DNA from: an uncultured Flavobacteriaceae bacterium
Lineage (GTDB): Bacteria > Bacteroidota > Bacteroidia > Flavobacteriales > Flavobacteriaceae
Direction: 5' to 3'
DNA: 64,000 bases
NCBI GenBank assembly: GCA_947502975.1
Contig: CANNBV010000008.1
Location: 62,001 to 126,000, forward strand
This document shows, one piece after another, positions 1 through 64,000 of this stretch. Made by a program: the position numbers and the translations under genes. The notes below the pieces were generated by a model. The model had not been told where the DNA came from. It did no database searches and worked only from the letters and a program-made list of their open reading frames with translations. The first letter of the stretch is position 1, and each line of letters opens with the position of its first letter.

Positions 1-2
1 AT

Positions 3-308
3 GCTGCTACTATTAGAAGTTTACATGATAAATATATTCAAAATAAAGACTCAGTACTAATAGCACAAATTCAAAATATAAAAAAGCGATTGTATTTAAC
101 ACGCTCTATGCAAATTCTTGGTATTTCTAGTCTGTTACTTTGTGTATTAACTATGTTTCTAATTTATATAGAACAACAAACCATTGCCATTTGGGTATTT
201 GGTATAGCGCTTATTTTGCTTATTGCATCTTTGGCGTTTTTAATTTTAGAAATACAGATTTCTGTAAAAGCTTTGGAGCATCATATTAGTGATATTGAAG
301 GGAAATAA
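3..308 (+). CDS. DUF2721-like small membrane protein (5' partial at window edge)
   Basis: Frame is open upstream of the listed ATG to the window start (AATIRSLHDKYIQNKDSVLIAQIQNIKKRLYLTRSMQ...), followed by two hydrophobic segments; resembles the DUF2721 pattern. Confidence 0.65.
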   Translation, partial: AATIRSLHDKYIQNKDSVLIAQIQNIKKRLYLTRSMQILGISSLLLCVLTMFLIYIEQQTIAIWVFGIALILLIASLAFLILEIQISVKALEHHISDIEGK

Positions 309-329
309 CTTATAATCAAACTTATTAAA

Positions 330-929
330 ATGAAAAAAGTATACTCTGTAGAAGAATACATCGAAGAGAATGCGCATTATGGCAAAGCATTAGAACTTTT
401 ACGCTCTATAATTTTGTCTACTGAATTAGAAGAAACCATAAAATGGAGTTTTCCTGTATACACCCTAAAGAATAAAAATGTGGTGAGTTTAGGTGCATTC
501 AAAAATCATTTTGGAATTTGGTTTTTTAATGGTGTATTCCTAAAAGATGAATTGAATATTTTACAAAATGCTCAGGATGGTAAAACAAAGGCCATGCGGC
601 AAATGCGTTTTGAGACTATTAATGATATTGATAAAAATGTAGTTTTAGCATATGTAAAAGAAGCCATTGAAAACCAAAAACTTGGTAAAGAAGTAAAACC
701 TGACAGAAGTAAAAAAGAAATAGTAATTCCTAAAGAACTGGATGAAGCCTTAAAAAACAATAGTAATTTAAAGTCGAGTTTTAAAAATTTATCAAACTAC
801 AAACAGCGTGAATATTGCGAGTACATCTCAACTGCAAAACGAGAAGCTACTAAACAAACGCGACTAGAAAAAATTATTCCAATGATTTTGAATGGCGTAG
901 GATTAAATGATAAGTATAAGAATTGCTAA
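330..929 (+). CDS. YdeI/OmpD-associated family (DUF1801-type) protein
   Basis: 199 aa ORF; N-terminal DUF1801-like part (ETIKWSFPVYTLKNKNVVSLGAFKNHFGIWFFNG) and C-terminal YdeI-like tail (REYCEYISTAKREATKQTRLEKIIPMI). Confidence 0.85.
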   Translation: MKKVYSVEEYIEENAHYGKALELLRSIILSTELEETIKWSFPVYTLKNKNVVSLGAFKNHFGIWFFNGVFLKDELNILQNAQDGKTKAMRQMRFETINDIDKNVVLAYVKEAIENQKLGKEVKPDRSKKEIVIPKELDEALKNNSNLKSSFKNLSNYKQREYCEYISTAKREATKQTRLEKIIPMILNGVGLNDKYKNC

Positions 930-962
930 AAGTTGATTTCATAAATAAAACGTAATAGATTT

Positions 963-1409
963 TTATTTCATCACCTCTTTTTCTAAATCATTTACAAATC
1001 TCTCAAATGCTTCATCAAATGGCGGTATCATTTTAGCAAATAACGGATATAAAGGACCTCCAATGATTTCAGTCATACTAAATTTAGTTCCTTCTTTTTG
1101 TGACTCTAATACAAACTCCCTCTTACCCATTGCATCTCCCCAGATCAATTTTTTATTTTCTACAAATTCCTTAACTTTTAACTTAAATACACGTTTCTCA
1201 TCAAGATACGTTTTCAATTTAATGATGTTGCCAAGCGCTATATGGCCTTGAAACATTGTGATGGTACTATTCCAATCAACATAGTTGCTGCCATTAGTTA
1301 ATATATTCCAAACCGTTTCAGGTTTAGCATCTATATACCTTTTGATGGTTGTTGTTCTGCTAAACATTTTTTTAGTTGTTATGGCTTTCTCTGAATTTAT
1401 TGATTCCAT
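963..1409 (-). CDS. SRPBCC (START-like) family protein
   Basis: 148 aa; KRYIDAKPETVWNILTNGSNYVDWNSTI and LVPSF-type SRPBCC pattern. Confidence 0.75.
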   Translation of the reverse strand: MESINSEKAITTKKMFSRTTTIKRYIDAKPETVWNILTNGSNYVDWNSTITMFQGHIALGNIIKLKTYLDEKRVFKLKVKEFVENKKLIWGDAMGKREFVLESQKEGTKFSMTEIIGGPLYPLFAKMIPPFDEAFERFVNDLEKEVMK

Positions 1410-1478
1410 ATTTATCTTTTTATTTAATGAATAAAAATTAGTTATACATTTTATGACAGTAGAATTTATGCATCTTAC

Positions 1479-2066
1479 TTAGATTATACCCAACGCTTTT
1501 AATAGACTAGCTTTAAAATTTACACTTGAAGGTTTTGGGAAATTTTTGTTCACAATTTTCCCCTTCGGGTCTATCAACACATATTGGGGTGTCATGGTTT
1601 TAAATACATAATCACCTTCTTCTGTTTTAAATATTTTGATATTTAGATTAAACAATTGGTTGCCATAAGTATATCCACCAAAATAGTGCGGCACATTAAT
1701 TTTATATTTTTTAGCACTTTTTTTGTATCTCTCAAATTTGCTATCTACCGACACGGCAATAATGTTAATGCTATCATTAAATTCTTTACTAAACTTTGCC
1801 AAAGCAGGAAATTCTTTTATACATGGAGCACATCCTGTAGACCAAAAATCTATTAACAACCACTTACCTTTAAACGTTTTATATTTAATCACTTGCTCAT
1901 TAGCATCTATTACATAAGCTTTAGTAACATCTAAAACTTCACCTTCTTTAACCTCCTCTAATTTATTGAGAATACCTTTTATTGTTTTATCATCTTGAGC
2001 CTGACTAATACAGGTATAATACATAATGCTAAATATTAATATGCAGATATGTTTAATTGACTTCAT
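1479..2066 (-). CDS. TlpA-like thioredoxin-fold protein, exported
   Basis: Signal-like N-terminus; KGKWLLIDFWSTGCAPCIKEFPAL redox CxxC motif. Confidence 0.85.
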   Translation of the reverse strand: MKSIKHICILIFSIMYYTCISQAQDDKTIKGILNKLEEVKEGEVLDVTKAYVIDANEQVIKYKTFKGKWLLIDFWSTGCAPCIKEFPALAKFSKEFNDSINIIAVSVDSKFERYKKSAKKYKINVPHYFGGYTYGNQLFNLNIKIFKTEEGDYVFKTMTPQYVLIDPKGKIVNKNFPKPSSVNFKASLLKALGII

Positions 2067-2069
2067 TAC

Positions 2070-2699
2070 TTATTTTTTTAAATAAACTTGGTATATCATT
2101 GGAAAAAAAAGAAAGGCAGCAAATATAGCATACAAAGGTCCTGGATCAAACAATCCAGAATCTGCTGGGGGAATGGGAAACTTAATGGTATTTATGATTA
2201 GTCCGCTCACTCCTACTAATACACCTAGAAATACCAGCCATTTTGGATAAAAACTTTGTTTTAATAATGCCATAGCAACAAAAATCGTTGCTACAGAAAC
2301 TAAAACATCAAAACCGTAGTCAACACCTAATTGTGTTAGGTTTCCTAGTTTATGTGTTTTTTCAATAATTTCCTTAGATATCTCATTTTCAATCTTGCTG
2401 TATCCTATACCTATGGTAAAAACTGCTTTTTGTAAAACATTAGTCATAAGTACAGTAAGGCCTGATAGCACATGAAAAACCACTGCTAGCAGGTTAAAAA
2501 AACTATCACCAATATTTTTAATAAATAAGTAAAGCCCTATGTATGAAATGATAAATAATGGTCCAAAACCAACTTCCAAGACATAATTCCACCACTCATA
2601 TCCGTATGTTGATATCATTAACGGATATATAATGCCCATAAATAAAGCTGTAATACACGAAAACTTTATAGCAAAGTTTATTTCTTTATCGTCCATCAA
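2070..2699 (-). CDS. multi-pass membrane protein, unknown (DUF4386-like)
   Basis: 209 aa with about 6 hydrophobic segments; family assignment tentative. Confidence 0.5.
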   Translation of the reverse strand: MMDDKEINFAIKFSCITALFMGIIYPLMISTYGYEWWNYVLEVGFGPLFIISYIGLYLFIKNIGDSFFNLLAVVFHVLSGLTVLMTNVLQKAVFTIGIGYSKIENEISKEIIEKTHKLGNLTQLGVDYGFDVLVSVATIFVAMALLKQSFYPKWLVFLGVLVGVSGLIINTIKFPIPPADSGLFDPGPLYAIFAAFLFFPMIYQVYLKK

Positions 2700-2797
2700 T
2701 TACAAATTTTTGATGAATCAAAGAAAAAGAATCAAAAATATTATGGTAGCATGAAACACTATAGTTGTGATACTTGACTAAATAATGGGATGGAATA

Positions 2798-3595
2798 CTA
2801 TAAACATTTTAATGCTTCCCAATTCTTTTTTAAATCTGAAACATACTTTCGGCTCACTCTTAAATTGATATCGTCTGTATTCAGTAATACGATTCCTCCT
2901 TGACTATTCACATTAATATTCTTAACATTGTTAAGATTGATAATATTAGCTCTATGAATTCTTAAAAAAGGCAATTCAAGTGCAGTTTCGAAATAAGACA
3001 AACTGCCTCTCAATATTTTACTTTTACTTGTAGAACCTTCTTTAAAATAAATAGTTGTATAATTTTCGTCACTTTTCAAACAAAGAACCGTGTCTTGGAT
3101 AAGCTTTAAGTATTCTGGGTTTTTATCTTTTGATTTAAACGTGACTTCTTTTGACTTTTCTGATGATTTTTTGAAGCTATATAACAAGATAACAACAAAC
3201 AAAATTGGTAGAGCACCAATAACAATAACACGATATAAAACCAAGAAAAATGAGTTAACAGTAGTTTTATCCATGCCAACCCATAAACTCCTGCATATAA
3301 AAATGAAAATGCTAATCAATACGAACTCAACAAAATACCAAAACACAGGATTATAAATAGTTGGATTAGTCAGCTTTAAAAACCAAGGTTTTAAGAATCT
3401 TTCTAATAAAAAAAATGATAATGATGCAGTAAGCGCATAAGAGAAAACCCTAACTATTCCAGATAGTAAGAAACCATGCCTTATATCTCCAAAAGGTTCA
3501 AAAGTAAAGAGTATAAAAAAGGTGATAGAAAAAATAGCCAAAGCTATCTTAATCAACAATTTATCATTTTCTATATAATCGACTTTCAAACTCAA
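2798..3595 (-). CDS. membrane-anchored LytTR-family DNA-binding regulator
   Basis: N-terminal TM segments; C-terminal LytTR pattern (VLCLKSDENYTTIYF...LRGSLSYFETALELPFLRIHRANIINLNNVKNI). Confidence 0.85.
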   Translation of the reverse strand: MSLKVDYIENDKLLIKIALAIFSITFFILFTFEPFGDIRHGFLLSGIVRVFSYALTASLSFFLLERFLKPWFLKLTNPTIYNPVFWYFVEFVLISIFIFICRSLWVGMDKTTVNSFFLVLYRVIVIGALPILFVVILLYSFKKSSEKSKEVTFKSKDKNPEYLKLIQDTVLCLKSDENYTTIYFKEGSTSKSKILRGSLSYFETALELPFLRIHRANIINLNNVKNINVNSQGGIVLLNTDDINLRVSRKYVSDLKKNWEALKCL

Positions 3596-3722
3596 AAAAA
3601 TATACTTTTTTAACTAAAATAATAATTACAATATAATTTCATGATGCCTGTAGGCTTGAGACCATTTTCTGCTTCTTGAAATCATATTTTTTGAGTTTCA
3701 ATATAGCAGGTATAGAAATACA

Positions 3723-3749
3723 AAAGGCTTTCCTATTTGGAAAGCCTTT
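3723..3749 (-). terminator. putative intrinsic terminator downstream of yajC
   Basis: Perfect 11-bp inverted repeat AAAGGCTTTCC-tattt-GGAAAGCCTTT in the 177-bp gap after yajC; weak T-run on the minus strand. Confidence 0.7.
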
Positions 3750-3772
3750 GTTTATATAAATTTTTATAAAAT

Positions 3773-4072
3773 TTATTTTTTAGCTGTAGCAGGAGCATTC
3801 AGTTTTGTACTCATCTCCATAGAAATTGCTGATCGATCAAACTTTAACTTACCTGCTAAAGTTTCAATCACACAAGAGTTATCTTTATCATTTAGCTCAG
3901 CAATCTTACCATGCATGCCACTTTTAGTTATAACTCTATCTCCTTTTTTTAATTCAGCAGTAAATTTCTTTTCTTTCTTTGCGCGTTTCATTTGTGGTGC
4001 AATCATAAAAAAATAGATTACAACAAAAATTAAAATCATTGGCATGAAACTGCCTATTCCTCCTTCTCCCAT
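3773..4072 (-). CDS. yajC: preprotein translocase subunit YajC
   Basis: 99 aa; MILIFVVIYFFMIAPQMKRAKKEKKF...LKKGDRVITKSGMHGKIAEL is typical YajC. Confidence 0.95.
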   Translation of the reverse strand: MGEGGIGSFMPMILIFVVIYFFMIAPQMKRAKKEKKFTAELKKGDRVITKSGMHGKIAELNDKDNSCVIETLAGKLKFDRSAISMEMSTKLNAPATAKK

Positions 4073-4080
4073 GTTTTATA

Positions 4081-4128
4081 GTTTAGCTTTGTGTTGGTTT
4101 AGCTTTGAGCTGGTTTAGCTTTGTTTGG
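4081..4128. repeat. 3 tandem copies of a 16-bp unit (gtttagctttgNNNNN) spanning the stop codon of the DUF1573 gene
   Basis: 4081-4096 gtttagctttgtgttg; 4097-4112 gtttagctttgagctg; 4113-4128 gtttagctttgtttgg. First 11 nt identical in all three. Confidence 0.95.
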
Positions 4129-4572
4129 ATCTGGCTTAACGAATGCCGTAATTTTCACACTCTCTCTACCACTTTCAGTATTTGCAGTAATATTAATGGT
4201 TTTAGACACCTTGTTAGACCCACTTCCATTAAACTTTACACTAAACTGACCTTCTCCTCCTGGTGCTAATGGTTCTCTACTCCAATCTTTTGGCACAGTA
4301 CAACCACATGTACTTTTAATATCTGTAATTACTAAAGGGGCTTCTCCTGTGTTCTTGTATTTAAATACAGTTTCTACCTGAGTTTTAGACTCTATTTCTC
4401 CAAAATCGTGTTCTTTTTTATCGAATGTCAATACTGGAAATTTTGATGCTACTGCATCTCTTTCAGCCGCTTTGGCTACATTCGCCTCACTAATTTTTTT
4501 TGTAGCATCTTCTTTGCAGCTCGTAAAAGCTACTAAGCATAATGCACTTAATCCTAATATTATTTTTTTCAT
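4099..4572 (-). CDS. DUF1573 domain lipoprotein
   Basis: Lipobox-like LCLVAFTSCKE; KKEHDFGEIESKTQVETVFKYKNTGEAPLVITDIKSTCGCTVPKDW is characteristic of DUF1573. Confidence 0.93.
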   Translation of the reverse strand: MKKIILGLSALCLVAFTSCKEDATKKISEANVAKAAERDAVASKFPVLTFDKKEHDFGEIESKTQVETVFKYKNTGEAPLVITDIKSTCGCTVPKDWSREPLAPGGEGQFSVKFNGSGSNKVSKTINITANTESGRESVKITAFVKPDPNKAKPAQS

Positions 4573-4657
4573 AATTTTTGTTTTTATGATTTGGTGTGTA
4601 AAAATAGCAATTATTTAACTCTTTAAAAATTTTTAATAGCTTCTTAACAGGGTTTAT

Positions 4658-5605
4658 TTACATTAAGCCACGACCAACCTTATTAAACTTCCCATCATTT
4701 TTATATTCTTTTACCAATTTATCTAAAATACCGTTGATAAAAATGCTACTCTTTGGTGTAGAATATTCTTTAGCAATTTCTAAATACTCGTTTATAGTAA
4801 CTTTCACTGGAATTGATGGAAAATACTGTAACTCACAAATGCCCATTTGTAATAAAATATAGTCTAAACTGGCAATTCTGTCGGCATCCCAATTCTTAGT
4901 TTTTTGAGCAATTTCGTTGTTTATAGATGTTGTATTCAGAATTGTCTTCTTAAACAAGTCTGTTGCAAATTGTTTATCATCAATATCCTTGTATAACTTA
5001 GGAACAAAGTGCGTTTCTGGGCTATTAGATTTTAATTTTCTTAATAATTTTAAAATGGTTGTATTTACTGTGGGTAAATCATCCAACCATGTTAAATTTT
5101 TATCTTCAATGTAATCGTAAAGCTTTTCATTTGGAGCAATTACCTCTTTAAAAACATCAATAAAGAAATCTTTATCTTCTTTAAAATCTGATGTTCTTGT
5201 TTGCATATAATCGCTGTATAATTCACTTTTAACAATTGATTTAAAAATGATATCTACATACTCGCTATCTAATTCCCAATTAATTGATTTATTGTTTTTT
5301 AAATTCGCTTTAAGCATTTCATTCTGTAGAATACTTTGGAATACTTGGTTATTTACAAACTTTCTATTGGGGTTTTTATCTTCTGAAGTTGCTAAATGCT
5401 TTTTCTGCTTTTTTTCTAAATCTTGTGATGCTCTTTTTTGTACTTCAATTAAAAGCGACATGATGAGTAGGTACAAATTATGCATGTTTTCAATACTAAA
5501 CAGTAGAAATTTTTCATCCTTTTTTAAATCATCACTTTCGCTACCATTAAAAGCATAAATGGTTTGCATTACTTTTACACGAATATGTCGTCTATTTAGC
5601 ATCAT
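4658..5605 (-). CDS. nusB: transcription antitermination factor NusB (long form)
   Basis: MLNRRHIRVKVMQTIYAF start and C-terminal NEYLEIAKEYSTPKSSIFINGILDKLVKE NusB signature; 315 aa. Confidence 0.93.
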   Translation of the reverse strand: MMLNRRHIRVKVMQTIYAFNGSESDDLKKDEKFLLFSIENMHNLYLLIMSLLIEVQKRASQDLEKKQKKHLATSEDKNPNRKFVNNQVFQSILQNEMLKANLKNNKSINWELDSEYVDIIFKSIVKSELYSDYMQTRTSDFKEDKDFFIDVFKEVIAPNEKLYDYIEDKNLTWLDDLPTVNTTILKLLRKLKSNSPETHFVPKLYKDIDDKQFATDLFKKTILNTTSINNEIAQKTKNWDADRIASLDYILLQMGICELQYFPSIPVKVTINEYLEIAKEYSTPKSSIFINGILDKLVKEYKNDGKFNKVGRGLM

Positions 5606-5778
5606 TACAAAGAACTTAAGTTAAAACGTATCTTCTGTTTTTTACTTTTTATGATGGCAAAAATAATACTATTTTACTAAAGTAGATTGTAATTTTGATT
5701 TTTGTTACGTTAATTTCTTTTAGCTATTATTTAACAGTTGAATACCTCTACAATACTTCAATTGTTTTTTTATTGATG

Positions 5779-5786
5779 TATATTTG
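5779..5786 (+). promoter_or_regulatory. candidate Bacteroidota -7 element (TAnnTTTG)
   Basis: TATATTTG 23 nt upstream of the GTG start at 5809; no well-spaced -33 TTG was seen, so weak. Confidence 0.3.
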
Positions 5787-5808
5787 CATCTCATTTTTCT
5801 AAGTTTAA

Positions 5809-7569
5809 GTGAAAGAACTCAAGCATCTCAATAAGTACTTTTTAAAATACAAAACCCATTTACTAATTGGTATTGTAATTACCATTGTAGCTCGCATTTT
5901 CTTGCTATTCACGCCGCGCTACATTAGACGTATTTTTGAAATTATTGAAAATAAAGCTGGATTAAGTGAAGACCAAATTAAAGGAGAGCTACTTGAAGCC
6001 ATTCTTTATATAATTGGAGCCGCAGTTATTGCTGGCATTTTTACGTTTTTGATGAGGCAAACTATCATTAACGTGTCTCGCTACATCGAATACGACTTAA
6101 AAAATGAGGTGTATTCGCAATACCAAAAACTATCTCTTAATTTTTATAAAAAGAATAGAACAGGTGATTTAATGAATCGCATTAGCGAGGATGTTGGAAG
6201 AGTACGTATGTATGCAGGCCCAGCAATTATGTATAGCATTAACACTATTACGCTTTTTGTCATTGCGTTAATTTATATGTTTAACCAAGCGCCTACCCTA
6301 ACGCTTTATACTGTTGTGCCATTGCCAATTTTATCGGTTATTATTTACAAATTAAGTAAAGAAATCCACAAACGAAGTACAGTAGTACAGGAGTATTTAT
6401 CTAAGCTTTCTACATTTACGCAAGAGTCTTTTAGTGGTATTTCTGTTATTAAAGCCTATGGTATTGAACCTAAAACCTCAACAGATTTTGATACTTTATC
6501 CACTACAAGTAAAGAAAAACAACTGCATCTTGTAAAGGTACAAGCCTTATTTTTCCCAATGATGATATTACTTATTGGTACCAGTAACCTTTTAGTGATT
6601 TATATTGGTGGTATGCAATATATAAATGGTGAAATAGAAAGTTTAGGTACCATTGCAGAATTTATTATTTATGTAAATATGTTGACATGGCCTGTTGCTA
6701 CTGTAGGCTGGGTCACTTCAATTATACAGCAAGCAGAAGCTTCTCAGAAACGGATTAATGAGTTTTTAAAGATTGAGCCTGAAATAAAAAATGAAGTTGA
6801 TGAGCATACAGAAATTTCTGGAGACATTACTTTTAAAAATGTATCATTTACTTATGATGACACCAATATTCAGGCCTTAAAAAATGTTTCTTTTGAAATT
6901 AAAGCAGGTGAAACCCTAGCCATTCTTGGAAAAACAGGATCTGGCAAATCTACTATTCTTGACTTAATAGGAAGGCTTTATGATATTGATGATGGACAAA
7001 TTCTTCTAAATGATATAAAAATCAGCAACCATAACTTATCAGATTTAAGAGAAAATATTGGTTATGTACCACAAGACGCATTCTTATTTTCTGATTCTAT
7101 AAAAAACAATATTAAGTTTGGCAAAGAAGATGCGACGGAAGACGAGGTTATTGCTGCAGCAAAAAATGCCCAAGTTCATAAAAACATTATCAAATTCAAC
7201 AAAGGGTATGATACCGTTTTAGGAGAACGTGGCATTACACTATCTGGCGGACAAAAACAACGCGTATCTATTGCACGTGCAATTATTAAATCACCTCAAA
7301 TTTTATTATTTGATGATTGCTTATCAGCTGTTGATACTGAAACTGAAGAAAAAATATTGAAAAATCTCTTTAAAATTTCGGAGGGAAAAACAACAATAAT
7401 TGTAAGTCATCGTGTGTCTTCAGCTAAAAATGCTGATAAAATTATTGTATTAGAAGATGGTGAAATCGTTCAAAAAGGCACACACGAAACCCTCATTAAT
7501 ACTGATGGGTATTATCAACACTTGTATCTAAAGCAACTGAGTGAAACAAGTGAAAACAAAAGTCAATAA
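5809..7569 (+). CDS. ABC transporter, fused permease and ATP-binding subunits (MsbA/LmrA-like exporter)
   Basis: 586 aa; TM region plus Walker A GKTGSGKST, signature LSGGQKQR, Walker B ILLFDDCLSAVD. GTG start. Confidence 0.95.
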   Translation: MKELKHLNKYFLKYKTHLLIGIVITIVARIFLLFTPRYIRRIFEIIENKAGLSEDQIKGELLEAILYIIGAAVIAGIFTFLMRQTIINVSRYIEYDLKNEVYSQYQKLSLNFYKKNRTGDLMNRISEDVGRVRMYAGPAIMYSINTITLFVIALIYMFNQAPTLTLYTVVPLPILSVIIYKLSKEIHKRSTVVQEYLSKLSTFTQESFSGISVIKAYGIEPKTSTDFDTLSTTSKEKQLHLVKVQALFFPMMILLIGTSNLLVIYIGGMQYINGEIESLGTIAEFIIYVNMLTWPVATVGWVTSIIQQAEASQKRINEFLKIEPEIKNEVDEHTEISGDITFKNVSFTYDDTNIQALKNVSFEIKAGETLAILGKTGSGKSTILDLIGRLYDIDDGQILLNDIKISNHNLSDLRENIGYVPQDAFLFSDSIKNNIKFGKEDATEDEVIAAAKNAQVHKNIIKFNKGYDTVLGERGITLSGGQKQRVSIARAIIKSPQILLFDDCLSAVDTETEEKILKNLFKISEGKTTIIVSHRVSSAKNADKIIVLEDGEIVQKGTHETLINTDGYYQHLYLKQLSETSENKSQ

Positions 7570-7630
7570 TTATCGTTTCATTTTCCCCAGAACTTTAAAT
7601 TTTATGCAACAAAATATCAGATTCTAAAAA

Positions 7631-7668
7631 GAAACTTCAAAAAATGTTGGTAAGTTTCGGTTTTTTTT
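7631..7668 (+). terminator. putative intrinsic terminator after ABC exporter
   Basis: GAAACTT (7631-7637) / AAGTTTC (7652-7658) inverted repeat followed by gg and eight T's. Confidence 0.55.
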
Positions 7669-7715
7669 AGATTTTTGATGTACCCATAGTTACTAAACAA
7701 AATTTAAACTTAATA

Positions 7716-8105
7716 ATGAATAACCAAGGAATGATGGAGAAAGAGGAAATTTTTTCGAAAGTATTACGAGCTGGAAGACGTACATATTTTTTTGATGTTA
7801 GAGCTACTAAAGCTGATGATTATTACCTAACTATTACTGAAAGTAAAAAGTTCACAAACGATGATGGTTCATACCATTATAAAAAGCATAAAATTTATCT
7901 ATACAAAGAAGACTTTTCAGAATTTAGAGAAATTTTAGCTGAGATGACTGATTATATTATTAGCGAAAAAGGCAATGAAGTTATTAGTGAACGTCATCAA
8001 AAAGACTTTAAAAAAGATTATGAAAAATCAGAAGTTGAAGTACCAGCTGCTGAAGAAACAAAATCTACTGAGAGTTTTACAGATATAGACTTTGACGATA
8101 TTTAA
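7716..8105 (+). CDS. PUR-family DNA/RNA-binding protein (DUF3276)
   Basis: 129 aa; VLRAGRRTYFFDVRATKADDYYLTITESKK...KHKIYLYKEDFSEF PUR-type repeat typical of Bacteroidota. Confidence 0.92.
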   Translation: MNNQGMMEKEEIFSKVLRAGRRTYFFDVRATKADDYYLTITESKKFTNDDGSYHYKKHKIYLYKEDFSEFREILAEMTDYIISEKGNEVISERHQKDFKKDYEKSEVEVPAAEETKSTESFTDIDFDDI

Positions 8106-8130
8106 AATTCAACATAATTTTATATAAACT

Positions 8131-8159
8131 AAACCGCTATATTCCATAGCGGTTTTTTT
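8131..8159 (+). terminator. intrinsic terminator after the PUR-family gene
   Basis: 10-bp perfect stem AAACCGCTAT-attcc-ATAGCGGTTT followed directly by a T-run. Confidence 0.92.
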
Positions 8160-8185
8160 ATCTTTATAGATTAAAATTTCAGTAT

Positions 8186-10699
8186 ATGAAAAAGCTTATG
8201 TTTATTTGTTTTTTGATGTCTTTAATGACTTTAGCATCACAAAACATAAAAGACTTATCTTATTATTTACCTCAAAACATAACTTACAATAAAAACATTC
8301 CTACTCCCGATAGTATCATTGGCCATCAGGTTGGTGAGTGGCATATTACGCATGATAAATTAGTACAATATATGTATGCGTTAGCCGAAGCTTCTGAAAG
8401 AATTGAAATTGAAGATCGTGGTAAAACCTTTGAAGATAGGCCGCTATTACTGCTTACTGTAAGCTCTCCCAAAAACCTAAAAAATATAGAAAGCATTCGT
8501 AATAGCCATATTGAAGCGACAAATACAGATGCTAACAGCAATACCAGTAATATGCCTATTGTAGTTTATCAAGGCTATTCCATTCATGGTAATGAACCGA
8601 GCGGCTCTAACGCTGCATTATTAGTAGCATATTATTTAGCCGCTGCTGAGGGCAGTAAAATAGATAGTTTATTGAAAAACACTGTTATCCTTTTAGATCC
8701 TTCTTTTAATCCTGATGGGTTGCAACGTTTTGCCTACTGGGCTAACACAAATAAAAGTATAAATCTTAATCCAGACCCTAACGATCGAGAATATAGTGAA
8801 GTTTGGCCTGGAGGAAGAACAAATCATTATTGGTTTGATATGAATCGTGATTGGCTACCTGCACAATTACCAGAATCAAGAGCTAGAATAGAAACTTTCC
8901 ACAAATGGCTACCAAACATATTAACTGATCATCATGAAATGGGTACTTTTTCTACCTTCTTTTTTCAACCAGGTATACCATCTAGGACCCATCCTTTAAC
9001 CCCAAAGTTAAATCAGGAGTTAACAGCAAAGATTGGAGGTTTTCATGCTAAAGCATTAGATAAAATAGGTTCACTATATTTTACAGAAGAAAGTTACGAC
9101 GATTTCTATTATGGCAAAGGCTCAACATTTCCTGATATAAATGGAGGCATAGGTATTTTATTTGAACAAGCAAGTTCTAGAGGGCACATTCAAGAAAGTG
9201 ATAATGGTATTTTAACCTTTCCGTTTACAATTCGTAATCAGTTTACAACAAGTTTATCTACACTAGAAGCTGCCAATGCCCTACGCAATGAAATCTTAAC
9301 GTATCAACATAACTTCTACAAAAATGCTCGGAACGAAAGTTCAAAACAAAATACAAAAGCTATAGTCTTTGGAGATGAAAAAGATGCCGCTAAAACATTT
9401 CATTTAGCTGAAATATTAAATAGACATAAGATTAAATTCCATGAAGTAAAAAATGATGTCACCTTTAATGGTAAAAATTTTAGAAAGGGTTACAGTTATA
9501 TTGTCCCAAAAAATCAAAAAAACAGCAGACTTATAAATGCTATGTTTGAAAAGCGTACATCGTTTCAAGACAGTTTGTTTTATGATATTTCTGCATGGAC
9601 ATTTCCTTTAGCGTTCAATTTAGATTATGCTGATAATATTTCTACTTCTAACCTAGGAGATGAAGTAACAAATTTGAAACTTAATAGTGGTGGCGTATCA
9701 TCTAAAACTGATTATGCCTATTTAATGGAATGGCACGAATATTATTCCCCTAAATTTCTTAATACTATACTCTCTAAAAATATCAGAGCAAAAGTAGCAC
9801 TTAAAACATTTAGTCTAAATGATGTAAATTATGATTACGGTACAATTCTTATTCCTGTACAAAACCAGAGTCTTAACTCTGACGCACTTTATAACTTTTT
9901 AGACAAAGCTGCCAAAGAAAGTCATGTAATAGTCAATGCCGCTAAAACAGGTTTAACTCAAGGGATAGATTTAGGAAGTAGAAACTTTAAAACTATAGAA
10001 AAACCTGAAATTGCTTTACTGGTTGGTTCTGGAATTCGATCTTATGATGCTGGAGAAATTTGGCATCTATTGGATACGCGTTATGATATTACTGTAACTA
10101 AACTTGATACCGATAGAATAAAAAGAGTAGATTTAAGCAGATACAATACTATTATTATTCCTAATTTAAGCAGTTTAGCAGAAGTCGAAACCAAAAAACT
10201 GATGGATTGGACTAAAAATGGGGGAACGATTATAGGTTATAGAAACACTGTCAAATGGTTTGAAAAACAAAAGTTTATGAAAGCTAAATTTAAGAAAACT
10301 GATGTTCCTGCGAAAAATATAACTTTCGAAGACGTTAGTAATTTTAAAGGTGCACAACGTATTGGTGGTGCTATTTTTGAAACTAAGCTTGATAGATCTC
10401 ACCCTATAAATTTTGGTTATAAAAATAACAGATTAGCCATGTTTAGAAATACAACCATATTTATGGAAGCAGATTCTTTAAGTTATAACAACCCAATTCA
10501 ATATACTAAAAATCCGTTGCTAAGTGGTTATATTTCTAAGCCCAACGTAGAGGCTTTAGCAGAGACCGTTCCTTTAAAAATAAAACCCCTTGGTAAAGGG
10601 AACGTTGTAGCATTTACCGATAACACAAACTTTAGAGCGTTTTGGTATGGCACAAATAAATTGCTAATGAATGCGATTTTCTTTAGAAAAGAGTTATAA
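8186..10699 (+). CDS. secreted M14-family zinc carboxypeptidase
   Basis: Signal peptide; YQGYSIHGNEPSGSNAALL (HxxE), ILLDPSFNPDG, WFDMNRDWLP, LTDHHEMG are M14 motifs; C-terminal amidotransferase-like region. Confidence 0.9.
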   Translation: MKKLMFICFLMSLMTLASQNIKDLSYYLPQNITYNKNIPTPDSIIGHQVGEWHITHDKLVQYMYALAEASERIEIEDRGKTFEDRPLLLLTVSSPKNLKNIESIRNSHIEATNTDANSNTSNMPIVVYQGYSIHGNEPSGSNAALLVAYYLAAAEGSKIDSLLKNTVILLDPSFNPDGLQRFAYWANTNKSINLNPDPNDREYSEVWPGGRTNHYWFDMNRDWLPAQLPESRARIETFHKWLPNILTDHHEMGTFSTFFFQPGIPSRTHPLTPKLNQELTAKIGGFHAKALDKIGSLYFTEESYDDFYYGKGSTFPDINGGIGILFEQASSRGHIQESDNGILTFPFTIRNQFTTSLSTLEAANALRNEILTYQHNFYKNARNESSKQNTKAIVFGDEKDAAKTFHLAEILNRHKIKFHEVKNDVTFNGKNFRKGYSYIVPKNQKNSRLINAMFEKRTSFQDSLFYDISAWTFPLAFNLDYADNISTSNLGDEVTNLKLNSGGVSSKTDYAYLMEWHEYYSPKFLNTILSKNIRAKVALKTFSLNDVNYDYGTILIPVQNQSLNSDALYNFLDKAAKESHVIVNAAKTGLTQGIDLGSRNFKTIEKPEIALLVGSGIRSYDAGEIWHLLDTRYDITVTKLDTDRIKRVDLSRYNTIIIPNLSSLAEVETKKLMDWTKNGGTIIGYRNTVKWFEKQKFMKAKFKKTDVPAKNITFEDVSNFKGAQRIGGAIFETKLDRSHPINFGYKNNRLAMFRNTTIFMEADSLSYNNPIQYTKNPLLSGYISKPNVEALAETVPLKIKPLGKGNVVAFTDNTNFRAFWYGTNKLLMNAIFFRKEL

Positions 10700-10702
10700 A
10701 AC

Positions 10703-11038
10703 CTAAGAAACTGTACTACCGTTTTTAACTTTAGTTTCTGGATTAAGTAAAATTACATCTTTACCATCAACGGCACCTAAGACTAAGCATTCGCTCATAA
10801 ACTTGGCAATTTGCTTTTTAGGAAAATTAACTACTGCTACTATTTGTCTATCTAGCAGCTCTTTTTTCTTGTAAAGTGCCGTAATCTGTGCAGAAGATTT
10901 TTTCAAGCCTAAATCACCAAAATCTATAGTTAATTGGTATGCAGGGTTTCTAGCTTCTGGAAAATCATTCACTTCTATAATAGTACCTACACGCAAATCT
11001 ACTTTCGTAAAATCGTCAAAAGATATTGTATCGCTCAT
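10703..11038 (-). CDS. csaA: CsaA-like tRNA-binding-domain protein
   Basis: 111 aa; FTKVDLRVGTIIEVNDFPEARNPAYQLTIDFG...KKSSAQITALY...VVNFPKKQIAKFMSECLVLG. Confidence 0.93.
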   Translation of the reverse strand: MSDTISFDDFTKVDLRVGTIIEVNDFPEARNPAYQLTIDFGDLGLKKSSAQITALYKKKELLDRQIVAVVNFPKKQIAKFMSECLVLGAVDGKDVILLNPETKVKNGSTVS

Positions 11039-11083
11039 TTTTTAAAGATATAAATTATTCCGAAATTTGAAAAAAACAAACTT

Positions 11084-11641
11084 ATGGCAAGAACACCTTC
11101 AAACATGCTTCCTCTTGGTACCGAAGCTCCAGAATTTGCACTTTTAGATACTGTATCTAGTAATATTCTAACATTAGATGGTTTAAAAGGCGAAAACGGT
11201 ACAGTAATCATGTTTATATGCAATCATTGCCCTTTCGTCATTCATGTGAATTCTGAAATAATAGCTATTGCTAATCAATATAAATCCAAAGGAATTTCCT
11301 TTATTGCAATTTCTAGTAATGATGTTGAAAACTATCCGCAAGATGGTCCAGATAAAATGAAAGTACATGCCAAAACTGTAGGTTACCCTTTTCCTTATTT
11401 ATATGATGAAACTCAAGAAGTGGCCAATGCTTATGACGCAGCTTGTACACCAGATTTTTATCTATTTAATAGTGATTTAAAATTAGTTTACCGAGGACAA
11501 TTAGATGGTTCTAGACCTGGAAATAGTATTCCGCTTACTGGAAAAGATTTGAGGCACGCCTTAGATTGTTTACTAGATGGTAAAGAAAATTTAGAGCCCC
11601 AAAAACCAAGTATTGGGTGTAATATAAAATGGAAAGTTTAA
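11084..11641 (+). CDS. thioredoxin-family (AhpC/TSA-like) protein
   Basis: 185 aa; LPLGTEAPEFALLDTVSS...GTVIMFICNHCPFVIHV...DGPDKMKVHA pattern. Confidence 0.9.
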   Translation: MARTPSNMLPLGTEAPEFALLDTVSSNILTLDGLKGENGTVIMFICNHCPFVIHVNSEIIAIANQYKSKGISFIAISSNDVENYPQDGPDKMKVHAKTVGYPFPYLYDETQEVANAYDAACTPDFYLFNSDLKLVYRGQLDGSRPGNSIPLTGKDLRHALDCLLDGKENLEPQKPSIGCNIKWKV

Positions 11642-12123
11642 GTAAGTTTCAGTTGCCAAAAACCTACATCTAACCAAGTATCAAATTTTCTACCCACCTC
11701 TTTAAAGTGTGATACTTGTTGAAATCCAAATTTCTCATGTAATTTTACACTAGCTTCATTGGGTAATGTTAATCCTCCTAATGCAATATGGTAGTTTTGA
11801 CTTTTTAATATTGTTAAAAGATCATTATATAGTTTAGAGCCAATTTGCTTACCTCCAAATCCATTTTTAACATACACTGTAGTCTCTACAGTTTTATTAT
11901 ATGCTGGTTTTGGACGCCATTTGCTTCCGTATGCATATCCCAATATTTCATTATTCTCCTCAAAAATTAAAAAAGGAAAATCTTTATTAATTTTGGTCAG
12001 TTTTTCTTTAAAAGTATTGAGAGTTAACGGAGTTATATCAAAAGTAACTATTGTATTTAAAACGTAATAGTTATAAATATCAAGTAATTCTTCGGTATCT
12101 TTTGTATGAAACGGTCTTATCAT
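11638..12123 (-). CDS. GNAT acetyltransferase (phosphinothricin acetyltransferase-like)
   Basis: 161 aa; IRPFHTKDTEELLDIYNYYV...NEILGYAYGSKWRPKPAYNKTVETTVYV...GIGSKLYNDLL-type GNAT core. Confidence 0.88.
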   Translation of the reverse strand: MIRPFHTKDTEELLDIYNYYVLNTIVTFDITPLTLNTFKEKLTKINKDFPFLIFEENNEILGYAYGSKWRPKPAYNKTVETTVYVKNGFGGKQIGSKLYNDLLTILKSQNYHIALGGLTLPNEASVKLHEKFGFQQVSHFKEVGRKFDTWLDVGFWQLKLT

Positions 12124-12669
12124 TTACAACCACCCTTTTTGCTTCATAATGTTTTCCACATGTGCATAATGATGGTTACTGTGCCATGCATAATTACCTA
12201 TATTATAATCCACTGGTACTTCACTATTCGTTTCAGGGTGAATAAAACTTCGCTTTAAATCATCTTTAGATAAGCCTTTTAATAAATGGACTAATTTATA
12301 GTGTATGGCTTTTAAATGTTCAATAGACATTTGAATTGGCGCATTTTTACTATCTGATAATTCTGCCCAGTCTGCCTCGTTATATGCCTTAATTGTAGGT
12401 GTATCTTCTGTTAATGCCCACTTAAAACGCGTGTAACTATGGTGATGGCTATCAGATACATGGTGCGCCACTTGCCTAATAGTCCAACCCCCTGGTCTAT
12501 ATGGTGTATCTAATTGCTCTTTAGTGAGATGTTTTACTAAAGCTTCAAATTTAATGGGAAATTTTTCTAAGGTTGAAATCCATTCAGCAATATGATTACC
12601 AGTTATCGTATTTGGACATTCAAATTGACCTATTGGATATTTTAAGTGTTCTAATTCTTGAGACTTCAC
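12124..12669 (-). CDS. DinB/YfiT-family putative metal-dependent hydrolase
   Basis: 181 aa; LDTPYRPGGWTIRQVAHHVSDSHHHSYTRFKWALTED...YAWHSNHHYAHV three-His pattern. Confidence 0.92.
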   Translation of the reverse strand: MKSQELEHLKYPIGQFECPNTITGNHIAEWISTLEKFPIKFEALVKHLTKEQLDTPYRPGGWTIRQVAHHVSDSHHHSYTRFKWALTEDTPTIKAYNEADWAELSDSKNAPIQMSIEHLKAIHYKLVHLLKGLSKDDLKRSFIHPETNSEVPVDYNIGNYAWHSNHHYAHVENIMKQKGWL

Positions 12670-12715
12670 AAAGTATTGATTTAAATGGAAGCTCTAAAAT
12701 AAGTAATTATTGTTA

Positions 12716-13138
12716 TTAGGCCACTTCTGCAACACCCTTTTTTGCCCAATTAATTGCTTCGAATAAAGAAGTAAAACTTTTTATTTTATTATTGAAAAAT
12801 AAATTTTCAACCATAAGATTTATTCTACTAGTTGGGCTATCAGAAACGATATAATAGGCTTTTAAGTGATAATTACTTTTGAAGAATTTCAGCCAATCTA
12901 CCGCCATAACAGCGTAAGAGTTAATACGATTTGAAATATAAACCACATCACTGCCATCTGTTCCTAAAAAACAAGATACGTCGTCTACGATAAGTTTCGC
13001 ATGGTTTTTCCAGCTCACATTTACACCGCTTTTCATTTCAGAAATAACAAAACCACTAAAAATGAAGACATCACCAAAAGGGTAATTGAGCTCTTTAAGA
13101 ACTTCGGAATATAACGCTGTTTGTTTTACACTTTGCAC
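12716..13138 (-). CDS. hypothetical protein (possible STAS/SpoIIAA-like fold)
   Basis: 140 aa clean ORF; no clear family from reading. Confidence 0.6.
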   Translation of the reverse strand: MQSVKQTALYSEVLKELNYPFGDVFIFSGFVISEMKSGVNVSWKNHAKLIVDDVSCFLGTDGSDVVYISNRINSYAVMAVDWLKFFKSNYHLKAYYIVSDSPTSRINLMVENLFFNNKIKSFTSLFEAINWAKKGVAEVA

Positions 13139-13247
13139 GGTGCAAAATTACAATCTCATAACAGTATTAATAATTTACTCGATAAACTAAATAATTTACT
13201 AGCTGTAATATTAAATTCTTAAAATTATAGCGGTTTTTTAATAAATT

Positions 13248-14891
13248 TTAATTTTTGATGAACCTAATTGTTTGTTCTGCGTTTTCTGAGTTAAATTTTA
13301 GGAAATAAACACCATTTTTTAAAAAACTAGTATCAATACTTTCTACTAATTGATTCGAAGTAGGTCTATTTACGATACTCTGCCCTACTAAAGAAATAAT
13401 TTGAATATTACCTTTTACTGGGATATTTTTAAAGTTTAAATGTAACTGATCTTGTACTGGATTAGGATAAAAACTCAATACATTTTTTTCAACCTCAGAA
13501 GCACTCAATGTTGCAGATGAAGCACTTGAGCTTATAGTTTCACTATTTAAAGTATTGTCAGCCGAATATGCTTTTATCTTAAACCAGACATTATCTCCGT
13601 TAGTTAATCCTGTACCATCCCAATTATAAGAGGTTGTTGTTAGTCCTGTAGTTATTGGTAAAAAGGTAACTTGATTATCTATACTATATTCTAAATCGTA
13701 TTGCAATGGTCTACCATCATCTGGATTATCAACCGTCCAAGAAATTGGGCTCGAAGTAATGTAAGCACCACCAGATGGGCTATCAAAACTTATTACTGGA
13801 TGCTCATAATTATGTAGTAACTCAGCAAACCCGATTCCTGTAACAGCATTTCCATCAACAGTACCTGCTACAGTAGTAGCACCCTCATAAAAAAGAAATG
13901 ACAATTCTGTAATATTCACTTCAGAAGTTTCATAATTACTTGTAATTACCAAATCTATATTTTTTGAAGCCGATGTTAATCGCCACTTTTTTGAATAACT
14001 TCTTAGGTTATCTGGTGTGAAAAAATACTCTAAACGTTCTATTTCAAAATCAGAAATTGTGTATTGCGTATTTTGATTTTCGTCAACATAAGCAGATAGA
14101 ATCTTATATTTAGCATTATCTGGCACCTCTCTGTCTGCGGTAAAAATATTCCACAAATTGAAATCCATTCCATTATCTAATTTTATACTAAACCACTCAT
14201 AATCTTCACCTGTGAAAGGGTTAAAATTACCATATTGCCTATCAATCCATGCACTTCCTGTTACGGTCTCGGTTGTTCCATTAACGGTTAAGCTACCAGA
14301 AACGGTATTAGCCGTCTGCGAATAATAATAGGTGTAATTTGCTAAGCCTTGATCGAATAAACCATCTCCTCCAACAATTAGCGGCCGTTTTGTAGTTTCT
14401 AAATCAAAACTAATACTTACATCAGTACTAGAAGCATTGAGCTCATACTCAAATGGTATTGGCATATTTCCAGTATCTTCTTTATTTCTCCAATATTCTG
14501 AACCGCTTGGAAATAAGTTTGCTGCTATGTCTAAACCAGATGCTGATAGTGTTGTATAATTAACAGCTTTGGTATCTTGGTAAAATGTACCATCAGACTC
14601 ATCTGTAAGATTTAAAATCCTAAAGCCATCAAAGTTAAAGATTGAAACAGAAGTTGGATAATAAAAGTAGGTTAGCATAAAGCTATATTCTTTATTTGTA
14701 GCTGTAGTAATATGTCCTGAAACATACCACCACTCTACTGGTTCTCCTGCATGTCTACCTTCATCTGCAGGAAAAGCGATTTCACTTGTAGGAGTTGTAG
14801 TCGGTGTATAAGGATAAACTTTCCAATCTTGAGACATCATATTAAGTGATATCGTTGCGACTAATAACGTTAGGATAATTTTTCTGTACAT
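13248..14891 (-). CDS. secreted AttH/CrtC-type lipocalin-like hydrolase with T9SS type A sorting domain
   Basis: Signal peptide; AFPADEGRHAGEPVEWWYVSGHI...SAWIDRQYGNF; C-terminal SFYPNPVQDQLHLNF...LKNGVYFLKFNSENAEQTIRFIKN. Confidence 0.88.
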   Translation of the reverse strand: MYRKIILTLLVATISLNMMSQDWKVYPYTPTTTPTSEIAFPADEGRHAGEPVEWWYVSGHITTATNKEYSFMLTYFYYPTSVSIFNFDGFRILNLTDESDGTFYQDTKAVNYTTLSASGLDIAANLFPSGSEYWRNKEDTGNMPIPFEYELNASSTDVSISFDLETTKRPLIVGGDGLFDQGLANYTYYYSQTANTVSGSLTVNGTTETVTGSAWIDRQYGNFNPFTGEDYEWFSIKLDNGMDFNLWNIFTADREVPDNAKYKILSAYVDENQNTQYTISDFEIERLEYFFTPDNLRSYSKKWRLTSASKNIDLVITSNYETSEVNITELSFLFYEGATTVAGTVDGNAVTGIGFAELLHNYEHPVISFDSPSGGAYITSSPISWTVDNPDDGRPLQYDLEYSIDNQVTFLPITTGLTTTSYNWDGTGLTNGDNVWFKIKAYSADNTLNSETISSSASSATLSASEVEKNVLSFYPNPVQDQLHLNFKNIPVKGNIQIISLVGQSIVNRPTSNQLVESIDTSFLKNGVYFLKFNSENAEQTIRFIKN

Positions 14892-15003
14892 AATAATTTG
14901 GTTTTGAGCGAAAATTAGTTTTTTTAAAAATGTTCTTCAAAATTTTAAGATGACTTACTTATTTAGAAGTATAAGTTGCATTTACTAACATTATGTAATA
15001 AAA

Positions 15004-15029
15004 AAGCACTCATTAAATTATGAGTGCTT
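15004..15029 (-). terminator. intrinsic terminator downstream of the peptidylprolyl isomerase
   Basis: 10-bp stem AAGCACTCAT / ATGAGTGCTT; read on the minus strand it is followed by a T-run (gagtgcttttttatta). Confidence 0.85.
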
Positions 15030-15072
15030 AAATATATAATTTTGATATAAAGATACTTAGACTGTACCCTAC

Positions 15073-16005
15073 TTATTTCACGTTCATCAATTCAACATCA
15101 AAAATCAAATTAGCATCTGGTGGAATTACACCTCCTGCACCTTGACTACCATAAGCTAAATTACTTGGTATTACTAAACGTGCTTTATCACCAACGTTTA
15201 ATAAACTGATGCCTTCATCCCAACCTGGAATAACCTGACCAACACCTAATGGAAAATCAATAGGTTGATTTCTTTTGTATGATGAATCGAATACTGTACC
15301 ATCCATCAATTGTCCTTTATAATGTACTGAAACAGTTTTCCCCTTCTCAGCTTTTACACCATCTCCTTTTTGGATAATCTGGTAGCGTAAACCACTATTT
15401 GTCTTTTCAAAACCAGATGCTAACTTATCAAGAATAGCTTCTTGTTTTGCTTTTTCTTCAGCTAGTCTTTTTTCTCTAGAGCCTTCAAATGTTCTAAAAA
15501 CTTCAACGGCATTAAATCCCTCAGCTTCTGTTCCAATTCTAACTATTTCTAAGCTTTCTATTGTATCTCCTTGAGCAATAGCATCAACAATATTTTGCCC
15601 CTCAACTACTTTTCCAAAAACTGTATGTTTACCATCTAACCAAGCTGTTTCTGTATGCGTGATGAAAAACTGACTTCCGTTAGTACCAGGGCCTGCATTT
15701 GCCATAGATAGTACTCCTGGCCCATCATGTTTTAAATCTGGATGAAACTCATCATCAAACTGATAGCCTGGATTTCCAGCACCTGAGCCTTGTGGACAGC
15801 CACCTTGAATCATAAAATCTGGAATTACTCTGTGGAATTTTAAACCATCGTAATATGGCGTGCCTTGAGGTTTTACTGAATTTTCTAGGTTGCCTTCAGC
15901 TAAAGCTACAAAGTTACCTACTGTTCCTGGTGTTTTTTTGTACTCTAAAGCGACCAATATTTCGCCTTTTGATGTATTGAATTTTGCGTATAATCCGTCT
16001 TGCAT
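15073..16005 (-). CDS. dual-family peptidylprolyl isomerase: N-terminal cyclophilin plus C-terminal FKBP
   Basis: N-term [37 protein letters not shown]...[25 protein letters not shown] (cyclophilin); C-term [46 protein letters not shown]...[21 protein letters not shown] (FKBP). Confidence 0.96.
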
Positions 16006-16027
16006 TGTCTTGATTTTTATTAAGGTG

Positions 16028-16035
16028 CAAATATA
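16028..16035 (-). promoter_or_regulatory. candidate -7 element (TAnnTTTG on minus strand)
   Basis: CAAATATA on plus = TATATTTG on minus, 23 nt upstream of the PPIase start; no clear -33 element. Confidence 0.3.
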
Positions 16036-16145
16036 TGAAATGATTTATACCACATTATAAAAAAATTATCTTTACTTAGTGACAGTAATCATCTAATTAC
16101 GTAACGATTTGTGTTCTGTATAATTTAAGTTATCCTTAAAATAAA

Positions 16146-17051
16146 ATGATCTTACCGAAAAACAAGTATCTAAAAGCAAGAGATTTTATATTGACCAATG
16201 CAAGAATGATTGAAAGGCGTTTATTTGAATTTCATTTTGCAAACGGAGATATAAATGGAGTGTATCACGCAGTGTATGCTTACCGAAATACAGACGGTGG
16301 ATTTGGTCATGGAATGGAACCAGATACTGCATCACCAGAAAGCCAGCCTCTTTTTAGCATTATGGCACTTGAAACACTTGATGAAGTTGGTTATCTGACT
16401 AAAGAAATAATTCTAAATGATTTTATGCCTTATTTTGAAAGTATAACAAGAGAAAACGGTGGGATTCCTTGGATGTTCCGTCCTAAAAGCGATTATCCTT
16501 GTGAAGAGCATTTTAAAACTGTTAGAGAATGGAGTGCTTTAAGCACTACTGCACCATTACTTGGCTTTTTAGAAAAATATAAAATCGATATTCCATGGAT
16601 GAAAAAAGCGGAGCAGTTTGTTTGGAGTGAATTTGAGAGGATAAAAGACGCACATGTTTTTTGCTTTTTATGTGTTCCAAGATGGTTGGTCTTTTTAGAG
16701 CATACAAAAAGTCAAGATAAAGCTAAAAAAACAATCAATGATATAAAAAAATGGATATCGAATAATGAAGTAATTTGCGAAGATAAATCTGATGATGGTT
16801 GGGGACTTTATGGTAAACCACATAGTTTAAATTATGCGCCTTCCTCTGAAAGTATTCTATATTCATTATTTTCCAAAGCTACTATAGATTCTGACATAAA
16901 AGAACTAATTAATAGACAGAAAGAAGATGGAAGCTGGGATACTTGGTATGGAATCAGTGATGGCACAAAATTAGAGTGGGCTGGTATGCAAACATTATGG
17001 ACTTTGAAGGTTTTGAAAAACTATAAGAGTATTGAAAAATTAGCCACTTAA
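16146..17051 (+). CDS. hypothetical protein with prenyltransferase/squalene-cyclase-like alpha-toroid repeats
   Basis: 301 aa; RNTDGGFGHGMEPDTASPESQPL, DGSWDTWYGISDGTKLEWAGMQTLWTLKVLK repeat-like motifs. Confidence 0.7.
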   Translation: MILPKNKYLKARDFILTNARMIERRLFEFHFANGDINGVYHAVYAYRNTDGGFGHGMEPDTASPESQPLFSIMALETLDEVGYLTKEIILNDFMPYFESITRENGGIPWMFRPKSDYPCEEHFKTVREWSALSTTAPLLGFLEKYKIDIPWMKKAEQFVWSEFERIKDAHVFCFLCVPRWLVFLEHTKSQDKAKKTINDIKKWISNNEVICEDKSDDGWGLYGKPHSLNYAPSSESILYSLFSKATIDSDIKELINRQKEDGSWDTWYGISDGTKLEWAGMQTLWTLKVLKNYKSIEKLAT

Positions 17052-17125
17052 AACTTTCTTGAACTAAACCACAGCAGTTAACAAGAGCCTCTATTCTAAA
17101 AAAAATCACTCTAGCAAGCATACAC

Positions 17126-17207
17126 GCGTTAGGGATTGAACGGCATGTTTGAAATCCCCGACGAAGGAGGGATTGAGTAGTGAAAGCCTGACCCTTTAGG
17201 GTAACGC
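17126..17207 (+). ncRNA. putative structured intergenic RNA or palindromic repeat element
   Basis: Outer stem GCGTTA (17126-17131)/TAACGC (17202-17207); inner GGC (17142-17144)/GCC (17186-17188); hairpin AATCCC (17153-17158)/GGGATT (17169-17174); hairpin CCC-TTTA-GGG (17192-17201). More GC-rich than its flanks, intergenic. Confidence 0.6.
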
Positions 17208-17268
17208 CCAAATAAAAAAATTCTAGTTTCTACTGATACTCCAAGTCAAAAACTTAAGGCATTTATTT

Positions 17269-19473
17269 TTAATTAGCTACCTCGCTAATAAATTTTATAC
17301 GGTACAAACGCAGTTCTTCATCGTCATAGTCTCCATCAAATTCTTCCATAGCATCTTCGATACTATCGGTTTCAGATTCCATAAAGTAGTCGTGAATTTC
17401 TTCTTGTTGGTCTTCGTCTAATATCTCATCAATCCAATAATTGATATTAAGTTTGGTTCCCGAAAATACAATGGCCTCCATCTCCTTTATAAAGTCCTCC
17501 ATAGACATACCTTTTGAAGATGCAATATCATCTAGAGGCAATTTTCTGTCTACATTTTGAATGATATATAGCTTGTTTGCAGAGTTGCTGCCTGTGGATT
17601 TCACAACGAGATCGTCTGGTCGCATTACATCATTTTCTTCTACATAATTGGCAATGAGTGTCACAAAATCTTTGCCGTATTTTTTAGCTTTTCCATCTCC
17701 CACACCATGAACATTACTAAGTTCTGAAAGCGTGATAGGGTACTTTAGCGCCATATCTTCTAATGATGGGTCTTGAAAAATTACAAAAGGTGGTACACCC
17801 AATTTTTTGGCATTCTTTTTTCGTAAATCTTTAAGCATTCCCATGAGTTTTTCATCAGAAACGCCACCGCCTCCTTTTTGCGCAGTGACAATCCCTGAGT
17901 CGTCACTATTTTCATCAAACACATGATCTTCGGTCATCATAAACGATTTTGGGCTTTTGATAAACTCTTGTCCTTCTGAAGTTAATTTTATCACGCCATA
18001 AGTCTCAATATCTTTTCTTAGATAACCTGCTACAAGCAATTGTCGCAAAAGTGCCATCCAGTATTTAGCATCTTCATGTTTTCCATTTCCGAAAAAAGGC
18101 TGCTCGTTGGTTTTATGCGAATTTATAAGCGCATTGTCCTTACCTATAATAACATTTACGAGGTCTTTAGATTTATATTTGGCATTTGTACCTTTTACAA
18201 TATCGAGAAGAAGTTGCGCATTGTCTTTTGCTTCTACTTGTTTTTTTGGATGACGAACGTTGTCGTCCATATCGCCTCCTTCTCCTGTTTTGTTATCAAA
18301 CTCTTCCCCGAAATAATGCAAGATAAATTTTCGTCTCGAAATTGAAGTTTCCGCAAAAGCTACAACTTCTTGTAATAAGGCATGCCCGATTTCTTGTTCG
18401 GCAACAGGTTTACCTGACATGAATTTTTCAAGTTTTTCAATATCTTTATACGCATAATATGCTAAACAGTGACCTTCTCCACCATCTCGTCCTGCTCGGC
18501 CAGTTTCCTGATAATAGCTTTCTATACTTTTTGGAATATCATGGTGAATTACAAAACGTACATCTGGTTTATCTATCCCCATACCAAAGGCTATGGTAGC
18601 TACTACAACATCTACATCTTCCATCAAAAACATATCTTGATGGTTGGATCTTGTTTTGGCATCTAAACCTGCATGATAAGGCACGGCTTTTACCCCATTT
18701 ACTTGTAGTACTTGTGCTAATTCTTCAACACGCTTTCTGCTCAAACAATACACAATACCAGATTTGTCCTCATTTTGTTTTACGAATCGGATGATATCTA
18801 CATCTACGTTTTTAGTTTTTGGTCGTACCTCGTAAAATAAATTTGGCCTATTAAATGATGCTTTAAAAGTTGTTGCTCCTGAGATACCCAAGTTTTTTAT
18901 AATATCTTCTTGTACCTTTGGTGTTGCTGTAGCAGTTAACCCTATAATTGGGATGTTGTCACCAATGCGGCCAATGATATGTCGTAAATTGCGGTATTCT
19001 GGTCTAAAATCATGCCCCCATTCACTAATACAATGTGCCTCATCAATTGCCAGAAAAGAAATTTTTACAGAACGTAAAAACTCAACATTTTCTTCTTTAG
19101 TGAGTGATTCTGGTGCTACATACAATAATTTAGTGACACCATTGGTAATATCTTCCTTAACGCGTTTAACTTCTGTTTTATTAAGCGATGAATTTAAAAC
19201 GTGTGCAATACCATCTTCATTTGATACACCACGGATGGCATCTACTTGATTTTTCATCAAAGCAATAAGTGGGGAAACCACAATTGCTGTACCTTCCTCC
19301 ATTAACGCTGGTAGTTGGTAACAAAGTGACTTACCACCTCCTGTAGGCATAATCACAAAAGTGTGATTGCCTTCTAAAATACTTTTTATAACTGTTTCTT
19401 GAAGTCCTTTAAACTTGTTAAATCCGAAATACTTTTTTAGTGCATCGTGCAAATCAACTTTTGCAATAGACAT
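17269..19473 (-). CDS. recQ: ATP-dependent DNA helicase RecQ
   Basis: 734 aa; FVIMPTGGGKSLCYQLPAL, AIDEAHCISEWGHDFRPEY, GLTATATPKVQEDI, YYQETGRAGRDGG; RQC and HRDC-like C-terminus. Confidence 0.97.
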   Translation of the reverse strand: MSIAKVDLHDALKKYFGFNKFKGLQETVIKSILEGNHTFVIMPTGGGKSLCYQLPALMEEGTAIVVSPLIALMKNQVDAIRGVSNEDGIAHVLNSSLNKTEVKRVKEDITNGVTKLLYVAPESLTKEENVEFLRSVKISFLAIDEAHCISEWGHDFRPEYRNLRHIIGRIGDNIPIIGLTATATPKVQEDIIKNLGISGATTFKASFNRPNLFYEVRPKTKNVDVDIIRFVKQNEDKSGIVYCLSRKRVEELAQVLQVNGVKAVPYHAGLDAKTRSNHQDMFLMEDVDVVVATIAFGMGIDKPDVRFVIHHDIPKSIESYYQETGRAGRDGGEGHCLAYYAYKDIEKLEKFMSGKPVAEQEIGHALLQEVVAFAETSISRRKFILHYFGEEFDNKTGEGGDMDDNVRHPKKQVEAKDNAQLLLDIVKGTNAKYKSKDLVNVIIGKDNALINSHKTNEQPFFGNGKHEDAKYWMALLRQLLVAGYLRKDIETYGVIKLTSEGQEFIKSPKSFMMTEDHVFDENSDDSGIVTAQKGGGGVSDEKLMGMLKDLRKKNAKKLGVPPFVIFQDPSLEDMALKYPITLSELSNVHGVGDGKAKKYGKDFVTLIANYVEENDVMRPDDLVVKSTGSNSANKLYIIQNVDRKLPLDDIASSKGMSMEDFIKEMEAIVFSGTKLNINYWIDEILDEDQQEEIHDYFMESETDSIEDAMEEFDGDYDDEELRLYRIKFISEVAN

Positions 19474-19673
19474 AAAACTTTTAAAATTTATTAACTAATT
19501 AATACTATACATTGCTATTTTAAGCTATTAATTTAGCAATCGATGGAGAGCCCTCATTCTTTTTTTCGTTAGTTTTGTAAACGAAATTTGAATTTACAAT
19601 AAAATTTTAAATTGGCTACTGATAAAGATAACAAAATCTTTAATTGAGTCCAATAGTATAAAACATATATATA

Positions 19674-20639
19674 TTGAATAGTAAAGCAGAAATTATTGAT
19701 AAAGCAACACAAACTATTGAAATGGAAGCTAAAGCCATTTTACATTTATCAACTTTAATTGATGATAATTTTGCTGATGCTGTAGACCTTATTTTTAATT
19801 CGAAAGGCCGTGTAGTTATTACTGGTATTGGCAAAAGTGCTATAATTGCCAGTAAAATTGTGGCAACTTTAAATTCTACAGGAACACCTGCTATTTTTAT
19901 GCATGCTGCAGATGCTATTCATGGCGATTTAGGGTTAATTTTAGAAGATGATGTTGTTATTTGTATTTCAAAAAGTGGTAATACACCAGAAATTAAAGTT
20001 TTAGTGCCTTTAATTAAAAGTGCAAAAAATAAAATGATAGCCATTACAGGAAACCAAGATTCCTTTTTAGGTCAGCAGGTAGATTATGTGTTAAACGCAT
20101 ATGTTGAAAAAGAAGCATGCCCTAATAATCTTGCGCCAACAACCAGTACAACAGCACAATTAGTAATTGGTGATGCGCTTGCGGTTTGTCTACTTGAAAA
20201 ACGAGGGTTTTCGAGCACAGATTTTGCGAAATACCATCCAGGTGGTGCTTTAGGAAAGAAGTTATACTTAAGGGTACACGATATTTCATCAGTAAATCAA
20301 AAACCAAAAGTAGAGATTAACGCTAGTATAAAAGAAGTGATTGTTGAAATCTCTGAAAAATTATTAGGTGTAACTGCAGTCGTTGAAAACAACACCATTG
20401 TTGGTGTGATTACCGATGGTGATTTACGTAGAATGTTAAGTAAAACAGATAATTTCTCGTCATTAACCGCTAAAGATATTATGAGTAAAAACCCAAAACA
20501 AATTTCACCAGACGCTATGGCCATAGATGCCAAAGAACTTATGGAAGATAATGGTATTACACAGTTACTAGTAGCAGATAATGGTATATATGCCGGAGTT
20601 ATTCATTTACATGATCTCGTAAAAGAAGGAATTATATAA
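19674..20639 (+). CDS. kdsD: KpsF/GutQ-family sugar-phosphate isomerase (arabinose-5-phosphate isomerase) with CBS domains
   Basis: 321 aa, TTG start; GRVVITGIGKSAIIASKIVATLNSTGTPAIFMHAADAIHGDLG...SKSGNTPEIKVLVPLIK, CBS pair at the C-terminus. Confidence 0.93.
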   Translation: MNSKAEIIDKATQTIEMEAKAILHLSTLIDDNFADAVDLIFNSKGRVVITGIGKSAIIASKIVATLNSTGTPAIFMHAADAIHGDLGLILEDDVVICISKSGNTPEIKVLVPLIKSAKNKMIAITGNQDSFLGQQVDYVLNAYVEKEACPNNLAPTTSTTAQLVIGDALAVCLLEKRGFSSTDFAKYHPGGALGKKLYLRVHDISSVNQKPKVEINASIKEVIVEISEKLLGVTAVVENNTIVGVITDGDLRRMLSKTDNFSSLTAKDIMSKNPKQISPDAMAIDAKELMEDNGITQLLVADNGIYAGVIHLHDLVKEGII

Positions 20640-21463
20640 TGGCAAAGAAGGAAGTAAATGAGATGTCTTTTTTAGACCATCTAGAAGAATTGCGTTGGCA
20701 TTTAATTAGAATTGTAATAGCTATAGTAGTTGTTGGTACAATTGCATTTATATCTAGCAGATTTATTTTTGATGAAATTATATTTGCACCTCTTGAAATG
20801 ACCTTCCCTACTTATGATTTCTTATGCAGATGTGCTAATTTTATTAATATAGATACCACATTTTGTGGTGATGAAATTCCGTTAATACTACAAAACAGAA
20901 CCATGGCAGGACAATTTTCTGCCGATATTTGGACCGCAATACTTGGAGGTTTCATCATTTCATTTCCTTATGTGATCTTTGAGTTATGGAAATTTATAAG
21001 CCCTGCAATGCATGCTACTGAGCGTAAACACTCCCGTGGGTTTATAATTATATCCTCATTTCTATTCTTCTTGGGTGTGTTATTTGGCTATTATATTATA
21101 TGTCCTCTTTCCATTAACTTTTTAGCTAATTACAGTATTTCAACCAAAGTAGATAATCAAATTGATATTAGTTCCTACATTGGTTTGGTAAGAGCATCTG
21201 TTTTAGCATCAGGTCTAATTTTTGAATTACCGATTATTATTTACTTTTTAACCAAAGTAGGTTTGGTTACGCCAGAGTTCCTAAAAAAATACAGAAAGTA
21301 TGCCTTGGTTATCGTGTTGATACTTTCTGCAATAATCACGCCTCCTGATATAGCTAGTCAAATTATAGTAGCCATCCCTATCCTAGTGTTATACCAAGTA
21401 AGTATATACATCTCTAAACTGGTTATCAAAGGTCAACGTAAAAAAGCAAAAGCAAATGTCTAA
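20639..21463 (+). CDS. tatC: Sec-independent protein translocase TatC
   Basis: MSFLDHLEELRWHLIRI...FPYVIFELWKFISPAMHATERKHSRGF; multi-pass membrane protein. Confidence 0.96.
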   Translation: MAKKEVNEMSFLDHLEELRWHLIRIVIAIVVVGTIAFISSRFIFDEIIFAPLEMTFPTYDFLCRCANFINIDTTFCGDEIPLILQNRTMAGQFSADIWTAILGGFIISFPYVIFELWKFISPAMHATERKHSRGFIIISSFLFFLGVLFGYYIICPLSINFLANYSISTKVDNQIDISSYIGLVRASVLASGLIFELPIIIYFLTKVGLVTPEFLKKYRKYALVIVLILSAIITPPDIASQIIVAIPILVLYQVSIYISKLVIKGQRKKAKANV

Positions 21464-21803
21464 TCCTATTGAAGAATTTAACGATTATCGTTCTAAGATG
21501 AACGATAAAATTTTAGCTGATAATAACAAAATTATTAAACGCATTTTTAATTTAGATACTAATGCCTACACTGAAGGGGCATTAGATGTTAAGACTAAAG
21601 AGCTCTTGGGGTTAGTGGCTTCTACGGTGTTGCGTTGTGATGACTGTGTAAAATATCATTTAGAAACAAGTCATAAAATCGGTTTAAAAAAAGAAGAAGT
21701 TGTAGAAGCATTAAGTATAGCAACTTTGGTAGGTGGTACTATTGTTATACCGCATTTAAGGAAAGCTTATGAATTTTGGGATGCATTAGAGTCCAATAAT
21801 TAA
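21456..21803 (+). CDS. carboxymuconolactone decarboxylase (AhpD-like) family protein
   Basis: 115 aa; [49 protein letters not shown]. Confidence 0.93.
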
Positions 21804-21826
21804 CGAAAAATTCCGTTATTGCACAT

Positions 21827-22567
21827 ATGATTTTACGCGCTGAAAATTTAATGAAGTCCTATAGCGGACGAAAAGTAGTAAAGGATGTATCTCTTGAAGT
21901 AAATCAAGGTGAAATCGTTGGGCTTTTAGGACCAAACGGCGCTGGTAAAACAACGTCATTCTACATGATTGTGGGTTTAATAAAACCTAACGGCGGTCAT
22001 ATTTATTTAGACAATACCGAAATCACAAAATATCCTATGTACAAACGTGCGCAAAATGGTATTGGATATTTAGCACAAGAAGCATCAGTATTCAGAAAAC
22101 TAAGTATAGAAGATAACATTTTAAGTGTTTTACAACTTACAAAACTGAGCAAAAAAGAGCAACGCATGAAAATGGAATCGCTCATAGAAGAGTTTGGTTT
22201 AGGACATATTCGTAAAAACCGTGGCGATTTATTGTCTGGTGGCGAACGCAGACGTACAGAAATTGCGCGCGCCTTGGCAACCGACCCTAACTTTATCCTT
22301 TTAGATGAACCCTTTGCAGGCGTAGACCCTGTAGCTGTTGAAGATATTCAACGTATTGTAGCACAACTTACCAAAAAAAATATCGGTATTTTAATTACCG
22401 ACCACAACGTACAAGAAACACTAGCTATTACCGATAGAACGTATTTAATGTTTGAAGGAAGCATACTTAAAGCTGGCGAACCAGAAGAACTAGCCAATGA
22501 TGCTATGGTACGTAAGGTTTACTTGGGTCAAAACTTTGAGTTGCGTAAGAAGAAGATTAGGGATTAA
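21827..22567 (+). CDS. lptB: LPS export ABC transporter ATP-binding protein LptB
   Basis: [26 protein letters not shown]...[17 protein letters not shown]...[20 protein letters not shown] is LptB-type. Confidence 0.96.
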
Positions 22568-22670
22568 TTTAATTAGTGTTTTTAACCATTTTCATACAGG
22601 TAAAAATAACAAAACTGAGAATTTCTATTTCGGTAATAAATATGCAGTATTAAAAAAACTACCGCTCTAA

Positions 22671-23060
22671 TCAAAAATCCAATATACAATTCTGCAATAC
22701 TATAACTTTATCACCCTCTACTTTTAAGCAATTATAATTTTGTGAATACCATGCTGACCAATTCTCATAATCTAAAATAGTTGGTGGTTGCAAACCATCT
22801 ATTTGGATATCAGCATTGGATTTAATATTCGTTATTCTTTCAAAAAAAGTTCCAGTTAATATCAATTTATTATAATCTATCTTCTTCAATAAAAAATTGT
22901 AATCATGAATTAACTTTAATTTTTTTTCAAATTCAATACACGCACTAATATCTTCACATTCAAAATTGATTGTAATTTGTTTATTTCTCTTGCAAGAAAA
23001 AGATAATATCATTACAAATCCACAAAGAAATTGGCAGATTCTAAATCTTGATCTATTCAT
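22671..23060 (-). CDS. hypothetical lipoprotein
   Basis: 129 aa; N-terminal hydrophobic stretch then LSFSCKRNK lipobox-like. Confidence 0.55.
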   Translation of the reverse strand: MNRSRFRICQFLCGFVMILSFSCKRNKQITINFECEDISACIEFEKKLKLIHDYNFLLKKIDYNKLILTGTFFERITNIKSNADIQIDGLQPPTILDYENWSAWYSQNYNCLKVEGDKVIVLQNCILDF

Positions 23061-23065
23061 TCTGT

Positions 23066-23875
23066 TTAATCTTTAACCTCTTCCTCCTGTTCCTTCAATA
23101 ATTTCTTTTGATAACGTCCTTGAACAATATCAGTAACTATCAAAATAGCAATTACAAAATAAAATGTGGTTTTACTCATAGATTCTATTGGGTTTCCAAA
23201 TAACTTAAGGTGTGCTAGGTGCCCACCTTCGGTTACCAACATAATACCTACAATAAACAGAATAAAAAGCCCAAGTACTTCGTACATTCTATTTTTTGCT
23301 AAAAACACAGAAATTCTATCAGCTAAAAACAGCATTAATAATCCGCTAATTACAATGGCAATAGCCATTACGATGAATGCTGATGTAGAGTTTTCAATTT
23401 CGTTGGTAAGTCCTATTGCCGCTAAAATAGAATCAAAAGAAAACACTAAATTCATTAATACAATACTCGCTATTACTGCATTAGAGGATTTTGTCCCTTT
23501 ACCATCATCACCCACGGCATCACTTAAATCGTGTTTAGAAATCATGTGCCAAATTTCCTTAATGGCGGTATAGATGATAAATCCCCCACCAGCAAGCACT
23601 ATTAAACTATGCCCGTTAAATGCAAAACTAGCCACATCTTCAATTCCTCCTGTTAAAAAAGAAAACGGTTCTTGAAAAAAATCGATAATGGAAACCAAAA
23701 CAAATAGTAAGACAATCCTCAATCCAATGGCTATAAGAATTCCAACCTTTCGTACTCGTTTTTGATCGTTAGTCGGGGCTTTTTTCGATTCTAAAGAAAT
23801 GTATAATAAGTTATCGAATCCTAAAACAGCTTGAAGTAATACAAGCATTAAAAGTGTGAAAATAATTTCTAACAT
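23066..23875 (-). CDS. TerC-family (DUF475-like) integral membrane protein
   Basis: 269 aa; VLLQAVLGFDNLLYISLESKKAP...IVLMNLVFSFDSILAAIGLT. Confidence 0.88.
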   Translation of the reverse strand: MLEIIFTLLMLVLLQAVLGFDNLLYISLESKKAPTNDQKRVRKVGILIAIGLRIVLLFVLVSIIDFFQEPFSFLTGGIEDVASFAFNGHSLIVLAGGGFIIYTAIKEIWHMISKHDLSDAVGDDGKGTKSSNAVIASIVLMNLVFSFDSILAAIGLTNEIENSTSAFIVMAIAIVISGLLMLFLADRISVFLAKNRMYEVLGLFILFIVGIMLVTEGGHLAHLKLFGNPIESMSKTTFYFVIAILIVTDIVQGRYQKKLLKEQEEEVKD

Positions 23876-23879
23876 AATT

Positions 23880-24602
23880 TTATTTTGATAGATTATCTAA
23901 AATAGACATGATGATGTAAAGTACTATAATGAGCGGAATAGCCGCAAAATGTAACACGATTAGCAATACTAAGCATAAAATTATGAAGATGTATCGTGTA
24001 GCATTCGTTTTAAAACTATAATCTTTAAATTTTAACGCAAACAGTTTTATGTTAGCATTTAAAATCCAACAACTAAAGATTGTCAATCCTATTAAAAACC
24101 ACTTATTTAAAATGATTTGATTAATAGCATCATTATTTTGATATTCTAAAATTAAAGGCAAAGAAATAATTAAAAGCGTGTTTGCTGGTGTAGGTAAGCC
24201 TTTAAAAAAACTTTGTTGTTCTGTATCAATGTTGAATTTTGCTAGTCTGTATGCTGAAGCTAACGTTATCGATAACCCTAATAATGGCAACAAAGGAATT
24301 CCAAAATCTTCGGATAAATCTACCTCTCCCCAATCAGATTCTACAATTTCTAAAAGCTTATACATCACCAATCCAGGCATCAACCCGCTAGTAACCATAT
24401 CAGCCAAGGAATCTAGCTGTACTCCCAATTCACTTTGCACATTCAATTTTCTAGCTGCAAAACCATCAAAAAAATCAAAGAAAATCCCTAAAAACACAAA
24501 CAACGCACCAGCAATAAAGTTATCATTTACCACAAAAAGTACAGCAATACTCCCGCATAATAAATTTAGAAGCGTAAGTGCATTTGGTATGTATTTCTTC
24601 AT
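23880..24602 (-). CDS. pssA: CDP-diacylglycerol-serine O-phosphatidyltransferase
   Basis: CDP-alcohol phosphatidyltransferase motif region FDFFDGFAARKLNVQSELGVQLDSLADMVTSGLMPG. Confidence 0.94.
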   Translation of the reverse strand: MKKYIPNALTLLNLLCGSIAVLFVVNDNFIAGALFVFLGIFFDFFDGFAARKLNVQSELGVQLDSLADMVTSGLMPGLVMYKLLEIVESDWGEVDLSEDFGIPLLPLLGLSITLASAYRLAKFNIDTEQQSFFKGLPTPANTLLIISLPLILEYQNNDAINQIILNKWFLIGLTIFSCWILNANIKLFALKFKDYSFKTNATRYIFIILCLVLLIVLHFAAIPLIIVLYIIMSILDNLSK

Positions 24603-24771
24603 TAATAAATGTTTTTGGTAAAAATAACAAACAATTTTACTTGTGAGTAACTATTGTACAATATCTGCTATAATTTGTAGTTTATAGGTTTACATTTCGT
24701 CTAATATGTCATTGTAAAATAAAGTGTAACACCTTGTTTTCTCTAATATATGTTATGATAGAAAGTGTATA

Positions 24772-25869
24772 ATGTGCATCTTTGTAAAAAAATTGCGATT
24801 GAGGTATTACATAACTGCATTATTTGGTCTAATAACGCTCTCCACCTTTAGTCAAACGGTTAGAAAGTATTCTAATGAGTTTATGAATATTGGTGTGGAT
24901 GCTGCTGCTTTAGGTATGAGTAGTGCTGTTACCGCGCATTCAAATGATGTAAATGCTGGCTATTGGAATCCTGCAGGGTTAGTACACATTGAGGACAACC
25001 AGTTAGCATTAATGCACTCCAGTTATTTTGCCAATATTGCTAATTACGATTATGCTGCTTTTGCCATGCCGCTTGATGATAGAAGTGCAGTGGGTATTTC
25101 ATTAATCAGATTTGCGGTTGATGATATTTTAAATACTACCCAACTAATTGATGAACAAGGCAATATAAACTATGACAGAATTAGTTTATTTTCAACAGCT
25201 GATTACGGGCTCACATTCTCTTATGCTAGAAAGTTACCTGTTCAAGGCTTAAATTATGGAGTTAATGCAAAAGTAATTCGTAGAATTATTGGGGATTTTG
25301 CATCATCTTGGGGATTCGGTTTAGATGTTGGTATTCAGTTTGAAACTCAAAACGATTGGAGATTTGGTGTCATGGCGCGTGATATTACTACAACTTTTAA
25401 TGCTTGGGCAATAGATGAAGGCGAATTTGCTACAATCAGAGATGCTGTTGAAGGGCAAAACCAAGAACTGCCGGAAACTACTGAAATCACGATTCCTAAG
25501 CTACAAATTGGTATCTCTAAATTAATGACATTCAACTACGATTACACACTTCTAGCTTCAGCAAATCTCAATGTACGTTTTGAAGAAAATAATGATATTT
25601 TTTCATCATCCTTTGCTAGTATCAATCCTGCGCTAGGTTTTGAATTTGGTTATGTTGACATGGTTTACCTTCGAGGTGGTATGGGGAATTTTCAAAATGA
25701 ATTACAAATTGATAATTCAGAACAGCTAACCTTCCAACCAAGCTTTGGAGTTGGTTTTAAATATAATGGTGTACAGATTGACTATGCATTTACTGATATT
25801 GGCGACCAAAGTATAGCACTCTACTCCAATGTATTTTCATTAAAGCTTGATTTTAGTATCTTTAGATAA
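24772..25869 (+). CDS. PorV/PorQ-like (type IX secretion-associated) outer-membrane protein
   Basis: FMNIGVDAAALGMSSAVTAHSNDVNAGYWNPAGLVHIEDNQLALMHS FadL/PorV-like pattern; the true start may be TTG at 24793. Confidence 0.85.
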   Translation: MCIFVKKLRLRYYITALFGLITLSTFSQTVRKYSNEFMNIGVDAAALGMSSAVTAHSNDVNAGYWNPAGLVHIEDNQLALMHSSYFANIANYDYAAFAMPLDDRSAVGISLIRFAVDDILNTTQLIDEQGNINYDRISLFSTADYGLTFSYARKLPVQGLNYGVNAKVIRRIIGDFASSWGFGLDVGIQFETQNDWRFGVMARDITTTFNAWAIDEGEFATIRDAVEGQNQELPETTEITIPKLQIGISKLMTFNYDYTLLASANLNVRFEENNDIFSSSFASINPALGFEFGYVDMVYLRGGMGNFQNELQIDNSEQLTFQPSFGVGFKYNGVQIDYAFTDIGDQSIALYSNVFSLKLDFSIFR

Positions 25870-27041
25870 TGCGATACCTTTTACTATTACTTTCTTTTTG
25901 CTTTACTCTCTTTATTTCTGCACAAAAGCTTTCTGAAAATGCAGAAATTAGTGTACTTACCATTGGACCTGGCTCTTCTTTAAATGATGCTTTTGGACAT
26001 AGTGCGTTTAGAATTAAAGATGATACAACAAGTTTAGACTTGGTATTTAATTACGGTGTATACGATTTTGAAGCTCCTAATTTTATTTTAAAATTTGCGC
26101 AAGGAAAACTCAATTACTTAATAGGACTCAATCGTTTTGACAATTTCTACAGAGCATATGCCTCACAAAATAGAAGTATTGAACAACAGACTTTAAATTT
26201 ATCGCAAGCAGAAAAGCAAAAGTTATTTGATTATCTCGCAGATAATTACGAGCCTGAAAATCGTAGATATTTATATGATTTCTTATTTAATAATTGTGCT
26301 ACTAAAATTAAAGATGTTACTGGGGCTACAACTAATAGCCCAATACATTTTAATATCCCAGAAAACTATAAAGAAGCAACATTTAGAACGCTTATTCAAG
26401 ACAACTTAAACAAAAACTCTTGGGGAAGTCTAGGTATCGATTTGGCTCTAGGTTCCGTTATTGATAGAAAGGCAACTCCTGAGCAACACATGTTTTTACC
26501 AAAAAACATTTATAGTTTCTTTGAAAATGCTACAATAGGTAAAGAACCTTTGGTTAAAAATAGCAGTACACTGTTTTCAGCAACGCCTGAACATTTAGCA
26601 TCAAATTTTCTATTAAGCCCGATATTTATTTTTGGAATAATTGCATGCCTTATGGTTTTTATTACTTACAGGGACTACAAAGGTAAAAAACGTACGAAAG
26701 CCTTAGACATAATTTTATTTACCGCAACTGGCTTAGCTGGTGTAGTTATTTTACTGTTATGGTTTGCTACAGATCATCAAACCACTCAAAATAATTACAA
26801 TTTATTATGGGCAAATCCGTTAAATTTAATAGTACTTTTTCAGCTTTCCAAAAGTAAATTGAGACACTGGTTTAACAAATATTTAAAGTTTTTAGTAATA
26901 TTATTATGCCTTTTAGTATTTCATTGGCTAACAGGTGTACAAGTGTTTGCCATAGGTTTAATCCCCCTTTTAATAGCTATTATGGTTCGCTACATCTTTC
27001 TTATAAAATATACGAATGCAAAAAATACTACTGTCCTCTAA
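25869..27041 (+). CDS. DUF4105 (Lnb-like N-terminal) membrane protein
   Basis: ISVLTIGPGSSLNDAFGHSAFRIKDDTTSLDLVFNYGVYDFEAPNF...YLYDFLFNNCATKI; C-terminal TM segments. Confidence 0.88.
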   Translation: MRYLLLLLSFCFTLFISAQKLSENAEISVLTIGPGSSLNDAFGHSAFRIKDDTTSLDLVFNYGVYDFEAPNFILKFAQGKLNYLIGLNRFDNFYRAYASQNRSIEQQTLNLSQAEKQKLFDYLADNYEPENRRYLYDFLFNNCATKIKDVTGATTNSPIHFNIPENYKEATFRTLIQDNLNKNSWGSLGIDLALGSVIDRKATPEQHMFLPKNIYSFFENATIGKEPLVKNSSTLFSATPEHLASNFLLSPIFIFGIIACLMVFITYRDYKGKKRTKALDIILFTATGLAGVVILLLWFATDHQTTQNNYNLLWANPLNLIVLFQLSKSKLRHWFNKYLKFLVILLCLLVFHWLTGVQVFAIGLIPLLIAIMVRYIFLIKYTNAKNTTVL

Positions 27042-28449
27042 AAAATATTATTGTACTTAAAGTTTTTACTAGGATATTTACATCTAACACAAAATTTCTG
27101 TGTTTAATGTAAAAGAAATCGTATTGTAGTTTAAGTAAACTATCATCTACTGAAGACCCATACCTTGTTTTTACTTGCGCCCAACCAGTAAGTCCAGGTT
27201 TTACGATATGACGCGTTTCGTAAAATGGTAATATTTGTGATAACTCTCTAACGAAATGTGGGCGCTCTGGTCTTGGTCCAATCAAACTCATATCTCCCTT
27301 TAGAACATTTATAAACTGTGGAATTTCGTCAATACGTGTATTTCGCATAAATTTACCAAAAGGTGTAATTCTAGCATCGTCTTTCTTTGCCCATACTGCA
27401 CCATTTTTCTCAGCATCTGTAACCATAGTTCGATACTTAATGATACTGAATAAATTACCATTTTTGCCAATACGCTCTTGTGTGTAGAAAAGTGGACCTT
27501 TATTTGCTATTAAATTGCCTAGAAGTATTAGTGGTACAAATAACACCCCTATTAAAATACCGATAGCAGAAATAAGAATATCAAAAAAACGGTGAAAGAA
27601 GAGATACATCTTATTTTGATTACTTCGGCTAAATGGAAAATATTTATAAAAATCCTTCCCTACAAATTGTACAGGAACGCGTTGAGTTAATTCTTCATAA
27701 ACTTGTGTATATTCCTTAATTGGCAAACCGCCTTCTAAAAGGGTAATAAGATCGGTATAGATATCTGGTGTTATATTTTCAGAATTATAACTGGCTACTA
27801 CAACTTCTGAAACATTTTCATCCTTTATAACCTGATAAATCTGCTTAGGGTGGTACTCACGTAATCCTTTAAATTTTATTTTTTCACTTTTATTAATTTC
27901 ACAATTAATAAAGCCCACTATCTTATAGTTAGGATCAGCATCATTAAATGTCTTTAAAATTGCAGTAATATTTGAAGTTTCTCCAACTAATAATGCTTTT
28001 TTATAAAACCTTGGTGAGGTCACAAAATTTATGTATGCAAAACGCCAAATAAGTAATGCCGATAAAATTGAAACAAAAAAATAAAGAATTTGTAATCGAT
28101 TTTCTGGTAATACAGGGGTTAAAAATGGCGTTAATAAATAAAATAAAACTGTAGTTGATGTGGTGAGTAAAATATTAACCCAAACTTTTTCAAATTTACT
28201 TGAATTTTGTAGATCGTATAATTCGAAAATAGAACCAAATATAGACATGTAAAGCACTAAAACTAGAATCCACTTCCAATTCTCTTGAGTAATTTCAAAG
28301 TAATCAAAATCAAAGCTGTTTCCAACGAGATATAATAGCGAGAGCACTGAAAGCACGTCAAAAATCCGCAATAGAATTTTGCGTTCAGAAATATTAAAGT
28401 GTATACTATTCTTGGCCATTAATAAGAGAGGGTTGGCCAAATATAGCAA
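27028..28449 (-). CDS. undecaprenyl-phosphate polyprenyl glycosylphosphotransferase (WcaJ-like initiating enzyme)
   Basis: 473 aa; C-term KGPLFYTQERIGKNGNLFSIIKYRTM...TPFGKFMRNTRIDEIPQFINVLKGDMSLIGPRPERPHFV; N-terminal TM and CoA-binding-like region. Confidence 0.94.
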   Translation of the reverse strand: MLYLANPLLLMAKNSIHFNISERKILLRIFDVLSVLSLLYLVGNSFDFDYFEITQENWKWILVLVLYMSIFGSIFELYDLQNSSKFEKVWVNILLTTSTTVLFYLLTPFLTPVLPENRLQILYFFVSILSALLIWRFAYINFVTSPRFYKKALLVGETSNITAILKTFNDADPNYKIVGFINCEINKSEKIKFKGLREYHPKQIYQVIKDENVSEVVVASYNSENITPDIYTDLITLLEGGLPIKEYTQVYEELTQRVPVQFVGKDFYKYFPFSRSNQNKMYLFFHRFFDILISAIGILIGVLFVPLILLGNLIANKGPLFYTQERIGKNGNLFSIIKYRTMVTDAEKNGAVWAKKDDARITPFGKFMRNTRIDEIPQFINVLKGDMSLIGPRPERPHFVRELSQILPFYETRHIVKPGLTGWAQVKTRYGSSVDDSLLKLQYDFFYIKHRNFVLDVNILVKTLSTIIFFRGQ

Positions 28450-28465
28450 GTAATTTTATAAAATG

Positions 28466-29476
28466 TTAGGAAAGAATGGAAAACCATTGGTACTTGACAG
28501 TATTCCAATCAAATGCTTCTACCTTTTTTCTTGCATTATTTGAAATTTGAGTGACTAATGATGGATCATCTTTTAATCTTAATATAGCTGCTTTAAAAGC
28601 TTGAATGTCATCAGGTGGCACCAATATCCCATTAATATCACTATCTATTAAATGAGGTAGTCCCCCAACATTTGTAGATATTACTGGTAATCCTAAAGCC
28701 ATAGCTTCTATAACACTTACAGGCGTGTTATCTACGTTAGTAGTGTTTATAAATAGATTGTAATCTTCTGCCTTTTTATGCCATTCTCTTTTCGATAATT
28801 TCCCTGTAAATTCAACCTTAACTCCCAATGTTTCAGATAAAGCTTTAGTGTCCTCTAAACTACCATCATTATCTGGGCCTATCATACACAGACTAGCATT
28901 TATATTATCGTCTCGTATCGATTTCAAAATTTGAACAGCTAATTTCGGATTATATAAATTAGAAAATGAGCGCACCCAAAGTAAATTAATAGCATTAATA
29001 CTTCTTATATTGAAATCATAATTTTGAAGTTCAATAGTATTAGGAATATGAATTATATTTTTAAATCCTGCTTCTTTAAAAATGGACATTAAATATAAAG
29101 AGGGCGCAACATTTTCATAAGCATTGTTAAAAATAAGCTTTGATAATTTTGGGGATTTTTTTAACCTATTGCCTAATGCTCCTCCCCTTAATATTGGAAC
29201 ATATTTTAGCTTCAACATTTTACATAACACACTAATAATCAATGCATAATAAAAATTTGAAGTACTATATACATCAATAAGAACATAATCAGTTTTTTTT
29301 AAATTCTGTAAGATTGTATATAACATATCCAACATCCTAAACACTTTATTAGTCTTACTAGAACTCGTAACAACATTGTAGCCTTCATTCTTTAAAAACT
29401 GCCCCAATGTTTCGATAGAGGTTACTGTTTTTCCAACATGCGAAAGCTTATTCCCTATGTAGACTATATGTTTCAT
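28466..29476 (-). CDS. GT4-family glycosyltransferase
   Basis: DYNLFINTTNVDNTPVSVIEAMALGLPVISTNVGGLPHLI. Confidence 0.92.
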   Translation of the reverse strand: MKHIVYIGNKLSHVGKTVTSIETLGQFLKNEGYNVVTSSSKTNKVFRMLDMLYTILQNLKKTDYVLIDVYSTSNFYYALIISVLCKMLKLKYVPILRGGALGNRLKKSPKLSKLIFNNAYENVAPSLYLMSIFKEAGFKNIIHIPNTIELQNYDFNIRSINAINLLWVRSFSNLYNPKLAVQILKSIRDDNINASLCMIGPDNDGSLEDTKALSETLGVKVEFTGKLSKREWHKKAEDYNLFINTTNVDNTPVSVIEAMALGLPVISTNVGGLPHLIDSDINGILVPPDDIQAFKAAILRLKDDPSLVTQISNNARKKVEAFDWNTVKYQWFSILS

Positions 29477-31065
29477 TAGAGCTTATATAATAATATATGA
29501 TCTTCTCTGTGAATTAACTGAGCTGGAACATTTGTGTTTTGCGTCACATAATAGTCTACACCAAAGCTTTTTAAATAATCGACTACATCGTTCATTGAAT
29601 TCAAGTTATTTATCTTTTGCTGTCTTTGAGACCATTCAATAAACTGGTTGGGGTTACCTTCTATAAGCATCGAAATACCTTTTCCATCAAAAATAACTGA
29701 ACGTCTAGTCGCTCCTCTATAAATATGGCTCCCACAAAACAGATCTGATTCTTGTGTATGTTTATCTATAAATTTTGCCATACGGTCAACTGCCAATTCA
29801 TTATTATATGATGATGAAAGTAGACTTAAATTTTTAGGTAAAATACTTTTAGATACATCATCTCCAAAGAATGGTATTTTTTTTAAATATATACTATTAC
29901 TAAATATCAATAATATTATATAACTCGCAAAAATATAAGGTAGGCTTTTTTTGAAGATACTATTCGATTCGATTAAAAACTTTAATAGAAATACAAAAGC
30001 AAAGAAGCTAGGGACTATGGCTACTTTTTGCACACGAATTAATTGAAATGATAATCTTAAATTTAAATCAAATGTTCGATTTACAAAATGTTCGATTGGC
30101 ACACTTAGCATTGGTACCACCAATAATATTAGTGTTAATATCAATAATAATTTTGATTTTTCAAGGTGCTCTTTATCTCTTCTGGTTATGAAAAAATACG
30201 CAAATAACGAAAGCACATAAAATATTGTTTTAAATGATATCCATTTCTTTAAAAACTGAAAAGGATTGCTAAAATATTCAGGAATTCTGACCTTAAAAGC
30301 CTCATTAAAAGCATCAGGATTATAAGTTATGGCTGATGATGTTTTTCCAAAATACGTCATTATAAAAGGCAACATCCCCAGTAAAACAAATATTGACACT
30401 AATACACTGTTTTTTAACGTAAGAAGTGGTTTATATTGAAAATAGATACTTGTAAAAAGTAATAAAGACAGAAATAATAATACCCCGCCTAGACCTGTAA
30501 TAGGATGAAAATTAAATATTAGACCTATTAAAAAACTTGATAATAGGATATTCTTGATATTTGATGATAGTAAGATAAATGGTAATGGCAAAAGTGTAAT
30601 GTAAACCGTTCTAGGCATAATAGTCCATAAATCTGAAATTCCCCATATTTCTAAACCTGGTAGCCATACAACGCCTCTAACCATTATTGATATTAACAGA
30701 GCTATCCAATAACTGGATGAATATTTAAATAAAACAAAGAACCACAGTAAGCCAAAAAAAAGATGGCATATTACACCTAATACATTAATAGCTTGAACAT
30801 AATCGTGATTATTAAATTTGGCGATAAAACGTAATGATTGCACATAAAAAGGAGTGTAATATTTAACATTATCTATTGTATTTAAATATAAATCCTCTTT
30901 AAATAAATCAGGGTTATCAAACTTTTGAGCTACAGGAACGATATTCTGTATATCAGACGATAATTCACTGTATTCTGCATTTAAATTATCAAAATAATAA
31001 GCAAAAGCAATACTACTATTTATAAGTAAAACTAGTAGTATTTGTTTTTTGGTTAAACCATACAT
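29476..31065 (-). CDS. large multi-pass membrane protein, possibly GT-C-like, in the glycan locus
   Basis: 529 aa, about 10-12 hydrophobic segments, C-terminal soluble region; no clear family by eye. Confidence 0.6.
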   Translation of the reverse strand: MYGLTKKQILLVLLINSSIAFAYYFDNLNAEYSELSSDIQNIVPVAQKFDNPDLFKEDLYLNTIDNVKYYTPFYVQSLRFIAKFNNHDYVQAINVLGVICHLFFGLLWFFVLFKYSSSYWIALLISIMVRGVVWLPGLEIWGISDLWTIMPRTVYITLLPLPFILLSSNIKNILLSSFLIGLIFNFHPITGLGGVLLFLSLLLFTSIYFQYKPLLTLKNSVLVSIFVLLGMLPFIMTYFGKTSSAITYNPDAFNEAFKVRIPEYFSNPFQFLKKWISFKTIFYVLSLFAYFFITRRDKEHLEKSKLLLILTLILLVVPMLSVPIEHFVNRTFDLNLRLSFQLIRVQKVAIVPSFFAFVFLLKFLIESNSIFKKSLPYIFASYIILLIFSNSIYLKKIPFFGDDVSKSILPKNLSLLSSSYNNELAVDRMAKFIDKHTQESDLFCGSHIYRGATRRSVIFDGKGISMLIEGNPNQFIEWSQRQQKINNLNSMNDVVDYLKSFGVDYYVTQNTNVPAQLIHREDHILLYKL

Positions 31066-31066
31066 C

Positions 31067-32002
31067 TTATTGCGATTTTGGAGCTCTTAAAATATCGTAG
31101 TGTATTGCCTGTAGTAATAGTTGAAACCCTATTATAATAGTTAATGTCACCAACATAATTGTTCCTGTAGGAGCAAAAATAGATTGATGGCTGTAATACC
31201 ACCACGTATATATACCGTAAATAAAACCAAATAAAAACAATGGTAACCCAAGTAAAATATATATTGATGATATATTAAAATCATAAATAAAGTAAGATTT
31301 TATTATACGCTTACAAAATGTTCTTATCAATTTAGCAGTAAAAATAAATGGCATTTTCCATACCGACATACTGGATATCTCATTACCATATATAGCTGGC
31401 ATTGGAATATCTTTTATTCTTGCATTCTGAAAATATAATTCCGCAATTAAAGATGTTTCAAAATAATAACGGTTATTAATATTTTTAAAATCTAGTTCTT
31501 TCAGAGTTTTAATATTAATGGCAAAAAATCCATTTGTTGGGTCGAAATTATTCCAATAACCAGTAGCCATTTTAGTTAGAAAAGACAACGTCAAATTTCC
31601 AAATTTTCTAGCAAAGGGCATTTTCTTAAGTGCTTTAAAATCTTTAAAACGATTACCCTTGGCGTACTCTGAATTACCATCTATAATGTTAGAAACTAAA
31701 ACTTTTATGTAAGACACGTCCATTTGATCATCAGCATCTAACTTTACAACAATATCAATATGATCTTCAATAGCCTTACTAAACCCTGTCTTGGTTGCAC
31801 CTCCAACACCTAAATTTTGTGCATGTTCCAAGTAATTAACCTTATTAAAGGTGAATACTTCATCAGGAAGAGCCTCATCACTACAATCATTAACAATGTA
31901 AATAGTATCGATAAAATCTGGCACCTTTTTTAATACGTCAATAATATGCTTTGAGGCATTATAATACGGAATAACTACTGCTATTCTATTTTGATTTAAC
32001 AT
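31067..32002 (-). CDS. GT2-family glycosyltransferase with C-terminal TM segments (DPM-like)
   Basis: MLNQNRIAVVIPYYNASKHI...VVKLDADDQMD; start moved to the internal Met before the GT-A core (ORF track start 32029). Confidence 0.88.
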   Translation of the reverse strand: MLNQNRIAVVIPYYNASKHIIDVLKKVPDFIDTIYIVNDCSDEALPDEVFTFNKVNYLEHAQNLGVGGATKTGFSKAIEDHIDIVVKLDADDQMDVSYIKVLVSNIIDGNSEYAKGNRFKDFKALKKMPFARKFGNLTLSFLTKMATGYWNNFDPTNGFFAINIKTLKELDFKNINNRYYFETSLIAELYFQNARIKDIPMPAIYGNEISSMSVWKMPFIFTAKLIRTFCKRIIKSYFIYDFNISSIYILLGLPLFLFGFIYGIYTWWYYSHQSIFAPTGTIMLVTLTIIIGFQLLLQAIHYDILRAPKSQ

Positions 32003-33320
32003 GATTTGCAAAATAATAACGTGGTGCAATTAAAAGTACCACAATTAATAAAAAATACCCTAAAATACTAAATAAAGACCTGTAAATATATAAATGCTCA
32101 CCAAAGAATAGAGTAACCAACATTGCTATTATAAGACCACTTAAAGCAAGTTTTAAGGAACTAACCTTACCGAACTTTAGAAATAAATAATTACTTAGCC
32201 ATTTAAAATAGAGAAATAGCCCTATGAAACCTACTTCATTAATCAAGCTTAAATAAATATTATGAGCAGAAAAATGTATAAGCAATCTGTTATTTAAGCC
32301 TATTCCTGTAGGCATGATTAATGGGTTGTTTAATAAATACTCAAGATAGCGTAAGGAAAGTTGTTTCCGTCCAGATCCCAAATCTTCATATAATTGATCT
32401 ACATCTAAACTTTGTCCCGTTAATAATGTAGGGTCAGATACCTTACTAATCACTCTATTTTCAATAGTAGTTGTTATTGTTTCAATAAATTCCAAATTCA
32501 GAAAAAAGGCAGTTATAACACCAATCGAAATTATAACAGAAAGCCCTATAAACTTTTTTGTTTTAGAAATAAAAAGAAAGCATAAAAAGACAATTAGAGC
32601 CAGATATGTTGTTCTAGATCCACATACTCCTATGGTAGCAAAGCACATTAATATTGTAGCTATAATTAAAATTCTATTTACTTTGAGTTGTTTTTGAAGC
32701 AATAGTCCTACTGCAAAAACAAAGGAAAAAAACATGTTCATTCCTAAGTTTATTTTATTTGGTCCTAATGCACCTGATAAAAAACTACCATAAGATTGGG
32801 CGTATATTTCATTCCATAGAAACGGAACTATTCTTGCATGTTGAAGAAATACTAATACAGATTCTGCTATAGCTAGTAGCAATACTAAACTTGCTACAGA
32901 TTTATAGTTTTTCCTATTGCGCAAATACATTGCAATAACCACAGAAGTATAGAAAAACACTAACAAATGATAATAATACAAACAGGCTTGAACAAAATAT
33001 AAAGGTCTCCCTTTAAAAAAACTAAATGCTGCCGTAAATATTAAACTAAATCCTGCCCAAAGCACAAATACTTTGAAATATTTGAAATAAGTCTTAGAAT
33101 TTATATAGAGTCTTATTAAGTTTTGATGAACAATAACTAGATATAAAATAACTAATCCAGCTAGATCGTACAATCTTAATTCATTATTTCCGATAGCACT
33201 ATACTTTAAAACTGGTAAATTATAGAAATAAGACAACACCATAAAAAATAATGTAGCTCTAACATACAAGGGCTTAAACAGTAATTGAATTTTTTTATCT
33301 ATGTATTCAGTCTTTGTCAT
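31986..33320 (-). CDS. O-antigen ligase/polymerase-like membrane protein (Wzy/WaaL superfamily)
   Basis: 444 aa, about 12 TM; GSRTTYLALIVFLCFLF, PTGIGLNNRLLIHFSAHNIYLSLINEVGFIGLFLYF. Confidence 0.85.
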   Translation of the reverse strand: MTKTEYIDKKIQLLFKPLYVRATLFFMVLSYFYNLPVLKYSAIGNNELRLYDLAGLVILYLVIVHQNLIRLYINSKTYFKYFKVFVLWAGFSLIFTAAFSFFKGRPLYFVQACLYYYHLLVFFYTSVVIAMYLRNRKNYKSVASLVLLLAIAESVLVFLQHARIVPFLWNEIYAQSYGSFLSGALGPNKINLGMNMFFSFVFAVGLLLQKQLKVNRILIIATILMCFATIGVCGSRTTYLALIVFLCFLFISKTKKFIGLSVIISIGVITAFFLNLEFIETITTTIENRVISKVSDPTLLTGQSLDVDQLYEDLGSGRKQLSLRYLEYLLNNPLIMPTGIGLNNRLLIHFSAHNIYLSLINEVGFIGLFLYFKWLSNYLFLKFGKVSSLKLALSGLIIAMLVTLFFGEHLYIYRSLFSILGYFLLIVVLLIAPRYYFANHVKSK

Positions 33321-33326
33321 TAAATC

Positions 33327-34403
33327 TTAAATGGATTTATAAACTGTAATTATACGCTTAATAGCAGCAGTTTGAGTGAATTCTCGAGTTATTTTATCAT
33401 TTAAGTACAATCCCTTTTGTTTGGCGCTTTCTGGATTTTCAATAAAATTAATCATTGCTATTCTTAAAGCATTTATATCTTGGGGAGGTATCAATTGCCC
33501 AAGCGAATGGTCATCAATCACTAAACCACAATCTCCAACATCAGTAACTATTACTGGTAATTTCTTTAAACCATATTCCAATAATGCCAAAGGTAACCCT
33601 TCTGATTTTGAGGATAGCACTCCAATATCACATTGTTCCAAAATATCAAACGTATTATCACAACTGCCATAAACATAAATATTTTCTTCCAATCTATTTT
33701 TATTTATTTGATTATAGATTGCTTTAGAATATTTGTCTTTAAAATCTTTTCCGATAAGATGTAAAGTCCAATCAGGGTAACTATCACATATATTTTTAAA
33801 TGCACTCAAAAGCGTGAAATGATCTTTTTGTTCGCGTAAATTAGCTAAACATATAATTCGCTTATTACTTTTCCCTTTTAGCTGAATTTTTCCTGATGTT
33901 AATACCTGTTCTTCAACTACAAAATTCGATAAGTAACTCACTGATTTTACATTTAATTTATTTTTTGCCCAACGTTCTAGTTTTAAATTCACACTAAAAA
34001 CATGATTAAAAAAAAAGGAGCAAAAATATAATATCAGCTTCGGTCGTTCACTCAAATATTCACTTCTACCATAATGATCATGCCAAACTAGTTTTAATTT
34101 AGGGTTTAATATTTTAATTATTGTAGCTAAAAAGTAAGAAGTAGAATGTGCATGAATTATATCAATATTATGTGTTCTAACATACTTATTTAAAGTCTTA
34201 ATAGCTTTAACATCTATTACTTTTTTCTTGTCTAAGAACAAATAATTCACCTTCTGAGATATGCTATTTTTAAGAAGTCCTTCTTTTCTTGTAGCACATA
34301 AAAAGGAAAGCTCTATTTTAGAAGATAGTCCATTAGCAATATTAATAGCCATTCGCTCTGCACCACCTGTTTGTAAAGAATCTATTAACTGTAAAACCCT
34401 CAT
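33327..34403 (-). CDS. GT4-family glycosyltransferase
   Basis: QLIDSLQTGGAERMAINIANGL...CDIGVLSSKSEGLPLALLEYGLKKLPVIVTDVGDC. Confidence 0.94.
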   Translation of the reverse strand: MRVLQLIDSLQTGGAERMAINIANGLSSKIELSFLCATRKEGLLKNSISQKVNYLFLDKKKVIDVKAIKTLNKYVRTHNIDIIHAHSTSYFLATIIKILNPKLKLVWHDHYGRSEYLSERPKLILYFCSFFFNHVFSVNLKLERWAKNKLNVKSVSYLSNFVVEEQVLTSGKIQLKGKSNKRIICLANLREQKDHFTLLSAFKNICDSYPDWTLHLIGKDFKDKYSKAIYNQINKNRLEENIYVYGSCDNTFDILEQCDIGVLSSKSEGLPLALLEYGLKKLPVIVTDVGDCGLVIDDHSLGQLIPPQDINALRIAMINFIENPESAKQKGLYLNDKITREFTQTAAIKRIITVYKSI

Positions 34404-35518
34404 TAAGCTTGTATTAATTTACTAACCTCACTCTCAAAATAATCTAATGTGTATTTTTGAGACCATTGCAATGCGTTCAAAGATTTATCATGTAAACCAC
34501 TAGCATTATTTAATTCTTGTTCGATAACAGCAACAGCGTTATCAATTTTAGATTTAATTATTATGCCTCTTTTACCAAAATTGAGCATATATGGAATACA
34601 AGATACTGAAGTTGATATTGGAATTACACCAAAAAACATTGCTTCTGCAACTGCTTTTGGCCAACCTTCAGATTTAGAGGGTAAAATTAAAAAATGTGCC
34701 GCCTTGTAGGCATTCTTTATTTGATGTTTTTCTGAATTACCATGTAAAGTAATCACATTTTCAAGCTTGTTCTTTTTGATATAATTTACCAGTTCTTTCA
34801 TCAAAATACCATCTCCATATATATCTAAATTAACTTTAAAGCCTCTATTATATAATTGTTCAACTATTTGAATAGTCATTAGGGGGCGTTTCCCAGAAAC
34901 TAAACTACCAACGAATAAAAATTTCAAGTTATCAGAATAATTCCGTTTTACATGGTTTTCTCTTTCTTTATCAAAATAACTTGCAGTAAAAAAGGGCTTT
35001 ATATTTTTCGTTTGATTTTCCCATTTACCATATACTAAAACATTTATATTTCTTGTAAGGAATGTATTTGATAATATCTTCTTTTGAAATTTATAGCTTA
35101 AAGGTTGTTTACTACTAGGATCCCAATTTCCAGCATATTTAGCTGTTTTAATCTTATTAGGAAAAAATATTTGAACCAAACTCCCTAAAAGGCCAATATT
35201 GCCAGGGCATCTTAAATGGATATGGCTTGCTCTCATACATGCTCTTATAATCTTAAATACAATTCCTGGTGTATAAAATATTGTTTTTAAAATATTTCCA
35301 ATAGAGGTCAAATTTATAGCTGGAATAGTATTAAAAATGATATCGCTATTATAGCTAGCTTCAATTTTTGAAATAGATTGCTTGCATTGCGGTGCGATTA
35401 CCTCTACTTCATCTATATACTTGAGCCAAATATTCATTTCTCTAACATAAGGCTCGTAAGCAAACCATTTATTATTGCTCTTTTTATGTGGTGTATGAGT
35501 TATAATTAAAAATCGCAT
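34403..35518 (-). CDS. GT4-family glycosyltransferase
   Basis: LKFLFVGSLVSGKRP...AHFLILPSKSEGWPKAVAEAMFFGVIPISTSV. Confidence 0.92.
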   Translation of the reverse strand: MRFLIITHTPHKKSNNKWFAYEPYVREMNIWLKYIDEVEVIAPQCKQSISKIEASYNSDIIFNTIPAINLTSIGNILKTIFYTPGIVFKIIRACMRASHIHLRCPGNIGLLGSLVQIFFPNKIKTAKYAGNWDPSSKQPLSYKFQKKILSNTFLTRNINVLVYGKWENQTKNIKPFFTASYFDKERENHVKRNYSDNLKFLFVGSLVSGKRPLMTIQIVEQLYNRGFKVNLDIYGDGILMKELVNYIKKNKLENVITLHGNSEKHQIKNAYKAAHFLILPSKSEGWPKAVAEAMFFGVIPISTSVSCIPYMLNFGKRGIIIKSKIDNAVAVIEQELNNASGLHDKSLNALQWSQKYTLDYFESEVSKLIQA

Positions 35519-36516
35519 TATCTCAAATTAGGCTTATTAAATATTAAAGAGAAAAGTCCAGATAATCTACCCAAACTCTCAGTAAATGCTGCTTTTTTTT
35601 GCTTAAATGTAAACACATTTGTTAATCTAATAATAAGTAACAGAATAGCACAACAATTCCATTTTACCCTTGCAGTAAAAGTTGGCTTTGGATATTTTGT
35701 ACGCCATACATACCACCCATTTCGTATTACCATTTTTCCATAGTTATATTTATTAGGGCGTCCAGCTTCATGATGATAATGGTACAACTGAGCATTAGTA
35801 TTCACATAAAGAGAACCTATTTTAGCTAAACGAATTGTAAAATCGGCATCTTCGTATAAACCGTAACCTTGAAAGTAAGAAGAAAAACTCATGGTCCTAA
35901 ATATCTCCTTTTTATACGACGATACGCCTCCCATCAATTGTTCAACTTCATAAATTTTACCAGATGGAGGCAAGAATCCAACAGAACGACCGTGGGCAAA
36001 TGTTGGTAAAAACCCTGGAGATGTATCAGGTAATAAGCCAAAAAATCGCCTTACCTTAAAACGCATTGGCTCTTTTCTCATCCAACCATCGTAATAGAAC
36101 TTTTTCTTTTTATCATTACCCTTCCTATGTGCCCATTTTGTATCATTCAAAATATATCCTCCTACGGCTAAAGCTTTCGGCTTACTTTCATATGTAGCTA
36201 TTAACTCTTCAAAATAATTATGCTTTAGAACAATATCATCATCCAAAAAACATATGATATCAGATGCACTACGTACATTCTTTATACCTAAATTTCTTTG
36301 CTTTGTAAGCCCTCTTTCAGATGCATCTACTTTAATATATTGTAAATTTTCAAACTCTTGTTCTGCTAAAATATGCTTGGTTTTGTCATCATCAGATCCA
36401 TCTACAATTATAATTTCATCAGGATATAAACTTTGTAAACGTACCGAATTCAACAACTTGAGTATTGCTTCTGGTCGCATATACGTGCATATAATTAAAG
36501 AAAATTGCCTATTCAT
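35518..36516 (-). CDS. GT2-family glycosyltransferase
   Basis: FSLIICTYMRPEAILKLLNSVRLQSLYPDEIIIVDGSDD...FLDDDIVL. Confidence 0.93.
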   Translation of the reverse strand: MNRQFSLIICTYMRPEAILKLLNSVRLQSLYPDEIIIVDGSDDDKTKHILAEQEFENLQYIKVDASERGLTKQRNLGIKNVRSASDIICFLDDDIVLKHNYFEELIATYESKPKALAVGGYILNDTKWAHRKGNDKKKKFYYDGWMRKEPMRFKVRRFFGLLPDTSPGFLPTFAHGRSVGFLPPSGKIYEVEQLMGGVSSYKKEIFRTMSFSSYFQGYGLYEDADFTIRLAKIGSLYVNTNAQLYHYHHEAGRPNKYNYGKMVIRNGWYVWRTKYPKPTFTARVKWNCCAILLLIIRLTNVFTFKQKKAAFTESLGRLSGLFSLIFNKPNLR

Positions 36517-37534
36517 ATTCTTTAAAAATATTATAAAGCTTTATAAAATAAGACTCACGTGTTAAATAGTTTTCCCAAAGTAGACGATTATTTTTTTGAA
36601 TATTTATAATTTCCTTTTCTGATTTTGAGTTATGAAAGTTCAAAACTTGTTCAACTATAGATATTTTAGAATCTTTTACAATAATGCAATGTGAGTGCCA
36701 ATCTAAAGTATCGCTAAATGGTAATCTACAATCTGTATCCAGTAAGATGGGAATTCTACCTAAAGCTAAGGTTTCGTAGAATCGTACAGAAAAATTACCA
36801 ATGCCTCGCATGCAAAACGTATATAAATTTTCATTTATGTTATCGTAAAATTCCTGAGATGTAGTTTGTTTTTGCAACTCTGTATCTACTCCTGCCCTAT
36901 AGTTTTTTCTTAGAATAAAATTGGTAGTCACCTTGTTGTTAGACTTCAATTTATACAAGTATTTAGCCCTTTTTATACTAGAGGGATAAAATGGCTGATG
37001 ATCAGCAATAATTTTCCCAAGATTCCTCTTTATTTGAAATTTATAGTGATTTACTAATTCTTTAGTATACTTTTTTAATCCTTTATTAGCATGGCCAACA
37101 AATCCGATTTTTGGTTTATTCTCTTTTTTTAATTCTGAAAAACCCTGAGGAATATATTTTAAATAAGGATCGTTTATAAAAGATGGTAAGATAAAGGTAG
37201 AAGCTTGCATTTTACTATTAAAACCTCCCAATCTAAAAGTATAACTACCTTTAATATAGTTAGTAAAACCGTAATCTCCTGAAGAATAAATCCAAATAGG
37301 CTTCTGGTTTTCCTTAGCTAATTGTGTAAGTTCTAGAAATTCAATTTTATGCTTCAAAAATTGCTCATAACTAACTGGAAAAACGATAATGTTACTTGTC
37401 GAAATATCATCTACTAAAGTATAAAACTGGTTTAGTTTTTTATTCTTCTTAAAATATAAATCAAATAATAACGGAAAAACATACCTACGATGCTCTTCAT
37501 TTAAAAAATTAGTATTTGTATATAATTTAAGCAT
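36509..37534 (-). CDS. exostosin (GT47)-like glycosyltransferase
   Basis: YTFCMRGIGNFSVRFYETLALGRIPILLDTDCRLPFSDTLDW exostosin-type C-terminal motif. Confidence 0.78.
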   Translation of the reverse strand: MLKLYTNTNFLNEEHRRYVFPLLFDLYFKKNKKLNQFYTLVDDISTSNIIVFPVSYEQFLKHKIEFLELTQLAKENQKPIWIYSSGDYGFTNYIKGSYTFRLGGFNSKMQASTFILPSFINDPYLKYIPQGFSELKKENKPKIGFVGHANKGLKKYTKELVNHYKFQIKRNLGKIIADHQPFYPSSIKRAKYLYKLKSNNKVTTNFILRKNYRAGVDTELQKQTTSQEFYDNINENLYTFCMRGIGNFSVRFYETLALGRIPILLDTDCRLPFSDTLDWHSHCIIVKDSKISIVEQVLNFHNSKSEKEIINIQKNNRLLWENYLTRESYFIKLYNIFKEYE

Positions 37535-39077
37535 TTTGTTGCATTAGCAAAGAACTCCAATATTCACTTTGTTTCCACTGTAATTTAAAGTGCTTAATGT
37601 ATCTAAATGGATTTTTAATGGATTGTGATTTATAATATTTAAAAAACAACAGTAATTTATAACCTTTTAACTGTGTATTGGTAAAATACCTCTGTTTTAA
37701 CAGCATTATGGTTGGAGATGGTTTTGGTTGTATAATATCATCATCCCATAGCTGATTAACCTTTGTTCTGTAACCACCAATTGGCGCTTTTAGGTGTGTT
37801 ATTTTTATATTTGAAAAAAAGATAACATCTTCCCCAAGATGCCTTAATTGCATACCAAAATCTGTATCCTCACCATAATTAAATTCAAACTTAGTATCAA
37901 ATTTAACCGAATTTAATAAACTGGATTTTATCATACTATTACCAGCTCCAAAAATAGTAGTTTGACTCGTTTTAAAATAAGTTTGCTTTTCGTGCGGTTG
38001 TATGTACAAAGTAGTTGCCACTTTAGCACCTACTTTTTCTACCTCTTGAAACAAATCTTCTAATAAGTTTTCGTCGAATCTATTATCATCATCACCTAAA
38101 AAAGTCCATTCGCTTTCAACATAAGATAATGCCACATTTCTAGCATTACAAACACCTGTTTTATGCGTAAAAATATGCTGAACTTTAAATGGCCATTTTT
38201 CAGTTTTCAAATAATCTAAAGAAGATTTAGCTTCTGCATTTGGATTTTGTTCAACAATAATTATTTTTTTTGGCATCAATGTTTGTTTACCAAAATCTTG
38301 CAACACATTGTATAAGTATTTCTCTCTCCCAATAGTTGGAATAACCACGTCAATAGTTTTTTTATCAATAACTTTTCGTTTAGATGCTAAAGGAATTGAT
38401 TCTAAGTTAAAATTACGGTCTCTTTGTTCATAGAAAAATGTTCTTAGGAAAGGAAATAATGCATTCCTTTTTTCGAAAATCAGATAACACAAGCCTAGAA
38501 ACCAGACCCAAATCCATTTGTAATGCTGTTTTGCAAATTTGAACAGTTCAAAAATATCAGCTTGTTGTAACCTCACTTCGGTTAAGCTATTATTGTTTAG
38601 TAAGCTAGGTTCCGAATAACAAAATAAACCTTCAGTGATTGCCCTTTTACCTAGAGAATTTAAAAAATATCCAAAAGTGTCTTTAATCTGTAACTGCCTA
38701 CTTAAGTTGTTTAACACATCAGTATTAACACCCCCTATGAAACTACTCATCTGCCAGGTTGGAAAGGTTGCATTTTTATTTATTTTGGAGTGATATGAAC
38801 GTTCTAAATAACCTATTTGTTTTGGCAAATACTCTGTCGTAGATGGATTATAGGACGCTAAAATTCTTTTGTGATGAAAAATCACAGGTAATGCATGTTG
38901 ATTAATAAAGTCTTCATATCCACTTTGACACCATAATACCAAAGTGTTTGGAAACATTTTAGCAATATCCATAAGTGTATCTGTTACAGTTCTACCAACC
39001 GAAACCTCAGTTATAGGTTGATTAATATCATTTAATAGCTTTAAGACAGTATCATTATGGTGTATAATTAATATCAT
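37527..39077 (-). CDS. GT2-family glycosyltransferase with about 230-aa N-terminal extension
   Basis: C-terminal half VIPTIGREKYLYNVLQDFGKQTLMPKKIIIVEQ...FLGDDDNRFDENLL; N-terminal half without a recognised motif. Confidence 0.85.
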   Translation of the reverse strand: MILIIHHNDTVLKLLNDINQPITEVSVGRTVTDTLMDIAKMFPNTLVLWCQSGYEDFINQHALPVIFHHKRILASYNPSTTEYLPKQIGYLERSYHSKINKNATFPTWQMSSFIGGVNTDVLNNLSRQLQIKDTFGYFLNSLGKRAITEGLFCYSEPSLLNNNSLTEVRLQQADIFELFKFAKQHYKWIWVWFLGLCYLIFEKRNALFPFLRTFFYEQRDRNFNLESIPLASKRKVIDKKTIDVVIPTIGREKYLYNVLQDFGKQTLMPKKIIIVEQNPNAEAKSSLDYLKTEKWPFKVQHIFTHKTGVCNARNVALSYVESEWTFLGDDDNRFDENLLEDLFQEVEKVGAKVATTLYIQPHEKQTYFKTSQTTIFGAGNSMIKSSLLNSVKFDTKFEFNYGEDTDFGMQLRHLGEDVIFFSNIKITHLKAPIGGYRTKVNQLWDDDIIQPKPSPTIMLLKQRYFTNTQLKGYKLLLFFKYYKSQSIKNPFRYIKHFKLQWKQSEYWSSLLMQQNA

Positions 39078-40051
39078 GCGCTATAACTATCTGCTTTACT
39101 TATTACATTAAATGGTTTATTACCTATGATTGCCGCGTATTTACTAAAACTACTATGGTACATTGGTGATACTTTTAGAAAGTATATAGCCTCACTATTT
39201 ACGAGCATAAAAAAGTCTAACATGGTTTTTAAATGCTTATCTAATGTTGATCCTCCTTTATAGTTATCCATATGAAACGGATTACCCTCTACTAGATGTA
39301 TGGCTTCATTTGAATTGATATAATTTAAGAAACGAACACTATCCGAAAATACATAACATTTATATGCTGTTTGTTTTAGAACCCATTTTACTTCTATTCG
39401 TAGTTTATTTAACAACTCTTGTTTTTCTGCTTCTGAAATCGTTTTTTTAGAGGAATCTACAAAATCTCCCATTAAGCTCGTAAAGCGTGTGTGAATAGAA
39501 ATATATTTATCAGTTTCCACTTCTAGTATTTTGTCTTTTAATAGCTTTGTTTTAGCAAATAACTGATTAAAACTAGCACGCCATTTATCTTCTAAGTCAC
39601 TCTCCCCTATACCTTTATAAAATGTTTTAAAATAATCAATATTAGCATATACAATGAATGTATCAGCATTTGATTGTTTAATCACCTCTAATGGATTTAT
39701 CTCAAAATTGTTTACTACATATAACAACCTTGTTTTTGTTAAATGCCATTTTATATCTTTTCTTTGAATACGCCAATTTACTTTATTAGGTTTTAAAAAA
39801 ACATCAAGGTGAAAAGGATCATCAAATTGAATATAAAATTCATAGTTTAAAAGTTTAGCAACCTCATAAAAAGATACGATTCCTTTTAAGCGATCTACAA
39901 GTCCACCGTGAGGAAATATACCATCAAAACAAATAATAATACGTTTAGTATTTGTAGTACTTTTTAAAGTAGATTGCTTCAGGTAATGTCTAAGAAACAA
40001 CCCTATCTTTATCACCTTACTAAGCTTTTTTCTAAGAAGTTTAAAGCGCAT
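39074..40051 (-). CDS. putative fucosyltransferase-like (GT-B) protein
   Basis: GIFPHGGLVDRLKGIVSFYEVAKLLNYEFYIQFDDPF and YISIHTRFTS (HxR-like) resemble NodZ/GT23-type folds; tentative. Confidence 0.5.
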   Translation of the reverse strand: MRFKLLRKKLSKVIKIGLFLRHYLKQSTLKSTTNTKRIIICFDGIFPHGGLVDRLKGIVSFYEVAKLLNYEFYIQFDDPFHLDVFLKPNKVNWRIQRKDIKWHLTKTRLLYVVNNFEINPLEVIKQSNADTFIVYANIDYFKTFYKGIGESDLEDKWRASFNQLFAKTKLLKDKILEVETDKYISIHTRFTSLMGDFVDSSKKTISEAEKQELLNKLRIEVKWVLKQTAYKCYVFSDSVRFLNYINSNEAIHLVEGNPFHMDNYKGGSTLDKHLKTMLDFFMLVNSEAIYFLKVSPMYHSSFSKYAAIIGNKPFNVISKADSYSA

Positions 40052-41201
40052 TAGCTTCTTTTATTATTCTTTTGTAATATGAAATATTTTTATCTACTAA
40101 AGTATCTATATTAAATTTAGTCTCAACTTTCTTCCTTGCCGCTTCTCCAATTTTTAAACATTGATTCTCGTCGTCAAGGAGATGCAAAATACGTTTTGAA
40201 TACAAATCAATTTCTGTAGGATGAACCAAATAACCATTAACCTGATCATCAATAAGCTCTTGTGCCCAGCCTATACTTGTGTTTACTACTGGCTTTTGTA
40301 ATGCCATAGATTCTATGGTTACCATTCCTAAAGTTTCCGCAAATGAAGGAAAAGTACATACATGAGCTTTTTTAATGTGTGCTTTAACTTCTACATATGG
40401 AATCTTTCCTAGATAATTTACCTTTGTTTTCGCTTCCTCAGTAAACACACTTTTCATTAATTCAAATGTTGAATTATTACCTGTTTTAATATCAGGTGCG
40501 TCGGCTCCTATTAATATCAATACTACTTTAGGATTTAACGCAACAACCTTATTAAACATTTCTGCTAGTTCTAAAACTCCTTTTTTTCTTATGATAGTTC
40601 CAATGTATAGTATAGAATTTCTATTATATATACTTGGGTTATCATTCACAAAATTTTCTAACTGCAACCCATAATGAATAGTTTCAATTTTATGTTTTTC
40701 TAATCCAAAAATGCTTTGCGTTTCAATTCCCGCATAAGCTGTAGGAGCTATAAAAGCAGATGCTTGCATTAAGGCTTTCTTTTCTAAAATAAAATTTTTA
40801 AACTTTTGTTTCCTTTTGTCTAACTTACAGAAGTAAGCATCACTACCATGAAACCGAATGACTAATGGTACTTTAAATTTCATAAATGCAGTAATTCCTG
40901 TCCAATCTGGAGCTTCAAGTATGCTTATATTTTCTTTTAATACAATAGTGTTTATATAATTCTGAAGATGTTTTCTATAAAAATACCAAGTAAATAGTTT
41001 ATATTTTTTTTTTGAAATTAAGTGAATTGTTACTCCTTCATCATTAATGATATCATCTTCTTTTTGATGGTAAACAAAAACAATGACTTGTAAACCTTTT
41101 TTAACTAAAGTAATAGCTAAATTTTTTATGCTAGTAGCAATACCTGCAGAACGCAAGACTTTAGGATGAGGATACTCAGATGTTATTAAGCCTACTGTCA
41201 T
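40041..41201 (-). CDS. GT4-family glycosyltransferase
   Basis: MTVGLITSEYPHPKVLRSAGIATSIKNLA...AHVCTFPSFAETLGMVTIESMALQKPVVNTSIGWAQELI; start trimmed from ORF track 41243. Confidence 0.93.
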   Translation of the reverse strand: MTVGLITSEYPHPKVLRSAGIATSIKNLAITLVKKGLQVIVFVYHQKEDDIINDEGVTIHLISKKKYKLFTWYFYRKHLQNYINTIVLKENISILEAPDWTGITAFMKFKVPLVIRFHGSDAYFCKLDKRKQKFKNFILEKKALMQASAFIAPTAYAGIETQSIFGLEKHKIETIHYGLQLENFVNDNPSIYNRNSILYIGTIIRKKGVLELAEMFNKVVALNPKVVLILIGADAPDIKTGNNSTFELMKSVFTEEAKTKVNYLGKIPYVEVKAHIKKAHVCTFPSFAETLGMVTIESMALQKPVVNTSIGWAQELIDDQVNGYLVHPTEIDLYSKRILHLLDDENQCLKIGEAARKKVETKFNIDTLVDKNISYYKRIIKEANAL

Positions 41202-41212
41202 TGCTATGGAGA

Positions 41213-42607
41213 TTAGTTGAGTATTGAATTTATAGTAGTCCAAATAGTTTCAGATGCTCTGGTTGGGTTTTTTCCAACAATTATTTCAAACCACTTTTTA
41301 CCGTCTCCAACATTCGACAATTTACCATCAAGGATTTGCTTAATTAAGTGCTCTAGGTTATTTTTATCTCTACAAAATACCGCTGCGTTCTCACTAGGCA
41401 TACTTCTAAAATGAACATATTTATAATTCTGTCCTATATCACGTATCCCTTTTTTTAGTTGTGGTTGCTCATAATTATAATAAATACAAGATTTATCATG
41501 TGCTACAAAATCAAAAACTGTAGAAGAACACACATTAGTTACAAACTCACTGTGCTCGCACACATTGTATAGCATTTTAAAATCTTCCTTCGCAGGTAGA
41601 ACCTGATTCCATTGTTTACCTACTTGTTTCCAAATTGGATCTAAAACTTCTATAATATCGTTATAAGTATTTATAACCTCATCATATCTTGAAGTAAAAT
41701 CTACAGGGCATTTCCTGTAGATAATTCCAAGATTATAACCTTTCTCATTTAAACTCCTAACTGCGATTGCAAGATCTTCTAAATAATACTGATCTAGTGG
41801 AGACGTAGTTTCATCATCACCAGAATAGCAAATATATTTCTTCTTCACATCTAAATTATACTGTTCAAAAAACGTTTTCCTAGTTTCTTTTAAACTGTCA
41901 TCATAATGCGGTTCAAACTGAGGTGTCCCAGTAACAAATACTTGATTTTCTTTAACAAACGAATAATATTGCAGTACCTCTCGTTTCATATGTTGACTCC
42001 AAACACAGTAATAATCAGTTTCAACAACTTGCATTGCCTTAGGAACATTATCCCATGAATATACAAAAGCCACTGTAGGTATTCCCAAATCTTTAGCTGC
42101 TAACAAGGCGCTAATGGATTGTGTTGCACGTTGTGTTGTACAAAAAATTAAATCTGGTTTATGTGTTTCCAATTGCGCTCTACAATAGGCATATTTTGGG
42201 TTTTTACGCTCTAAAGCATTTATTTTTTTTCGAAGATATTCCACACCCTTTTCTGAAGAATATTTCCCAATTAAAAACTTGGTATATATACTTCTGATCG
42301 AATTTTTAATACCATTATAATTAAAAGGAAATTTATAAGTTGGATATACATCGTCATTAAATTTATCTCTTGATACGTTTAATTCACAACGTTTTCTGGC
42401 TCTGGAATATATAGGTGTTAATGGATGTATTTGATGATTTTCAATCTTAACTTCTTTAAAACCTAAATTGTCTTGAAGAGAAAAAACTGTATTATTCCAA
42501 TAGGTAATATCAAATCCCATGTTTTCACCTATAGCTTTAAAATCAGTAAAAGCAAAATTCCGTAAACCAACACCATCTGGAAAAAAAACGAAAACTTTTT
42601 TCTTCAT
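41213..42607 (-). CDS. putative GT-B-fold glycosyltransferase / surface carbohydrate biosynthesis protein of unassigned family
   Basis: 464 aa; PDLIFCTTQRATQSISALLAAKDLGIPTVAFVYSWDNVPKAMQVVETDYYCVWSQHMKREVL; directly downstream of neuB-like. Confidence 0.6.
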   Translation of the reverse strand: MKKKVFVFFPDGVGLRNFAFTDFKAIGENMGFDITYWNNTVFSLQDNLGFKEVKIENHQIHPLTPIYSRARKRCELNVSRDKFNDDVYPTYKFPFNYNGIKNSIRSIYTKFLIGKYSSEKGVEYLRKKINALERKNPKYAYCRAQLETHKPDLIFCTTQRATQSISALLAAKDLGIPTVAFVYSWDNVPKAMQVVETDYYCVWSQHMKREVLQYYSFVKENQVFVTGTPQFEPHYDDSLKETRKTFFEQYNLDVKKKYICYSGDDETTSPLDQYYLEDLAIAVRSLNEKGYNLGIIYRKCPVDFTSRYDEVINTYNDIIEVLDPIWKQVGKQWNQVLPAKEDFKMLYNVCEHSEFVTNVCSSTVFDFVAHDKSCIYYNYEQPQLKKGIRDIGQNYKYVHFRSMPSENAAVFCRDKNNLEHLIKQILDGKLSNVGDGKKWFEIIVGKNPTRASETIWTTINSILN

Positions 42608-42620
42608 TTCTTTTTTGAAA

Positions 42621-43496
42621 TTAGCCTTTTTGATTTTTCAACTTATCGCGTTGCACTTGTTCTATTGGCAAAATATCTTGTGATTTAAAACGTAATGCTT
42701 TATGAACTGCTCTTAAATCTCTAGACAATTTACGAAGTCCCATTGGTTCTAAAGAAGCTGCATGATCTGTCCCTTTCCATGTTCTATCTAAGGTATAATG
42801 GCGCTCTATAATAGTTGCACCTAATGTGTACGCAGCTACATCTACTGCTATACCTAAATGGTGCCCTGAAAAACCAATATGTTTTACATCTTTGCTATAT
42901 TTCTCGATTAGCAGATTAATATCTAATAAGCAAACATCTTCAAATGGCACAGGGTATCCAGACGTACAATTATATAAAACTAAGTCTTTATTTCTATTAT
43001 GTTTTTTGAAAAGTGCTACCAAATTATCAATTTCGTTTTTTGTGGTCATACCTGTAGAAATATGCAACTCTCCATGATAATTTTCACATAACCATTCTAG
43101 CATCTTAACATTATTATTACATGCTGAAGGTATTTTTATGAATTTTGGGCGTAATGACGTTATTTCTTGAGCAGAGGTTAAATCCCATACCGATGTTGAA
43201 TAATCAATATCAATATCCTCACAAAATAGTTTAAGAGCTTTATGCTGATGTACATCAAATTCTAAAAACTCACGATGTGCTCCATAAGTATCCCCATAAG
43301 AATTTACAGGATTAGGATGTGGTTGATTGTATTGCGCTTCAGTTAATAATTCTTTATTATTTCTCTTTTGAAATTTTACTGCATCTGCATCACAAAATAT
43401 TTTAGCAACTTTTATTAGCTCTTTAGCTGTTTCAAAATTACCTTTGTGATTACAACCAATTTCTGCTATAACATAGGGTTTTTTGTAGGTATTCAT
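42621..43496 (-). CDS. neuB: NeuB-family nonulosonate synthase lacking the C-terminal SAF domain
   Basis: PYVIAEIGCNHKGNFETAKELIKVAK...DAVKFQKR...FIKIPSACNNN...HISTGMTTKNEID...CTSGYPVPFEDVCL...IGFSGHHLG...IERHYTLD; ends at residue 291. Confidence 0.93.
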   Translation of the reverse strand: MNTYKKPYVIAEIGCNHKGNFETAKELIKVAKIFCDADAVKFQKRNNKELLTEAQYNQPHPNPVNSYGDTYGAHREFLEFDVHQHKALKLFCEDIDIDYSTSVWDLTSAQEITSLRPKFIKIPSACNNNVKMLEWLCENYHGELHISTGMTTKNEIDNLVALFKKHNRNKDLVLYNCTSGYPVPFEDVCLLDINLLIEKYSKDVKHIGFSGHHLGIAVDVAAYTLGATIIERHYTLDRTWKGTDHAASLEPMGLRKLSRDLRAVHKALRFKSQDILPIEQVQRDKLKNQKG

Positions 43497-43507
43497 ATAG
43501 ATATCGC

Positions 43508-44671
43508 CTAAAAGCGTAAATTGTAATTTTTAATAAACTGACATACTTCTCGAATAGCACCAGCACCAGAATTTTTAGATAGTACAACATCTGCAACTCT
43601 TTTAATCTCGTCCATTGCATTATTTGGTGCAAAAGACCAACCAACACTACAAATATTAGTCATATCGTTAACATCATCTCCAACGTATGCCACATTATTC
43701 AATGAAAAACCTTGAGCTATAGACAGAGATTGTAACAAAGTATATTTATCCTTAATCCCCAAAAAAACCTGAGGGATTTGGAGTTTTTGCATACGTTTAG
43801 CTACCAACTCGGACTGCTCACTCGTCATGACCATAATCTCAACACCAAATTGTCTTAAAATTTCCAATCCCATACCATCACGCATATCAAAACTTTTTGT
43901 ATGCTCTCCATTCTCGGTATAGGTGATAGTTCCGTCTGTGAAAACACCATCAACATCCAAAACCAAATGTGTTATTTTTTTTGGAAGCTTAGCTTTTTTT
44001 TGTCTTTCAATCAATAAATTCTCAACTACTACCCAATCAGATTCTGAATCTATTTCATGTAAACTTTCTTCTGGCATCTTTACAATACCAATAGAATCGC
44101 CTAATCTATTCCTATTCTTTTTAAGCGCTTCTTTTGTACAACAATACACTGCACCATTCTCTATTAAAAGGCCATCAAAATCCTGTCTTCTGGGGCGATT
44201 AGAAGGATTGTAATTCACTGGTAATCCATCTTCATTCCAAACAAACCTATGCGTATTAACTACTGTTAATGCAGAATCTTTTCCCTCGTCAATCTTGTTT
44301 AAACAATTTTCAATATCAACTGCTCTTGTAAAAGGAGAAGTGGCTTGTAATAGACAAAAAACATCAAATTCATATTTAATTTTTTCTGCGAATTCCAACA
44401 TTGCACTTTCAGTCGAAGCAGCATCAGTAGCTGACGCATCTGAGCGTTGTAAAACTTTAATTTTATTTGAATAGTAATATTCCTTTTCTATGAAACTAAT
44501 GATAGCATCGTCGTCCGTATATACATAAACCAAATCTAAACTAGATTGCATCGCTTCTGCCAATACCCATGTAAATAATGGTCTTCCAACCATTTTACGT
44601 TTGTTTTTTCCTAGAATACCTTTAGAGTTTTTTCTTAGAGGAATAAAACCGATTTTTTTCATAGAGCCCAC
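43508..44671 (-). CDS. bifunctional CMP-nonulosonate cytidylyltransferase (NeuA-like) plus HAD phosphatase (KdsC-like)
   Basis: N-term FIPLRKNSKGILGKNKRKMVGRPLFTWVLAEA...LLQATSPFT; C-term LVLDVDGVFTDGTITYTENGEHTKSFDMRDGMGLEIL...GIKDKYTLL...VAYVGDDVNDM. Confidence 0.94.
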   Translation of the reverse strand: MGSMKKIGFIPLRKNSKGILGKNKRKMVGRPLFTWVLAEAMQSSLDLVYVYTDDDAIISFIEKEYYYSNKIKVLQRSDASATDAASTESAMLEFAEKIKYEFDVFCLLQATSPFTRAVDIENCLNKIDEGKDSALTVVNTHRFVWNEDGLPVNYNPSNRPRRQDFDGLLIENGAVYCCTKEALKKNRNRLGDSIGIVKMPEESLHEIDSESDWVVVENLLIERQKKAKLPKKITHLVLDVDGVFTDGTITYTENGEHTKSFDMRDGMGLEILRQFGVEIMVMTSEQSELVAKRMQKLQIPQVFLGIKDKYTLLQSLSIAQGFSLNNVAYVGDDVNDMTNICSVGWSFAPNNAMDEIKRVADVVLSKNSGAGAIREVCQFIKNYNLRF

Positions 44672-44752
44672 GCCTTGAATTTGCTGTAATAATCGCTAAA
44701 ATACACTTTTTTTCGGATGAAAACCCCTTTTTAAAGGATTAAAGGCATAATA

Positions 44753-45922
44753 CTATTCAATTTCTGATAATACTGTGTGTAAATAATCAATTTCCTTTTT
44801 AAGTAGTATTTGATGATTTCCAACAAAAAAGCCTTTGTCATCCAAATACTTAGCGTTTTTCATTGTACCAAAAATTTCATAATCAAAATACTTGAGTACA
44901 TCATTTTTAGTAAAATCTCCTGTGACTATAGGTCTACAATCGATATTATTGTCATTTAATAATGCAACAACATTACTTCTTTCTAAACGAGATTCTGGTT
45001 TAATAATCAAACTAAAACCAAACCAACTACTACTTGATATTTCTTTTTGAATCAAAAACTCTGGATGGTCTTTAAATAGCGATTTAAAATATTTAGCGTT
45101 TTCTCGTCTTACCCTCAAAAACTCTGGAAGTTTTTTTAATTGTTCTACCCCTATTGCTCCAGACATTTCTACTGGTCGTAAATTATACCCAGGTAATACA
45201 AAACGAAAAGATTCCTTAAACCAATCATCAGATTTATTGCTCACTTTATTTTCCTTTGGTAAATGTCGTGTCCACCCATGAGCTCTTAAGGCAATTAATA
45301 CATGATAAAGTTCTTCATTATCTGTTACAACCAAACCTCCTTCCATGGTTGCCATGTGATGGGAAAAAAATGTTGAAAACGTTCCCATAATACCAAAAGT
45401 ACCGGCTTGTTTACCATTGTATTCGGCACCCATTGATTCACAGTTGTCTTCTAATAAAATAATATCCTTACCCGCAATAAGGTTCTTAATACTATCAAAA
45501 TCATTTGGATTACCTAAAAGGTTAACAGCAAAGATCATTTTAGTATTTTCAGTAATAGCTTCTTCTAACTGTTGTAAATCGAAATTTAATGTGTGTAAGT
45601 TTACATCGACAAACTTAAGTTTTAAACCATATTGATACAGTGGAAAATATGTAGTACTCCATGATACCGCTGGCACAATAACTTCATCACCTCGCTTTAA
45701 CTTTGGGTTTTTAGTATAAAATAGGGCCGCAACTGCTAATAAATTAGCAGACGATCCTGAATTTACCATTACACTATATTTTGAGCCTACAAATTTTGCA
45801 AAATCTGTCTCAAACTGTGCTACATGTTTACCCATTGTATACATATCACTATGTATCACAGTATTTATAGCTTCTATTTCTTTATCGTCCCAAGTTGAGG
45901 TTGCTAGTGGGTATTTAATCAT
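44753..45922 (-). CDS. DegT/DnrJ/EryC1/StrS-family PLP enzyme with His at the catalytic Lys position; ColD-like 3-dehydratase predicted
   Basis: NSGSSANLLAVAAL, LEDNCESMGAEYNGKQAGTFGIMGTFSTFFSHHMATMEGGLVVTD (HH where aminotransferases carry the Schiff-base Lys). Confidence 0.82.
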   Translation of the reverse strand: MIKYPLATSTWDDKEIEAINTVIHSDMYTMGKHVAQFETDFAKFVGSKYSVMVNSGSSANLLAVAALFYTKNPKLKRGDEVIVPAVSWSTTYFPLYQYGLKLKFVDVNLHTLNFDLQQLEEAITENTKMIFAVNLLGNPNDFDSIKNLIAGKDIILLEDNCESMGAEYNGKQAGTFGIMGTFSTFFSHHMATMEGGLVVTDNEELYHVLIALRAHGWTRHLPKENKVSNKSDDWFKESFRFVLPGYNLRPVEMSGAIGVEQLKKLPEFLRVRRENAKYFKSLFKDHPEFLIQKEISSSSWFGFSLIIKPESRLERSNVVALLNDNNIDCRPIVTGDFTKNDVLKYFDYEIFGTMKNAKYLDDKGFFVGNHQILLKKEIDYLHTVLSEIE

Positions 45923-46841
45923 TTAAAACAACATTTTTATAAAAATCATACGTTTTTTTAATGCCTTCTTTTAAGGATGTTTTTGATTTCCAGCCAAAAG
46001 AATTAAGCAGCGTATCATCAATTAGTTTTTGTTTCATGCCAACTGGCTTTGAGGTGTCATGAATAAATTCACCTTTATATCCTACAACATTAGCTATGGT
46101 TTGGTAGTACTCATTGATAGTCCAATCGGTACCTAAACCTACATTAATATTCTGAGGTAATTTATCTAGATGTGTGATGGCATAAAAAATAAAATCAGCC
46201 AAATCTTGAGCATACATAAACTCTCGCCTTGCTTTCCCGTCTCCCCAAATTTCTACAGCTGGTAATCGATTTTTTTCTGCATCATGTATTTTTTTAATAA
46301 CTGCAGGAATCATGTGAGAATTTTTAGGTGAAAATTTATCATATCTACCGTATAAGTTACACGGTATTATTGTACTATACTTATATCCTTCATGTGTTTT
46401 GGTAATATACTCACATAGCCGTGTTGCAACAATTTTAGCCAAAGCATATCCTTCATTAGTTGGTTCTAATTCACCTTTTAAAATATAGCTTTCTTTTAAA
46501 GGGTTTTTAGCTTCCCTTGGATACATGCACGAACTTGATAAATTAATGAACGTAGGAACTTCAGCAGCTTTTGCTGCCATAATAACATTTCTACCTATAT
46601 CCAAATTTTTGATTAAAAAATCAACTGGATTAGCCATATTTGCTTGAATTCCACCCACCATTCCAGCAGCGTGTATCACTAAATCTGGTTGGTGTTTTTT
46701 CATGTAATTTAAAACTTCATTTTTATGTTCTAAATTAACTTCAGAACGAGATGGTTTTAGAAATATATAATTAGCTGCACTAGGATGCTCTAATATATTA
46801 CGTCCAACCATTCCCGTATGTCCTGTTAGGAGAATTTTCAT
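45915..46841 (-). CDS. GDP-L-fucose synthase / GDP-L-colitose synthase-like SDR epimerase-reductase
   Basis: GHTGMVGRNILEH, HAAGMVGGIQANMANPVDF, SSSCMYPREAKNPLKESYILKGELEPTNEGYALAK. Confidence 0.88.
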   Translation of the reverse strand: MKILLTGHTGMVGRNILEHPSAANYIFLKPSRSEVNLEHKNEVLNYMKKHQPDLVIHAAGMVGGIQANMANPVDFLIKNLDIGRNVIMAAKAAEVPTFINLSSSCMYPREAKNPLKESYILKGELEPTNEGYALAKIVATRLCEYITKTHEGYKYSTIIPCNLYGRYDKFSPKNSHMIPAVIKKIHDAEKNRLPAVEIWGDGKARREFMYAQDLADFIFYAITHLDKLPQNINVGLGTDWTINEYYQTIANVVGYKGEFIHDTSKPVGMKQKLIDDTLLNSFGWKSKTSLKEGIKKTYDFYKNVVLND

Positions 46842-46852
46842 TTTATGCTGCT

Positions 46853-47914
46853 CTATTTTTTAAGATTTTGAACATGCTCTAAATCATGCTTCATCATTAT
46901 TTCCACAAGTGTTTTAAATGATGTTTTTGTTGGATTCCAGCCTAAATTGTTTTTAGCTTTTGAAGGGTTTCCTAAAAGCGTTTCAACTTCAGCCAACCTA
47001 TAATAATTAGAATCTATCTCAATTAAAACTTTACCAGTATTTGTACAAATTCCTTTTTCATTTTCTCCTGAGCCTTGCCATTCTATTTCAATACCTGCTT
47101 CACTAAAGGCTAATTCACAAAATTCTCTTACAGTATGCTGCTCTCCAGTTCCAATAACATAATCTTCGGGAATATCTTGCTGTAACATTAGCCACATACA
47201 TTCTACATAATCTTTTGCATACCCCCAATCTCTTTTAGCATCTAAATTACCTAAATACAATTTCTCTTGAATACCATGTGCAATTCTTGCTGCTGCCAGT
47301 GTAATTTTTCTGGTTACAAAGGTTTCTCCACGTCTTTCGGATTCATGATTAAACAATATGCCATTAACTGCATACATCCCATAGGATTCTCTATAGTTTT
47401 TAGTAATCCAAAATGCATATAATTTAGCTACTCCATATGGAGAACGAGGATAAAAAGGAGTAGTTTCAGTTTGGGGTACTTCTTGTACTTTTCCATACAA
47501 CTCAGATGTAGAAGCTTGATAAATTCTTGTCTTTTCTGTCAGCCCACAAATGCGAATAGCTTCAAGTAATTTCAACGTACCTACACCATCTGTCTCTGCA
47601 GTATATTCAGGTAAATCGAAGGATACTTTTACATGAGATTGTGCTGCTAAATTGTAAATCTCATCTGGCTGCAATTCCTGTACGAGTCTAATTAAGTTAG
47701 AACCATCGGTCATATCTCCATAGTGCAATTTTATATTTTGCTTTTCGTGTAAATCTTTCAGTAAGGTATCTATATAGAGGTGTTCAATACGTTCGGTGTT
47801 AAACGTAGAACTTCGTCTTATAATTCCATGAACCATATAACCTTTTTCTATCAATAATTCTGCTAAGTAAGAACCATCTTGTCCATTAATACCTGTAATA
47901 AGGGCAACTTTCAT
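46853..47914 (-). CDS. gmd: GDP-mannose 4,6-dehydratase
   Basis: [46 protein letters not shown]...[34 protein letters not shown]...[18 protein letters not shown]. Confidence 0.97.
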
Positions 47915-47916
47915 TT

Positions 47917-48828
47917 CTAATCTATCTGTTTATTTGAATTGATAAATGTACTAATTTCTGAGGTGAAAATACTTGCACCATTTTTTAACAAGTGCGAGTA
48001 ATCATAAAAATACTTCGGGTTTTTATATTGGGGCTTTAAAGTATCATAGATTATGACATTTGCTTCTGAAGTTAGTAACATTTTAAAACGTCTGTAAAAA
48101 TCGTTATTAAACGCTCTAAAACTAGGGGAAAAAGCATATATCAACTCTATATGGTTTTGTTTACATATGTTTTGAATACTCTTAAAAGCTTTAATTTTTA
48201 ACGCATCTTCTTCATTTTGATTATAACTTTTATTGGTTTTATTGTAGACCAGTTTCATGTCTTGCCCTTTTAATAATGGCATTGAACCGCAGCTATCAAG
48301 AGGATTGTTTTTAGACGCACTCTTCTTATCCCAAAGAAAATGTGTTTTATGTAATCGGGACAAATAAAATATATATGATAATTTACTATTAGTACCAGAT
48401 TTCACTAAACTATTATTTATATAATTATATTTAGTAAAAGGTTGCAACATGTCTGTTCTATAAATTATGGTTTTGTCTTCTATAAATTGACTGGGATTAT
48501 CAATTACCAAAATTACTTTTTTAGGGTTTTTATTAAACTTCACTAGTGTTTTTAATATAAATTCATGAAAGTTAACATTAGATCCTTGATACCCTAAGTT
48601 AAAAGTTTTTAACCCAGTTTCTTCCTCCAGTTGGCATGCCAATATATTATCAGCTCCTTTTGAAGATCCTAAAATAATTAAGTCTTTTTCTATGTTACCA
48701 TTTACAAGGGCTTCAATTCGTCTATCAAACTGTTTAGCAGGAGCAGCGGCGACTATAAACCACGAGACTTTTTCTAAAATAAAAAAGATAACTATGAACA
48801 ATAAAATTCGCTTAATAAACTGCTTCAT
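47917..48828 (-). CDS. single-TM SGNH-like protein, probable O-acetylation partner of the adjacent MBOAT
   Basis: N-terminal [55 protein letters not shown] (D-x-x-H-like C-terminal motif). Confidence 0.7.
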
Positions 48829-48830
48829 AA

Positions 48831-50270
48831 TTAAAATTGAAAATATATAAATTCCTGCTGAGATTGATTACTAAATACAAAAATCAACGCTAATAAAAAC
48901 ATATAAAACCCCCATCGATAAAATACAGATTGTTTCAATAATAATTTCTCGATAGCATACTTTTTTCCTTTTCCTAACCATTCAATAGTAAAAAAGAATA
49001 CTATGGCTAAAATTATATTTGTAGGCCTAATTGTTGGCAATGAAAATAAGGTCTTAGAAAATACTTCATCTAAAAAATTAAAAGCATGAGACATAGTTTC
49101 TGCTCTAAAAAACACCCACGCTAATACGGTTATCATAAACGTAAAAAACACCCCAAACATTTCCCTAAGATTTGGTAACAACTTGTTTTGTGCTATAACA
49201 TCTAAATTATTTCTATTTCGATTTGTAATTAACAAAGGCAGAAAATATATAGCATTTAAAAAACCCCAAAAAATGAATGTCCAATTAGCACCATGCCAAA
49301 AGCCACTTACTATAAAGATCAAAAATATATTTCTGATTTTTAGCCAAATACTTCCTCTACTTCCTCCTACAGGAATATACAGATAGTCTCTAAACCATGT
49401 TGAAAGAGATATGTGCCAACGTCTCCAAAATTCGGCAATATCTCTTGAAAAGTAAGGGAACGCAAAATTCTGCTTAAGGTTAAAACCAAACAGTCTTGCT
49501 GTACCAATTGCAATATCTGAATACCCGGAAAAGTCACCATAAATTTGAAAGGTAAAAAATAGAGCTCCAACGAATAAGGTACTCCCTGAATATTCCGAAG
49601 AATTATTAAAAATTAAGTTCGCATATTCAGCACATCCATCAGCAATTACAATCTTTTTAAATAGCCCCCATAATATTTGTCTACAACCATCTACTGCCTT
49701 CGAATAATAAAATACCCTTTTGTTATAAAATTGTGGTAAAAGATGTGTAGCTCTTTCAATAGGCCCAGCAACAAGTTGAGGAAAAAAGCTAACAAATGCC
49801 AAGAAAGAAACTATATCTGAAGTAGGTTCTAATCTCCGTTTATAAACATCAATAGTATAACTTAATGTCTGAAACGTATAAAAACTAATCCCAACAGGAA
49901 GAATGATATTTAATGTGTTAGGTTGAACTTTAGTTCCAAAAAACGAAAAGGCTTGCACAAAATTATCAACAAAAAAATTGTAGTATTTGAAAAACCCAAG
50001 AAACCCAAGATTTACTATGATACTTATCCAAAGTAGAGTTTTTCTAATTGAATGTTTATTGTCTTCTTTCAACTTTAAACCAATAGTATAATCTACCAAG
50101 GAACTAAACAGAATTAAAGTTAAAAATCGATAATCCCACCATCCATAGAAGACATAACTAGCGACTACCAGTAAAAGGTTTTGCAATTTCAAACTTTTAT
50201 TCGCAATAAACCAATATAGAATGAATACTATTGGTAGAAAAACTGCAAAATCTAAAGAGTTAAATAACAT
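48831..50270 (-). CDS. MBOAT-family O-acyltransferase (AlgI/DltB-like)
   Basis: ILPVGISFYTFQTLSYTIDVYKRR...FFPQLVAGPIERATHLLPQF...DFSGYSDIAIGTARLFGF...FWRRWHISLSTWFRDYLYIPVGG...SGFWHGANWTFIFWG. Confidence 0.97.
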   Translation of the reverse strand: MLFNSLDFAVFLPIVFILYWFIANKSLKLQNLLLVVASYVFYGWWDYRFLTLILFSSLVDYTIGLKLKEDNKHSIRKTLLWISIIVNLGFLGFFKYYNFFVDNFVQAFSFFGTKVQPNTLNIILPVGISFYTFQTLSYTIDVYKRRLEPTSDIVSFLAFVSFFPQLVAGPIERATHLLPQFYNKRVFYYSKAVDGCRQILWGLFKKIVIADGCAEYANLIFNNSSEYSGSTLFVGALFFTFQIYGDFSGYSDIAIGTARLFGFNLKQNFAFPYFSRDIAEFWRRWHISLSTWFRDYLYIPVGGSRGSIWLKIRNIFLIFIVSGFWHGANWTFIFWGFLNAIYFLPLLITNRNRNNLDVIAQNKLLPNLREMFGVFFTFMITVLAWVFFRAETMSHAFNFLDEVFSKTLFSLPTIRPTNIILAIVFFFTIEWLGKGKKYAIEKLLLKQSVFYRWGFYMFLLALIFVFSNQSQQEFIYFQF

Positions 50271-50288
50271 CTGTTTAAATATATTGTT

Positions 50289-51263
50289 CTATCTACCTCT
50301 TTTTATTTTCTTTTTGATCTTTCGTAAAACACGCTGTATATCTATTGAAACGGGATAGTTATCATAATAATCATTTCCCCCTTTAAAATGGAATAACTCT
50401 TTTTCTTCAATACTATTTCCTCCTTGTTTTGCTATTATAGCCTTTATTTGACTTGTTAAAAAAGGGAAAAGTTGGTAGGTATCTAAAAATAAATTTCTTG
50501 CCTCTGTAAGAGCTTCTAATTTTTCATTATAAACTTTAGATTTCACTGTTTCTTTTAAGAATTGTTTGATGTGCTTATCCTTTGGATCTATTTGAATAAT
50601 AGCTTCTTTCGGAAAATAAGACTCAATTCTATCGCAACCGTAATACAATGGTATTGTATAACTTAAAAAGCAATCTGAAATCTTTTCTGTCCAATTATAT
50701 GGGTTTTTAAAATTTTCATAGGCAATAGCATATTTTGCTGTTTTCATTACTTCCCACTTACTTTCTATTTCTTGAATACCTCTACCATAGATATTCATAA
50801 AAGGCAAATTTGCAATAGAATCTAAAAAATCCATTCGTTTATTATGCTGAATAGAACTACGTTGGTTACTGGTAACCCAAACTATTTTATCTTCCTTTTT
50901 TAAGTCTTCAACTTGTAGCTGTTTAAAATAGTCGTAATCTTTATCCAAATGCCATGGTAAAACAGGGTGTGACTTCACGAATTTACCCTCTTGTTTTATT
51001 TGATTGTAAATAACTGAAACCTGTTTATTGGCGTATTGCCTGTACTTAGAAATTTCGTTGGCTGGTTCTAAACAGATATGTAAAATATTATTGGGGTTTA
51101 CTCTTACTTCTACATCGGTTTTAGGATAATCTAAAATCACTAAAAAATCACACTCACTAACATCTTCTTCTGTAAAGGTAATACCATCCCATTGAAACGA
51201 CTGGTTAGGAGTTTGTCGTTTAATATCTGGATATCTATAGTATCTGCATATTCTTACTACCAT
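50289..51263 (-). CDS. GT10 (alpha-1,3-fucosyltransferase)-like glycosyltransferase
   Basis: MNIYGRGIQEIESKWEVMKTAKYAIAYENFKNPYNWTEKISDCFLSYTIPLYYGC. Confidence 0.87.
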   Translation of the reverse strand: MVVRICRYYRYPDIKRQTPNQSFQWDGITFTEEDVSECDFLVILDYPKTDVEVRVNPNNILHICLEPANEISKYRQYANKQVSVIYNQIKQEGKFVKSHPVLPWHLDKDYDYFKQLQVEDLKKEDKIVWVTSNQRSSIQHNKRMDFLDSIANLPFMNIYGRGIQEIESKWEVMKTAKYAIAYENFKNPYNWTEKISDCFLSYTIPLYYGCDRIESYFPKEAIIQIDPKDKHIKQFLKETVKSKVYNEKLEALTEARNLFLDTYQLFPFLTSQIKAIIAKQGGNSIEEKELFHFKGGNDYYDNYPVSIDIQRVLRKIKKKIKRGR

Positions 51264-51270
51264 ACTTTTG

Positions 51271-52164
51271 CTATTTAGATGCCGCGCTATAATTTAATCT
51301 TTTCAAGCTCAGCCTTCGCTCAATTGTTTCCTTTTTTACTGGTTTTCTGTATTTGTAAATTAACGGTAGATTGTATAATGTAGAAAACATTACTTTGAAA
51401 TAACTTCTAAAATAAGACCAATCTTTAATAGCATATTTTATAAAATTATGCATCACAATTTTTAGTACTTTTTTAAAAGGCTGGGGATAATACACCAGAT
51501 AAAATCGAATATTATTTTTTAAAAGGCGCTCAAACCTAAAATAATTTTTTCTTTGCTGTTGTCGTTTTTTTGTGTTTATACGATGATTTACAACTATATC
51601 GGGTTGATACAAAATGTTATAGTCTAAATCTAAGACCTCTAATGCTAATGCAGGTTCTTCTCCATAAATATCTATCCAAACTGGAAAACCTCTTGTCTTA
51701 TCATATACATTTTTAGTAATTGCAAATCCACAACCAATAAAATCATTCGTAAAATGAGAATTAGCTTTTATTGCACTATTTATAGCATTAGAATCGGTAT
51801 TAAACACTCCCCGAACTTCTTGAAAAGCAATAATACCAATACTGTTGTCTTTAATAAAAGTTTGCTCTACCGTTTCAATGAAGTTTTCACTTATTGGATG
51901 GGCATCATCATCCAAACCAATAAAAATATCACCTTTTGCTTTCTTATACAATATCTGTCTTGCTGGTGATGCGCTAATACTATCTTTAGACGTGGTCCAT
52001 TTCACCCAATTGTAATCGTTGATAATTATTTCTGTATCGCTACAACCATCAATAAACACAAGTACTTCATGCACTTCTAAATCAATGATAGCCTTTAACT
52101 TATTAAGTGTAAAGATTAACTCATCTCTTCTATTTTTTGTGACAATAAGAAAGGAAATCTTCAT
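51271..52164 (-). CDS. GT2-family glycosyltransferase
   Basis: ISFLIVTKNRRDELIFTLNKLKA...FIGLDDDAHPISENFIE. Confidence 0.92.
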   Translation of the reverse strand: MKISFLIVTKNRRDELIFTLNKLKAIIDLEVHEVLVFIDGCSDTEIIINDYNWVKWTTSKDSISASPARQILYKKAKGDIFIGLDDDAHPISENFIETVEQTFIKDNSIGIIAFQEVRGVFNTDSNAINSAIKANSHFTNDFIGCGFAITKNVYDKTRGFPVWIDIYGEEPALALEVLDLDYNILYQPDIVVNHRINTKKRQQQRKNYFRFERLLKNNIRFYLVYYPQPFKKVLKIVMHNFIKYAIKDWSYFRSYFKVMFSTLYNLPLIYKYRKPVKKETIERRLSLKRLNYSAASK

Positions 52165-52167
52165 TGA

Positions 52168-53316
52168 CTATGAACCATTTATTATACTACTATAAAGTGC
52201 TTGTATTTTAGGCGCTAAAATACTTCGATTATAATTATTATTAATAAAATTCACATTATAGTTCTTTGCTTTTTCTCTAAGAAGTTTATCTTTTAAAGCT
52301 ACTTTTATTAATTCACTAATACCATTAACATCTAAAGGGTTTTCAATCAAAAAACCATTACTGTTATGAGTCACTACCTCAGCCGTAGCATTTCCAGGAT
52401 TAGATTGAATAGGAAATGCTCCCATACCCATCGCTTCTAATAAAGTATTTGGCATACCGTCTGATCTATTATTTCCAATATGCAAAACACTTTTTCCCAT
52501 TAACTTCAATAACTCACTATTGGAAACCTGCTGATGTCTTGGGAAGATAGTTAAATTAAGTTTCTGTAATCTGTTCGACTGATTCACATAGGTTTCAATC
52601 TCTTTATCTGCACTATAAACAACTATTTGTATTGACTCCAATAAGCTTTCATCTAATAACTCTAAGGCTTTAATAATTTGTATGGCTTCTCCAACATCAT
52701 ATTGGTATCCTTTACAAAGAATAATGTTTCTTTGTTCATCATCTGAAATAAAACTAGCATCTAGTTCCAAGCCTCCGTTTCCAGGAAATACTCCCAAAAA
52801 CGAATTATTAAATCCATATTTAAGAGCTAATTGATAATCGCGTTTACAATCGGTAATTAAATAATTTGTTCTTTTTAAAAATGTTTTTACTTGAGATACA
52901 TCTATATTCATATTTTTAAAATAGTACATATCACTTCCCCACGAAGAATAGATAAACGGTATGTTATTCTTTTCCATGACGTTTAAAATCGGAAGTCCTG
53001 ATAACTTCATTTCAAAACAATGTACAAGGTCTGGATTAATTTTCAACACATGTTGTTCAAAAACAGAATGCAGCGACTTTTCATTAACTTTCTCAATTAA
53101 AGCATATAATTTAGGAAGCCTTTTTTTTAATTTAATTCTGAAAGGAAAACGCCATTTTAATTTCCAATTCGTAATTTGATTTACCCATTTTATTCGGTGA
53201 GATTTTGCATTGCTGCTAGTTATATCAAACCAGTATACAGTATACCCAGAATTTCTCAACTGGTTTACCCATTGAAAGAAGTGATGATTTGGAATAGCAA
53301 CCATTAAAATCTTCAT
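52168..53316 (-). CDS. GT4-family glycosyltransferase
   Basis: VLHIGNNRSDGMPNTLLEAMGMGAFPIQSNPGNATAEVV. Confidence 0.9.
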   Translation of the reverse strand: MKILMVAIPNHHFFQWVNQLRNSGYTVYWFDITSSNAKSHRIKWVNQITNWKLKWRFPFRIKLKKRLPKLYALIEKVNEKSLHSVFEQHVLKINPDLVHCFEMKLSGLPILNVMEKNNIPFIYSSWGSDMYYFKNMNIDVSQVKTFLKRTNYLITDCKRDYQLALKYGFNNSFLGVFPGNGGLELDASFISDDEQRNIILCKGYQYDVGEAIQIIKALELLDESLLESIQIVVYSADKEIETYVNQSNRLQKLNLTIFPRHQQVSNSELLKLMGKSVLHIGNNRSDGMPNTLLEAMGMGAFPIQSNPGNATAEVVTHNSNGFLIENPLDVNGISELIKVALKDKLLREKAKNYNVNFINNNYNRSILAPKIQALYSSIINGS

Positions 53317-53319
53317 CGG

Positions 53320-54270
53320 TTATATTTTAAATAAAGGTTTAAACTTTGTGTCTCCTTTTTTTATCACTTTAAAAATAATATAGAAAAAACGAATACGAGT
53401 ACATTTTAGCTTCAGTTTGAAGGAATAACAAAGCTTTTCTTCTTTTATAAAATTTAAGCACAATTTTGAAGCTTTAAAGTTTCGTTCGGCTAGAGCTTGT
53501 CGAAAAACTCCTAAAGTCATTTTTAATAGTGCTAATTTAACTTTTTTAGCCTGAGATAATCTAAGCACTGTTCGTTTGGCTTCTAAAAACGACTGTAACC
53601 CATAATCTACATTTCTATAAAAACTATTTGTTGATGAGCTTTCTCCAACTCTGTAGAATATTAAAGAATGGTTGACTATTGCTACCTTTTTAGCTTGAAA
53701 TAGTGCTCTTGCATATAGCTCATGATCTTCTAAAATATGTAAATCTTCCCTGATAGGTAAATGAGGACTTAGACTTGACAATCTCCAAAGTGGAGCTACC
53801 ATCATCATAGGAAATTTTCCAATAACGAAATCTTCGAACAAATTTTTGGGTTTACTAATGTTAGGTTCATTATCTTTTTCAAAAAACTCTTCAATATTAA
53901 ATACTCCTGTAAATGACTTTAATTTACAAACGGCTAAATCATGATTTTTAATTGCATCGATTTTTAATTGCAAATGATCCGGATGCATAATATCGTCACT
54001 ATCAAAAAACTGAACAAACTCACCTTTAGTGACCGTCATTCCGAAATTTCTACAGGCGCTAGGTCCTTTTGTAATATATTTTGGCCTATTCAATAATTTG
54101 AAACGCAAATCATCTTTTATGAATGATTTTGTTACTTGAAAAGTATTATCTGTACTCCCATCATCAACTATAATACATTCCCAATTTGTATATGATTGTT
54201 GCTTAATAGATTGAAGTGTTTCCTCTATTAATTTTGCACGGTTATATATAGGGATTATTATAGATATCAT
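53320..54270 (-). CDS. GT2-family glycosyltransferase
   Basis: ISIIIPIYNRAKLIEETLQSIKQQSYTNWECIIVDDGSTDNT...FDSDDIMHPDHL. Confidence 0.95.
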   Translation of the reverse strand: MISIIIPIYNRAKLIEETLQSIKQQSYTNWECIIVDDGSTDNTFQVTKSFIKDDLRFKLLNRPKYITKGPSACRNFGMTVTKGEFVQFFDSDDIMHPDHLQLKIDAIKNHDLAVCKLKSFTGVFNIEEFFEKDNEPNISKPKNLFEDFVIGKFPMMMVAPLWRLSSLSPHLPIREDLHILEDHELYARALFQAKKVAIVNHSLIFYRVGESSSTNSFYRNVDYGLQSFLEAKRTVLRLSQAKKVKLALLKMTLGVFRQALAERNFKASKLCLNFIKEEKLCYSFKLKLKCTRIRFFYIIFKVIKKGDTKFKPLFKI

Positions 54271-55223
54271 TATCTAAAAGCAATTGTTTTAAGTATATAA
54301 AACTGAGATTTAAGCGCTTCTGAAATCGTTATTTGTGGACTAGAGTATACATACTGTATTTTTAAATAATACTTACTAAAATCGCTTAAACGCTTAGCAA
54401 TTTTTTCTTCAAAACGTAAACCCGCATAAAATGCCCACAATGTTTTCTTTGCAATTGTTTTATAAAAAGTTTTGCCAACAGATATATTATAATCTTTAGC
54501 TAATTTTAAGCATTGATAACGATAATAAAATACATCGTATAGCTTTTGTTTAGTAATGTTTGTTTTTGAACTTATTTGGCTATCGTGCCCATCTCCACTT
54601 CTAATTGTTGCTAAAACTTTATCTAATATTTTTAATTCAGGCTTTAACGCCAGCATCCTAATATGAAACTCGTTATCTTGGTAACGCATAATACGTTCAT
54701 CAAAAAGTGGTTTTCCTTCTAAATAAATTCGCCTCCACATAAATCCACAGGTTTGGATTTCTATATGTTCCATAGCGTAATTATAAAATAGATTATTACC
54801 ATTATCATATTCAAACTTGCTATCTCTAAAATGTTTCAATTCATAATCTGCATAATTATTTCTGTGTATTACTGCATCTATCTTTTCAGTAAAAACTTTA
54901 ACTTTCTCATCTAAGAAAACAGGTGTCATAATATCATCACTATCAAACCAATTAACATATTCACCGCTAGCAATTGTAAAGCCATAGTTTCTACAACTAT
55001 TTGCTCCTTTAATTAAATGCTCTGGCCTTTTATAAAATTGAATTCTATTATCTTTCTTTGAATAGTTTAAAATGGTTTGTTCTGTATGGTCTGTACTTCC
55101 ATCGTCTACTAATAAACATTCCCAATTTTGATAGGTTTGATTTAAAATCGAATCTAAAGTAGCTTTTACAATAGTCTCTCTATTAAAAACGGGTATTATT
55201 ATAGATATTAAAGGTTTAGACAC
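54270..55223 (-). CDS. GT2-family glycosyltransferase
   Basis: ISIIIPVFNRETIVKATLDSILNQTYQNWECLLVDDGSTDHT...WFDSDDIMTPVFL. Confidence 0.95.
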   Translation of the reverse strand: MSKPLISIIIPVFNRETIVKATLDSILNQTYQNWECLLVDDGSTDHTEQTILNYSKKDNRIQFYKRPEHLIKGANSCRNYGFTIASGEYVNWFDSDDIMTPVFLDEKVKVFTEKIDAVIHRNNYADYELKHFRDSKFEYDNGNNLFYNYAMEHIEIQTCGFMWRRIYLEGKPLFDERIMRYQDNEFHIRMLALKPELKILDKVLATIRSGDGHDSQISSKTNITKQKLYDVFYYRYQCLKLAKDYNISVGKTFYKTIAKKTLWAFYAGLRFEEKIAKRLSDFSKYYLKIQYVYSSPQITISEALKSQFYILKTIAFR

Positions 55224-55224
55224 T

Positions 55225-55947
55225 TTATAAAGACGTTACATACTTATATTGCTTGGTAGCAATTAAAAATACACTTTTATTACCGATATATGTTTTTGTA
55301 TAAATTTCTATTTTCTTAGAATTTAGTACTTCTATGACCTTATGAGCGGTTTGTTTTTCACCATCTCTGTGATAATCATCCATAATGATTATAAATTCAT
55401 TTGTACTCTGAAATGTTTTGGCAAGATTAACAATATCGTATCGAGAATAGTTGGAAGTACCAAAAGGGCCGTCTATAATATAAAGGTCATAAACTGTAGT
55501 AATTTTGTTTAATATCTCTAAATAGCCGTTAGTTTTATAACCTTCTACTTCGTTTTCTACAAGATCTAAAACTTGAATATTTACATTATCAGAAATTTTA
55601 AAGTTTTTTAAAAATTGATTCTTCCAATTAGCATCATGTTCTATTGTCTTTAGCGTGGTGTCCTTTAGATAATTATCTATAAACGTTGAAATAAACTTTG
55701 TGGATTCTCCTAAACCAAACTCAATTATTGCCTTGGGTTTGTAATCTGTTAGAATTCTATTTAGCACATAAAAAAAAGTGTAATTCCCAGCCCATCGGCC
55801 TATATTTAGGGGTAAAGTTTCGATCGATTTTTTTCCTCTTATACTGTCACGATATATTTGTGACCACTCTAATTCTTTTAGCTGTGAGTAGGATAACTTT
55901 TGAAGTTTAATCTGATCTCGTATTATTTTTTTAATTTTCTTTATCAT
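55225..55947 (-). CDS. putative SAM-dependent methyltransferase-fold protein
   Basis: KAIIEFGLGESTKFISTFI...TIEHDANWKNQFL...VYDLYIIDGPFG resembles a class I methyltransferase core. Confidence 0.6.
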   Translation of the reverse strand: MIKKIKKIIRDQIKLQKLSYSQLKELEWSQIYRDSIRGKKSIETLPLNIGRWAGNYTFFYVLNRILTDYKPKAIIEFGLGESTKFISTFIDNYLKDTTLKTIEHDANWKNQFLKNFKISDNVNIQVLDLVENEVEGYKTNGYLEILNKITTVYDLYIIDGPFGTSNYSRYDIVNLAKTFQSTNEFIIIMDDYHRDGEKQTAHKVIEVLNSKKIEIYTKTYIGNKSVFLIATKQYKYVTSL

Positions 55948-56966
55948 TTACTATAAGAAATTAAAGACTTAAAGAACAATTTACTCTTTTCTAATAATGT
56001 AAAATTAGTAGCTGTTAGTCTAGATATTACTTTAAATTCCTTAATCATTTTTAAAGCATAACTTTTATTTGCTTTAAAATACTGGTTAATATTTATATTT
56101 TCTCTATTGTCTAAAAATATTTTTAATTCTTTTTGATTAAAGTAATTATTAGCGTTAGCATCTAAAACTTTAGTTTTAAAGTTTATTAAAGTTAGTAGTT
56201 CATTAAAATCTAAGCGATCTGTAAAAGAAAACTGTTTAATATAAGCTTGCTGCTCTTCATTTGAATATTTAAACCCGAGTTGAGCTAACATATTAAACCT
56301 AGACCTACTTGCGCTATGACGTTGTATTTCTTTACGTGTGATTGAGACTTGATTATCATGAACTCTATATTTAAATAATACTTCTTGTATATTATAAAGT
56401 TTACCTTTTTGAGATAGTCTTACCCATAAATCGTAATCTTCTGCTGGCTCATAAGACGTATCGTATCTTATTGTATATTTATCTAATATAGATTTTCTAA
56501 TCATAGAGGTTGGATGCCCTATACATGATTCTTTTAGCAATTCTGTTTTTATAGCTTCATGATGTTCTGGCGCTTTAATAATAGTTTCAGAATCTATAAT
56601 TTGAAATATTGATCCGCAAACGACTATGTCGCTATTACTTTCCAAAACTTCAACTTGTTTCTCAAAACGATTAGGTAAACTTATATCATCTCCATCCATA
56701 CGTGCTATATACTTCCCATTAGCAATGGTAAGCCCTTGATTTAAGCTATTCGTATATCCAGAGTTTTTAGATTTTATTATTAATTGAATACGTTCATCAT
56801 TAAAAGACTTTATGATGTTTACGGTTTTATCTGTACTACAATCGTCTATTATAATACATTCAAAATTGGTGTAAGTTTGATCTAAAACACTTTTTAGAGC
56901 ATCATAAACATAAGCTTCACAATTATATGTGGGAATTAAAACGGATATAAGTGGTGTAGTATTCAT
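55944..56966 (-). CDS. GT2-family glycosyltransferase
   Basis: MNTTPLISVLIPTYNCEAYVYDALKSVLDQTYTNFECIIIDDCSTDKT...MDGDDISLPNRFEKQ; start trimmed from ORF track 57023. Confidence 0.95.
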   Translation of the reverse strand: MNTTPLISVLIPTYNCEAYVYDALKSVLDQTYTNFECIIIDDCSTDKTVNIIKSFNDERIQLIIKSKNSGYTNSLNQGLTIANGKYIARMDGDDISLPNRFEKQVEVLESNSDIVVCGSIFQIIDSETIIKAPEHHEAIKTELLKESCIGHPTSMIRKSILDKYTIRYDTSYEPAEDYDLWVRLSQKGKLYNIQEVLFKYRVHDNQVSITRKEIQRHSASRSRFNMLAQLGFKYSNEEQQAYIKQFSFTDRLDFNELLTLINFKTKVLDANANNYFNQKELKIFLDNRENININQYFKANKSYALKMIKEFKVISRLTATNFTLLEKSKLFFKSLISYSK

Positions 56967-56967
56967 G

Positions 56968-57807
56968 CTATAATTTAATCCAAGAATTAGGAATAACATC
57001 GGTATAATCATACTTATCACCATTAAACCATTGTTGTGGAGCTATAACTATTTTATTAGTATTCTCATTTAACCATGATGCCCACCAACTAAAGCTGCTA
57101 TTTGCAATTATATTATGCTTACAGTGAGACATTAAAATTAAATCTTCATAAGCCGTTTTAGCATCATTGAAATCTACATAAATAGTATTATAATTGGTTT
57201 TAAAGTTTGATTTCACCCAATTCATATCATCAGAAAACAAATAATATGTTGGCTTGTCTATTTTACTCTCAATAAAATCCATAGCCTTTTTATAATAAGC
57301 TTCTTTCGAAGTATTATGTACCTCGTGTTCAATAAAATCTCCCCTTCTGATGTGAATTGAAACAGAGTTCTCTTGTGAAATATTATGTAAAAAAGATTGG
57401 GTTTTTGGCTTTAAAGGTGATACAATTTTAAAATCGTTTGTGATTATGCTTCGATATTTCTTAAAATATATTTCGGATTGAAAATAGCCATTTAAAAAAA
57501 GGTTTTTTGTAGCATTATCAAACAAAGCAGAATTATATCTAAATGAAGTTTCCTTGTAATATGAATTTAACCTGAGTTTATTAGTGATCTTTTTTATCCA
57601 TTTTGCAGGTTCATTATAAGCCGTAGCTTTTATATTAAAATGATTTAAGCCATAGCTATGCAATGTATATTTTTCAAACACTTTGGCATTAATGTACAAT
57701 TTTTGATTTCGTTCCAAAGCGATAGCCCTAGCAGTAGCATATTGAAACATTTGATTGCCTAAACCTCCAATTAAATTAACTACTACCATAACTAATATCT
57801 GTTTCAA
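56968..57807 (-). CDS. GT11 (alpha-1,2-fucosyltransferase)-like glycosyltransferase
   Basis: NLIGGLGNQMFQYATARAIAL...SVSIHIRRGDFIEH...HNIIANSSFSWWASWLN. Start may be at an internal Met. Confidence 0.94.
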   Translation of the reverse strand: MKQILVMVVVNLIGGLGNQMFQYATARAIALERNQKLYINAKVFEKYTLHSYGLNHFNIKATAYNEPAKWIKKITNKLRLNSYYKETSFRYNSALFDNATKNLFLNGYFQSEIYFKKYRSIITNDFKIVSPLKPKTQSFLHNISQENSVSIHIRRGDFIEHEVHNTSKEAYYKKAMDFIESKIDKPTYYLFSDDMNWVKSNFKTNYNTIYVDFNDAKTAYEDLILMSHCKHNIIANSSFSWWASWLNENTNKIVIAPQQWFNGDKYDYTDVIPNSWIKL

Positions 57808-58366
57808 AATACCCAGTACTTTCTAAGTCTGCAATGATAGTTTTTGCCTTTTCTAAATCTTCTTGCCACCATCTAGATGCTTCTATGAGAGCTATTAAAT
57901 TCTCATTGAATCTCATTTTTATATGCTTTGCCGGTATACCCCCAACAATTTCGTAAGGTTTTACATTTTTATTCACAAAAGCATTTGCACCAATCACAGC
58001 ACCATTCCCAATTGTAACACCTCGTCTTACAACAACATTAGATCCAATCCATACATCATCCCCAATGATACAGTCTTTCTCTGTTAAAGTTTCAAATGGT
58101 CTCTTGTAGAAAAGGCTAGACGTAGAAACTCTTTTAATTTTATGTTCACCAATACCTATACTTACATTATTTGCTATCGAACAATACCTTCCAATCGTAG
58201 ATGAGGTAATGATACAATTAAATCCTATATATGTATGATCTCCTATAACATTATCTCCAGATAGTATAGAATTATGCATTATTTGAAAGTTCCTAACTTC
58301 GTTAGCAACTCTTGGCTTGCCAAAAAAGACATGCTTAATTTTTTTAACTATTCTTCTCATAATCAT
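57776..58366 (-). CDS. hexapeptide-repeat (CatB-like) O-acetyltransferase
   Basis: GRYCSIANNVSIGIGEH...CIIGDDVWIGSNVVVRRGVTIGNGAVIGANAFVNKNVKPYEIVGGIPAKHIKMRF. Confidence 0.93.
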   Translation of the reverse strand: MIMRRIVKKIKHVFFGKPRVANEVRNFQIMHNSILSGDNVIGDHTYIGFNCIITSSTIGRYCSIANNVSIGIGEHKIKRVSTSSLFYKRPFETLTEKDCIIGDDVWIGSNVVVRRGVTIGNGAVIGANAFVNKNVKPYEIVGGIPAKHIKMRFNENLIALIEASRWWQEDLEKAKTIIADLESTGYFETDISYGSS

Positions 58367-58373
58367 AGCTGAA

Positions 58374-59177
58374 TTAGACTTTATTTCTATAAAACACCTT
58401 ATAAATTAAACTGCAAATCTTATTAAAAAAATGATACTTCCTTAATTTAATAAAAAGCTTATATGTATAAGATGAGGCTAATCTCTTAAATTCAATTAAC
58501 TCTTTATAATCATCTAAAAATCCTTTAAAATTATCTTCTAAAACTTTGTCTGCTTCTCCAGGAATAGTTTTTGAAGAACTAATACCGTCTAAATAAAAAT
58601 TAACTAGCACATCATCCTGAGCTTTATAGGTGCAATCGTATTTAAAAAGTGCCAAAATAAAAAACTTCCAATCTGAGGCTACTTTTAAAGTCTCATCATA
58701 TAACCCGACTTCGTTGAATAAAGTTCTTTTTATAAATGTAGATGGTTGCGGTAATGTATTTGTGTGCATGAAATAAAAGCTCATTCTCTTAGGAGGGCTA
58801 ACTATTCGAGTTGAATTTTCTCCAATAAAATTAATCTTAAAAGAGACCAAATCTGTATTAAAAGTATAAGATACAGCATTTTTTAAAGCTTCATTGGAAT
58901 TAAATGTATCACCGCTATTTAAAAACAAAACATAATCACAAGTTGCTTTTAAAACGCCTTTATTCATAGCATTATATATGCCTTTGTCCTTTTCAGATAC
59001 CCAGTATGCAATTTTATCTTTATAATTTTCGATAACAGCTCTACTAGAATCCGTAGACCCTCCATCAATAACAATATGCTCAAAATTTGTATGGGTTTGG
59101 TTATAGATACTCTTAAGCGTTTTATCCAAACCCTCAGAATTATTATAATTAATCGTTATAATTGATACTTTATTCAA
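58374..59177 (-). CDS. GT2-family glycosyltransferase (WcaA-like)
   Basis: VSIITINYNNSEGLDKTLKSIYNQTHTNFEHIVIDGGSTDSS...WVSEKDKGIYNAMNKGV. Confidence 0.96.
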   Translation of the reverse strand: MNKVSIITINYNNSEGLDKTLKSIYNQTHTNFEHIVIDGGSTDSSRAVIENYKDKIAYWVSEKDKGIYNAMNKGVLKATCDYVLFLNSGDTFNSNEALKNAVSYTFNTDLVSFKINFIGENSTRIVSPPKRMSFYFMHTNTLPQPSTFIKRTLFNEVGLYDETLKVASDWKFFILALFKYDCTYKAQDDVLVNFYLDGISSSKTIPGEADKVLEDNFKGFLDDYKELIEFKRLASSYTYKLFIKLRKYHFFNKICSLIYKVFYRNKV

Positions 59178-60154
59178 TTTCTTTTAAGGTTATATTGCTT
59201 AAGAAATTTTAATTTTCTTTTCACTTTATGCTTTAAAGATCTATCAACATTTAATTTAAGTGTGATTTCTTTTTTAGCATTATTAACATTGAGGTTATCT
59301 AATATTTTTGTTATCCAAGGAAAAAATTGATGTTGATTTAATGCATTCAATTTTTCTTTCTGTAGCGCCTCCTGCTGATCTTGATACACATCGTTTTTTA
59401 AAGCTTTCTCAATGATACACACTGCACCTTCAAAGTCATCAATATCTATCCTTATAAAACTTTTATTATCAACATACTCTTCTAAATTTGGGCACCCATA
59501 ATAAAATGGCAATGTTTGGGATAACATACAATCAAAAAACTTTTCTGTTACCCAATCTTTGCAGAAATCATTTTCTATCGCAATTGTGTATTGATAATTG
59601 GCTAAAACATCCCACTTATCATCAAAATCATTAATACCCCTACCATATAAATCTAGTTTATTACCAAAATGAGCTTTCAAATTATTAACAAATTCTAAAC
59701 GTTTTTGGTGTCCAACAGTAAATGATTTATTAGATGTTATAACTGAAATAAGTTTTGTTTTTTCTGGAGTTGACGAATGAATTAATTCATCATAAGCTTT
59801 ACCAACAAACCAAGGATTAGCATTATGGGTATATATTATATTTTTATGTTTTAATTCTGTTTGGACTGTTATTAATAATCCAAATTGTTTTAAAAAGGGT
59901 TTCGTAAAACGAGGACTAGTATTATAACATTCTCCAGGTATAAAAATTATATTTTCTCTTGCGCATTTTACAGTTTCGGGTTTTAAATTATAATCACAAT
60001 ACACTATCCAAAAGTCACACTCCTTTAATTTGTCATCTATAACAAACTTATAATCTCCCCATGTTTGAGAAAAATTTGGAGTTTGTCTAAACAAAGGCCA
60101 ATCAAAATTGTATGTCAATTTTACAATCTTCATATCTTCATTAATAGTCAACAA
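59174..60154 (-). CDS. GT10 (fucosyltransferase)-like glycosyltransferase
   Basis: LDLYGRGINDFDDKWDVLANYQYTIAIENDFCKDWVTEKFFDCMLSQTLPFYYGCPNLEEY; likely start at internal MKIVKL (about 60133). Confidence 0.9.
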   Translation of the reverse strand: MLTINEDMKIVKLTYNFDWPLFRQTPNFSQTWGDYKFVIDDKLKECDFWIVYCDYNLKPETVKCARENIIFIPGECYNTSPRFTKPFLKQFGLLITVQTELKHKNIIYTHNANPWFVGKAYDELIHSSTPEKTKLISVITSNKSFTVGHQKRLEFVNNLKAHFGNKLDLYGRGINDFDDKWDVLANYQYTIAIENDFCKDWVTEKFFDCMLSQTLPFYYGCPNLEEYVDNKSFIRIDIDDFEGAVCIIEKALKNDVYQDQQEALQKEKLNALNQHQFFPWITKILDNLNVNNAKKEITLKLNVDRSLKHKVKRKLKFLKQYNLKRN

Positions 60155-61172
60155 AATTATTTGCTTGTTCTTTATTTAGTCCTTTGTACCGAAATATTGC
60201 TTTTTTTAAACTTTTTATAATAAATAGCTTTTTAAATATTTTTTCAGCGATATAGTAACCTATGATGTTTGGTTTAAGCGTTTTAAAGTTTTCAAAATCT
60301 TTAAATACCTTTTTTTCTGTCTTTAGTTTGTTAAATTCGTCATTCATCCACTCTTCATGTTTATTTCCGAGATGATATGCGAAATTATCGTAAGTGGCTA
60401 ACCTATATCCTCCTGCTTTAAATATAGGTTCATCTAAATATAAAAACTCACTATCGCCTCCTAATTTATAAGTACTATTTGTTTTTGGTGCTTTAACAAA
60501 TCCTTCTCTTTTATAAGTTCCAACAAAGTGTGAGCTCCCTACTACTGCCAAAAGCCCATTTTTAGCTTTAAGTGTAGCTATTACATCTTTATATTTTTCA
60601 TGTAAAAGTGTCCATCCAATACTTTGTACAAACCGAGTTAGGGCTTCAGGGGATTTTACTGGTCTAAAGGCTAATCTTTTGGAAAAAAAGTACTTCAACC
60701 AAATATTACTTGTTAACCTTAATTGTGTTCTAAACATAGGTGCTGGACTTACCATACCTGCTTTTGGAAAAGCTTCAAAAACCTTAATAATTTCTTTTTC
60801 CCAATCATTGAGAAATAATACATCTGCATCAGTAATTGTTATTAATCTCTCGTTTACAGTTCTTAATGCCTTTAAGATACTATTTAACTTACCAATTGCT
60901 TCGCTTTCTATAATTAACTCATCTATGTGACCTTCTTTACTTAGTTCTAACAATCTTTGGTTAACAGAAGCAGTACATCCATTAGATACTACCGATATTT
61001 TTAAAGGTGAAATGGCTGTTTTTTGAACAGAAAACAGACACATTTCGAATATTTTAAAAGCATCTTTATAATAACCATCTTCATTTGGTATATACAAAGG
61101 CATGATAATACGATGTGAACAAGGTTGTAATTGAAGTTTTTCATCTCTTACTATATTTCTACCTTCTCTCAT
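60141..61172 (-). CDS. GT2-like (GT-A) glycosyltransferase
   Basis: HRIIMPLYIPNEDGYYKDAFKIFEMCLFSVQ...LITITDADVLFLNDWEKEII. Confidence 0.78.
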   Translation of the reverse strand: MREGRNIVRDEKLQLQPCSHRIIMPLYIPNEDGYYKDAFKIFEMCLFSVQKTAISPLKISVVSNGCTASVNQRLLELSKEGHIDELIIESEAIGKLNSILKALRTVNERLITITDADVLFLNDWEKEIIKVFEAFPKAGMVSPAPMFRTQLRLTSNIWLKYFFSKRLAFRPVKSPEALTRFVQSIGWTLLHEKYKDVIATLKAKNGLLAVVGSSHFVGTYKREGFVKAPKTNSTYKLGGDSEFLYLDEPIFKAGGYRLATYDNFAYHLGNKHEEWMNDEFNKLKTEKKVFKDFENFKTLKPNIIGYYIAEKIFKKLFIIKSLKKAIFRYKGLNKEQANNFVDY

Positions 61173-61981
61173 CTTTTAAAAGGACATGTTTGAATTAGTT
61201 CTTTTTGCCTTGTACACAGTGTAGTTTTGTTAGGTAATAGAATATTTTTATTAGTATCTATTAACGCTTTTAATGTTTCAAAAGATATATCTTTTGGTTC
61301 TACTGATATTTCTTTTGAAATAGTAATATCCATTGATTCAAAATAATCATAAAATTTTGTATTGTCGCCAGAAAGCTTATTCGAAAATTTAGTCCATAAG
61401 GCAGGAATATTGTACGCATGTGGCACTATAACGCCATGTAATGATGATGAAATAATTGAACTACACTCTAAAATTTCATTTGTTGTAACTTCAATACTAT
61501 TAGTCATTAAATCAATAACTTTTATATCATTATTATCTTCAACACTTTTTTTTACAATTTCATAATCGATATAATGTGGTATAATTCCAATTTTAAATTT
61601 CTTTTTTATTGGTTTATTATAATATTCTGGTAAAAGAATAGCAGGGTCTCCATAGACTTCTGGACATTGGTAGCCCAGTTCTAATATACGCTTTCTAGTT
61701 TTTGGACCTCTAACTGCCACAAAATTTGCATTTCTAATGTTTTCATTCTTCTTTATAATACCACTTCCCCAAACAATAGATTTATTTGAAGCTGCAGTTA
61801 TAATGCTCCCAATAGCTAAAATATTTTTAAAAAAGTATTTATGAAGCCCTACTAAAGGATGACTGATGGATATCACTCTCTTATTTGATATTTTCTCTAC
61901 CAAATATTTTGATAGTAAATCACCATAATTTTCTTTACCATCGTCTCTATTCTCCTGCCACCAATACAATCTAATCGCCAT
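61169..61981 (-). CDS. polysaccharide pyruvyltransferase-family protein
   Basis: MAIRLYWWQENRDDGKENYGDLLSKYLVEKI...NANFVAVRGPKTRKRILELGYQCPEVYGDPAILLPEYY...SSIISSSLHGVIVPHAYNIPA. Confidence 0.93.
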   Translation of the reverse strand: MAIRLYWWQENRDDGKENYGDLLSKYLVEKISNKRVISISHPLVGLHKYFFKNILAIGSIITAASNKSIVWGSGIIKKNENIRNANFVAVRGPKTRKRILELGYQCPEVYGDPAILLPEYYNKPIKKKFKIGIIPHYIDYEIVKKSVEDNNDIKVIDLMTNSIEVTTNEILECSSIISSSLHGVIVPHAYNIPALWTKFSNKLSGDNTKFYDYFESMDITISKEISVEPKDISFETLKALIDTNKNILLPNKTTLCTRQKELIQTCPFKR

Positions 61982-62558
61982 CAGAAACTGTATTATTTTT
62001 AAAAAAAAATGCTTTATTCTCTTTTATTTGTGTTGTATTCCAGGTCCACCATTCAGACTTTAGCAGTTCTTGTATTTTATCATCATTAAAACGCATCTTA
62101 ATCTTTTTTGCGGGAACACCTCCTACTATAGTGTAAGGCGCAATTGATTTTGTTACTACACTACCAGCCCCTATAACACATCCGTGTCCTATATTTACAT
62201 TTGGTAAAATAATAACATTATCACCAATCCATACATCGCTTCCTATTTCAACAGAAACATCTTGTTTCTCTTTAATTTTGGGTGTGGTTTTAAAATGTGA
62301 TGTGTAAAAAGAATACTGCATACAAGTAAACTCTGTTGGATGATTGTTGAGAATAATTTTAACGTCCTTACCTATAGCACAATAAGACCCTATAGTAATT
62401 TTAGACCCTTTTCCTCTAATTTGAAAATTACCATTATGAAATGTATTTTTACCAGCATTTATATAATTATTATTGGTAATTAAAACTGGTGTTTTTTCAT
62501 CCAACAACCTATTTAATCGAGTTCTTAACCAATCTTTTAGTTTTCCTTTAATTCCCAT
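61971..62558 (-). CDS. hexapeptide-repeat (CatB-like) acetyltransferase
   Basis: VEIGSDVWIGDNVIILPNVNIGHGCVIGAGSVVTKSIAPYTIVGGVPAKKIKMRF. Confidence 0.93.
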   Translation of the reverse strand: MGIKGKLKDWLRTRLNRLLDEKTPVLITNNNYINAGKNTFHNGNFQIRGKGSKITIGSYCAIGKDVKIILNNHPTEFTCMQYSFYTSHFKTTPKIKEKQDVSVEIGSDVWIGDNVIILPNVNIGHGCVIGAGSVVTKSIAPYTIVGGVPAKKIKMRFNDDKIQELLKSEWWTWNTTQIKENKAFFFKNNTVSDGD

Positions 62559-63811
62559 AGTGCATTACAAAAAACAGCCATATTACTTCCAGGTACTTTA
62601 CCAGTTTTGTAGACATCATCTGTAGTAATATCAAATGATATACATTGTTCTTTTATCTCAATTGTATTTCTATTTTCAGCTAAAGCTAAAGTTAAAAAAT
62701 AATTATTTGGTGTTAACTTTAAGTCTTTAATAGTCGCCTTCAAAATAAAATTCCTATTAGCAGAATAATTAATATCGGTCATTTCATGCGATCTTATAGC
62801 ACAAATATTGATTCCATTTGAAGAAGATACAATTATACTACACTTGATACGTGTTAAAGGGTTATCACTTTTTACATGAATTTCAGCAGTAATTTCCTCT
62901 CCCATTAAAAAACTACTTGTAGCTATATTTTTCTTGTTTTTTAGAACAACTTTGGATAATTGCGCAGGTTTATTAGTAGTCTCAAAATGCATGACACCTT
63001 TCGTATCTTCAATATCAGTGCTTAAATTTAAGTAATAGTCGACTGCCTCATTTTGATTACCTTCAAAAACAGCCTGACCATTATTCAATACAATTGCTCG
63101 TGTACATAAACTTTTAACTGCAGCCATATTGTGGCTTACAAATAATACGGTTCTACCCTCGCTTCGAGAAATATCCTGCATCTTTCCTATGGCCTTTTTC
63201 TGGAATTCAACATCACCTACAGCTAAGACTTCATCTATTACTAAAATCTCTGGTTCTAAAAAAGCAGCAACTGCAAATGCTAAACGTACAGTCATTCCTG
63301 AACTATACCTCTTAACTGGGGTATCTATATAACGTTGACAACCTGAAAAATCAATAATCTCATCTATTTTAGTTTTTATTTCTTTTTTGGTCATTCCTAA
63401 AATAGCCCCATTCAAATATATATTTTCACGTCCTGTCATTTCTCCATGGAAGCCAGTACCAACTTCCAATAAAGAAGCGATCCTTCCTTTTGTTTTTATT
63501 TCTCCAGTTGTAGGACCAGTAACTTTTGATAATATTTTTAAAAGCGTAGATTTTCCTGCTCCGTTTTTCCCAATAACACCTAAAACCTCACCTCTTTTAA
63601 GCTCAAAATTAATATTCTTTAAAGCCCAAACATACTGGGAATTTCCTTTGGTACTTCTATCATTACTTTCACCAATTTTAAGATATGGATCTTCTTTCCC
63701 TTTTATTTTATGAAACCAACGATTTAAATCATGACTTATGGTTCCTGTTCCAACCAAACCCAATCGGTATTGCTTGGATATATTTTCAGCTTTTAGGATA
63801 ATATCACTCAT
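62537..63811 (-). CDS. wzt: polysaccharide ABC transporter ATP-binding protein with C-terminal Wzt-like domain
   Basis: VLGVIGKNGAGKSTLLKILSKVTGPTTGEI...YSSGMTVRLAFAVAAFLEPEILVIDEVLAVGD; about 170-aa C-terminal extension. Confidence 0.95.
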   Translation of the reverse strand: MSDIILKAENISKQYRLGLVGTGTISHDLNRWFHKIKGKEDPYLKIGESNDRSTKGNSQYVWALKNINFELKRGEVLGVIGKNGAGKSTLLKILSKVTGPTTGEIKTKGRIASLLEVGTGFHGEMTGRENIYLNGAILGMTKKEIKTKIDEIIDFSGCQRYIDTPVKRYSSGMTVRLAFAVAAFLEPEILVIDEVLAVGDVEFQKKAIGKMQDISRSEGRTVLFVSHNMAAVKSLCTRAIVLNNGQAVFEGNQNEAVDYYLNLSTDIEDTKGVMHFETTNKPAQLSKVVLKNKKNIATSSFLMGEEITAEIHVKSDNPLTRIKCSIIVSSSNGINICAIRSHEMTDINYSANRNFILKATIKDLKLTPNNYFLTLALAENRNTIEIKEQCISFDITTDDVYKTGKVPGSNMAVFCNALWELKEN

Positions 63812-63813
63812 AA

Positions 63814-64000
63814 TTAAACAGTATCTATAAAGCTTTTTTCAGTTCTATTAAAAACAGCTAACCCTAATAAAGAAATAAACACGGTAATTATAAGTGTTAT
63901 TATTATTCCTTTTGTAGAAAAATTTCCTTGCGAAAAAAACATGTATCTAAACGTTTCAACCACGTTTGCTAAGGGGTTGTTCTGTATTATTGGGCTAATA
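63814..64000 (-). CDS. wzm: polysaccharide ABC transporter permease (Wzm-like), truncated by window end
   Basis: Reverse translation of the window end gives ...ITVFISLLGLAVFNRTEKSFIDTV*, the typical Wzm/TagG C-terminus. Confidence 0.9.
   Translation of the reverse strand, partial: ISPIIQNNPLANVVETFRYMFFSQGNFSTKGIIITLIITVFISLLGLAVFNRTEKSFIDTV

Follow-up and report, generated by a model that had tools for sequence, protein, structure and literature searches.

Gene content of the locus

The window, a 64,000-nucleotide stretch from the genome of an uncultured Flavobacteriaceae bacterium, carries on its minus strand an open reading frame (43508-44671) that joins a NeuA-type cytidylyltransferase domain to a phosphatase domain of the HAD type. 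A gene for a NeuB-family synthase lies 11 bp downstream, followed by one for a 464-aa protein (Table 1).

Table 1. Features of the locus, in window coordinates.
Feature	Coordinates	Strand	Remarks
464-aa GT-B-fold protein, candidate CMP-nonulosonate transferase	41213..42607	-	distant relative of BFO_1060 glycosyltransferases
NeuB-family synthase, 291 aa, predicted Kdn-9-P synthase	42621..43496	-	no SAF domain; KFQKR...NSYGDTYGAHR motif
Fused NeuA-HAD protein	43508..44662	-	384 aa from ATG 44662; 387 aa from GTG 44671
HAD type C0 (KdsC/YrbI-like) phosphatase domain, residues 230-382	43526..43984	-	
Cytidylyltransferase (NeuA) domain, residues 5-219	44015..44659	-	best solved relative PpNeuA CMP-Kdn synthetase 9t4z
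ColD-type GDP-4-keto-6-deoxymannose 3-dehydratase	44753..45922	-	593 bits to ColD/WbdK 2gms (E. coli); DegT family
GDP-fucose-synthase-like epimerase/reductase, probable ColC	45915..46841	-	below Fcl equivalog cut-off
GDP-mannose 4,6-dehydratase (Gmd)	46853..47914	-	

The GTG start of the fused gene is situated three codons before an ATG. In an alignment of 24 sequences, the homologues start at MKK; since an ATG is available there, the shorter form is the more likely. Pfam detected CTP_transf_3 in residues 8-143 (E 8e-13; 49 bits, cut-off 22.6) and, as HAD-family match, Hydrolase_3 (3.9e-8). Together with the NCBIfam matches, these results bear out the initial annotation, which had described a CMP-sugar synthetase fused to a HAD domain with intact motifs; indeed, DVDGVFTDG, TSE, GIKDKY and GDDVND are all found in the translation. 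The AlphaFold2 model displayed two folded domains (mean pLDDT 84.8) and was weaker around residues 141-171 and 241-260. A scan of genome_contigs retrieved 80 fusion loci with 62-85% identity, all of them uninterrupted, and no catalytic residue of either domain varied among the 24 aligned fusion sequences. Thus, the architecture does not result from chance. The protein is predicted to be a bifunctional nonulosonate-9-phosphate phosphatase and CMP-nonulosonate (Kdn) synthetase. No published characterization of a bacterial NeuA-HAD fusion was found in the open-access literature searched.

In vertebrate CMAS, the synthetase likewise precedes a KdsC-like HAD. The C-terminal HAD-like domain of CMAS had already been pointed out, and mouse structures 1qwj and 3ewi match the NeuA and HAD halves, respectively. 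The vertebrate module is reportedly not an active phosphatase, whereas the phosphatase active site of the flavobacterial fusion is intact; the fused HAD represents an apparently active counterpart of this module.

NeuB was present at 78 of the 80 fusion loci (within 300 bp in 70) and the 464-aa glycosyltransferase at 75; the three genes form a module in most of the 80 flavobacterial genomes. Among the neighbours compared, only these two were consistently kept with the fusion. Here, the module is part of a large polysaccharide cluster encoding an initiating sugar transferase, an O-antigen-ligase-like protein, GT10 and GT11 transferases, a pyruvyltransferase and a Wzt-type ABC exporter subunit. 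Directly upstream, gmd, the probable colC and colD (44753-47914) predict the formation of GDP-L-colitose. colD is a neighbour outside the conserved module, and a ColD-like gene was observed beside 5 of the 80 fusion loci. Finally, an MBOAT O-acyltransferase and a 303-aa protein without Pfam match (47917-50270, minus strand) are likely involved in polysaccharide O-acylation.

Specificity of the two halves

The HAD domain, with D239/D241 as nucleophile pair, passed the KdsC/YrbI subfamily model of NCBIfam (TIGR01670, HAD type C0) with 139 bits for a cut-off of 107. Scores were below the equivalog cut-offs for both the BT1713-type Kdn-9-P phosphatase (NF058599; 133 bits, cut-off 180) and KdsC proper (PRK09484/NF007019; 121.8 bits, cut-off 208). 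The NF058599 family was matched by 24 of 24 tested homologues of the fusion. Specificity positions were mapped on BT1713 (structure 3e81), the Kdn-9-P phosphatase of B. thetaiotaomicron, of which E56, R64 and K67 correspond to E285, R293 and K296 of the fused protein. In BT1713 numbering, D10, D12, T54, E56, R64, K67, K80 and D103-D104 were kept in all 89 fused HAD domains. According to the alignments, BT1713 is also represented by PDB entries 4hgq and 4hgr, in which alanine replaces E56, or E56 and K67. E56 and K67 are lacking in all 21 KdsC enzymes from genomes within the same order, where position 56 is G and position 67 is G, A or L. E56 and K67 were also detected in some solitary HADs of other Bacteroidota with no NeuB nearby. 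Therefore, this signature is insufficient alone, and we dropped it as proof of function by itself. In HAD trees, the query clade is adjacent to KdsC on a long branch (about 1 change per site); the trees are compatible with a closer kinship to either KdsC or BT1713 and do not settle specificity.

The HAD half might be a structural, tetramer-forming module or a captured Kdo-8-P phosphatase, with an unphosphorylated route of synthesis. The match to the broad KdsC model and the position beside KdsC in the trees are consistent with this possibility. Moreover, C0 HADs are tetrameric, and a role in tetramerization has been reported for the vertebrate CMAS module (Oschlies et al. 2009). However, all HAD catalytic residues are invariant, E56 and K67 stand in place of the KdsC residues, and HAD linkage coincides with the KR motif of NeuB described below. 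The genome also encodes a separate KdsC and KdsA; therefore, Kdo synthesis does not require the fusion. Such a role thus appears highly improbable.

For the NeuA domain, the top match by both sequence and fold was 9t4z, 'PpNeuA CMP-Kdn synthetase' (42-43% identity, E 6e-22). Identity was 31-32% to the murine CMP-Neu5Ac synthetase and 23-26% to the Vibrio and Neisseria enzymes. In the tree, PpNeuA groups with the fused domains, apart from the free NeuAs of relatives (support 100/99). The invariant CTP and metal residues are R13, K22-N23, Q109, S112-P113, E171-N172, D208 and D212. PpNeuA differs from the fused protein in that no HAD domain was seen in its chain. Judging from its name, it is probably the enzyme of Prymnesium parvum. 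For this alga, biochemical work established a Kdn-9-P synthase and a CMP-Kdn synthetase, and a Kdn-9-P phosphatase was not identified; the B. thetaiotaomicron phosphatase acts on the product of the P. parvum synthase (PMC6200933).

The adjacent synthase, precursor supply and proposed pathway

The genome contains one NeuB only, that of the module. No SAF domain was detected in it by Pfam, and among Pfam and NCBIfam models it passed the NeuB catalytic family only; its score against the N-acetylneuraminate synthase equivalog (NeuB/NnaB, TIGR03569) was 196 bits for a cut-off of 399.65. The NeuB proteins beside the fusion measure 285-300 aa in 76 of 78 loci. This is too short for an SAF domain. Fusion-linked NeuBs share the motif KFQKR…NSYGxTYGxHRxxLE, with K44 and R45 each conserved in 86 of 87 sequences. 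Both residues were also present in 10/10 NeuBs linked to a free HAD and having that region, and in none of the NeuC-linked (0/9) or other, Leg/Pse-type (0/10) synthases. The NeuBs of two loci with BT1713-like phosphatases (L023, L024) share the K-R pair and the SFGxTYGxHR part. In the NeuB tree, HAD-linked synthases form their own side (100/99).

Family searches of the whole genome (99.99% complete) revealed neither a UDP-GlcNAc 2-epimerase (PF02350) nor NanE, and the absence of the former, previously reported for the window, thus holds for the entire genome. The initial annotation had taken this absence to fit either Man-6-P or ManNAc-6-P as substrate. Only the Man-6-P part can be retained, as synthesis of ManNAc-6-P also requires an epimerase (GNE, NanE or AGE). 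For this reason, Man-6-P and Kdn are favoured over Neu5Ac. The gene for ManA precedes the window by about 26 kb on the same contig. The sole AGE-family protein of the genome scores highest against cellobiose 2-epimerases (320 bits, versus at most 144 for N-acylglucosamine 2-epimerases) and its gene adjoins one that looks like GH130; it was therefore set aside as a source of ManNAc. In a survey of 40 genomes, a PF02350 match over the cut-off was absent in 11 of the 19 that bear the fusion. Among the eight others, only G021 has one near the fusion, at about 3.5 kb, and it scores like WecB-type enzymes. In the same survey, classical SAF-type NeuB genes typically adjoin NeuC. A convincing NeuC was found at none of the 80 fusion loci. 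The most parsimonious assignment is thus Man-6-P as precursor and Kdn as product.

We consider it likely that the locus supplies a surface polysaccharide with CMP-Kdn, formed by way of Man-6-P, Kdn-9-P and Kdn. In the proposed pathway, NeuB would condense mannose-6-phosphate with phosphoenolpyruvate to give Kdn-9-phosphate, from which the HAD half of the fused protein would take off the 9-phosphate. The NeuA half would then transfer CMP from CTP onto free Kdn, and the GT-B transferase would add Kdn from CMP-Kdn to a glycan of the surface polysaccharide. The substrates, the coupling of the two half-reactions and the role of the transferase are the parts that we infer. A phosphorylated route, as in animals and Bacteroides, had been proposed at the outset, and it is supported by independent lines: the HAD specificity residues, the motif of HAD-linked NeuBs, the lack of NeuC and NanE in the genome and the kinship of NeuA with PpNeuA. 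The usual view is that bacteria make sialic-acid-like sugars without 9-phosphate intermediates.

The pathway might instead proceed as in animals, from ManNAc-6-P through Neu5Ac-9-P to CMP-Neu5Ac. BT1713 reportedly bound Neu5Ac in a crystal (Lu et al. 2009), and the motif of the fusion-linked NeuBs is presumably similar to that of human NANS. In addition, the human synthase yields both phosphorylated sugars (PMC9000132). Against this, the genome has neither a UDP-GlcNAc 2-epimerase nor NanE, its AGE-family protein resembles cellobiose 2-epimerases most, and no convincing NeuC was found at the 80 fusion loci, so that a Neu5Ac product seems quite improbable.

Use of another hexose-6-phosphate by the synthase, giving a different 9-phosphorylated nonulosonate that the fusion would dephosphorylate and activate, is unlikely. 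The divergence of the query HAD clade and its score under the Kdn-9-P phosphatase cut-off leave room for it, and rare sugars are frequent products of polysaccharide loci. However, E56, R64 and K67 are conserved, the NeuA domain is nearest to a CMP-Kdn synthetase, and among the neighbours compared none stays consistently with the fusion apart from NeuB and the transferase.

The preferred Kdn pathway would comprise the same three predicted steps as that of Bacteroides thetaiotaomicron, with HAD residues E56, R64 and K67 common to both; we take BT1714 to be the Kdn-9-P synthase and BT1715 the CMP-Kdn synthetase. The two systems differ in organization: loci of the Bacteroides type have a free phosphatase and a NeuB of about 345 aa, whereas in the window a SAF-less NeuB accompanies a phosphatase joined to the synthetase. 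From its sequence, the system appears to be a Bacteroides-type Kdn pathway in which a single chain carries both phosphatase and CMP-Kdn synthetase. The fused protein is an enzyme candidate for one-pot CMP-Kdn synthesis. Furthermore, E56 and K67 in the HAD, combined with the KFQKR…HR motif of NeuB and no NeuC, could serve as sequence markers for calling Kdn-type pathways.

The candidate transferase and the distribution of the fusion

The predicted structure of the 464-aa protein has a GT-B fold (pLDDT 88.7). Its score against the BFO_1060 glycosyltransferase model of NCBIfam was 40.8 bits for a cut-off of 200, and 25 of 27 homologues also matched this model weakly. A weak relationship to CDP-glycerol glycerophosphotransferases was also detected. 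The protein was present in 22 of the 50 genomes searched and lay near nonulosonate genes, about 0.1 to 10 kb away, in 21 of these; in eight of the 21, which have classical loci, it accompanies NeuC. None of ten genomes included for having no clear NeuA contained it. Classical NeuB-NeuC-NeuA loci of the same family (L157, L158) have a homologue of it and the same kind of product step, but differ from the fusion loci by a NeuB of 335-336 aa, an adjacent NeuC, a free NeuA and no HAD phosphatase. Since it is also found beside classical NeuA, NeuB and NeuC genes, the 464-aa protein is a candidate nonulosonate transferase. Its gene association suggests that it may act on CMP-Kdn here, and it would define a candidate transferase family without assigned donor. 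The predicted fold also resembles that of UDP-GlcNAc 2-epimerases. A hidden 2-epimerase was rejected, as classical loci have this protein in addition to NeuC, and profile comparison with NeuC gave no match. Nonulosonate transferases of Tannerella measure about 445 aa, and GtfS is of the GT-B type (PMC6388019, PMC6120980).

This form of the fusion is found in 11 of the 12 genomes of the genus, including that of the window, and in two other genera of the family sample (63-74%). The twelfth genome, G003, has a more distant fusion (38%) that belongs to a second lineage; its 464-aa transferase is located on another contig (C3:121593), away from its only NeuB. The 80 fusion loci come from Hyunsoonleella, Jejuia, Olleya, Algibacter, Mariniflexile, Tamlana, Lacinutrix, Nonlabens, Zunongwangia, Flavobacterium and others.

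Fusions of the same layout were also found on plasmids of Sinorhizobium meliloti, S. fredii, Ensifer, Rhizobium, Marinovum, Pseudorhodobacter, Maritalea and Tritonibacter, and every complete copy contains E56, R64 and K67. The adjacent or nearby NeuBs are SAF-less with KFQKR and HR; in Tritonibacter, only a pseudaminate-type NeuB is near. These alphaproteobacterial proteins share architecture and HAD residues with the flavobacterial fusion but differ in sequence (29-33% identity) and are accompanied by other glycosyltransferases (DUF6716, an annotated alpha-2,3-sialyltransferase). A polysaccharide from S. fredii reportedly contains Kdn (Gil-Serrano 1998). In Rhizobium sp. 32-5/1 (L201:4953-6168), NeuA-HAD is split over two overlapping frames, due to a frameshift or a sequencing error. 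Several of the Rhodobacterales and Maritalea fusions adjoin an AGE-family epimerase; therefore, other species may use a different precursor. Fusions beside such an epimerase were observed on the Marinovum, Maritalea and Tritonibacter plasmids (L203, L206, L207), suggesting another precursor supply, and two of these three loci also have the annotated alpha-2,3-sialyltransferase beside the fusion.

A single origin of all fusions was rejected by the HAD tree (AU p = 0.0006; 2.5e-7 with added lineages). Fusion, exchange or fission thus occurred more than once, and long branches in the HAD trees make the exact number of such events uncertain. The HAD tree is compatible with a shared origin of the query lineage and the alphaproteobacterial and actinobacterial fusions (p = 0.24). 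The occurrence of the module across marine flavobacterial genera, and of related forms in rhizobia, Rhodobacterales and one actinomycete, predicts Kdn on many environmental bacteria. Tentatively, and with slightly less than even confidence, we suggest a wider picture in which Kdn, made from Man-6-P by the bifunctional enzyme, frequently occurs as a surface sugar in marine Flavobacteriaceae; the 464-aa GT-B proteins are a new family of CMP-nonulosonate transferases serving both Kdn and NeuABC routes; and the 9-phosphatase became fused to the synthetase on more than one occasion in bacteria, with a NeuA-HAD-NeuB chain in Nonomuraea as the extreme case.

In Nonomuraea gerenzanensis (L199:7854-10046), NeuA, HAD (with E56, R64 and K67) and NeuB domains occur in one 730-aa frame, and the NeuB part has KFQKR and lacks HR. 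This chain could be a single-chain enzyme leading from Man-6-P to CMP-Kdn. Among actinomycetes, the walls of Streptomyces contain Kdn (PMC11481543, PMC7831098). A different arrangement was observed in L162 (4870-6615), where a 581-aa fusion of a cytidylyltransferase with a SAF-containing NeuB is located beside a free BT1713-type phosphatase.
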